Shown: piece by piece, positions 1 to 39,193 of the stretch | Layout: every line of letters begins with the position of its first letter | How positions within the stretch are numbered: position 1 is the stretch's first letter | Position numbers and translations under genes: made by a program | Notes under the pieces: model-generated | The model's input: the letters and a program-made list of their open reading frames with translations, nothing else | What the model was told of the DNA's origin: nothing | Database searches by the model: none | Source: Kiloniellaceae bacterium | GTDB lineage: Bacteria; Pseudomonadota; Alphaproteobacteria; Kiloniellales; J153 | Assembly (NCBI GenBank): GCA_021776055.1 | Contig: JAJFGP010000010.1 | Coordinates: forward strand, 1 to 39,193 | DNA length: 39,193 nucleotides | Direction: 5' to 3'

Positions 1-729
1 CTCGGCATGGGCGCCCTGGCGCGGCCTGACGGGGCGGCGATTCTCGAATTAGGCCGGCGTATTGCCGAGACATTCGGCATGATCGGCGAGGGCTGGAACG
101 GATTTAATGTGCTGCACCGGGCGGCAGCGCGTGTGGCCGGCTTGGACCTGGGCTTCGTGCCGGCCTCTGGCGGGCGGGATACGGACGGCATTCTCTCGGG
201 TGACTTCGAGGTCGTATATCTGCTTGGCGCGGACGAAATCGACATGGCGCGGTTAAAGGACGCCTTCGTGATTTACCAGGGCCATCACGGCGATGCCGGT
301 GCCCACCGCGCCGATGTGATCCTGCCGGGTGCCGCCTATAGCGAAAAGAATGGGACGTATACGAACACCGAGGGGCGTGTGCAGTTGGGCCGCCTCGCGG
401 CCTCGCCGCCGGGCGATGCCCGCGAAGATTGGACCATCCTGCGGGCGCTGTCCGGTGCCTTAGGCAAGCCCTTGCCGTACGACAATTTGAGCGAAGTGCG
501 GCAACGCCTGATCGAGGTCAATCCGGTCTTCGCCGCTATCGACCGTCTGGCCCCGGCGGCTTGGGGCTCGTTCGGACAGGCTGGCAAAGTGGATGCGGCT
601 CCATTCAAGGCGCCGATGGAAAACTACTATATGACCGATCCCATCAGCCGTGCCTCAGAGACCATGGCGGCGTGTGCCGAGGCCTTTGTACACGGCCGTG
701 GGCGGGGGGCGACCGGTACCGATGGCTAA
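1..729 (+). CDS. nuoG: NADH-quinone oxidoreductase subunit G, C-terminal part (partial)
   Basis: The reading frame is open from the left edge of the window, so only the last 242 residues are present. NuoG is the large iron-sulfur subunit of the peripheral arm of respiratory complex I. The visible part is the C-terminal molybdopterin-oxidoreductase-like domain: it has a segment around residues 70-125 (LLGADEIDM, then [19 protein letters not shown]) and a closing [12 protein letters not shown] block typical of alphaproteobacterial NuoG. The N-terminal Fe-S cluster domains lie upstream of the window. The stop codon lies inside the start of nuoH (8-nt overlap), so translation is probably coupled. 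Identification is secure from motif content and from the nuoH-N genes that follow. Confidence 0.95.
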
Positions 730-1750
730 CGACTCGCTCATGATCTTTTGGGAAGGCTATGGCTTGCCGACGGTCATCATCGTCGCACAGATTGTGGCGA
801 TCATCGTCGCCCTGTTGCTTTCGGTGGCCTATCTGACCTTGGCCGAACGCAAGGTCTTAAGTGCCGCGCAGATGCGCAAGGGCCCGAACGTTGTTGGCCC
901 CTTCGGCCTGCTGCAACCCATCGCCGATGGCGTCAAGTTGCTGTTCAAGGAAACCATCCTGCCGGCCGGCGCCAACCGCGTGGTTTTCATTGCCGCGCCA
1001 ATGATCACCTTCATCCTGGCCCTGATCGCTTGGGCGGTGATTCCCATCGGCCCGGGCATCGTGCTGGCGGACATCAACGTCGGCATTCTTTACCTGTTCG
1101 CCATCTCATCGTTGGGCGTCTATGGCGTCATCATGGCCGGCTGGGCGTCCAATTCGAAGTACCCGTTCCTCGGTGCCCTGCGCTCGGCGGCGCAGATGGT
1201 CTCGTACGAGGTATCGATGGGCTTCGTGATCATCACGGTGCTCATCTGTGTCGGCTCGCTGAATCTGACCGATATCGTGATGGCGCAGCAGACCGTCTGG
1301 TTCGTCGTGCCGCTGTTGCCCATGTTCGTGATTTTCTTCGTCTCTATCCTGGCCGAGACGAATCGCTCACCCTTCGATCTGCCGGAAGGGGAATCGGAAC
1401 TGGTTGCCGGATTCTTCTTGGAATACTCGGCTATCCCCTTTGCCCTGTTCTACCTAGGCGAATACGGGAACATGATCCTGATGAGCGCCATGACCGCCAT
1501 TCTGTTCCTGGGGGGGTGGCTGCCGCCGGTCGATGTGGCGCCGTTCAATTGGATTCCCGGGCCGATCTGGTTTGCCGGCAAGGTGGCGTTCATTTTGTTT
1601 TGCTTTCTCTGGGTTCGGGCAACCATGCCGCGTTACCGCTACGATCAGCTTATGCGCTTGGGCTGGAAGGTCTTTTTGCCGTTCTCGCTGTTCTGGGTGG
1701 TGTTGACCGCGGGTGTCGTGGTGGCTTTTGATTGGGTGCCGCAACCATGA
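722..1750 (+). CDS. nuoH: NADH-quinone oxidoreductase subunit H
   Basis: This membrane subunit of complex I links the quinone site to the proton-pumping arm. It has 342 residues, the usual length, and about eight hydrophobic segments. The family signature [16 protein letters not shown] is at residues 41-56 and the acidic quinone-cavity loop ([20 protein letters not shown]) is near residue 211. The frame stays open upstream to 650, but the ATG at 722 gives the normal N-terminus MANDSLM, whereas the upstream extension is Arg/Pro-rich shadow of nuoG. It overlaps nuoG by 8 nt and nuoI by 4 nt (ATGA), as expected for a tightly coupled operon. Confidence 0.97.
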
Positions 1751-2235
1751 GTATCATTCAACGCGGCCTGCGCAGCCTGTTTCTGGGCGAATTGCTGTCC
1801 GGCATGAGCTTGACCTTCCGTTACATGTTCAAACCCAAGGCGACGCTCAACTATCCGTACGAGAAGGGGCCGATTAGCCCGCGCTTTCGCGGCGAGCATG
1901 CCTTGCGCCGCTATGCCAACGGCGAGGAGCGCTGTATCGCCTGTAAGCTATGCGAGGCGATCTGTCCGGCGCAGGCGATCACCATTGAAGCCGAGCCGCG
2001 CGATGACGGCAGCCGGCGCACGACGCGCTATGACATCGATATGACCAAATGCATCTACTGCGGTTTTTGCGAGGAGGCGTGTCCGGTCGATGCCATCGTC
2101 GAGGGGCCGAATTTCGAATTCGCTACCGAGACACGGGAAGAATTGTTCTATGACAAGGCGCGGCTGCTGGCGAATGGGGATCGTTGGGAAGTCGAAATCG
2201 CCGCGAACTTGGAAAAGGACGCGCCGTACCGCTAG
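1747..2235 (+). CDS. nuoI: NADH-quinone oxidoreductase subunit I (8Fe ferredoxin-type)
   Basis: This 162-residue peripheral-arm subunit carries clusters N6a and N6b on the route to quinone. Two complete [4Fe-4S] motifs are visible: Cys63, 66, 69, 73 ([12 protein letters not shown]) and Cys102, 105, 108, 112 ([12 protein letters not shown]). The N-terminal stretch [22 protein letters not shown] is the amphipathic region typical of the family. The ATG at 1747 overlaps the nuoH stop as ATGA. An in-frame start 15 nt upstream would only add MGAAT from inside nuoH and is less likely. It is followed by a 42-nt gap before nuoJ. Confidence 0.97.
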
Positions 2236-2277
2236 AGCGGCACGGTTGAAAAGAAGTTTGAGGGGACACCGAGGGGC

Positions 2278-2892
2278 ATGATCGTCCAGGCACTAGCCTT
2301 CTATCTGTTCGCGGGCATGACTATTGCCTCCGCGGTGATGGTTATCGCCGCGCGCAATCCGGTGCATTCGGTCCTCTTCCTGATCCTCGCGTTTTTCAAT
2401 AGTGCCGGGTTGTTCGTGCTCATGGGCGCCGAGTTCTTGGCCATGATCCTGGTGGTCGTCTATGTCGGAGCGGTGGCCGTTCTGTTCCTGTTTGTGGTGA
2501 TGATGCTGGATATCGATTTGGTGGAGATACGGCAGGGATTTTTACAGTACATGCCGATCGGCGGTCTGGTCGGCATCATCCTGCTGGTCGAACTGCTTTT
2601 CGTGCTGGGCGCCTGGATTGCCGTGCCGGAGACGGCGGCGGTCACCGGCGTGCCCCTGCCGCCGCCCGAGCAAGTGCCGAACACCCGGGCCTTGGGTGTG
2701 GTGCTCTATACAAAGTACGTGTACCTCTTCCAGGCATCGGGTCTCATCCTTCTCGTTGCCATGATTGGCGCTATCGTTCTGACCCTGCGCCGGCGCGACG
2801 GCGTGCGCCGACAATCGATTTCCGGGCAGATCGGCCGCCGCCGCGAAGATTCAGTTGAGATCAAAAAAGTACCGAACAGGAGCGGTGCGTAA
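2278..2892 (+). CDS. nuoJ: NADH-quinone oxidoreductase subunit J
   Basis: This membrane subunit of complex I has 204 residues and five predicted membrane helices. Family hallmarks are the N-terminal block AARNPVHSVLFLILAFFN (about residues 25-42) and the glycine-rich third helix VVYVGAVAVLFLFVVMMLDI (about 59-78), the segment that contains a pi-bulge in solved complex I structures. The C-terminus is a charged cytoplasmic tail. The start at 2278 is preceded by GAGGGG about 8 nt upstream. nuoK follows after 3 nt. Confidence 0.96.
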   Translation: MIVQALAFYLFAGMTIASAVMVIAARNPVHSVLFLILAFFNSAGLFVLMGAEFLAMILVVVYVGAVAVLFLFVVMMLDIDLVEIRQGFLQYMPIGGLVGIILLVELLFVLGAWIAVPETAAVTGVPLPPPEQVPNTRALGVVLYTKYVYLFQASGLILLVAMIGAIVLTLRRRDGVRRQSISGQIGRRREDSVEIKKVPNRSGA

Positions 2893-2895
2893 CCC

Positions 2896-3207
2896 ATGTT
2901 CGAGATTGGCCTAGCCCATTACCTGACGGTCGCCGCGGTGCTGTTTACCCTCGGCTTCTTCGGCATCTTTTTGAACCGCAAGAACGTGATCGTCATTCTC
3001 ATGTCGATCGAGCTTATGCTGCTGGCGGTCAACATCAATCTGGTCGCTTTTTCGACACACCTTCATGACTTGGTCGGTCAGGTCTTTGCCATGTTCGTAC
3101 TGACCGTTGCGGCGGCCGAGGCGGCCATCGGCCTGGCCATTCTGGTTGTCTACTTCCGCAATCGCGGTTCGATCGCGGTTGAGGACGTCAACGCGATGAA
3201 AGGCTGA
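2896..3207 (+). CDS. nuoK: NADH-quinone oxidoreductase subunit K
   Basis: This small, 103-residue, three-helix complex I subunit is related to MnhC/MrpC antiporter subunits. The two membrane-embedded glutamates of the proton path are present: Glu39 in [11 protein letters not shown] (helix 2) and Glu75 in [18 protein letters not shown] (helix 3). Length and spacing match the family. The gene begins 3 nt after nuoJ and ends 5 nt before the GTG start of nuoL. Confidence 0.97.
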
Positions 3208-3212
3208 GTCCG

Positions 3213-5147
3213 GTGATCGAAGTCGCCATCGTCCTGCTGCCGCTGGCTGGTGCCATCATCGCTGGGTTTTTCGGGCGCCTTATCGGCAACCGCGGGGCAC
3301 AGCTTGTCACGTGTTGTCTTCTCGGTTTGTCGGCGATCCTGTCCATCGTGATTTTTGTGGACGTTGCGCTGTCCGGCAATACCCGCGTGACCGAGATATT
3401 CACCTGGATCGATTCCGGGGATCTGGAACTCTCCTGGGCGGTGAAGCTGGATACGTTGAGCGCGGTCATGCTGCTGGTCGTCACCGTGATCTCGACCCTG
3501 ATTCACGTCTACTCGATCGGCTACATGGCGCACGACAAGTCGATCCCGCGCTTCTTCGCGTACCTCAGCCTGTTCACGTTTTTCATGCTGGCGCTGGTGA
3601 CCGCCGACAACTTCGTGCAGATGTTCTTCGGTTGGGAAGGGGTGGGCCTAGCCTCCTATCTGCTTATCGGATTCTGGTACGATCGGCCGAGCGCCAATGC
3701 CGCGGCGATCAAGGCGTTCCTGGTCAACCGGGTCGGCGACGTTGGTTTTGCGCTGGGTATCCTGGGCACCTTCGTCCTGTTCGGCGTCGTCGGTTTCGAC
3801 CAGGTCTTCGGTGCCGTGTCGGGCATGGCGGATACGAATTTCGTCTTCATCGGCATCGAAGGGCATGCCCTGACCATCATTTGCATCCTGTTGTTCATCG
3901 GCGCCATGGGCAAATCGGCGCAGTTGGGCCTGCATACCTGGTTGCCGGATGCCATGGAGGGGCCGACGCCGGTCTCGGCGCTGATTCATGCCGCGACCAT
4001 GGTCACCGCCGGCGTCTTCATGGTCGTGCGCTTATCACCCATGTTCGAGTACGCACCGATAGCGTTGCAGATGGTCACCTATGTTGGAGCGGCGACCGCG
4101 CTCTTTGCCGCCACCGTCGCCTTGACGCAGACCGATATCAAGCGAGTGATCGCCTATTCGACGTGTTCGCAGCTTGGTTACATGTTCTTCGCCGCCGGTG
4201 TCTCCGCCTATAGCGCGGCCATCTTCCACCTGATGACCCATGCCTTCTTCAAGGCGCTCCTCTTCCTTGCCGCCGGCTCGGTGATCCATGCCATGTCGGA
4301 CGAACAGGATATGCGCAAGATGGGCGGCATCTGGCGCCTGATCCCGGTCACCTATGGGGTGATGTGGGTCGGCTCGCTGGCCTTGGCGGGCATACCGCCT
4401 TTCGCCGGTTTCTTCTCCAAGGACATGATTCTCGAGGCGGCCTACGGCGCGGCGAGCACCCATGGGATGTTTGCCTTCTGGCTGGGCGTCGCGGCCGCCT
4501 TCATGACGGCCTTCTATTCGTGGCGCCTGTTGCTGATGACCTTCCACGGTCAACCCCGTGCCGATGCCAAGGTGATGGCGCACGTTCATGAATCGCCGAA
4601 GGTCATGCTGATACCGCTACTGGTCCTAGCTGTCGGTGCGGTATTCGCCGGCTACGTTGGCTACGAGGCCTTTGTCGGCGAGGGCCGGGTGGATTTCTGG
4701 CGTGCCGCCGTGTTGGTGCTGCCGGGCAACGATGCAATCGCGGCCGGGCACCACGTCCCCACATGGGTCAAGGTGATCCCGCTGGTCATGGCGGTCGCCG
4801 GCATTGGCCTAGCCTATGTCATGTACATGCTGCGCCCGGGTCTGCCGGCGGCGCTGGTGGCGCGGGTCCGGCCGCTTTACCTATTCCTGCTCAACAAGTG
4901 GTACTTCGACGAGCTTTACGATGCGATCTTCGTGCGGCCGGCGCGGTCTTTGGGGGCTAACTTGTGGCGCTCGGGGGATGGCGCGCTGATCGACGGTGTC
5001 GGGCCGGACGGCATTGCCGCGGCGACCCGCAGTTTGGCTCGGCGGGCCAGCCGGTTGCAGACCGGATATCTCTACCACTACGCATTTGCCATGCTGGTCG
5101 GCGTCGCTGGACTGATCAGCTGGTACCTCTTTAGTCAGGTCGGGTGA
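3213..5147 (+). CDS. nuoL: NADH-quinone oxidoreductase subunit L
   Basis: This is the distal antiporter-like proton-pumping subunit of complex I, 644 residues. The start is GTG at 3213, 5 nt after nuoK; no ATG nearby gives the standard N-terminus. The essential Glu142 is in [16 protein letters not shown], and the Lys-containing helix [33 protein letters not shown] lies around residues 230-262. The C-terminal part carries the long lateral helix and last membrane segment found only in NuoL, ending with the block [16 protein letters not shown]. This distinguishes it from its paralogues nuoM and nuoN downstream. Confidence 0.97.
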
Positions 5148-5154
5148 GACGGGT

Positions 5155-6681
5155 ATGAGCAGTTGGCCAATCCTGTCCTTGGTAACCTTCCTGCCGCTGG
5201 TGGGAGTGCTGTTCATTCTGTTCATTCGCGGCGAATCGGATGTGGTGGCCCGCAACGCGCGCTATGTGGCGCTGTGGACCTCGCTGATTACATTCGTGGT
5301 GTCCCTGTCCCTGTGGATCGGGTTCGAGCGTGGCACCGCCGACTTCCAGTTTGTCGAGAAGACGGAGTGGATGCCTGGGCTCGGTATTTCCTATCACATG
5401 GGCGTGGACGGGATTTCGGTGTTGTTCGTCCTGCTCTCGACGCTTCTGACCCCGCTGTGCGTGATTGCCAGTTGGGAAGCGATCAAGACCCGGGTCAAGG
5501 AGTACATGATCGCCTTCCTGGTGCTGGAAACCTTGATGGTCGGTATGTTCTGCGCCCTCGATTTCATGGTCTTTTACGTGTTCTTCGAAGGTGTGCTGAT
5601 TCCGATGTTCCTGATCATCGGCATTTGGGGCGGCGAGCGCCGGGTCTATGCCGCCTTCAAGTTCTTCCTCTACACCCTGACCGGCTCCGTGTTGCTGCTG
5701 TTGGCTTTGCTGGCCATGTACTACGAAGCCGGAACCACCGATATTCCAACCCTGCTGGACTACGATTTCCCGCAGGCGATGCAGCCGTGGTTGTGGTTGG
5801 CCTTCTTCGCCTCCTTCGCCGTGAAGGTGCCCATGTGGCCGGTGCACACCTGGCTACCGGACGCGCATGTCGAGGCACCGACCGCCGGCTCCGTCATCCT
5901 GGCTGGGGTGTTGTTGAAGATGGGTGGCTACGGGTTCCTACGCTTCTCCTTACCCATGTTGCCCGATGCCTCGGCGTTCTTCACGCCGTTCGTCTTTACC
6001 CTGTCGATTATCGCCATCATCTACACGTCCCTGGTCGCCCTGGCGCAGGAGGATATGAAGAAGCTCATTGCCTATTCATCCGTCGCGCACATGGGCTTTG
6101 TCACCTTGGGGACGTTCACGGCGACACAGCAGGGAATCGAAGGAGCGCTGTTCCAGATGCTTTCGCACGGGGTCGTTTCGGCGGCGCTGTTCCTGATTGT
6201 CGGCGTTGTCTACGACCGCTTGCACACGCGTCTGATCGAGCGATACGGCGGGTTGGTCGAGCGTATGCCGGCCTACGCCCTGACCTTTATGATCTTCATG
6301 CTCGCCTCCGTCGGCTTGCCGGGAACCAGCGGCTTCGTTGGCGAGTTCCTGGTGTTGGTGGGCGTCTTTCAGGTCAGCACCTGGGCAGCACTACTTGCCG
6401 CCAGCGGCATGATCCTCGGCGCCGCCTATATGCTTTACCTCTATCGACGGGTCATTTTCGGCACCCTGGTCAAGGCCGATCTAAAGGCGATTCTCGATGT
6501 TAACCGGCGCGAGGTTCTGGTCTTCGCACCCTTGGTGGCCTTGGTCTTCTGGATGGGCCTATATCCGGTCTCGTTCCTGGAGATTTTCTCCGCTTCGGTG
6601 ACCAATCTGATTGCCGACCATGAGCGCTCACTGGCGGCCTCGGGCGGTGGCTCGCTGGCGGCTCTGTGGCCGGCGCGGTGA
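5155..6681 (+). CDS. nuoM: NADH-quinone oxidoreductase subunit M
   Basis: This is the second antiporter-like proton-pumping subunit, 508 residues with about 14 helices. Key residues are Glu145 in [21 protein letters not shown] and a lysine around residue 223 in [25 protein letters not shown] second half-channel block ([17 protein letters not shown]) follows. Start ATG is 7 nt after the nuoL stop. A long out-of-frame reading frame on the same strand overlaps almost the whole gene but is a composition artefact of GC-rich coding DNA. Confidence 0.97.
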
Positions 6682-6694
6682 GGGAGGCCGTTTG

Positions 6695-8149
6695 ATGATC
6701 GCAGATGACCTCATGATCGTTTTACCGGAACTTCTGCTCGCGGGTTTGGCGACGATTCTCCTTATGTTCGGCGTCTTTCGTGGCAACCGGTCGACGCCGT
6801 CGGTCTTGATGCTGTCGGTGGCCGGGCTTGCGGTGGTATTTGCGGTTCTCGTGCTCAGGCCGGGCGCGCATGGGGATGCCTTTGGCGGCCTATTTGTTGC
6901 CGATGGTTTTGCCGTGTTCATGAAGGCGCTGGTTCTGATCGGATCCGCCGCCACGATGATCATGTCACTGCGCTATTTCGAGCGTAAGCAAGCTTTACGC
7001 TTCGAGTATCCGATACTCATGTTGTTTGCGACCCTTGGCATGCTGATGATGATCTCTGCCGGGGATCTCATGTCGCTCTATCTCGGGCTGGAGCTGCAAA
7101 GTCTGTCGCTGTACGTCATCGCCGCTTTCCGCCGGGATAATCTGCGGTCGACCGAAGCGGGGTTGAAGTATTTCGTCCTTGGCGCCCTGTCGTCCGGCAT
7201 GTTGCTTTACGGCGCCTCGATGATCTACGGCTTTGCCGGGACGACCAGCTTTCAGGCCCTGGCAGCGGTCTTTGCCGAGACTATGGTGGCCGGCGAGGCG
7301 CCGTCCGTTGGTCTGGTTGTGGGCCTGGTTTTCTTAATCGCGGGGCTGGCCTTTAAGGTTTCGGCAGTGCCGTTCCACATGTGGACGCCGGACGTTTACG
7401 AAGGTGCGCCAACACCGGTTACAGCCTTCTTCGCGACGGCGCCAAAGATTGCCGCCATGGCGTTGTTTGTTCGCGTCGTCATGGGGCCATTTGGCGACTT
7501 CGTCGGGCAATGGCAACAGATCCTGGTGGTTATCTCTATCGCCTCGATGGTTCTGGGCGCCCTGGCCGCGATCAATCAAACGAACATCAAGCGCCTGATG
7601 GCCTACAGCTCGATTGGGCACGTTGGCTATGCGCTGGTTGGCCTGGCGGCGGGGACCGAGGCCGGGGTGCACGGCGTCATCGTATACATGGCGATCTATC
7701 TGTTCATGAACATAGGCACGTTTGCGTGCATCCTGTGCATGCGCCGCAAGGACGTGATGCTCGAAGGGATCGATGACCTCAAGGGCCTATCCAAAAGCAA
7801 CCCGCTGATGGCGCTAGTCCTTGCGATCTTCATGTTCTCTATGGCGGGCATTCCGCCGCTGGCCGGATTCTTTGGCAAGCTGTACGTCTTCCTGGCGGCG
7901 ATTGAATCGGGGCTCTATACGCTGGCTGTCGTTGGCGTTCTCAGCAGTGTGGTGGGCGCTTTCTACTATCTGCGCATCGTCAAGCTGATGTATTTCGACG
8001 AGCCCGGCGAGTCCTTCGACCAACCGGTTGGCGGGGAGATGGTGGTGATTCTCGTCGGTGCCGGGGCGGCCATTCTGTTGTTCTTTGTGTTTCCCGCGCC
8101 CCTCCTGGACGGTGCGGCCGCGGCCGCGGCGGCACTTCTCGCCGGATGA
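6695..8149 (+). CDS. nuoN: NADH-quinone oxidoreductase subunit N
   Basis: This is the third antiporter-like subunit, 484 residues from the ATG at 6695. The frame is open upstream to 6611, but only 6695 has a proper ribosome-binding site (AGGGAGG at 6681-6687, overlapping the nuoM stop) and gives the usual hydrophobic N-terminus. Conserved pieces are [14 protein letters not shown] (Glu in helix 5, about residue 133), [22 protein letters not shown] and [20 protein letters not shown]. The C-terminus is Ala-rich. Its stop overlaps the birA start (ATGA), so the complex I operon continues into birA-coaX-rnj, a layout common in Alphaproteobacteria. Confidence 0.97.
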
Positions 8150-8925
8150 CCGCGGAACCCGCGGGCCTGCCCGATGTTCACTTGCCGCCAGCCTACCGGT
8201 TGGTCGCGATGGATAGTGTGGAAAGCAGCAACGACGAGGCCAAGGCGTTGGCCGACGCAGGGGCGGAGGAGGGAACGCTCGTCTGGGCGTTGGAGCAAAC
8301 CAAGGGGCGCGGTCGCCATGGCCGAACATGGGCTAGCCCGCGCGGCAATCTCTATCTGTCCCTGGTCCTGCGTCCCGAATGTGCCTTGGCCGAGGCCGCG
8401 CAGCTTGGCTTCGTGGCGGCGTTGGCGGTGGGCGATGCGATTGGGTCTGTCGCGCCGCCGATGCTGGAGGTTACCTACAAATGGCCGAACGATGTGCTGG
8501 TGCATGGACGCAAGGTCGCCGGCTTGCTGCTGGAATCGAAGACAGCGGCCGACGGCGCCCTGGAGTGGCTTATTCTTGGTGCCGGCGTCAACATACAGAG
8601 CCATCCGGGTGATGCACGTTTCCCCGCCACCAATCTGATCTTCGAAAGCGTCGGTCCGGAGGTTAACGAGGCGCTGGTGCTTGACGCGTTTGCCCGCCAC
8701 TTCCTGACCTGGGTCAACCGCTGGACCGAAGATGGTTTCGCGCCGGTCCGGCGTGCCTGGCTTAGTCACGCACACGGCCTGGGCGAGGTGATCGAGATTT
8801 CCCTTGCCAAGGAAACGCTGCGCGGCACCTTCCGCGATGTGGACGAGTCCGGCGCGCTGATCCTCGAATTGCCTGATGCCAGCCAGCGCGTGGTGACCGC
8901 CGGCGACGTGCTGTTCGCCGCCTGA
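8146..8925 (+). CDS. birA: Biotin--[acetyl-CoA carboxylase] ligase
   Basis: The product makes biotinyl-AMP and transfers biotin to the biotin carrier protein of acetyl-CoA carboxylase and related enzymes in the cytoplasm. It has 259 residues and starts directly with the catalytic domain, so it is a monofunctional ligase without the DNA-binding repressor domain of E. coli BirA. Motifs are [10 protein letters not shown] (26-35), the adenylate-binding loop [10 protein letters not shown] (53-62), KWPNDVL with the biotin-contacting Lys112, and [11 protein letters not shown] small C-terminal SH3-like domain follows (about 210-259). It is coupled to nuoN by a 4-nt overlap. Confidence 0.95.
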
Positions 8926-8938
8926 TGGCAAGCTGACC

Positions 8939-9724
8939 ATGCTATTAGCAATCGACTCCGGCAATACGAATGTCGTCTTCGCCGTCTATGACGAGATGGA
9001 CCGGCAGCGGGGATGTTGGCGGGCGTCTACTGACCCACACCGCACGGCAGACGAATACGCCGTTTGGCTAACTCAGTTGATGACCCTGCAGGACTTGGTG
9101 CCGGACGATATCGATAGCGCGATCATCGCCAATGTGGTGCCGGCTACCAGGTTCGGCCTAAAGACCCTGTGCACCCGCTACTTCGACACGGACCCGCTGA
9201 CAATCGGCGATCCCGCGGTGGATTTGGGATTGGACGTTCGCATCGATCGACCCGAGCAAGTTGGCGAAGATCGCCTGGTTAACTCGGTGGCCGCATTCGC
9301 AAGTTATGGCGGGCCGCTTATCGTGATCGATATGGGCACCGCAACGACCTTCGACATGATCGGATCGGATGGGGCCTACGAGGGCAGCGTCATTGCGCCG
9401 GGGCTCAACCTGTCCCTGGAAGCTCTCGACCGCGCCGCGGCGAAGTTGCCGCGTATCTCCGTCAAGCGGCCGCAGACGGTCATCGGGAAAGCCACGATTC
9501 CGGCCATGGAATCAGGTGCTTACTGGGGTTATGTCGGATTGATCGAGGGGTTGGTGACCCGTATCAAGGCCGAGGACGGGCGGGCCATGAAGGTCATCGC
9601 GACCGGCGGTCTGGCCTCGTTGTTCGCCGAGGGCACGGACATCATCGACACCATCGACCAAGATCTGACCTTGCGCGGCTTGCTGTCGATCTATCGGGCC
9701 AATCGGCCGTCGCCAGCCGCATGA
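8939..9724 (+). CDS. coaX: Type III pantothenate kinase
   Basis: The product phosphorylates pantothenate, the first step of coenzyme A synthesis. At 261 residues it fits the CoaX family of the ASKHA fold rather than CoaA. Visible motifs are the phosphate-binding DSGNTN at residues 6-11, the GEDR segment (109-112) with the catalytic Asp, the second phosphate loop IDMGTATTFD (130-139) and the closing ATGGLASLF. It lies 13 nt after birA and overlaps rnj by 4 nt (ATGA). Both neighbours in this trio are soluble enzymes. Confidence 0.95.
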   Translation: MLLAIDSGNTNVVFAVYDEMDRQRGCWRASTDPHRTADEYAVWLTQLMTLQDLVPDDIDSAIIANVVPATRFGLKTLCTRYFDTDPLTIGDPAVDLGLDVRIDRPEQVGEDRLVNSVAAFASYGGPLIVIDMGTATTFDMIGSDGAYEGSVIAPGLNLSLEALDRAAAKLPRISVKRPQTVIGKATIPAMESGAYWGYVGLIEGLVTRIKAEDGRAMKVIATGGLASLFAEGTDIIDTIDQDLTLRGLLSIYRANRPSPAA

Positions 9725-11385
9725 GCAAAGGGCCGGCGGCTGACGAGATGCTGTTCCTGCCATTGGGCGGGACCGGCGAAATCGGCATGAACTTGAATCT
9801 CTACGGCCACGATGGCGCCTGGCTGATGGTCGATTTGGGCGTCATGTTTGCCGATGCCACCCGTCCGGGCGTAGATCTTTTGATGCCCGATCCGTCGTTT
9901 ATCGAGGAGCGGCGGGACCAGCTTGTCGGTTTGGTCCTGACGCATGCGCACGAAGACCACATCGGTGCGGTCGGTCATTTGTGGTCGCGGTTGCGCTGCC
10001 CGATCTACGCCACCGCCTTTACCGCCGCCATGGTGCAACCAAAGCTGATCGAAGCGGGGATCGACGAGGAGGTGCAGCTTATCGAGGTGCCGCTCTCCGG
10101 TCGTTTCTCCGTTGGGCCCTTCGAGGTGGAGTTGATTACTCTGACCCACTCGATTCCCGAGCCGAACGCCCTGGTCATCCGCACGGCCGCCGGCACGGTT
10201 CTGCATACCGGCGACTGGAAGCTCGATCCGGAACCTCTGATCGGCGATAGCTATGACGAGAAGGCCCTGCGGGCTCTCGCCGACGAGAACGTGCTGGCCA
10301 TGGTTTGCGATTCCACCAACGCGATGGTCGAGGGTGAATCCGGGTCCGAGGCCGAGGTGCGCAAGGTGCTCATGGACGTGGTTGGTGGCCTGCGCAACCG
10401 GGTCGCCATCGCCTGTTTTTCCTCCAATGTCGCGCGGGTTGAGACCGCCGCCAAAGTCGCGAAGGCCACTGGCCGCCGGGTCTGTCTGGTCGGGCGCTCG
10501 ATGCTGCGGGTCTACCAGGCGGCGCGGGATACCGGCTATCTGGGCGATTTGGCACCGCCGGTCTCGGAGGAGGATGTCGGCTACCTCCCGCGCAACGAGG
10601 TGCTGTTGCTGTGTACCGGCAGCCAGGGGGAGCCACGCTCCGCCCTTTGGCGCATTGCCAATGATGAGAATAACCGCATCGGTTTGCAGGCGGACGACAC
10701 GGTGATTTTCTCCTCGCGAATTATTCCGGGCAACGACAAGGCGATCCATACGCTGCAGAACCGGCTCTCCCGCAAGGGGGTCGAGGTGATCACGGCCGAC
10801 GACCGCGATATTCATGTGTCCGGCCATCCGGCGCGTGAGGAATTGACCCGAATGTATCAATGGGTGCGGCCGCAGATCGCGGTCCCCGTGCATGGCGAAG
10901 CGCGGCATCTGGCCGAGCACGCGCGGCTGGCCAAGACCTGTCAGGTGCCGCAGCAGATCGTCGGCGCCAATGGTGCCATGATCCGCCTGGCGCCGGCACC
11001 GGCGGAGATCGTCGACCATGTGACGGCCGGCTACCTCGCTCTCGATGGCGCACGGCTGATGCCGGTCGATAGCACGGTGCTGCGCTCTCGCCAGCGCCTG
11101 GCCTATAACGGTGCCGCGGCGGTGACCCTGGTCATCGGCGATGATGGGCTATTTCAGGGTCAGCCGATCATTTCCGCCCCCGGCGTACTTGACGAGGAGC
11201 AGGAGGAGGACAAGCTAGCAATTGTGATCGAGGCGTTGACGGACGCTTTACGGCGGCTGTCCGCCGCTGGCCGGCGAGATGACGAGGCGGTCAAGGAAGC
11301 CGCCCGGTTAGCGGTACGCCGAGCCTTTTCGCGTATGTTGGGGAAGAAACCAGTTACCCAGGTGCACCTGGTGCGCTTGCACTAG
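9721..11385 (+). CDS. rnj: Ribonuclease J
   Basis: This metallo-beta-lactamase/beta-CASP ribonuclease acts in RNA processing and decay as a 5'-3' exonuclease and endonuclease. It has 554 residues, the normal length. The zinc motif HAHEDH is at residues 75-80, further ligands His143 (LTHSIPEPN) and Asp165 (HTGDWKLDP) follow, and the beta-CASP part ends with HVSGHPAREEL and PVHGEARHLAEHARLA. The last 90 residues form the C-terminal domain used for dimerisation. Its position after birA-coaX is typical of alphaproteobacteria. A 442-codon frame lies antisense to it but has no family features. Confidence 0.95.
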   Translation: MSKGPAADEMLFLPLGGTGEIGMNLNLYGHDGAWLMVDLGVMFADATRPGVDLLMPDPSFIEERRDQLVGLVLTHAHEDHIGAVGHLWSRLRCPIYATAFTAAMVQPKLIEAGIDEEVQLIEVPLSGRFSVGPFEVELITLTHSIPEPNALVIRTAAGTVLHTGDWKLDPEPLIGDSYDEKALRALADENVLAMVCDSTNAMVEGESGSEAEVRKVLMDVVGGLRNRVAIACFSSNVARVETAAKVAKATGRRVCLVGRSMLRVYQAARDTGYLGDLAPPVSEEDVGYLPRNEVLLLCTGSQGEPRSALWRIANDENNRIGLQADDTVIFSSRIIPGNDKAIHTLQNRLSRKGVEVITADDRDIHVSGHPAREELTRMYQWVRPQIAVPVHGEARHLAEHARLAKTCQVPQQIVGANGAMIRLAPAPAEIVDHVTAGYLALDGARLMPVDSTVLRSRQRLAYNGAAAVTLVIGDDGLFQGQPIISAPGVLDEEQEEDKLAIVIEALTDALRRLSAAGRRDDEAVKEAARLAVRRAFSRMLGKKPVTQVHLVRLH

Positions 11386-11399
11386 ACAAGGAGGTCCCA

Positions 11400-12059
11400 A
11401 TGTTCGAGCGCGTTACCGTGCACCCGTTCTTTCCTACTTATGTCTGGGTGCACGACCTGAAGCCTGAGATATATCAACCTCTTAATCAACGACTTCTGAA
11501 AGATATCGATGAAATGACGGCGCCCCGGCCGCCGTTGCCGCCGGGCAATCATAGCTGGCAGACCGAGCAGCGCCTGCACGAGATCGAGGAATTCGACCAG
11601 CTAACAGGGATTATCAACGGCGCGTGTAAAGGCGTTCTCGATCAAATCGAGATCGCCAACGATTCATTTATCATCACCGGATGTTGGGCGAATATGAGTC
11701 CACCCGGCGTTTTTCATATCGCCCATACGCATCCGAATAACTTCCTCAGCGGCGTCTACTATGCGCAGGTGCAGGAAGGCGCGGATAGCATCTCGTTTCA
11801 CGAGCCGCGGACGCAGCAAGACATTATCTCGCCGACGACCACCCGCCTGAACAAGTACAACTCGCTCGTGCACCAGTTGAAGGTCAAACCCGGCCGGTTG
11901 GTCATCTTTCCTTCGTGGTTTGTCCACTCGGTCGGGCGGAACGAGAGCGACCGCCTGAGGGTCAGCGTGAGTTTCAATATGATGTTCTCATCCTACGCAG
12001 AAAAGATCAGCCAGCCGAAATGGAGCGGTATCCCCGTGCGCCGCAGGAGCAGCCCATGA
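11400..12059 (+). CDS. Putative 2OG-Fe(II) oxygenase (TIGR02466-like)
   Basis: This 219-residue protein resembles the TIGR02466 / 2OG-FeII_Oxy_5 group of putative 2-oxoglutarate- and Fe(II)-dependent oxygenases. The double-stranded beta-helix core shows CWANMSPPGVFH, then His109 and His111 in HTHPNNFLSGVYYAQV, then FPSWFVHSV with His176 and a closing Arg187 in RVSVSFN that would bind the 2-oxoglutarate carboxylate. The substrate is unknown. Start choice is firm: AAGGAGGT sits about 6 nt upstream of the ATG. Its stop overlaps the mce start (ATGA). Codons in the first 120 nt are visibly AT-richer than in the neighbours, and the gene separates rnj from mce, so it may be a later insertion into a conserved operon. 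Confidence 0.75.
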   Translation: MFERVTVHPFFPTYVWVHDLKPEIYQPLNQRLLKDIDEMTAPRPPLPPGNHSWQTEQRLHEIEEFDQLTGIINGACKGVLDQIEIANDSFIITGCWANMSPPGVFHIAHTHPNNFLSGVYYAQVQEGADSISFHEPRTQQDIISPTTTRLNKYNSLVHQLKVKPGRLVIFPSWFVHSVGRNESDRLRVSVSFNMMFSSYAEKISQPKWSGIPVRRRSSP

Positions 12060-12460
12060 TCGGCCGGCTTAATCACGTGGCTATCGCGGTGCCGGATTTG
12101 GCCCAGGCGGCGACCCTGTATCGGGACGTGCTTGGCGCCGAGGTTTCCGATCCGGTGGATCAGCCGGCACACGGCGTCACGGTGGTTTTTGTCAACCTGC
12201 CAAACAGCAAGATCGAGTTGCTCGCGCCGCTTGGCGATGAATCGCCAATCGCCGGGTTCCTGCAACGCAATCCCGCCGGGGGCGTCCATCACCTATGCTT
12301 CGAGGTCGACGATATCGTCGCTGCCCGAGACACGCTGCAGGCGGCAGGCGCGCGGGTCCTGGGGGACGGCGAGCCAAAGATCGGCGCTCATGACAAACCG
12401 GTGCTATTTCTACATCCGAAGGACTTCTGCGGCACCCTGATTGAAATCGAGCAGGTCTGA
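12056..12460 (+). CDS. mce: Methylmalonyl-CoA/ethylmalonyl-CoA epimerase
   Basis: This 134-residue VOC-fold metalloenzyme interconverts the C2 epimers of methylmalonyl-CoA (and ethylmalonyl-CoA in organisms with that pathway), feeding propionyl-CoA carbon to succinyl-CoA. Likely metal ligands are His7 (LNHVAIAV), His78 or His79 (GGVHHLCFEV) and Glu130 (GTLIEIEQV), with Glu54 in SKIELLAPLG. The frame is open further upstream, but the ATG at 12056 gives the standard start MIGRLNHVAIAVPDL and overlaps the previous stop as ATGA. It is the first of two VOC-fold genes here, the other being gloA. Confidence 0.92.
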   Translation: MIGRLNHVAIAVPDLAQAATLYRDVLGAEVSDPVDQPAHGVTVVFVNLPNSKIELLAPLGDESPIAGFLQRNPAGGVHHLCFEVDDIVAARDTLQAAGARVLGDGEPKIGAHDKPVLFLHPKDFCGTLIEIEQV

Positions 12461-12472
12461 GGGAGAGCGGCC

Positions 12473-12715
12473 ATCAACTGGTTCAGCGGCATCTTGGTCT
12501 ACGTGATCATCTGGTGGGTCGTGTTTTTCGCCGTCCTGCCGTGGGGCGTGCGGGTTCCTGAAAGCCACGAACCCGGCCATGCCACCAGCGCGCCGGAACG
12601 GCCGCTCCTCTGGCGCAAGGCGGCTATCACCAGCCTGATAGCGGCGATCTTTTGGCTCGGTGCCTACTATCTAATCCAGAGCGACCTAATTCCGGTACGG
12701 GTCACAACGGGCTAA
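12473..12715 (+). CDS. DUF1467 family small membrane protein (apparent ATC start)
   Basis: This is a small inner-membrane protein of about 80 residues with two hydrophobic segments (VYVIIWWVVFFAVLPWGV, and AAITSLIAAIFWLGAYYLI) separated by a polar loop. It matches the DUF1467 family, which sits between mce and proS in many alphaproteobacteria; function unknown. Family members begin (M)NW-(F/I)-x-GI-VYVIIWW. The equivalent codon here is ATC at 12473, 5 nt after GGGAGAG at 12461-12467. The mce stop at 12458-12460 is in the same frame, and there is no ATG or GTG before the first helix. The only conventional alternative, TTG at 12494, would remove the first seven residues and has no ribosome-binding site. 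Confidence 0.75.
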   Translation: MNWFSGILVYVIIWWVVFFAVLPWGVRVPESHEPGHATSAPERPLLWRKAAITSLIAAIFWLGAYYLIQSDLIPVRVTTG

Positions 12716-12736
12716 ATCCAGGGTCTGAAACCGGAC

Positions 12737-12771
12737 AAAAAAATTGGCAAGTCCCCGAGGGGTACCTGCCA
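12737..12771 (-). terminator. Intrinsic terminator, leftward
   Basis: On the - strand, GGCAGGUACCC pairs with GGGACUUGCC (one G-U pair and one A-G mismatch, loop CUC) and is followed by AA and seven U residues (12743-12737). On the + strand the hairpin has two mismatches and no T-run after it, so it works leftward only. Both flanking genes are on the + strand, so it cannot end either of them. Confidence 0.6.
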
Positions 12772-12900
12772 TCGCTTAACCGCCCTGTATTCGTTTCTTA
12801 TTGAGGTCTTTGCGCCTCCCTTGTGCCGCCTTTGACGGCTCCTCCCTAGACTCGGGTCGCGTCGCTTTTGGGCAACGCGAGTACAGGACAGGGAAACCTA
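12737..12900 (-). ncRNA. Candidate structured small RNA, - strand
   Basis: No open frame of note covers the 277-nt gap 12716-12992. Read on the - strand it holds a 10-bp outer helix with one mismatch (12887-12878 with 12793-12784), an 8-bp hairpin within 12879-12858, a 6-bp hairpin with an AAA loop near 12839-12825, and then an intrinsic terminator. Three of these helices contain G-U pairs on the - strand that would be A-C mismatches on the + strand; only the outer helix prefers +. The size (about 165 nt) would suit a 6S-type or other regulatory RNA, but I recognise no family signature (not SRP, tmRNA or RNase P RNA). No clear promoter was found upstream, so the 5' end is uncertain. Confidence 0.35.
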
Positions 12901-12992
12901 CCCCAAGTTGCCGCCCCCGTCACGCCGTAATTTCTGGCGGTGCCTATTCGGTTATTATCTCTTTGTTAAGCCCCTAGACCGAAGCTCAGCCC

Positions 12993-13430
12993 ATGATCTG
13001 GCGCCCCATCCTTTGCCTCGTCTTAGCCTGGTTTACGCTGTCAGGTGTGACTGCGTCTCCGGTTGCGGCGCACGACAATCCGGTCGTAACCATAAGCAGG
13101 GCCGACTGCGATCGTCTTGTCGAGCATCAGCCGGCTCCGGACGTCGCCTATCAACCAGGTGTCGATGTGAATGGCCGTCCGGTGGCGCCCGCGGACCTCA
13201 ACGGCAGCATCCAGATCGCGGTGCCCGAGACAATCCGCATCCCCATCGAGGTTGATCTATTCGATCGCTTTGGCATTCCGGCCAACCCGGACCTATTCGC
13301 CGCCGATGCCCAGGTGGGCGTGGTGACCTACCAGGATGGCCGGGCCTATTTCAACGGCCAGCCCTTGCAGGACGAGGCGGCCGCCGAGCTTTCCGCGCGC
13401 TGCCAGAAGGTCATGCGCGAAGGCCAGTAA
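12993..13430 (+). CDS. Conserved secreted protein of unknown function
   Basis: This 145-residue protein has a clear Sec signal peptide: MIWR, a hydrophobic core at residues 5-19, and a probable cleavage after Ala-26 (SPVAA|HDNP). The mature part is periplasmic and contains the block YQPGVDVNGRPVAPADL (53-69), a beta-rich segment (72-90) and Cys39 and Cys137, the only mature cysteines, which could form a disulfide. Similar genes of unknown function occur near proS in Rhodospirillales, from memory. No catalytic motif is visible. It starts 278 nt after the DUF1467 gene and lies 102 nt before proS. I cannot assign a function. Confidence 0.75.
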   Translation: MIWRPILCLVLAWFTLSGVTASPVAAHDNPVVTISRADCDRLVEHQPAPDVAYQPGVDVNGRPVAPADLNGSIQIAVPETIRIPIEVDLFDRFGIPANPDLFAADAQVGVVTYQDGRAYFNGQPLQDEAAAELSARCQKVMREGQ

Positions 13431-13489
13431 GGCTGTCCCGGCATGGACATCGCCCGGGCCATCCCATATACATCTGCCACCCCCGCGTG

Positions 13490-13505
13490 GGCGCGAACGC
13501 GCGCC
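13490..13505 (+). other. Hairpin in the proS leader
   Basis: GGCGCG and CGCGCC form a perfect 6-bp stem around an AACG loop, 27 nt before the proS start and just before its GAGGAGAGG ribosome-binding site. There is no T-run, so it is not a terminator. It could influence proS translation or simply be GC-rich leader DNA. Confidence 0.35.
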
Positions 13506-13532
13506 GATTCGTCCGGAACTCGAGGAGAGGCA

Positions 13533-14852
13533 ATGCGCCTAACCGGCTATTTCATGCCGACGTTGAAGGAAACGCCGAGCGAGGCGCAGATCGTCTCGCA
13601 CCGGCTGATGCTGCGCGCTGGCATGATCCGGCAGGCGAGCGCCGGGATTTACTCCTGGCTGCCCCTGGGCGTACGGGTGCTCAAGAATATCGAGCGCATT
13701 GTCCGCGAAGAGCAGGACCTTGCCGGCGCTCAGGAAGTGTTGATGCCGACGATCCAAGCGGCCGATCTATGGCAGAAATCCGGGCGCTACGATGCGTACG
13801 GGCCGGAGATGCTGCGTATCACCGACCGGCACGGGCGGGAGATGCTCTATGGGCCGACCAACGAGGAGCTGATCACCGACATTTTCCAGCATTCGGTCAA
13901 GAGTTACCGCGACGTGCCGAAGATGCTCTACCACATCCAGTGGAAGTTCCGCGACGAGGTGCGGCCGCGTTTCGGGATCATGCGCGGACGTGAATTCCTG
14001 ATGAAGGACAACTATTCCTTCGATCTGGATTTTGCCGGTGCCAAAAAATCTTACAACAAGATGTTCGTATCTTACTTGCGGACGTTTGCGCGCCTCGGCC
14101 TGAAGGCTATCCCCATGGCGGCGGAAAGCGGGCCGATCGGCGGCGATCTGAGCCATGAGTTCATCATCTTGGCCGATACGGGCGAAAGCGCGGTTTATTG
14201 CCACCGCGATTTTATCGACTTCGACGTGCTCGGCCAGACCATCGACTACGACGGGGATCTTGAACCGATCGTCAACCATTGGACCAAGCTGTATGCCCGC
14301 ACCGACGATATGCACGACCCAGCAGCCTTTGACAAACAGGTGCCCGCCGACAAGCAAATCAGCAATCGTGGCATCGAGGTCGGCCATATCTTTTATTTCG
14401 GCACCAAATACTCCGAGCCGCTAGGTGCGGTCGTGAGTTCGGCGGAGGGACAGCCCGTTCCGGTTCATATGGGGTCCTATGGTATCGGTGTGTCCCGTCT
14501 GGCCGGCGCCATCATCGAGGCGAGTCACGACGAGAACGGCATCATTTGGCCCGAATCCGTGGCGCCGTTCCACGTTGGCTTGATCAACCTGAAAGCATCC
14601 GACGCCGCATGCGCCAAGGTCTGCGATGACCTGTACGGCAAGCTGCGCGCCGCCGGGGTCGAGGTGCTCTACGATGACCGGGACGAACGGCCCGGCACCA
14701 AGTTCGCCAGCATGGATTTGATCGGCCTGCCGTGGCAACTCGTCGTCGGACCGCGCGGCGTCGATAAGGGTGTCGTGGAACTAAAACGGCGACGTAGCGG
14801 CGAGCGTGAGGAAATCTCCGCCGATGCCGCGATGGCGCGACTGACGGCGTAG
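13533..14852 (+). CDS. proS: Prolyl-tRNA synthetase, short alphaproteobacterial type
   Basis: The product charges tRNA-Pro. At 439 residues it is the short bacterial form that lacks the roughly 180-residue INS editing domain between class II motifs 2 and 3; clearance of mischarged Ala-tRNA-Pro would then depend on a separate factor that is not in this window. Motif 2 is at 138-158 ([21 protein letters not shown] region), motif 3 contains GIGVSR (317-322), and the C-terminal 100 residues are the anticodon-binding domain ([14 protein letters not shown]). The frame is open up to 13443, but the ATG at 13533 has the GAGGAGAGG site and gives the family start [15 protein letters not shown]. Confidence 0.96.
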
Positions 14853-14860
14853 CCGGACCC

Positions 14861-16114
14861 ATGGTCTTCGGTGCCTTCGAGCGAATGGTGGCGATGCGCT
14901 ATTTACGCGCCCGCCGGCAAGAGGGATTCGTCTCGGTGATTGCCGGCTTCTCTCTCGTCGGCATCGCCTTGGGTGTCGCCACCTTGATTATCGTCATGTC
15001 GGTGATGAACGGCTTCCGCCAGGAGTTGCTTGGCCGCATCCTGGGGGTCAATGGCCATCTGGCGGTTTACGGCGTTGAGGGACCGTTTCCGGATTACCAG
15101 GATGTGGTAACGCGCCTGCGCGCGATTCCGGGCGTACGCACGGTCAGTCCGCAAGTGCAGGGCCAGGTGCTGGTCACCGCCGCCGGCGCGGCTTCCGGCG
15201 CCTTGGTGCGCGGCGTCGAGCCCGCCGATCTGTTGGCCCGCGGCGAGATCGCGGGCAACATCGTGGCCGGTTCTCTCGATACCTTCGGCGGGGAGGACGA
15301 CGCGGTGATCGCCATCGGCAGCCGCCTCGCCCAGCGATTGAGCATTGCCGTCGGCGATCCCCTAACAGTCGTGTCACCACAAGGGACAACGACGGTGATG
15401 GGTACATTGCCACGCATGAAGGCGTACCGCGTGATCGCCTTGTTCCAGGTCGGCATGTACGAATACGACAACACCTTCGCTTACATGCCCATGAGCGCGG
15501 CGCAGACGTTCTTTCGTCTGCCCAAACGGGTGAATGGTATTGAGGTGTTCGTCGACGACCCGGAAAATGTAGGCCAGGTGCGCGGGCACATTGCCTCGAC
15601 CCTTGGACCGGGTTTTCGCAGCTTGGATTGGGAGCAATCGAACGCCAGTTTCTTCAATGCCATCCAGGTGGAACGCAACGTCATGTTCCTGATTCTCTCG
15701 CTGATCATTCTGGTGGCGGCATTCAATATCATTGCCGGGCTGATCATGCTGGTGAAGGACAAGGGCCGCGACATCGCCATCCTGCGCACCATGGGGGCGA
15801 CACGCGGCATGATCTTGCGCATCTTCTTCATGAGCGGGGCCAGCATCGGCGTGGTCGGGACGATCGCCGGTTTTGCCCTCGGCTTGCTTTTCGCCGAAAA
15901 CATCGAATCGATCCGTCAGGTTCTCCAGGGCCTGACCGGGACGGAGCTGTTCTCAGCCGAGATATATTTCCTCTCGCGCTTGCCGGCCGAAGTGGACCCG
16001 GTGGAAGTTACCCAGGTTGTCGCCATGGCCTTGTTCCTCTCGTTCCTGGCGCCGCTGTTTCCCGCGTGGCGGGCGGCCCGCCTCGATCCGGTCGAGGCGC
16101 TGCGGTATGAATGA
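14861..16114 (+). CDS. lolC: Lipoprotein-releasing ABC transporter permease (LolC/LolE family)
   Basis: This inner-membrane permease of the Lol system extracts outer-membrane lipoproteins and passes them to the LolA carrier. It has 417 residues with the family layout: a helix at about 24-48 after the cytoplasmic [19 protein letters not shown] box, a large periplasmic domain (about 50-270), then three helices (about 272-296, 318-345, 385-403) and the ending [17 protein letters not shown]. Only one permease gene accompanies lolD here, so a homodimeric LolF-like arrangement is possible; whether a second copy exists elsewhere cannot be seen. The gene overlaps lolD by 8 nt. Confidence 0.92.
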
Positions 16115-16784
16115 CGGTGGCGGCCTGGAGCTGGACGGCGTCTACAAGACGTTTTACCAGGGCAGCCGCGCTCTAGAAATCCTACGCGATGTGACCTTAC
16201 AGGTTCGCTCGGGTGAACTGGTCTCTTTGGTGGGCCCGTCCGGGGCCGGTAAGTCGACCCTCCTGCACATCGCCGGCCTCCTGGAACAGCCGGATGGCGG
16301 CGAGGTGATGATCGGCGGACGGCCCTGCGCCGGCCTGGATGACAGCGCGCGCACGGCCCTGCGCCGAAGCACCGTCGGTTTCGTCTACCAGTTTCATCAC
16401 CTGCTGCCCGAATTCTCTGCGTTGGAGAACCTGGTACTGCCGCAAATGATCGCCGGTACCGGCAAAGCCCAGGCCATCGACCGTGCCCGGTCGCTGCTCG
16501 ATCAGGTTGGCTTGGCCGAGCGGGCCGATCATCGCCCCGCGCGTCTCTCCGGCGGGGAGCAACAGCGCGTGGCCATAGCCCGCGGCTTGGCGAATGCCCC
16601 GGCCATCCTTTTCGCCGACGAGCCGACCGGAAATCTGGACCCGCACACGGCGGAGGGCGTTTTCACCATGCTCCTAACGTTGGTTCGCGAGGCTGGCTTA
16701 GCGGCGTTGATCGCGACCCACAATCTGGACCTGGCACAGTCCATGGATAGAACCTTGCGCCTCGCCGACGGGCACGTAGTCTAA
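16107..16784 (+). CDS. lolD: Lipoprotein-releasing system ATP-binding protein LolD
   Basis: This ATPase powers the Lol exporter. It has 225 residues: Walker [10 protein letters not shown] at 43-51, Q-loop region [10 protein letters not shown] (94-103) typical of the LolD/MacB subgroup, signature LSGGEQQR at 147-154, Walker B ILFADEP at 167-173 followed by TGNLD, and H-loop THN near 206. The ATG at 16107 overlaps the permease stop. The open frame upstream to 16017 is shadow of the permease gene and would place a Pro/Arg-rich extension before the ATPase domain. Confidence 0.95.
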
Positions 16785-16807
16785 GTTACGTTTAAGGGGG
16801 AGAGGTG

Positions 16808-17737
16808 ATGGAGGAGCTTGTCGAGCGGCTGGGGCGGGGGGAGGTTGTTATTCTTGACGGTGCCATGGGCACCGAGTTGCAGCGCCGTGGGGTTCCCATG
16901 GACCGGGTTGCCTGGAGTGGGGCGGCGATTGCCACGCATCCGCAGGTCGTTCGCGCGATCCACGAGGATTATATTCGTGCCGGCGCCGATATCATCATCA
17001 CCAACACCTTCGGCGCCTCGCGCCATGTGCTCGAACCCGCCGGTCTGGGCGAGCGCGTTGGCGAGCTAAATCAGAGCGCCGTGGCGTTGGCGCGCGAGGC
17101 CTGCGAGGCGGCAGGCGATGGCCGGCCGCTGTACGTAGCAGGTTCGATCTCCAGCTTTCTACCCGAGAACGCGAAACTTGCCGAACTGCCGGCCGAGGTG
17201 GCCCGCGCGAACTACCGGGAGCAGGCAGAGAACCTGGCCGAGGCAGGCGCCGATCTCATCATCCTCGAGATGATGATGGATGCGGCAAATACGACCTATG
17301 CCATAGAGGCCGCGGCGGCCACGGGCCTGCCCGTTTGGGTCGGCTTCAGTTGCCGGCCGGCCGCGAACGGTGAGAGCATCGTTTTTTGGCAAAGCGGTCG
17401 CGATACGGAATTTGCCCCGGCGTTCGAAAAGGCAATGACCGCTGGCGGCGTTCTCGCGGGTGTTATGCACAGCGAGGTCGAGACTCTCGTCCCGGCCTTG
17501 TCCATCGTCTTGGCGCGCTGGCCGGGTCCAGTCGCGGCGTATGCTCATAGCGGCCATTTCGCCATGCCGGATTGGCAGTTCGTCGATGTCATTTCGCCGG
17601 AAGGGTATCTGGCAGTGGCGGAGCAATGGGTGGCAATGGGCGCGCAGGTTATCGGCGGTTGCTGCGGCATCGGCCCCGACCACATCCGGTTGCTGAAAGA
17701 GCGACTGCCGAAGCGGATTCCGCAAAAGACTGGCTGA
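16808..17737 (+). CDS. Homocysteine S-methyltransferase family protein
   Basis: This 309-residue protein has the fold of the zinc-dependent homocysteine methyltransferase family (MmuM, BHMT, N-terminal MetH): DGAMGTELQRRG (about 17-28), NTFGASRH, SISSFLPEN and the zinc pair GGCCG with Cys285 and Cys286. The first zinc cysteine, normally in G-x-N-C, is replaced: the sequence reads GVMHSE with His221, at exactly the expected 24-residue distance from the downstream Tyr of the YPNSG-like motif (here YAHSG). Methyl donor and even substrate are therefore open. A GTG lies immediately before the chosen ATG; the GGGGGAGAGG site suits either. It interrupts the usual lol-dnaE neighbourhood. Confidence 0.85.
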   Translation: MEELVERLGRGEVVILDGAMGTELQRRGVPMDRVAWSGAAIATHPQVVRAIHEDYIRAGADIIITNTFGASRHVLEPAGLGERVGELNQSAVALAREACEAAGDGRPLYVAGSISSFLPENAKLAELPAEVARANYREQAENLAEAGADLIILEMMMDAANTTYAIEAAAATGLPVWVGFSCRPAANGESIVFWQSGRDTEFAPAFEKAMTAGGVLAGVMHSEVETLVPALSIVLARWPGPVAAYAHSGHFAMPDWQFVDVISPEGYLAVAEQWVAMGAQVIGGCCGIGPDHIRLLKERLPKRIPQKTG

Positions 17738-17767
17738 CACGCCGCCGCTGTCGTGGAATCCTCAGGT

Positions 17768-20700
17768 ATGCCGCACGCCGGATTCGTTCATCTTCGCGTT
17801 CATTCCGCTTATTCGCTTCTTGAAGGGGCGATCAAGGTCCCCGACCTGATCGAACTTTGCCGCCGTCACGCCATGCCGGCCGTGGCGGTGACCGATAGTG
17901 GCAACCTGTTCGGCACTCTGGAATTCGCCTTCGCCGCCGAAGCCGCCGGTGTGCAGCCAATTATCGGCTGCCAGATCGGTTTGCGCCGCGATGAACCGGA
18001 GGTAGCGGGGGCGACCGGTGCCCGGCCAGCACCCGACCAACTTGTCGTCTTGGTGCAGAACAAACAGGGTTATCAAAACCTGATGAAGTTGGTTTCGCGT
18101 GCGTTCCTGGAGAGCGATCCGGGCGAACCACCGCAAATCGATACGGCCGATCTGAAGACCTTTGGCGACGGCCTTATCGCCCTGACCGGCGGGCCGGCGG
18201 GACCGGTCGGTCGCCGCTTGCTGGAGGGTCAGTTCGACGCGGCGGAGGCGTGTCTCGATACGCTAGCCGGAATCTTCCCTGGCCGCCTGTATGTGGAAAT
18301 CATGCGCCATGGCATGGCCGAGGAGTCGCGCATCGAGGAGCGGCTGATCGATCTGGCCCATGCCCACGATCTGCCGTTGGTGGCGACAAATGAGGCGTAC
18401 TTCGCCGAGGCCGAATTCTACGAAGCCCATGATGCGCTGTTGTGTATCGCCCAAGGCTCCTACGTAAGCGAGCGTGACCGGCGGCGCCTGACACCCGAAC
18501 ACCGCTTCAAGTCCGCCGCGGAGATGTTGGCGCTGTTCGCGGACCTGCCCGAGGCGACGGCTAACACCCTGACGATTGCCCGGCGGTGCGCTTATTTCCC
18601 GGAAGTTGTGAATCCGATCCTGCCGGCCTTCCCGTCTGAGGGCGGGCGCAGCGAAGCCGAGGAGTTGCGCCTACGCGCCGAGGCAGGCTTGCAACGCCGC
18701 CTGGACACCGAAGTGTTAACACCGGACATGGATGAGAGCGAGCGGGCCGCCGTTGCGCATCGTTACCATGAGCGGCGGGACTATGAGCTGGGTGTCATCG
18801 AGCAGATGGGTTTCCCCGGCTATTTCCTGGTCGTCGCCGACTTTATTCAGTGGGCCAAGCAGCAAGGTATTCCGGTCGGACCCGGCCGTGGTTCCGGCGC
18901 CGGCTCGATTGTCGCCTGGGCCTTGACCATCACGGATTTGGATCCCTTGCGTTGGGGTCTGCTCTTCGAGCGGTTCCTCAATCCGGAACGTATCTCGATG
19001 CCGGATTTCGACGTGGATTTCTGTCAGGACCGACGCGACGAAGTCATCCACTACGTGCAAGACAAGTACGGCCGCGACCGGGTAGCGCAGATCATCACCT
19101 TTGGAAAGTTGCAGGCGCGGGCGGCGCTGCGCGATGTGGGCCGGGTGTTGCAAATGCCCTATGGCCAGGTGGATCGCATCTGCAAGCTGGTGCCCAATAA
19201 TCCGGCAAATCCCGTAACCTTGCGCGAAGCGATCGAGGGGGAGCCGCGGCTGCAAGAAATGCGGGCAGACGATGAGTCTGTCGCCCGCCTGTTGGCCATA
19301 TCGCTGCAGGTCGAAGGGCTTTACCGCCACGCCTCCACCCATGCGGCCGGCGTGGTCATTGGCGACCGCCCGCTGGACGAACTGGTGCCCCTCTACCGCG
19401 ATCCGCGTTCGGATATGCCGGTGACCCAATTCAACATGAAGTTCGTGGAAAGCGCCGGCCTGGTGAAATTCGATTTCCTCGGTCTGAAAACCCTCACCGT
19501 TTTGGCACGCGCCTGCGACCTGATTGGCGAGCGCGGCGACCCCCTGGATTTGTCGCGTATTCCCCTCGACGATACCCGGACGTACGACATGCTGGGCCAT
19601 GGCGATACGGTGGGTGTGTTCCAATTGGAATCATCGGGCATGCGCGATGTCCTCAAACGGCTAAAGCCCGATTGCTTCGAGGACATCATTGCCGTGGTCG
19701 CTCTCTACCGGCCCGGACCCATGGACAGTATTCCCAGCTACATCAAGCGCAAACACGGGGAGGAGCCGGCCGACTATCTCTATTCGTCGCTCGAGGGCAT
19801 CTTGAAAGAGACTTTCGGGGTGATGGTCTATCAGGAACAGGTCCTGCAAATTGCGCAGGAGCTGGCGGGCTATACGCTAGGCAGCGCCGACATACTGCGC
19901 CGAGCCATGGGTAAGAAAATAAAGTCGGAGATGGAGGCGCAGCGTAAAACTTTCATCGACGGCTCCGTCATGCGCGGTGTGCCGGAAGCAAAAGCGGCGC
20001 TGATCTTCGAGCAGATCAACAAATTCGCTGGCTACGGTTTCAATAAATGCCACGCGGCGCCGTATGCTTTGCTGGCTTATCAGACCGCCTATTTGAAGGC
20101 TAACTATCCGGTCGAATTCTTTGCCGCATCTATGACTCTCGATACGGGTAACACCGACAAGCTCAACGTCTTCCGTCAGGAACTTGACCGCCTGGGCGTC
20201 CCGTTGCTGCCGCCCGACATCACTCGCTCGCGCGCCGACTTCAGTGTCGAGAAGATTGAGCAGGATGCCGCCGAGGCGCCGCGTTACGGCATTCGCTATG
20301 CCCTGGGCGCCATAAAGAACGTGGGGGCTGCTGCCATGGCCGCTTTGGTGGCAGAGCGCGATACCAACGGCTCCTTTACGGACATGGCCGATTTCGCCAA
20401 TCGGCTGGACCCCCGAGGTGTGAACAAGCGACAGCTTGAGAACCTGGCCTGTGCCGGCGCCTTCGACGGACTTAACCGCAACCGGCACAGTCTCTTCGCG
20501 GCGGCCGAAACCATCGTGCGCACGGCGGCGGCGGCGGCCAATGATCGCGACAGCGCGCAAGAGAGCTTGTTTGGCGGTAGCAGCGGCGCCGCACCCGCGC
20601 CCAGTCTGCCGCTTCCGCCGGTCGACGATTGGCCGGATATGCAACGCCTGCGCCAGGAGTTCGATGCCATTGGCTTTTACCTCTCCGCCCATCCTTTGGA

Positions 20701-21256
20701 CGCCTATGGCAATAGTCTGGAGAGATTGCGGGTGGTGCGCGCCGGTGATCTGGCCGCTGTTTTCGGGCGCGAGTCGGGCCGCAAGAAAGTCGCCGGTATC
20801 CTGGTCGGCAAGCAGGAGCGGACCTCCCGCCAGGGCAATCGCTTCGCCTTTATTCAGATTTCCGACCCCAGCGGCCTGTTCGAGGTGGTGGTTTTCGCTG
20901 ATGTGCTGGCCCGGACTCGGGAGGTGCTGGAGGCGGGTGAGCCGCTGCTGCTGACCGTGGAGGGGCGGGCGGATGGTGAGGATTTGCGCTTAATGGCGCA
21001 GGAAATCGAGCCCTTGGAGGCGGCCGTCGCCAATACCGCCGCCGGCCTGCGCTTGTTCCTCGACCAAGAGGGGACGCTGGACCGGCTCAAGAACGTGCTG
21101 GAGCGCGAAACGAAGGGGCGTGGCCGCGTGTCCCTGGTGCTGGACCTGGCAGATGGTCAGGAAGTGGAACTGGAGCTGCCGGGCGGCTATCGCCTGTCTC
21201 CGCCGGTGCGCCAAGCGCTGAAATCCTTGCCTGGGCTCGAGGTTCAGGACCTCTAG
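17768..21256 (+). CDS. dnaE: DNA polymerase III subunit alpha
   Basis: This is the catalytic subunit of the replicative polymerase. It has 1162 residues from the ATG at 17768; a GTG at 17753 would add five residues, and neither has a strong ribosome-binding site. Order of domains: PHP (about 1-215, RVHSAYSLLEGA at the start), palm with the catalytic PDFDVD at 412-417 and the third acidic residue in KFDFLGLKTL (about 565), fingers, beta-binding region, tandem HhH-type region around 870-900, OB fold (about 1000-1075) and a C-terminal domain for tau binding. Length fits DnaE1, not the shorter DnaE2/ImuC. It follows the methyltransferase by 30 nt. Confidence 0.96.
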   Translation: MPHAGFVHLRVHSAYSLLEGAIKVPDLIELCRRHAMPAVAVTDSGNLFGTLEFAFAAEAAGVQPIIGCQIGLRRDEPEVAGATGARPAPDQLVVLVQNKQGYQNLMKLVSRAFLESDPGEPPQIDTADLKTFGDGLIALTGGPAGPVGRRLLEGQFDAAEACLDTLAGIFPGRLYVEIMRHGMAEESRIEERLIDLAHAHDLPLVATNEAYFAEAEFYEAHDALLCIAQGSYVSERDRRRLTPEHRFKSAAEMLALFADLPEATANTLTIARRCAYFPEVVNPILPAFPSEGGRSEAEELRLRAEAGLQRRLDTEVLTPDMDESERAAVAHRYHERRDYELGVIEQMGFPGYFLVVADFIQWAKQQGIPVGPGRGSGAGSIVAWALTITDLDPLRWGLLFERFLNPERISMPDFDVDFCQDRRDEVIHYVQDKYGRDRVAQIITFGKLQARAALRDVGRVLQMPYGQVDRICKLVPNNPANPVTLREAIEGEPRLQEMRADDESVARLLAISLQVEGLYRHASTHAAGVVIGDRPLDELVPLYRDPRSDMPVTQFNMKFVESAGLVKFDFLGLKTLTVLARACDLIGERGDPLDLSRIPLDDTRTYDMLGHGDTVGVFQLESSGMRDVLKRLKPDCFEDIIAVVALYRPGPMDSIPSYIKRKHGEEPADYLYSSLEGILKETFGVMVYQEQVLQIAQELAGYTLGSADILRRAMGKKIKSEMEAQRKTFIDGSVMRGVPEAKAALIFEQINKFAGYGFNKCHAAPYALLAYQTAYLKANYPVEFFAASMTLDTGNTDKLNVFRQELDRLGVPLLPPDITRSRADFSVEKIEQDAAEAPRYGIRYALGAIKNVGAAAMAALVAERDTNGSFTDMADFANRLDPRGVNKRQLENLACAGAFDGLNRNRHSLFAAAETIVRTAAAAANDRDSAQESLFGGSSGAAPAPSLPLPPVDDWPDMQRLRQEFDAIGFYLSAHPLDAYGNSLERLRVVRAGDLAAVFGRESGRKKVAGILVGKQERTSRQGNRFAFIQISDPSGLFEVVVFADVLARTREVLEAGEPLLLTVEGRADGEDLRLMAQEIEPLEAAVANTAAGLRLFLDQEGTLDRLKNVLERETKGRGRVSLVLDLADGQEVELELPGGYRLSPPVRQALKSLPGLEVQDL

Positions 21257-21283
21257 GAAACTCCATGGAAGCCAGGATTTTTC

Positions 21284-21312
21284 TTGCATTTGCGGGCTCT
21301 GGAGGGTATCAC
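21284..21312 (+). promoter_or_regulatory. Predicted promoter of the rpsB operon
   Basis: TTGCAT (21284-21289) and TATCAC (21307-21312) are separated by 17 nt, a housekeeping-sigma layout. It lies 28 nt after the dnaE stop and about 122 nt before rpsB, so transcription would start near 21318 and give a long leader. Confidence 0.5.
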
Positions 21313-21334
21313 CCGGCCCACTCTTAATCACTCA

Positions 21335-21408
21335 CGCGGGCTTCGCGGTCCCGGGGGAGACATCCCCGAGAATCGCTCCGGTGTCCGATTTCGGATGCAG
21401 CGCCCGCG
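21335..21408 (+). promoter_or_regulatory. Structured 5' leader of rpsB
   Basis: Within the rpsB leader, CGCGGGC (21335-21341) can pair with GCCCGCG (21402-21408), closing a three-way junction. Inside are a hairpin CGGGGG/UCCCCG with loop AGACA (about 21352-21368) and a small hairpin UCCG/CGGA (21384-21387 with 21392-21395). The closing helix ends 25 nt before the rpsB start codon, close to the ribosome-binding site. By analogy to autoregulated r-protein mRNAs it may bind S2, but that is inference and I do not recognise a named RNA family. Confidence 0.4.
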
Positions 21409-21433
21409 GCGGATCAACCGGAGAAGACTGAAT

Positions 21434-22309
21434 ATGGCGCTTCCCACCTTTACTATGCGCGAGCTTCTGGAAGCTGGCGTTCATTTCGGCCACACCACCC
21501 GACGTTGGAATCCGAAGATGCGACCGTACATCTTCGGCATCCGCAACGGTGTGCACATTCTCGATCTCGAGCAGACGGTGCCGATGCTGCACCATGCCAT
21601 CTCGTTCATTCGTGACATCGTTGCGGGCGGCGGCCGGGTGCTTTTCGTGGGCACCAAACGGCAGGCCAGCGAGAAGGTCGCCGAGGCCGCGAAACGCTGC
21701 GGGCAGTACTACGTCAATCACCGTTGGCTCGGTGGCATGCTGACCAACTGGAAGACCATCTCGCAGTCGATCAAGCGCTTGCGCGACGTCGAAAACCGGC
21801 TGGCCAGCGAGACCGAGGGGCTGACCAAGAAGGAATTGCTCAACCTGACGCGCGAGCGGGACAAGTTGGAGCGCGCCCTGGGCGGCATCAAGGAAATGGG
21901 CGGTCTACCGACAGTGCTGTTCGTCATCGACACGAACAAGGAACATATCGCGGTCGAAGAAGCCAAGGTCCTCGGCATTCCGGTCGTCGCGGTGCTGGAT
22001 TCGAACTCGGACCCGGCGAACATCGATCATGCGATTCCGGGTAACGACGATGCCATTCGGGCCATTACCCTCTACTGCGACCTAATTTCCGAGGCAGTTC
22101 TCGACGGTATCCAGGTCGAGCTTACGGCTACGGGCAAGGACGTCGGTGAGGCGGACGAAACGCCCACCGAGGCTCTGCCAAAAGCTGAGAAAACTGAGAA
22201 AGTCGAGGCCGACAGCGCCGCAGCAGCGCCAAGTGCCGAACCGCCGAGTGACGCGGTGGCAGCAAAGCCCGCCGACGCGCCGGTCGCCAAGGCAGCCGCA
22301 TCTCAATAG
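21434..22309 (+). CDS. rpsB: Small ribosomal subunit protein uS2
   Basis: Protein S2 of the 30S subunit, 291 residues. The core (1-232) has the standard blocks [49 protein letters not shown] and the Rossmann-like [15 protein letters not shown], ending at [11 protein letters not shown]. The last 50-60 residues are a low-complexity Ala/Lys/Glu/Pro tail, a feature of alphaproteobacterial S2. The long open frame upstream is not coding; the ATG at 21434 is preceded by CGGAGAAG. rpsB and tsf are 30 nt apart and form the usual pair. Confidence 0.97.
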
Positions 22310-22339
22310 GCGACAACAAGAAACGTAGAAGGTTGAGTT

Positions 22340-23275
22340 ATGGCTGAGATCACAGCAGCGCTGGTCAAGGACCTACGCGAGAAGTCCGGCGCCGGCATGA
22401 TGGATTGCAAGAAGGCACTGACCGAGAACGCCGGCGACCTGGAGGCTGCGGTCGATTGGCTGCGTACGAAGGGCCTGGCGGCTGCGGCGAAGAAGGCTGG
22501 CCGTGTCGCCGCCGAGGGCCTTGTTGGCGTCTGCATCGAGGGGCGCCGCGGCGCCCTCGTTGAGGTTAACTCCGAGACCGATTTTATCGCCCGCAACGAG
22601 GCCTTTCAGGAATTCGTGAGTAATACGGCGACGGCAAGCCTAGGCGCGGGTGGCGACGTGGACGCGTTGCGTGCCAGTGCCTATTCGAATGGCGGGAAGA
22701 CAATCGCGGAGGCGCTCACCGACCTGATCGCAAAGGTTGGCGAAAACATGGCCGTGCGGCGCACCGCGTGCTTGGAGATCACCAACGGAGTCGTGGCCTC
22801 TTACGTACACAATCAGGTTAGTGCCGAGGTTCCCAATCAGGGTAAGATCGGCGTCATCGTGGCACTCGAGTCCACCGGCGATGCCGAGAAGCTGCGGGCG
22901 TTCGGCAGGCAACTTGCCATGCACATTTCCTGGTCGGCGCCGCAGGCGACTGACGTAGCGGACGTGGACCCGGCAACGCTCGAGCGCGAGCGCAACGTCC
23001 TGATCGAACAGGCACGGGAAAGCGGCAAGCCGGAGAATATCATCGAAAAGATGTTGGAAGGCCGCCTGCGCAAGTACTATGAAGAGATCTGCTTGCTCGA
23101 ACAGGCCTTCGTTATCGATGGCGAGACTAAGGTACGCAAAGTGCTTGAGAATATTAGCCAGGACGTCGGTGCACCGGTTAAGGTTGCCGGGTTCCACCGC
23201 TTCCAACTTGGCGAGGGTGTGCAGCGGGAAGAGGGCGATTTCGCAGCCGATGTGGCGGCCCAATTAGGCCGTTAA
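22340..23275 (+). CDS. tsf: Elongation factor Ts
   Basis: EF-Ts is the nucleotide exchange factor for EF-Tu. It has 311 residues. The N-terminal UBA-like domain ([27 protein letters not shown]) is complete, followed by the Tu-contacting motif [14 protein letters not shown] (about 80-93), two core subdomains and a dimerisation coiled coil. Start ATG has AAGGTTGAG upstream. It sits between rpsB and pyrH as in most bacteria. Confidence 0.97.
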
Positions 23276-23320
23276 ACGGACCGCCGGCAGATAACAGCGC
23301 CGGCATCGCTGGGAGAGGGC

Positions 23321-24046
23321 GTGGCCAGCAAGCCGAAATATAAACGTGTTTTGCTCAAGATTTCGGGCGAGGCGCTGATGGGCGACCGGGATTATGGCCT
23401 CGACCCGGAGGCGGTCTCCCGGATTGCCAAGGACGTTCTCTCAGTACACCGCATGGGCGTGCAGGTTTGTCTGGTCATCGGCGGCGGCAATATTTTCCGC
23501 GGCTTGTCCGGTGCCGCCAGCGGCATGGAGCGGGCGACCGCCGATTACATGGGCATGCTCGCCACCGTCATTAATTCCTTGGCCATGCAAAGCGCCCTCG
23601 AACGTCTCGACGTGGCTACGCGCGTCCAATCGGCCATTCCCATGGCCACCGTGGCGGAGCCCTATATACGGCGCCGCGCGGAGCGGCACCTGGAAAAGGG
23701 ACGTGTTGTCATCTTCGGCGCCGGGACCGGTAATCCGTTCTTCACCACCGATACCGCGGCGGCATTGCGCGCCTCGGAGATGGCCTGCGATCTGTTGCTC
23801 AAGGGCACTAAGGTAGACGGCGTTTATGACGCCGATCCGGTCAAGGTGACGGGCGCTAAGCGCTTCGACCGCCTCAATTACATGGAGGTCTTGACCAAGG
23901 ACCTCGGCGTGATGGACCATGCGGGAATTTCCCTCGCCCGGGAGAATGCGATTCCGATCGTCGTATTCTCTATCTATGAGCCCGGTGCGTTTGCCAAGGT
24001 GCTGTGCGGCGAGGGCCGCTACACCATTGTCAGTGACGAGGGCTGA
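23321..24046 (+). CDS. pyrH: UMP kinase
   Basis: The product phosphorylates UMP to UDP, supplying pyrimidine nucleotides and, through UDP-sugars, the lipid A and peptidoglycan genes downstream. This hexameric enzyme of the amino-acid kinase fold has 241 residues: KISGEAL near 13-19, the glycine loop [10 protein letters not shown] (about 49-58), [13 protein letters not shown] (about 139-151) and [11 protein letters not shown]. The start is GTG at 23321, preceded by GGGAGAGG at good spacing; no ATG upstream would suit. frr follows after 3 nt. Confidence 0.97.
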
Positions 24047-24049
24047 TTC

Positions 24050-24607
24050 ATGGCCGATCCCGATCTCGATGACATTGCCCGGCGGATGGATGGCGCCAAG
24101 GAGGTGCTCCGCAAAGAGTTTGCCGGATTACGCACCGGACGGGCCTCGGCGGCGCTGCTGGAGCCGGTGATGGTCGAGGCCTATGGGGCCAGCATGCCGA
24201 TCAATCAGGTCGGGACTGTCAGCGTTCCGGAATCGCGCATGGTCACCGTGCAGGTGTGGGACCGATCTTTGGTAGGCGCGGTCGAGAAGGCGATTCGCAA
24301 TGCCGGCCTGGGCCTGAACCCGGCCGCCGACGGACAGCTTATGCGCGTGCCGATCCCGGCGCTCTCCGAGGAACGGCGCATCGAATTGACCAAAATCGCC
24401 GGAAAGTATACGGAGCAGTGCCGTATCGCCGTGCGCAACGTGCGGCGGGACGGTATGGAGACGCTCAAGCGCATGGAAAAGGCCCACGAGATATCCGAAG
24501 ACGATCATCGCCTGTGGAGCGAAGAGATTCAGCGCCTGACCGATGAGCATATCAAGGCCATCGACGAGGCCTTGGCACATAAGGAGGAGGAGATCCTCCA
24601 AGTTTAA
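24050..24607 (+). CDS. frr: Ribosome-recycling factor
   Basis: This 185-residue protein splits post-termination ribosomes together with EF-G. It is a two-domain, tRNA-like molecule with a long three-helix bundle: [23 protein letters not shown] (about 24-46), the beta domain ([18 protein letters not shown]) and the C-terminal helix bundle with [16 protein letters not shown]. Only 3 nt separate it from pyrH, and uppS begins 4 nt after its stop. Confidence 0.97.
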
Positions 24608-24611
24608 TGTG

Positions 24612-25349
24612 ATGGACGGAGTTCGCGAAGCCGCCGGCGCCGGAGCGCCAACTCACGTCGCGATCATCATGGATGGCAACGGACGCTGGGCCAATGCGCG
24701 CGGCTTGCCACGCACAGCCGGGCACCGCCAAGGCGCCGAAGCGGTGCGCCGGTCGGTCGAGGCTTCAATCGAGCTCGGTATCTCGTACCTCACTTTGTAT
24801 GGTTTCTCGGTTGAGAACTGGAAACGCCCGGCGACCGAGATTGACGATCTGATGGGCTTGCTGCGCCGTTATTTGCAGGCTGAGCTAAACCGCTTACACA
24901 AAGAAAACGTTCGTCTGCGGGTGATCGGGGACCGAACGCGACTGCCAAAGGATGTGGCGCAACAGATCGGGGATGCCGAGACGCTGACACAGGCGGGCCA
25001 CCGGCTTAATCTAACCATTGCCATAAGTTACGGTGGGCGACAGGACATCCTGGCCGCGGCGCGGACCTTAGCGAAGTCCGTGGCGGCGGGGCAGATGGAT
25101 CCGGATGCCATCGATGAAGTCACCTTCTCCGCGGCTTTGTCTACCGCTGGCATACCCGATCCCGACATGCTCATTCGCACCAGTGGCGAACAACGGATCA
25201 GCAATTTCCTGCTCTGGCAGTCGGCGTACAGCGAGCTTGTGTTTTTCAACAAGCTTTGGCCGGACTTCAGCAAAGAAGATCTGGCCGAGGCGGTCCGGGA
25301 ATTTCAAAAACGAGATCGGCGTTACGGTGCGGCTGTCGGCGCCAAGTAA
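24612..25349 (+). CDS. uppS: Isoprenyl transferase (undecaprenyl diphosphate synthase)
   Basis: The product condenses isopentenyl diphosphate units in cis to make the undecaprenyl carrier used for peptidoglycan and O-antigen. It has 245 residues: the substrate loop IIMDGNGRWA with Asp21, LTLYGFSVENWKRP (about 60-73), RVIGDRTRLP and the C-terminal signature DMLIRTSGEQRISNFLLWQSAYSEL (about 192-216). Start is ATG at 24612, with a GTG one codon before; the GGAGGAGGAG stretch lies about 20 nt upstream inside frr, so coupling to frr translation is likely. cdsA overlaps its 3' end. Confidence 0.96.
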   Translation: MDGVREAAGAGAPTHVAIIMDGNGRWANARGLPRTAGHRQGAEAVRRSVEASIELGISYLTLYGFSVENWKRPATEIDDLMGLLRRYLQAELNRLHKENVRLRVIGDRTRLPKDVAQQIGDAETLTQAGHRLNLTIAISYGGRQDILAAARTLAKSVAAGQMDPDAIDEVTFSAALSTAGIPDPDMLIRTSGEQRISNFLLWQSAYSELVFFNKLWPDFSKEDLAEAVREFQKRDRRYGAAVGAK

Positions 25350-26169
25350 ATGGCCCGGCCTGCCGCTGCGGATCGTCTCGGCGCTGGTTCTGGCGCCTCC
25401 GGCCCTGGCGGCGTTGTATTTTGGCCCGCCGTACAGCGATATGCTCGTCTGTGGTATCGGGGCGCTGGTTGCGTGGGAGTGGGCCCGGCTATGCGGTCGC
25501 GGGACCCTTGGATTACCCGGCATTGCGCTGATCGCAGCCGTACTGATGGCAGGCATTACCGCGGCGCTGGGTCATTATTCGCTGGCGGGTTGGGTGATTG
25601 CCACCGGCACCGCCGCCGCTGCTCTCGCCGCCACGCGCGTGCGGCTGGAACGGCCGCTCTGGTACGCCATCGGAGGGGCGTATTTGGGATCGGCCGTGCT
25701 GGCTTTTCTGTGGCTGCGCGCCGATCCCGCGTCGGGACGCGCCGTGATACTCTGGCTCGTTGCCGTGGTCTGGGCGACGGATGTGGGCGCCTACGCGGCG
25801 GGCCGATCGATTGGCGGACCCCGGCTGGCCCCAGGGATCAGCCCAGGTAAGACTTGGGCAGGTCTGGCTGGCGGCGCCATGGCGGCCGCGGTTGCTGGTA
25901 TCGTCGTGGCGCTGGCATTGGGGTCAGCGGATCTTGGTCCGCGGGAGCTCGGGCGTATTGCCGTCGCCAGCGCGGTACTTGCGGTTGTGGCTCAGGTAGG
26001 CGATCTTTTCGAGTCGCATCTGAAACGCCGGGTAGGCGCCAAGGATTCGAGCAACCTCATCCCCGGACATGGGGGGGTGTTTGATCGAATTGATGGTCTA
26101 TTGGCTGCTGCTCTGGCGTTGGGTGGGGCGGTTCGTTTGACGGGGGGAATGGGAGACGCATGGCTGTAG
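25327..26169 (+). CDS. cdsA: Phosphatidate cytidylyltransferase
   Basis: This integral-membrane enzyme makes CDP-diacylglycerol, precursor of all phospholipids. It has about 280 residues and eight hydrophobic helices, beginning right after a short polar N-terminus. The family signature near the C-terminus is intact: SHLKRRVGAKDSSNLIPGHGG, then VFDRIDGL. Start choice is uncertain: the frame is open far upstream inside uppS, but GTG at 25327 places the first helix at a normal distance, overlapping uppS by 23 nt. The stop overlaps dxr by 10 nt. Confidence 0.9.
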   Translation: MRLSAPSKWPGLPLRIVSALVLAPPALAALYFGPPYSDMLVCGIGALVAWEWARLCGRGTLGLPGIALIAAVLMAGITAALGHYSLAGWVIATGTAAAALAATRVRLERPLWYAIGGAYLGSAVLAFLWLRADPASGRAVILWLVAVVWATDVGAYAAGRSIGGPRLAPGISPGKTWAGLAGGAMAAAVAGIVVALALGSADLGPRELGRIAVASAVLAVVAQVGDLFESHLKRRVGAKDSSNLIPGHGGVFDRIDGLLAAALALGGAVRLTGGMGDAWL

Positions 26170-27341
26170 CCGCACCGAGACGCGTTCCAAAGTCGGCACC
26201 GCGCCGGGTTACGGTTCTAGGGTCGACCGGTTCTGTCGGGCGTAACACCCTCGATCTTATCAGCCGCAATCTGGATCAATTCGAGGTCGAGGCGTTAACC
26301 GCAAACGGCCAGGTGGAGCGTCTGGCAGAGCAGGCCAAACAAGTTGGCGCCCGGCTGGCGGTGGTTGCCGACGAGAGCCGCTATCTCGATCTCAAGGAGG
26401 CGCTATCCGGGAGCGGCATCGAAGCCGCCGCAGGTCAGGCGGCGGTGACGGAAGCGGCGGCCCGCCCGTCGGATTGGGTGATGGCCGCTATTGTCGGCGC
26501 CGCCGGTTTGGCGCCGACCATGGCGGCAGTGCGCCGGGGTGCCATCGTGGCGCTGGCCAATAAGGAAACCCTGGTATGCGCCGGCCCACTGATGACCACG
26601 GAAGTGATGCGAAGCCAGGCCACCCTGCTGCCCGTCGATTCCGAACACAATGCCATCTTCCAGGTGCTGGATGCCCAGCGGCCGGCGGCCGTGGATCGCA
26701 TTGTTCTAACCGCCTCGGGCGGGCCATTCCGAACTCTGTCGAGGGAGGCGATGGCCGATGTGACCCCCGCCCAGGCGGTGGCACACCCGAACTGGGACAT
26801 GGGGGCCAAGATCTCCGTCGATTCCGCTACCATGATGAACAAGGGCCTCGAAGTTATTGAGGCCCAACATCTTTTTGGTATAGGGCCTGAGCGGATCGAC
26901 GTGCTGGTCCACCCGCAATCGGTCATTCATTCCATGGTTTCCTATGTGGATGGCTCGGTTCTTGCCCAATTGGGTCAACCGGATATGCGCACGCCGATTG
27001 CCTATACCCTGGCCTGGCCGGAACGGATGGCGGTGCCGATAGATCGGCTGGATCTGGCGGCTGTGGGCCAGTTGACCTTCGAGGAACCTGATCCGGTGAG
27101 ATTCCCGACACTGCGCCTGGCCCGCGAAGCCTTGCAGGCCGGCGGTAGCGCCCCCACTATTTTGAATGCGGCAAACGAAATCGCGGTGCGGGCTTTTCTG
27201 GAGGGGCGCATTGGTTTTCTGGACATTGCCAAGGTGGTCGAAGACACTCTTTTGAGCCTGCCGGCGTCCCCGCTGCAATCGCTGGAGGACGTCTGGAGCG
27301 TCGACCGGGAGGCGCGGGCGGTCGCCTCCGGTCAGATGTAA
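26160..27341 (+). CDS. dxr: 1-deoxy-D-xylulose 5-phosphate reductoisomerase
   Basis: This is the second enzyme of the MEP isoprenoid pathway, converting DXP to MEP with NADPH; it ultimately feeds UppS. It has 393 residues: nucleotide-binding GSTGSVG at 21-27, metal-binding Asp160 and Glu162 in PVDSEHNAIFQ, the flexible loop TASGGPFR (184-191), and Glu231/Glu234 in MNKGLEVIEAQHLF. The C-terminal helical domain is complete. The ATG overlaps the cdsA stop. A 152-nt gap follows before rseP. Confidence 0.97.
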   Translation: MAVAAPRRVPKSAPRRVTVLGSTGSVGRNTLDLISRNLDQFEVEALTANGQVERLAEQAKQVGARLAVVADESRYLDLKEALSGSGIEAAAGQAAVTEAAARPSDWVMAAIVGAAGLAPTMAAVRRGAIVALANKETLVCAGPLMTTEVMRSQATLLPVDSEHNAIFQVLDAQRPAAVDRIVLTASGGPFRTLSREAMADVTPAQAVAHPNWDMGAKISVDSATMMNKGLEVIEAQHLFGIGPERIDVLVHPQSVIHSMVSYVDGSVLAQLGQPDMRTPIAYTLAWPERMAVPIDRLDLAAVGQLTFEEPDPVRFPTLRLAREALQAGGSAPTILNAANEIAVRAFLEGRIGFLDIAKVVEDTLLSLPASPLQSLEDVWSVDREARAVASGQM

Positions 27342-27493
27342 AAAATAATAAGGAATATCAACCTGTTAATGCTTGATTTGATGGAATTATACCGACGTGA
27401 GTCGGCGGACTATGGTCCTTGTTCGCGCCCCGGTTTTACGGGTAAATTGCGCCTTCCGACGCGGCGCGCTGGCATCATCGCAGGACCCATTTA
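27342..27493 (+). promoter_or_regulatory. dxr-rseP intergenic region, possible promoter
   Basis: This gap is AT-rich at its left end, unlike the rest of the cluster. A weak promoter TGTTAA-17 nt-TTATAC ends near 27391, directly followed by a hairpin CCGAC-GTGA-GTCGG (27392-27405) with a GNRA loop. The GGAAT just upstream recalls a sigma-E type -35 element, but no convincing partner -10 is visible. It suggests that rseP-bamA-skp-lpx can be transcribed separately from dxr. Confidence 0.3.
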
Positions 27494-28663
27494 ATGGACG
27501 TTTTCAGCGGACTATATACCTTTGCCGTGCCCACGATGTTTAGCGGCATTGTGACCTACGTCCTGCCTTTTCTGGCCATCCTGACAGTATTGGTTTTTGT
27601 GCACGAGATGGGGCACTTCCTGGTGGCCCGCCGCAATGGGGTCCGCGTCGAGGTGTTTTCCATAGGTTTTGGTCCAGAGCTGTTCGGTTGGACCGACCGG
27701 GCCAAGACACGCTGGAAATTTAGCCTTATCCCACTGGGTGGGTATGTGCGCATGTTCGGCGACGCCAACGCCGCTAGCCAGCCGTCGGGCGATCAGGCCG
27801 AGCTGACCGCCGAGGAACGGGCGGTGTCCTTTCATTGTAAGCGCCTAAGCCAACGATCCTGGATCGTTGCGGCGGGACCCTTGGCTAATTTCCTATTTGC
27901 CGTGATTCTACTTGCCGGGTTGTTTGCGACAGTGGGCCAACGCTTCACGCCCCCGATTGTTGGTGACGTCGCGGCGGATAGTGCGGCTGCCGAAGCCGGT
28001 ATTTTGCCAGGCGATCGCTTCGTTAGCATTAATGGCAGCGCCATCGACCGGTTTGAGGATGTGCAGCGGATCATCCGGCAGAAGCCCGAGTTGCAAGTCG
28101 AGGTCGTTGTCCTGCGGGATGGTCAGGAGGTCGTTCTTTCGGCAATTCCGACACTTACCGAGTTGACTGATAATTTCGGTAACCAGCATAAGATCGGCTT
28201 GCTTGGCGTGAGCGGAAGCGCTGTCGAATTCGTCAGGCACGATCCACTGACCGCGGTGTGGCGGGCGGGGGGCGAAACGGTCTCCCTTACCGTGGGCACG
28301 CTGCAGGCGGTGGGACAAATCATCGTTGGCGCACGGAGCACGGAGGAGCTCGGCGGGCCGCTGCGGATTGCCCAGATGTCAGGGCAAATGGCTGAGTTGG
28401 GCCTTGTCACAGTGATATGGTTCATGGCCGTATTATCGATTAACCTAGGCCTGATCAATTTGTTCCCGATCCCGATGCTTGATGGCGGACATCTGCTATT
28501 TTACGGGATCGAGGCCGTGCGGGGCCGGCCTCTTGGGGATCGGGCGCAGGAGTACGGTTTTCGAATTGGTCTGGCGTTGGTATTCAGCTTGATACTGTTC
28601 GTCACCTGGAATGATCTGGTACACCTAGAGGTGTTCGACTTCATTCGTGGGCTGGTGACTTAG
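27494..28663 (+). CDS. rseP: Site-2 protease RseP family zinc metalloprotease
   Basis: This inner-membrane intramembrane protease cuts transmembrane regulators such as anti-sigma factors in the envelope stress response and clears signal-peptide remnants. It has 389 residues with the zinc motif HEMGH (37-41) in the first helix, the third ligand Asp330 in the MLDGGH motif, and the VAAGPLANFLFAVI segment near 128. One PDZ domain is apparent (about 160-225), fewer than the two of E. coli RseP but common in alphaproteobacteria. Placement between dxr and bamA is conserved in proteobacteria. Confidence 0.95.
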   Translation: MDVFSGLYTFAVPTMFSGIVTYVLPFLAILTVLVFVHEMGHFLVARRNGVRVEVFSIGFGPELFGWTDRAKTRWKFSLIPLGGYVRMFGDANAASQPSGDQAELTAEERAVSFHCKRLSQRSWIVAAGPLANFLFAVILLAGLFATVGQRFTPPIVGDVAADSAAAEAGILPGDRFVSINGSAIDRFEDVQRIIRQKPELQVEVVVLRDGQEVVLSAIPTLTELTDNFGNQHKIGLLGVSGSAVEFVRHDPLTAVWRAGGETVSLTVGTLQAVGQIIVGARSTEELGGPLRIAQMSGQMAELGLVTVIWFMAVLSINLGLINLFPIPMLDGGHLLFYGIEAVRGRPLGDRAQEYGFRIGLALVFSLILFVTWNDLVHLEVFDFIRGLVT

Positions 28664-28665
28664 CC

Positions 28666-28689
28666 GCGGCACAAAAGGGGGCGTGCCGC
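28666..28689 (+). other. Hairpin between rseP and bamA
   Basis: GCGGCAC and GTGCCGC form a perfect 7-bp stem with a 10-nt purine loop, starting 2 nt after the rseP stop. No T-run follows, so it is not a typical terminator; it might stabilise the upstream mRNA or separate expression levels of rseP and bamA. Confidence 0.35.
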
Positions 28690-28742
28690 AGGGTGTGGGG
28701 GACTAGCTGTCGAGGCATGACGGCTTTTGGGGGTCTAAGAAA

Positions 28743-31037
28743 TTGTTCTGGGGACGACGAATACGAACAGTCGGTGTGCTGCTCGTCTTGTGCCTTGTGT
28801 GGGGTGCGGCGGCAGCCCGACCGGCCTTGGCTCAGACGGACCAGAGTGGCGGCATCATCAATGAAATCCGCATCGAGGGAACCCAACGCATAGAGCCGGA
28901 AACCGTCCGCTCCTATATGCGGATTAATCCGGGCGATTCTTTTGATCCCATTCGCCTCGACAAGTCTCTGAAAAATATTTTCAGCACCGGGTTGTTTGCC
29001 GATGTAACGCTGCGCCGTGAAGGCGACGCATTGATCGTCTCCGTCGTTGAGAATCCGATTATCAACCGTATCGCGTTCGAGGGGAACGATCAGCTCGATG
29101 ACGATGCCCTGCGGGCCGAAGTGACGCTGCGGCCGCGCATCGTATTCACCAGGACCAAGGCACAAAGCGACTCGCAACGGTTGCTCGAGATTTATCGCCG
29201 ATCGGGCCGTTACGCCGCGACTGTCGAGCCCAAGGTCATACAGCTACCGCAAAATCGCGTCGACCTTGTGTTCGAGATCAATGAAGGGCCGTTGACCGAG
29301 ATCAGCGCGATCAACTTTATTGGCAATCGCGAGTTTTCGGATTCGAGCTTGCGCGACGAGATCACAACCAGTGAATCCGCCTTTTGGCGCATTCTGTCGT
29401 CAACGGATACATACGATCCGGACAGGCTCTCTTTCGACCGCGAGCTGCTGCGCCGCTTCTATCTACATGAAGGATATGCTGATTTCCGCGTCACGTCGGT
29501 GGTTGCAGAGCTTACCCCCGATCGTGCGGGTTTCATCGTTACCTTCACGTTGGAGGAGGGTAAGCGCTACAAATTCGGAAATATTGGGGTCACGACCACC
29601 TTGCGTAACCTCGACCCGGAGACATTGCAGGAGCATGTTCTGGCGGAAGAAGAGGAATGGTATGACGCCAAGGCAGTTGAGGATACCGTCAGTAATTTGA
29701 GCGAGGCCGTCGGCAATCTCGGTTATGCCTTTGTCGACATTCGGCCCCGCGCCGACAGCGACCCCGAAGCACTTACAATCGGGATAAATTTTGAGATTAA
29801 GGAAGGGCCGAAGGTTTTTGTCGAACGCATTGATATTTCGGGAAATAACCGCACCCTTGACCAAGTGGTTCGACGTGAATTCCGATTGGTTGAAGGGGAC
29901 GCTTTCAATAGCGCCAAACTACGCCGGTCACGGCAGAGAGTTCAGAACCTCGGCTTCTTCAGCACCGTCGATGTGCAAAACAATGCCGGCAGCAGCGCCG
30001 ATAAAACCGTGATCTCTGTCGAGGTGGAGGAACAGTCCACGGGCGATCTGTCTTTCGGTGCCGGCTTCTCGACGGACGCGGGTCCGGTCGGCAATATAAG
30101 CATACGCGAGCGAAATCTGCTCGGGCGTGGCCAGGACCTTAGGCTGGGCTTTACGCTCTCCGGTTCCGACTCGCAGCTCGATTTGAGTTTCACGGAACCA
30201 TACTTCCTCGGGCGGGATCTGGCGGCTGGTTTCGACGCGTTCCGAACAACGACAAACAAAAGACGGCGCGCCTTCGAGCTTGAACGAGTTGGCGGGTCGT
30301 TGCGCTCCGGTTTCAACTACACCGAAAACCTGCGTCAGGTCGTTCGGTATACCCTGGAACAAAACACAATCTCTAACGTGGACTCGGATGCATCGCTGTT
30401 GATCCAGGAGGAAGTGGGAACATTTCTGGAGTCAGGTTTTTCGCAAGAACTCACCTACGATACGCGTGACAGTCGCTTCGATCCGCGCGAGGGCATTGCT
30501 CTGCGGTTGCGGAACGACATAACCGGTCTTGGCGGCGACATTCGATACCTGAAATCGTCGGTGGGCGGTGAGTACCACTATTCGTTCATTGAGGATTGGA
30601 CTATCAGCGCCGATGTTGAAGTCGGCAATATTATCGGCCTTGGCCAAGATACGTTAATCAGCGATCGCCACTTTGTTGGGGGCAACAACTGCCGCGGGTT
30701 TCAGTTTGCCGGGATCGGCCCTCGTGACGGTCCGACCGAGGACCCCCTGGGGGCCAAGCAGTTCTATACAGGGACCCTCGCGCTGGGATTCCCGTTGGGC
30801 CTGCCCGAGGAATTCGATATTCGTGGCCGTATTTTCACCGATGTCTGTTCCGCCTGGGGCCTGGACCGGACCAATGCCAATGTTTTGGACGAAGAGACAC
30901 CGCGTGTCTCGGTTGGCGCCGGGTTCTCCTGGCAGTCGCCGTTCGGTCCGATTATCATTGATCTTGGATATGCGGTTCTCAAGGAAGATTTCGATCAGAC
31001 CGAGTTGTTTAGCTTTAGTTTTGGAACTCAGTTCTAA
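28743..31037 (+). CDS. bamA: Outer membrane protein assembly factor BamA
   Basis: BamA is the core of the machine that inserts beta-barrel proteins into the outer membrane. It has 764 residues: signal peptide 1-30 (cleavage after ALA), five POTRA domains (about 33-420) and a 16-strand barrel of the Omp85 family ending in phenylalanine (SFSFGTQF). The start is TTG at 28743 after GGGGG about 10 nt upstream; no ATG or GTG in frame lies between it and the upstream stop at 28704. The loop 6 motif is CRGF rather than the usual V/L/F-RGF. The mature protein has only two cysteines, Cys650 and Cys702, both in the barrel. Confidence 0.95.
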   Translation: MFWGRRIRTVGVLLVLCLVWGAAAARPALAQTDQSGGIINEIRIEGTQRIEPETVRSYMRINPGDSFDPIRLDKSLKNIFSTGLFADVTLRREGDALIVSVVENPIINRIAFEGNDQLDDDALRAEVTLRPRIVFTRTKAQSDSQRLLEIYRRSGRYAATVEPKVIQLPQNRVDLVFEINEGPLTEISAINFIGNREFSDSSLRDEITTSESAFWRILSSTDTYDPDRLSFDRELLRRFYLHEGYADFRVTSVVAELTPDRAGFIVTFTLEEGKRYKFGNIGVTTTLRNLDPETLQEHVLAEEEEWYDAKAVEDTVSNLSEAVGNLGYAFVDIRPRADSDPEALTIGINFEIKEGPKVFVERIDISGNNRTLDQVVRREFRLVEGDAFNSAKLRRSRQRVQNLGFFSTVDVQNNAGSSADKTVISVEVEEQSTGDLSFGAGFSTDAGPVGNISIRERNLLGRGQDLRLGFTLSGSDSQLDLSFTEPYFLGRDLAAGFDAFRTTTNKRRRAFELERVGGSLRSGFNYTENLRQVVRYTLEQNTISNVDSDASLLIQEEVGTFLESGFSQELTYDTRDSRFDPREGIALRLRNDITGLGGDIRYLKSSVGGEYHYSFIEDWTISADVEVGNIIGLGQDTLISDRHFVGGNNCRGFQFAGIGPRDGPTEDPLGAKQFYTGTLALGFPLGLPEEFDIRGRIFTDVCSAWGLDRTNANVLDEETPRVSVGAGFSWQSPFGPIIIDLGYAVLKEDFDQTELFSFSFGTQF

Positions 31038-31054
31038 TCACTATATTTAAGGTT

Positions 31055-31630
31055 ATGGCAAGGATACCTCTCTCTATTCGCCACTGCATTGCGGCGGCGC
31101 TGATGGCCGCGGTTACAGCCGTATCCGGCGGGCAACCGGCTTTGGCCCAGAACGCCGAAGCGCCGATGTTGGCTATCATCGATGTGCAGAAGATCCTTCG
31201 GGAGTCCGTGGCTGTTAAATCGCTGACCGCTAAGATCGAGGAGCAGCGCACCAAGTACCAGGATGAGTTGCGGGCCGAGGAGGAATCCTTGCGTACCGCT
31301 GATCAGGAGTTGGCGCGGCAGCGAACCATTCTATCCGCCGAGGCGTATACGCAGAAGCGGAAGGATCTTGAGCAGCAGGTCGCAACCTTGCAGCGCCAGG
31401 TCCAGGAACGAAAAAAGGGCCTGGATCAACTATTTGGCCAAGGAATATCGCAGGTGCAGAACGAGTTGGCCAATGTGGCAAAAGAAATTGCCGAGGAACG
31501 TGGCCTCGATCTGATTCTCTCGCGGGCTACCGTCGTGATCGTCAAGCCGAAATTCGATATCTCGAATGAGGCGTTGGAGCGCCTGAATGCGCGTCTGACC
31601 ACCGTGGCGCTGCCGGCGTCGCAAAACTAG
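31055..31630 (+). CDS. skp: OmpH/Skp family periplasmic chaperone
   Basis: This periplasmic trimeric holdase keeps unfolded outer-membrane proteins soluble for BamA, its upstream neighbour. It has 191 residues with a signal peptide (cleavage after Ala31, QPALA|QNAE), a first beta strand MLAIIDVQKIL (38-48), a long charged coiled coil (about 55-130, rich in Glu, Gln, Lys) forming the tentacle, and a return strand LDLILSRATVVIV (about 150-162). Start ATG is 17 nt after bamA. Lengths and order agree with the family. Confidence 0.92.
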   Translation: MARIPLSIRHCIAAALMAAVTAVSGGQPALAQNAEAPMLAIIDVQKILRESVAVKSLTAKIEEQRTKYQDELRAEEESLRTADQELARQRTILSAEAYTQKRKDLEQQVATLQRQVQERKKGLDQLFGQGISQVQNELANVAKEIAEERGLDLILSRATVVIVKPKFDISNEALERLNARLTTVALPASQN

Positions 31631-31637
31631 ATCGCCC

Positions 31638-32669
31638 ATGGCTGACCCACGCTTCTTTCGGGCAGCGAACCCGCTAACACTACGCGAAATTGCGCAGGTA
31701 GCTTCGGCGGAGCTTAGTAAGGGCGCGGACCCGGAGCGACGCATGCGCGACGTGGCGCCGCTGGATGCCGCTGGCGAAAACGATGTGAGTTTTCTCGACA
31801 ATACGCGGTATCTGGATACTTTTCGGTCCAGCAAGGCTGGCGCCTGTGTGGTGGGGCCGCAGCACGCCGAGCATGCGCCCAAGGGCATGGTACTGCTGAT
31901 TACGACCAAGCCATATCGCGGGTATGCCGAGGTGGCGCGGGCCTTTTACCCGCCGCAGCCACGGCATGAGGGGCGGCACCAGACCGCCACTGTCGATTCC
32001 ACCGCCCGCATCGGATCGGGTACCGAGATCGGTGCGGGCGCAGTGATCGGTGCACGGGTGGAAATCGGACCGGACTGCCTCGTCGGCCCTAATGCTGTCA
32101 TTGCGGACGGGGTGGTGGTTGGCGCGGGCACCGAGATCGGCGCCAATGTCTATTTGGGCCACTGCCTGATCGGCGCGCGCTGTCAGATCCACGCTGGGGT
32201 CTGCATTGGAAATCGGGGATTCGGCTTTGCCATGGATGCCGATGGCGTGCTCGACGTGCCCCAACTGGGCCGGGTTATTGTCGAGGATGATGTGGAGGTT
32301 GGCGCGAATTCCACCATCGATCGGGGCGCTGGGCCGGATACAGTGATCGGCGCGGGTTCGAAGATTGATAATCTGGTGCAGATCGGGCACAACGTGCGGC
32401 TGGGGCGACAGTGTGTGCTGATCGCCCAGTGTGGCATTGCTGGCAGTACGAAATTAGAGGATCACGTCGTCGTGGCCGCTCAGGTCGGGGTTGCGGGTCA
32501 TTTGACCATTGGCAAAGGGGCGCAGATAGCCGCAAAGAGCGGGGTCATGCGGGATGTTCCACCGGGCCAAACGGTGGGAGGCGTTCCGGCCATTCTTTTG
32601 CGAGACTACTTCCGTCTGTGCACTATTTGGCAGCGTCAGCTCAAAGCGAGGGGCAAGCGTGATGATTGA
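31638..32669 (+). CDS. lpxD: UDP-3-O-acylglucosamine N-acyltransferase
   Basis: The product adds the N-linked acyl chain in lipid A synthesis (third step). It has 343 residues: an N-terminal uridine-binding domain (1-100), then a left-handed beta-helix of hexapeptide repeats (about 110-300) and a C-terminal helix. The probable catalytic His251 lies in [22 protein letters not shown] (about 192-204) is a family marker. It begins 7 nt after skp and overlaps fabZ by 8 nt. Confidence 0.96.
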
Positions 32670-33132
32670 GAGTCGTGTGACGCGAGAGGTCGTGAAATCC
32701 ATCGATATCCTGCGGATCATGGAAATGATCCCGCATCGATATCCGTTTCTCATGATCGACCGCGTGATCGATTTGCAGCCGGACGTGAGCGCGGTTGGCG
32801 TCAAGAACGTGTCGATCAACGAGTTCTTCTTTCAAGGACACTTCCCGCGCCAGCCCGTGATGCCCGGTGTGCTCATTATCGAAGCCATGGCGCAGACCGC
32901 TGCCGTCCTTGTGGTGGAGACCCTGGAAGGCGCGGCCGCCGGTAAGCTCGTCTATTTCATGACCGTTGAGGATGGCCGGTTTCGCAAGCCCGTGGTTCCG
33001 GGAGATACCCTGCACATACACGTGAGCAAGGTGCGCAACCGCGGCAATGTCTGGAAGTTCAACGGCGAAGCCAAGGTGAACGGAGTGCTGATGGCTCAGG
33101 CACGGTTTTCGGCCATGATCATGGACGATTGA
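32662..33132 (+). CDS. fabZ: 3-hydroxyacyl-ACP dehydratase FabZ
   Basis: This hot-dog fold enzyme dehydrates 3-hydroxyacyl-ACP in fatty acid synthesis and competes with LpxA/LpxD for the same acyl-ACP substrates, which explains its place in this operon. It has 156 residues with catalytic His60 and Glu74 in [11 protein letters not shown] and [19 protein letters not shown] (24-35) opens the domain. ATG at 32662 is used here; a GTG one codon earlier is possible. The longer open frame upstream belongs to lpxD shadow. Confidence 0.96.
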
Positions 33133-33944
33133 TGGCGCAGGTGCATGCCTCCGCGATCGTCGACCCCAAAGCCAAACTCAGCGAGGGCGTCCGGATCGGT
33201 CCGTACTGTGTCGTCGGGGCAGATGTCGATCTTGGCTCGGACGTGGTCCTGCACAGCCATGTGGTGATCGAGGGGCGCACCCGCATTGGCGCTCGCAGCC
33301 AGATCTTTCCGTTCGCATCTATCGGCCATCAGCCGCAGGACCTGAAATACAGCGGCGAGCCGTCCGAGCTGATTATTGGCGAGGATACTTTGGTGCGCGA
33401 GCATGTCACCATGAATCCGGGCACCAAAGGCGGTGGCATGATCACCCGGGTCGGCGACCATTGCCTCTTCATGATGGGGGCGCATGTCGCGCATGATTGT
33501 CAGATCGGCGATCATGTCATTTTAGCAAACAACGCCACGTTGGGCGGGCATGTTGTCGTGGAGGATTACGCGATCATCGGCGGTCTGTCGGCGGTCCATC
33601 AATTTGTTCGCATCGGCCGGCATGCCATTATCGGCGGCATGTCCGGGATCGAGCATGACGTCATCCCCTATGGCATGGCCCTGGGCGAGCGGGCGAGCTT
33701 GCACGGCCTCAATGTTATCGGCCTCAAACGGAACGGTTTCGACCGTGGTCAGATTCAGGCATTGAACAGCGCTTATCAGATGCTGTTCGCTGATGACGAT
33801 ACTTTAGCGGAACGGGTCGGCCGTCTGGACGCGAAGCTAGGGCAGGCCAAGGGCGTCGAGGACATCGTTGCGTTCGTTCGCGGTGACTCGTCGCGCGCCC
33901 TTTGTCGACCCAAACTCGGCCCCAAACTCGGCGATGACGGGTAA
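33132..33944 (+). CDS. lpxA: UDP-N-acetylglucosamine acyltransferase
   Basis: This is the first committed step of lipid A synthesis, transferring a 3-hydroxyacyl chain to UDP-GlcNAc. It has 270 residues: beta-helix of hexapeptide repeats (about 1-185) and a C-terminal helical domain. Catalytic His121 lies in AHVAHDC, and HVVVEDYAIIGG, HQFVRIG and GLNVIGLKRNGF match the family. Chosen start ATG 33132 overlaps the fabZ stop by one base; TTG at 33129 is an alternative. It overlaps lpxI by 11 nt. Confidence 0.96.
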   Translation: MAQVHASAIVDPKAKLSEGVRIGPYCVVGADVDLGSDVVLHSHVVIEGRTRIGARSQIFPFASIGHQPQDLKYSGEPSELIIGEDTLVREHVTMNPGTKGGGMITRVGDHCLFMMGAHVAHDCQIGDHVILANNATLGGHVVVEDYAIIGGLSAVHQFVRIGRHAIIGGMSGIEHDVIPYGMALGERASLHGLNVIGLKRNGFDRGQIQALNSAYQMLFADDDTLAERVGRLDAKLGQAKGVEDIVAFVRGDSSRALCRPKLGPKLGDDG

Positions 33945-34755
33945 GCTTGGTATTTTGGCCGGCAGCGGCGATCTGCCGCAGCGGCTAGTTCAAGTATGTC
34001 GCGCCTCGGGTCGCGATGTTTTTGTCTTGGCATTCGAGGGACAAACGGACCCGCAGACCACGGTCGGCGTCGAACACGCCTGGACCCGCCTAGGGTCGAC
34101 ATCCGCGGCGTTAAAGTTGCTGCGTGAAGCCGGCGTCGCCGATGTCGTGATGATCGGTCCCATGATCCGCCCCAGCCTGCGCGACCTACGTCTGGACCCC
34201 CTGAGCGTGAAGGTGTTGGCAAAGGCTGGCACCAATGCGCTGGGAGACGACGGCTTGCTGCGTGCCATCGTCGGCACGTTGGAAGGCAAGGGGTTTCGCG
34301 TCCTCGGCGCCGACAATGTATTGGGTGATATGATGGCACCAGGCGGGGTCTATGGACGGCATGCGCCTGATGCGCAGGCGAAGGAAGATATCGCCCGCGG
34401 CATCACCGTGGCCGGCGCCCTTGGAGCGCACGATGTCGGGCAGGCCGTGGTTGTGCAACAAGGTTTCGTGCTTGGGGTCGAGGCGGTAGAGGGTACGGAG
34501 AGCCTTTTGGAGCGCTGCGCCGTGCTGCGTCGTGGCGGGCCCGGCGGCGTCTTGGTCAAGCTGCGCAAGCCGCAGCAGGACGCGCGTGTCGATTTACCGA
34601 CCATCGGGGTGCACACGGTGACTCAGGCAGCGGCGGCCGGCCTGCGCGGTATCGCCGTCCAGACGGGCGGGGCCCTGGTTGTAGATCGCTCTGCTGTCGT
34701 CGATGCCGCCGATGCCGCCGGCCTCTTCGTAATCGGAGTGCAGGTCGGCGAATGA
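33934..34755 (+). CDS. lpxI: UDP-2,3-diacylglucosamine diphosphatase LpxI
   Basis: The product hydrolyses UDP-2,3-diacylglucosamine to lipid X and UMP. This is the LpxI type (formerly DUF1009), which replaces the unrelated LpxH in most alphaproteobacteria. It has 273 residues, starting with KLGILAGSGDLP and containing GVEAVEGTESLLERC and a conserved lysine-rich KLRKPQQDARVDLPTIG segment (about 209-225) before the C-terminal GGALVVDR. The upstream open frame from 33868 is inside lpxA; ATG at 33934 gives the normal N-terminus. lpxB overlaps by 4 nt. Confidence 0.95.
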   Translation: MTGKLGILAGSGDLPQRLVQVCRASGRDVFVLAFEGQTDPQTTVGVEHAWTRLGSTSAALKLLREAGVADVVMIGPMIRPSLRDLRLDPLSVKVLAKAGTNALGDDGLLRAIVGTLEGKGFRVLGADNVLGDMMAPGGVYGRHAPDAQAKEDIARGITVAGALGAHDVGQAVVVQQGFVLGVEAVEGTESLLERCAVLRRGGPGGVLVKLRKPQQDARVDLPTIGVHTVTQAAAAGLRGIAVQTGGALVVDRSAVVDAADAAGLFVIGVQVGE

Positions 34756-35939
34756 CAGCGAGCGCCGCTGGCGGCGGCCAGGCCTCGCCTCTGATTTTCC
34801 TGATTGCCGGTGAGCCGTCCGGCGACCTGCTGGGCGCGCGGTTGATGGCCGCGTTGCGTGCCGAGACCGGTGGCGCGGTCCGTTTTGCCGGCATCGGCGG
34901 CGAGCGCATGATTGCCGAGGGCCTGGATAGCCTGATTCCCATAGATGAACTGGCGATCATGGGCGTCTTCGAGATCGTGCCGCACGCCCTTCGAATCATC
35001 CAGCATATCCGGCAAACGGCCGCGGTCGTGCGTACGATGCGGCCCGCGGCGGTGGTGACGATCGATTCGCCCAGCTTTAGCCTTGAGGTAAGCCTGCGGC
35101 TGCGTGGCCTGGGCATGCCGCTCGTTCACTACGTGGCGCCCTCGGTCTGGGCGTGGAAACCCTGGCGGGCGGCAAAGATGGCGCGCCATGTGGATCATCT
35201 GCTCACGTTGCTGCCTTTTGAAGCGCCGTACTTCGAGAAGCACGGCTTGGCCACCACGTTCGTCGGCCACCCGGCGGTGGAAATGAAGAACCATACTGCC
35301 GATCCAATTGCATTTCGCACGGTGCACGCAATCGACGCCGCGGCCCCGGTGATCTGCGTGCTGCCCGGCAGCCGTCGCGGCGAGGTCCGTCGTCTGGCGC
35401 CGATCTTTGGCGCGACCTTGGGGCGTCTTGCGGAGCGTTTTCCAGGCTTGCGGGCAGTGACGCCGACCGTATCCACCGTTGCCGCCGAGGTATCCGCATT
35501 GGCACCCACCTGGCCCGTGCCGACCACCGTCCTCACGGAGCCCGCGGAAAAAGCGGAGGCCTTCGCCGCGTCCGATGTGGCGCTGGCAGCTTCGGGCACC
35601 GTGGCGGTGGAACTGGCCGTGGCGGGAGTGGCCAGCGTCATCGGCTATCGCGTGTCGCCCATGACGGCGTTTATCGCGCGCCGGGTTGTAAAGTCACGAT
35701 ATGCAAGCCTGCCGAACATTTTGCTGGGGCGGGAGGTGCAGCCCGAGTTGATACAAGAAAAGTGTACACCGGATAATCTGGCGGCGGCGTTGGGTGCCCT
35801 GCTGGAGGACCCAAAGGCTCGCTCGGCCCAGGTCGAGGCGGCCGGCGAGGCAATCCGGTTGCTGACTCCAGGCGGTACGCCGCCAAGCCGCCGGGCGGCA
35901 CAGACCGTATTGAGTCTGATCGGTGCAGAGCCTAAATAG
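34752..35939 (+). CDS. lpxB: Lipid A disaccharide synthase
   Basis: This GT-B glycosyltransferase (family GT19) condenses lipid X with UDP-diacylglucosamine into the lipid A disaccharide on the inner membrane surface. It has 395 residues: N-terminal IAGEPSGDLLGARL (about 18-31), the membrane-contacting block HYVAPSVWAWKPWRA (about 120-134), PGSRRGEVRRL (about 203-213) and the acceptor/donor site ASGTVAVELAVAG (about 279-291). It closes the lpx run; gloA follows after 24 nt. Confidence 0.96.
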   Translation: MTASAAGGGQASPLIFLIAGEPSGDLLGARLMAALRAETGGAVRFAGIGGERMIAEGLDSLIPIDELAIMGVFEIVPHALRIIQHIRQTAAVVRTMRPAAVVTIDSPSFSLEVSLRLRGLGMPLVHYVAPSVWAWKPWRAAKMARHVDHLLTLLPFEAPYFEKHGLATTFVGHPAVEMKNHTADPIAFRTVHAIDAAAPVICVLPGSRRGEVRRLAPIFGATLGRLAERFPGLRAVTPTVSTVAAEVSALAPTWPVPTTVLTEPAEKAEAFAASDVALAASGTVAVELAVAGVASVIGYRVSPMTAFIARRVVKSRYASLPNILLGREVQPELIQEKCTPDNLAAALGALLEDPKARSAQVEAAGEAIRLLTPGGTPPSRRAAQTVLSLIGAEPK

Positions 35940-35963
35940 GAAGAAGGTATACAAGGAGAAACC

Positions 35964-36377
35964 ATGACCGAGACAACGACGGCGGACCGGTTCCGCCTGC
36001 TGCACACCATGATCCGGGTCAAGGACTTGGACAAGTCCATCGACTTCTACACCCAGCACCTGGGTATGAAGGTGTTGACCCGGAAGGATTATCCCACGGG
36101 CGAATTCACCCTGGTCTTCTTAGGTTATGGCGATGAGGCCACCAATACGGTCATCGAGCTGACCCATAATTGGGGTCAGAAAGAGCCCTACGATCTGGGT
36201 GACGGGTTCGGTCACCTAGCGGTCGGCGTGCCCGATATCTATGGGACCTGCACGGAGCTGGAGAAAGCCGGAGTCAAGATTCCGCGCCCGCCCGGGCCGA
36301 TGAAGCATGGCGGCAGTGTCATCGCCTTCGTCGAGGATCCCGACGGCTACAAGATAGAATTGATCGAGCGCGGATAG
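35964..36377 (+). CDS. gloA: Lactoylglutathione lyase (glyoxalase I)
   Basis: The product isomerises the methylglyoxal-glutathione hemithioacetal to S-lactoylglutathione. It has 137 residues of VOC fold in the small, Ni-type bacterial size class, with the four metal ligands His14 (LHTM), Glu65 (VIELTHNW), His84 (GFGHLAV) and Glu132 (KIELIE). AAGGAG sits 7 nt upstream of the ATG. It may be co-transcribed with lpxB. Its 3' end faces gltA with only 16 nt between the stops and no clear terminator. Confidence 0.94.
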   Translation: MTETTTADRFRLLHTMIRVKDLDKSIDFYTQHLGMKVLTRKDYPTGEFTLVFLGYGDEATNTVIELTHNWGQKEPYDLGDGFGHLAVGVPDIYGTCTELEKAGVKIPRPPGPMKHGGSVIAFVEDPDGYKIELIERG

Positions 36378-36393
36378 CCACAAGCCGTGCCCA

Positions 36394-37725
36394 TCATCCC
36401 CGGCGGTCTACGGGAATAAATTCGCGCTTCGTCTCGCCGATGTAGAGCTGGCGCGGCCGGCTGATGCGGTGGTCTGGGTCCTCGATCATTTCCTTCCACT
36501 GAGCAACCCAGCCCACCGTCCGTGCAAGCGCGAACAGGACCGTAAACATGGATGTCGGGAAGCCCATGGCCTGGAGAATGATTCCGGAATAGAAATCCAC
36601 GTTGGGGAAGAGCTTGCGGCTGACGAAATAGTCGTCCTCCAGGGCAATTCGCTCCAGCTCCATGGCCAGATCGAGCAGCGGCTCGTCTTGATGGTTCAGC
36701 TCCTCCAGCACCTCATGGCAGCTCTTGCGCAAGACCGCCGCGCGCGGATCGTAATTCTTGTAAACGCGGTGACCAAAGCCCATTAGCCGGAACGGGTCGT
36801 CTTTGTCCTTGGCCCGCTTGAGGAACTCGGGGATACGCTCCTTGGAGCCGATTTCTTGCAGCATCTTGAGCACTGCTTCATTGGCGCCGCCATGTGCCGG
36901 ACCCCAGAGCGAGGCGATACCCGCGGCGATGCAGGCGAATGGGTTGGCGCCGCTCGACCCGGCGATGCGGACGGTCGAGGTCGAAGCGTTCTGTTCGTGA
37001 TCGGCGTGCAAAATGAAGATTCGGTCCATCGCTCGCGCCAATGACGGGCTAACCTTGTACTCCTCGGCCGGCACGGCAAAGGTCATGTGCAGGAAGTTGG
37101 CGGCAAAGCTGAGATCGTTGCGGGGATACACGAACGGCTGGCCAATCGAATACTTGTAGGCCATGGCGGCAATCGTCGGCATCTTGGCAACCAGGCGGTG
37201 GGACGCGACCATACGCTGATGCGGATCGCTGATATCCGTTGAATCATGATAGAAAGCCGACAGCGCCCCGACCACGCCCACCATGATCGCCATCGGATGC
37301 GAATCCCGGCGAAAACCCCGATAGAAGTAGAGCATCTGCTCGTGCAGCATGGTGTGGTAGGTGATGGAATTTTCGAAGCCCCGGCGCTCCGCCGCTGTCG
37401 GCAGGTGGCCGTTCAACAGCAGATAGCACACTTCCATGTAGTCGCTGTGCTCTGCCAGGTCCTCGATGGCATAGCCATGATGCATAAGCACGCCCTCGTC
37501 CCCGTCGATAAAAGTGAGGGTCGAATCGCAGCTTGCGGTTGAGGTGTAGCCGGGGTCGTACGTGAAGAAACCGGTATCCGCGTAGAGCCGGCGCACGTCG
37601 ATGACGCGCGGGCCGGTGGTGCCCTCCATGATAGGCATTTCCCAAGATCGGCCGCTGCTATTGTCGGTTAAGGTAACGGTGTTCTTACTTGAGGCGGCTT
37701 TCTCTGCGGGGGGGCTCGTTGGCAT
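36394..37725 (-). CDS. gltA: Citrate synthase
   Basis: The product condenses oxaloacetate and acetyl-CoA at the entry of the TCA cycle. It has 443 residues and is of the large, E. coli-like (type II, hexameric) group with an N-terminal beta domain (1-60). Catalytic residues are His278 ([11 protein letters not shown]), His319 ([14 protein letters not shown]) and Asp377 (FPNVDFYSG). The ATG is at 37725 with GAGGA about 10 nt upstream. It is transcribed leftward, convergent with gloA and downstream of gltX, an arrangement common in alphaproteobacteria. Confidence 0.97.
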
Positions 37726-37785
37726 ATCGCCGATTCCTCGTACTGAGTGGGAGGGCCTGAAACGCTTGGAGAATAGGTGCGCTGC

Positions 37786-37814
37786 AGCATAAACCCTCTT
37801 GCCGAGTCGATCAA
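37786..37814 (-). promoter_or_regulatory. Predicted promoter of gltA
   Basis: On the - strand TTGATC (37814-37809) and TATGCT (37791-37786) are 17 nt apart, a housekeeping-sigma layout. Transcription would start near 37779, giving a leader of roughly 55 nt before the gltA ATG. It lies in the 119-nt gap after gltX, so gltA need not depend on gltX transcription. Confidence 0.5.
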
Positions 37815-37844
37815 ACTGGCGAGGCCAACATGGCTAGCACCGAG

Positions 37845-39193
37845 CTAAACGCCTGGCGTTGGGCCTGTTTGATCGGTTATGCGCGCGAGGCACTCGGTAC
37901 GGCCAAGGATCGCCATGACGTCGAAAAGGCCCGGAGACGACCCCGATCCGGTCAGGGCTGCACGTAAGGGTTGTGCAAGCTGTCCTAACTTGAGGTCCAG
38001 TTGCTCGGCCGTTTGCCGCACGGTTGCCTCCAGGTTGGCTTCCGTCCAGTCATCCACGGCTTGCAAAAACGGAAGCACATGGGCCAAACGCTGATGTCCG
38101 CCGTCGGCGAGTATCTTCGAAGCCTTTGGCGATAGGGTGAGGGGGCGCGTAGCGGCGTAGAAAAATGCGTTTTCCGCTAGCTCCTTTAGGTTTCGCGCCC
38201 GCGTCTTCAACCCGCTCATGCCCCGTCGCAGATGTGCGTCCGCCGTTCCGTCGAGTGGCCGGCCGAGCGTGCTTTCCAGACGAGGCTTGACCGCCTCAAC
38301 TAGGTAAGCATCGTCTGCTTCACGCAGGTAGTGGGCATTCAAATTGTCCAACTTGGCGAAATCGAAGCGGGACGCCGACTTGCCCACACCGCCCAGGTCG
38401 AACCAGGAGACGGCTTGCTCGATCGAGATGATCTCGTCGTCGCCGTGTCCCCAACCCAAACGGAGCAGATAGTTGCACAGCGCCTCCGGCAGATAGCCCA
38501 TGTCACGGTAAGCCTCGACACCCAAGGCGCCGTGGCGCTTCGATAACTTGGCGCCATCCGGTCCGTGGATGAGCGGTATATGCGCAAACGCCGGTGCCGA
38601 CCAGCCAAGCGCCTGATACATCAATGTTTGGCGAAAGGCGTTGGTCAGATGATCGTCGCCCCGGATGACGTGAGAAATATCCATATCGTGGTCGTCCACG
38701 ACGACCGAAAGCATATACGTCGGCGTTCCATCGGCGCGGAGCAGGACCATGTCGTCAAGCTGATCGTTGCCGACCGTAACGCGTCCCTGCACCAGATCGT
38801 CGATGACCGTTTCGCCGGTCTGCGGGGCCTTCAGGCGGATGACCGGCTTGGCGTCAGCCGGCGCCGTCGCCGGATCGCGGTCGCGCCAGCGCCCGTCATA
38901 GCGTATCGGGCGTCCCTCGGCCCGGGCCAGGCGCCGCATTTCCTCCAACTCCTCGGGCGTACAGAAGCAGCGATAGGCGTTGTCGGTTGCCAGCAGGGTG
39001 CCGGCTACCTCGGCATGGCGGGCGGCCCGTGCAAACTGGTACACGACCTCGTCATCCCAGGTCAGGCCGAGCCAGCGCATACCGTCCAGGATCGCCTCGA
39101 CGGCCTCATCCGTGGAGCGCTTGCGGTCCGTATCCTCGACGCGCAGTCGGAAAATGCCCCCATGATGGCGGGCATACAGCCAGTTGAACAGCG
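37845..39193 (-). CDS. gltX: Glutamyl-tRNA synthetase (partial, N-terminus outside window)
   Basis: The product charges tRNA-Glu (or, for the second alphaproteobacterial copy, tRNA-Gln for later transamidation). 448 residues are visible; translation of the right edge begins [12 protein letters not shown] and continues through [19 protein letters not shown] into the ATG at 39080, so that ATG is internal and about 20 N-terminal residues with the HIGH motif lie beyond 39193. The class I signature KLSKRHG is present, as are [19 protein letters not shown] and [10 protein letters not shown]. The C-terminal third is the anticodon-binding domain. Which of the two GltX types it is cannot be settled from this sequence alone. 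Confidence 0.95.

Follow-up and report, generated by a model that had tools for sequence, protein, structure and literature searches.

alphaR8 is among the most widespread sRNAs of Alphaproteobacteria, with roles in storage polymer control in Sinorhizobium and in carbon starvation in Caulobacter. To our knowledge, only one sponge of alphaR8, CrfA, has been described so far. In Caulobacter crescentus, CrfA sequesters the four alphaR8 sRNAs SisA-D through its G/A-rich second stem-loop, for which the evidence came from RIL-seq, probing and compensatory mutations, and it switches this bacterium between feast and famine (PMC12559287, Nat Commun 2025). The crfA gene starts at position 3,781,500 of its chromosome (PMC5988900). 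QrrX of Vibrio and AsxR/AgvB are likewise independently transcribed sponges (PMC12559287). Here we describe a locus in a 39,193-nucleotide stretch of DNA from a Kiloniellaceae bacterium (the whole stretch is called the window below) that very probably holds a minus-strand sRNA gene. Its product, as judged from the sequence and its relatives, is probably an independently transcribed anti-sRNA, or sponge, of alphaR8 that would act much as CrfA does.

A predicted minus-strand RNA between the DUF1467 gene and proS

The gap at 12716-12992 of the window is bordered by a DUF1467 gene (PF07330) on one side and by a small unnamed ORF and then proS on the other, all on the plus strand (Table 1). The first-pass annotation, made from the letters of the window, had proposed a leftward small RNA here, between two plus-strand neighbours and with no minus-strand open frame. 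The ORF list (cut-off 50 aa) agreed with this, as both neighbours are on the plus strand and the gap holds no minus-strand ORF of at least 50 aa. No start codon lies at a conserved distance past GGGAGGA on the minus strand either, and a protein-coding reading, with GGGAGGA as the Shine-Dalgarno sequence of a small ORF, was rejected on these two grounds.

The leftward terminator hairpin with its seven U residues was found as the annotation had described it, and so were two further hairpins and the 10-bp enclosing helix; one more hairpin, hairpin 3 in Table 1, had gone uncounted. G-U pairs on the minus strand, where the plus strand has A-C mismatches, are present in the terminator and in the first and second hairpins, and the outer helix is the exception it was said to be, with the reverse pattern (C-A on the minus strand). 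The minus strand folded at -71.4 kcal/mol (z = -3.07), with 0 of 200 shuffled sequences folding as well, and the fold of the plus strand was unremarkable (z = -0.70). A consensus-based terminator scan did not flag the terminator hairpin, and the evidence for it is therefore the direct reading together with the conservation seen in seven relatives.

The RNA was present in eight of the nine genomes of the family, on the same strand and in the same place, from the DUF1467 gene to proS; in the ninth genome (G003) it was absent from this place. The copy from the same genus (G001) is ~76% identical, with an identical T7 tail and compatible changes in the terminator, and in its hairpin 2 the outer G-C pair is replaced by A-U and a U-G pair by C-G. 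In five further family genomes the RNA is likewise on this strand and upstream of proS, and the copy in G004, which was located by a covariance model, also adjoins a DUF1467 gene. RNAalifold, applied to seven sequences, gave 31 pairs, 11 of them with compensatory changes. The alignment of the DUF1467-proS region that the annotation had put forward as a check showed the helices to be conserved in relatives, with the outer helix confined to the window's genus.

Of the family RNAs, 8 of 8 have kept the minus-strand terminator, as have 14 of 15 in the window's order. A promoter-like pair, GTGACG and TAnnnT separated by 17 or 18 nt, stands at the corresponding place in the family (GTGGCG in G008). 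In the window's genome alone this -35/-10 pair is weak by consensus and not significant (p = 0.22); across 15 genomes of the order the combined p was 0.003. The minus strand was also better folded than the plus strand in 14 of these 15 genomes (p = 0.001), or in 13 when a longer segment was used. By computation, the RNA would thus have a promoter and a terminator of its own, as is expected of an independent sRNA gene, and we are confident that a real minus-strand sRNA gene lies here.

Table 1. Features of the gap and its borders, in window positions
Feature	Position	Strand	Basis or remark
DUF1467 gene	ends 12715	+	neighbour of the gap
Terminator U7 tail (A7 on +, T7 on -)	12737..12743	-	direct reading
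Predicted small RNA, ~150 nt	12738..12888	-	start predicted by its distance from the -10-like element, end within the T run
Intrinsic terminator hairpin	12746..12770	-	direct reading and conservation
Outer helix	5' arm 12878-12887, 3' arm 12784..12793	-	window's genus only
Hairpin 3, GAGGCGCAAAGACCUC	12803..12818	-	alignment with relatives
Hairpin 2, GCCGUC AAA GGCGGC	12825..12839	-	alignment with relatives
Core, CCCGAGUCUAGGGAGGA	12840..12856	-	17-nt perfect complement of the alphaR8 seed of its own genome
Hairpin 1, 9 bp, U-G pair on -	12857..12880	-	fold and RNAalifold
Partial weak alphaR8 (RF00519) match	12825..12880	+	18.5 bits, cut-off 41
-10-like element TAGGTT	12895..12900	-	promoter-like pair with GTGACG
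-35-like element GTGACG	12918..12923	-	7/12 consensus match in the window's genome, p = 0.22
Unnamed secreted-protein-like ORF	12993-13430	+	between the gap and proS

The RNA matches no Rfam family. None of the Rfam 15 families reached its gathering score in the gap or in the minus-strand loci of the relatives, and the sole match in the gap was a partial, sub-threshold one to alphaR8 (RF00519) on the plus strand, at 18.5 bits (cut-off 41); on the minus strand RF00519 gave no match. Elsewhere in the window, 21331-21435 on the plus strand matched RF01815 (rpsB sRNA) at 51.9 bits (cut-off 40), the only match of the window at gathering level.

The first-pass annotation had called the RNA 6S-like by size, or else an unnamed RNA of Alphaproteobacteria, and had suggested a scan with the 6S model in particular. 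Size and the enclosing helix are the only features that speak for 6S RNA. The outer helix is a property of the genus alone, the 6S model (RF00013) did not match the gap even at E = 10, and the 6S RNA of this genome was found on another contig (G000:C101:6429-6585, 72.9 bits), which therefore excludes the 6S identity of the window's RNA for practical purposes. What stands of the earlier reading is the leftward RNA of Alphaproteobacteria, now at ~150 nt, of which the sequence, strand, place, terminator and helices are conserved.

A core complementary to the seed of alphaR8

Among 143 17-nt windows, the core CCCGAGUCUAGGGAGGA was the most conserved, with a mean pairwise identity of 0.89 vs 0.51 elsewhere in the RNA. 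It is the exact complement, over 17 of 17 bases, of UCCUCCCUAGACUCGGG, a stretch that covers the alphaR8 seed of the same genome and the bases next to it. This alphaR8 (G000:C39:6779-6862, 56.8 bits) is intact and lies near an N-formylglutamate amidohydrolase (FGase) gene, where alphaR8 is found in most species (PMC12559287). In the 3.72 Mb genome the 17-mer occurred in two places only, here and opposite alphaR8, and a genome-wide search at one or two mismatches gave nothing further. The plus strand of the core resembles alphaR8 because the core is the complement of alphaR8, and we take the RF00519 match on that strand to be the core seen in mirror image, not a gene.

The degree of conservation bears on whether the RNA has a function at all. 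The minus strand could be a relic, as the complement of an alphaR8 paralogue that has decayed, or could form part of a neighbour's transcript (its 5' leader or its 3' end), and the alphaR8-like character of the orthologous locus in other orders would suit such an origin. But the core is the best conserved part while its surroundings have diverged to ~51% identity, every family RNA keeps its terminator, and both neighbour genes are on the other strand, so that we regard a functionless relic as highly improbable.

Across the eight family genomes with the RNA, the predicted duplex between it and alphaR8 lay between -35 and -42 kcal/mol. Pairing was imperfect in G001, G002, G004, G005 and G007, and the match in G008 extends to 25 bases if one G-U pair is counted. 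Within the core, CCCGAG pairs with CUCGGG of alphaR8 in G000, G001 and G004, and CCCAAG pairs with CUUGGG in G007 and G008, with a U-G intermediate in G006. A swap test of these partners within the family gave 3048 of 40320 permutations (p = 0.076), which is only suggestive because three of the eight alphaR8 seeds are identical. The class-wide swap test gave 0 of 100,000 permutations, with pairs such as CUCAGG with CCUGAG. This covariation is no proof of sponge action, because sibling sRNAs would show the same pattern: if the loci are alphaR8 siblings on the other strand, they would share the seeds for that reason, and the test was dropped as proof of sponge coevolution.

A wider core paired with its own alphaR8 at -43.7 kcal/mol, and with other candidates bearing CCUCCC at -18 to -30 kcal/mol. 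Co-folding of the RNA with alphaR8 gained ~28 kcal/mol, and GAGUCUA of the core forms an open 7-nt loop in the predicted structure. The core is also purine-rich and Shine-Dalgarno-like, as might be expected of a trans-acting sRNA whose GGGAGGA is aimed at other RNAs, such as mRNAs with CCUCC or 16S rRNA, with the alphaR8 match being secondary; the core of family f4, GGGTGGA, pairs more weakly with alphaR8, in keeping with such targets. We consider this unlikely, as the complementarity runs well beyond CCUCCC, its CUCGGG/CUUGGG part varies together with alphaR8, and alphaR8 alone was matched over 17 nt genome-wide.

The best conserved stretch of the RNA thus mirrors the working end of alphaR8, which suggests that the RNA probably soaks alphaR8 up. 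In this sponge mechanism, the free-standing minus-strand gene would give an sRNA of ~150 nt, the exposed core of which would bind, over at least 17 bases, the anti-Shine-Dalgarno seed of alphaR8, an Hfq-dependent sRNA (mmgR; SisA in Caulobacter). Covering of the seed would free the mRNA targets of alphaR8, and decay of one or both RNAs would probably accompany the pairing. We infer the transcription of the RNA, its contact with alphaR8 in the cell, the involvement of Hfq, the outcome and the inducing condition. Some of the complementarity may have been inherited and not selected, since the same locus looks alphaR8-like on its opposite strand in other orders.

Two other alphaR8-like elements were also seen. 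The second alphaR8-like candidate of the genome (L176; G000:C50, RF00519 match 19496-19575, minus strand), below the Rfam cut-off, reads UCCUCCCUGAACUCGGC followed by a GC hairpin and a U-run, and its predicted duplex with the window's RNA has -30.1 kcal/mol. Another conserved sRNA-like element, CACGUCUCCCAGACGUGAAGCCUCCCUGUUAAACUUGCCGG followed by a hairpin and a U-run, occurs in several family genomes, in the window's own genus and in relatives (L052, L053, L055, L057), and resembles alphaR8 at 26-29 bits, also below the cut-off.

The two strands of the locus across the order and class

A second covariance model, R2, was used for the order and for 385 sampled genomes of the class. It placed loci of this kind in families f1, f4 and f5 of the window's order, and the class sample added eight further families with at least 19 genomes, Niveispirillum cyanobacteriorum among them. 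Most of these loci with enough flank have a DUF1467 gene beside the RNA, and many also have the small ORF or proS, so that the locus appears to be orthologous. The notion that all matches of R1 and R2 are sponges was dropped: outside the family, most of them are simply alphaR8 genes read on the antisense strand, which were recognized by poly-A ahead of the first hairpin and AAACGCC past the core and set aside. All 30 of the 30 sequences from named, mostly hyphomicrobial, genomes were of this antisense type. Through the antisense strand, three tandem alphaR8 copies within 1 kb came to light in Ancylobacter lacus (L248, L267, L275; G454:C77:126045-127037). In family f4, four loci (L197, L201, L208, L192) have the core GGGTGGA or GGGTGGG in place of GGGAGGA, with a mismatch to the alphaR8 genes there, and this variant may be a sign of another partner sRNA.

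In other orders, the opposite strand of the locus matched RF00519 over the whole model with scores of 32-41 bits, which fall slightly short of the cut-off. On this alphaR8-like strand most genomes show a U-run terminator, and promoter-like sites are present too. Compared with the sponge strand, its fold was the better one in 19 of 19 genomes (16 of 19 with a longer segment). The sponge strand shows strong promoter- and terminator-like signals there as well, and Niveispirillum cyanobacteriorum has this two-strand form. At five class loci (L225, L226, L228, L223, L221), a TGCANTGCA-like inverted repeat stands right before the sponge-strand terminator, and a promoter-like site of the alphaR8-like strand, TTGCCA-N17-CATATT, overlaps the terminator stem.

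These observations, together with the weak plus-strand RF00519 match in the window, would be explained if the functional gene were on the plus strand here too, as an alphaR8 paralogue (a sibling sRNA), and its mirror image had been taken for an antisense RNA. But the plus strand has no conserved U-run terminator in the window's family and almost none across the order, and it showed no promoter signal in the order (combined p = 0.32). It also folds worse, RF00519 gave no plus-strand match at E <= 1 in G001 or G008, and it is the minus-strand signals that are conserved. A plus-strand paralogue therefore seems improbable to us, and we retain the minus-strand sponge.

The presence of signals on both strands elsewhere and the loss of the plus-strand terminator and promoter in the window's order suggest a strand switch, which we offer as a tentative history of the locus. 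The DUF1467-proS locus of many Alphaproteobacteria would be an alphaR8-like sRNA gene with an overlying antisense unit. In the window's order the alphaR8-like strand may have decayed and the antisense RNA alone been kept, now serving as a trans-acting sponge of the remaining alphaR8. If this is true, an sRNA gene became the gene of its own family's antagonist. The locus points to a concrete way in which anti-sRNAs could originate, namely on the strand opposite a sibling of their target.

Relation to CrfA and other anti-sRNAs

Model R1 gave no clear match in seven Caulobacterales genomes, and its single match there, L181, reads as the antisense strand of alphaR8. The pattern AGGGAGGAAA, tried as a route to CrfA in two Caulobacterales, was rejected: it gave three matches in each, four of the six opposite alphaR8 genes and two in unrelated contexts. 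CrfA was compared by its published description. In silico there is good support for a CrfA-like mode of action, which does not extend to the RNA being CrfA itself. As an RNA outside Rfam that has a fixed place and a perfect antisense core, it would show the antagonism of alphaR8 to be more general.

The plus strand of the core and, at 32-41 bits, the orthologous locus of other orders are what tie the locus to the alphaR8/mmgR/SisA family (RF00519, 'suhB'). Unlike in that family, the conserved terminator, the promoter-like sites and the better folding are all on the complementary strand here. With CrfA the window's RNA shares an independent sRNA gene, a G/A-rich site complementary to the common alphaR8 seed and the same predicted effect. 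The layout is also similar, with a first hairpin, the G/A-rich seed-antisense site, further hairpins and the terminator, and the pairing with alphaR8 would extend over at least 17 nt, compared to ~15 in CrfA (G49-C63). QrrX and AsxR/AgvB are likewise free-standing anti-sRNA genes, in different hosts and with different target sRNAs.
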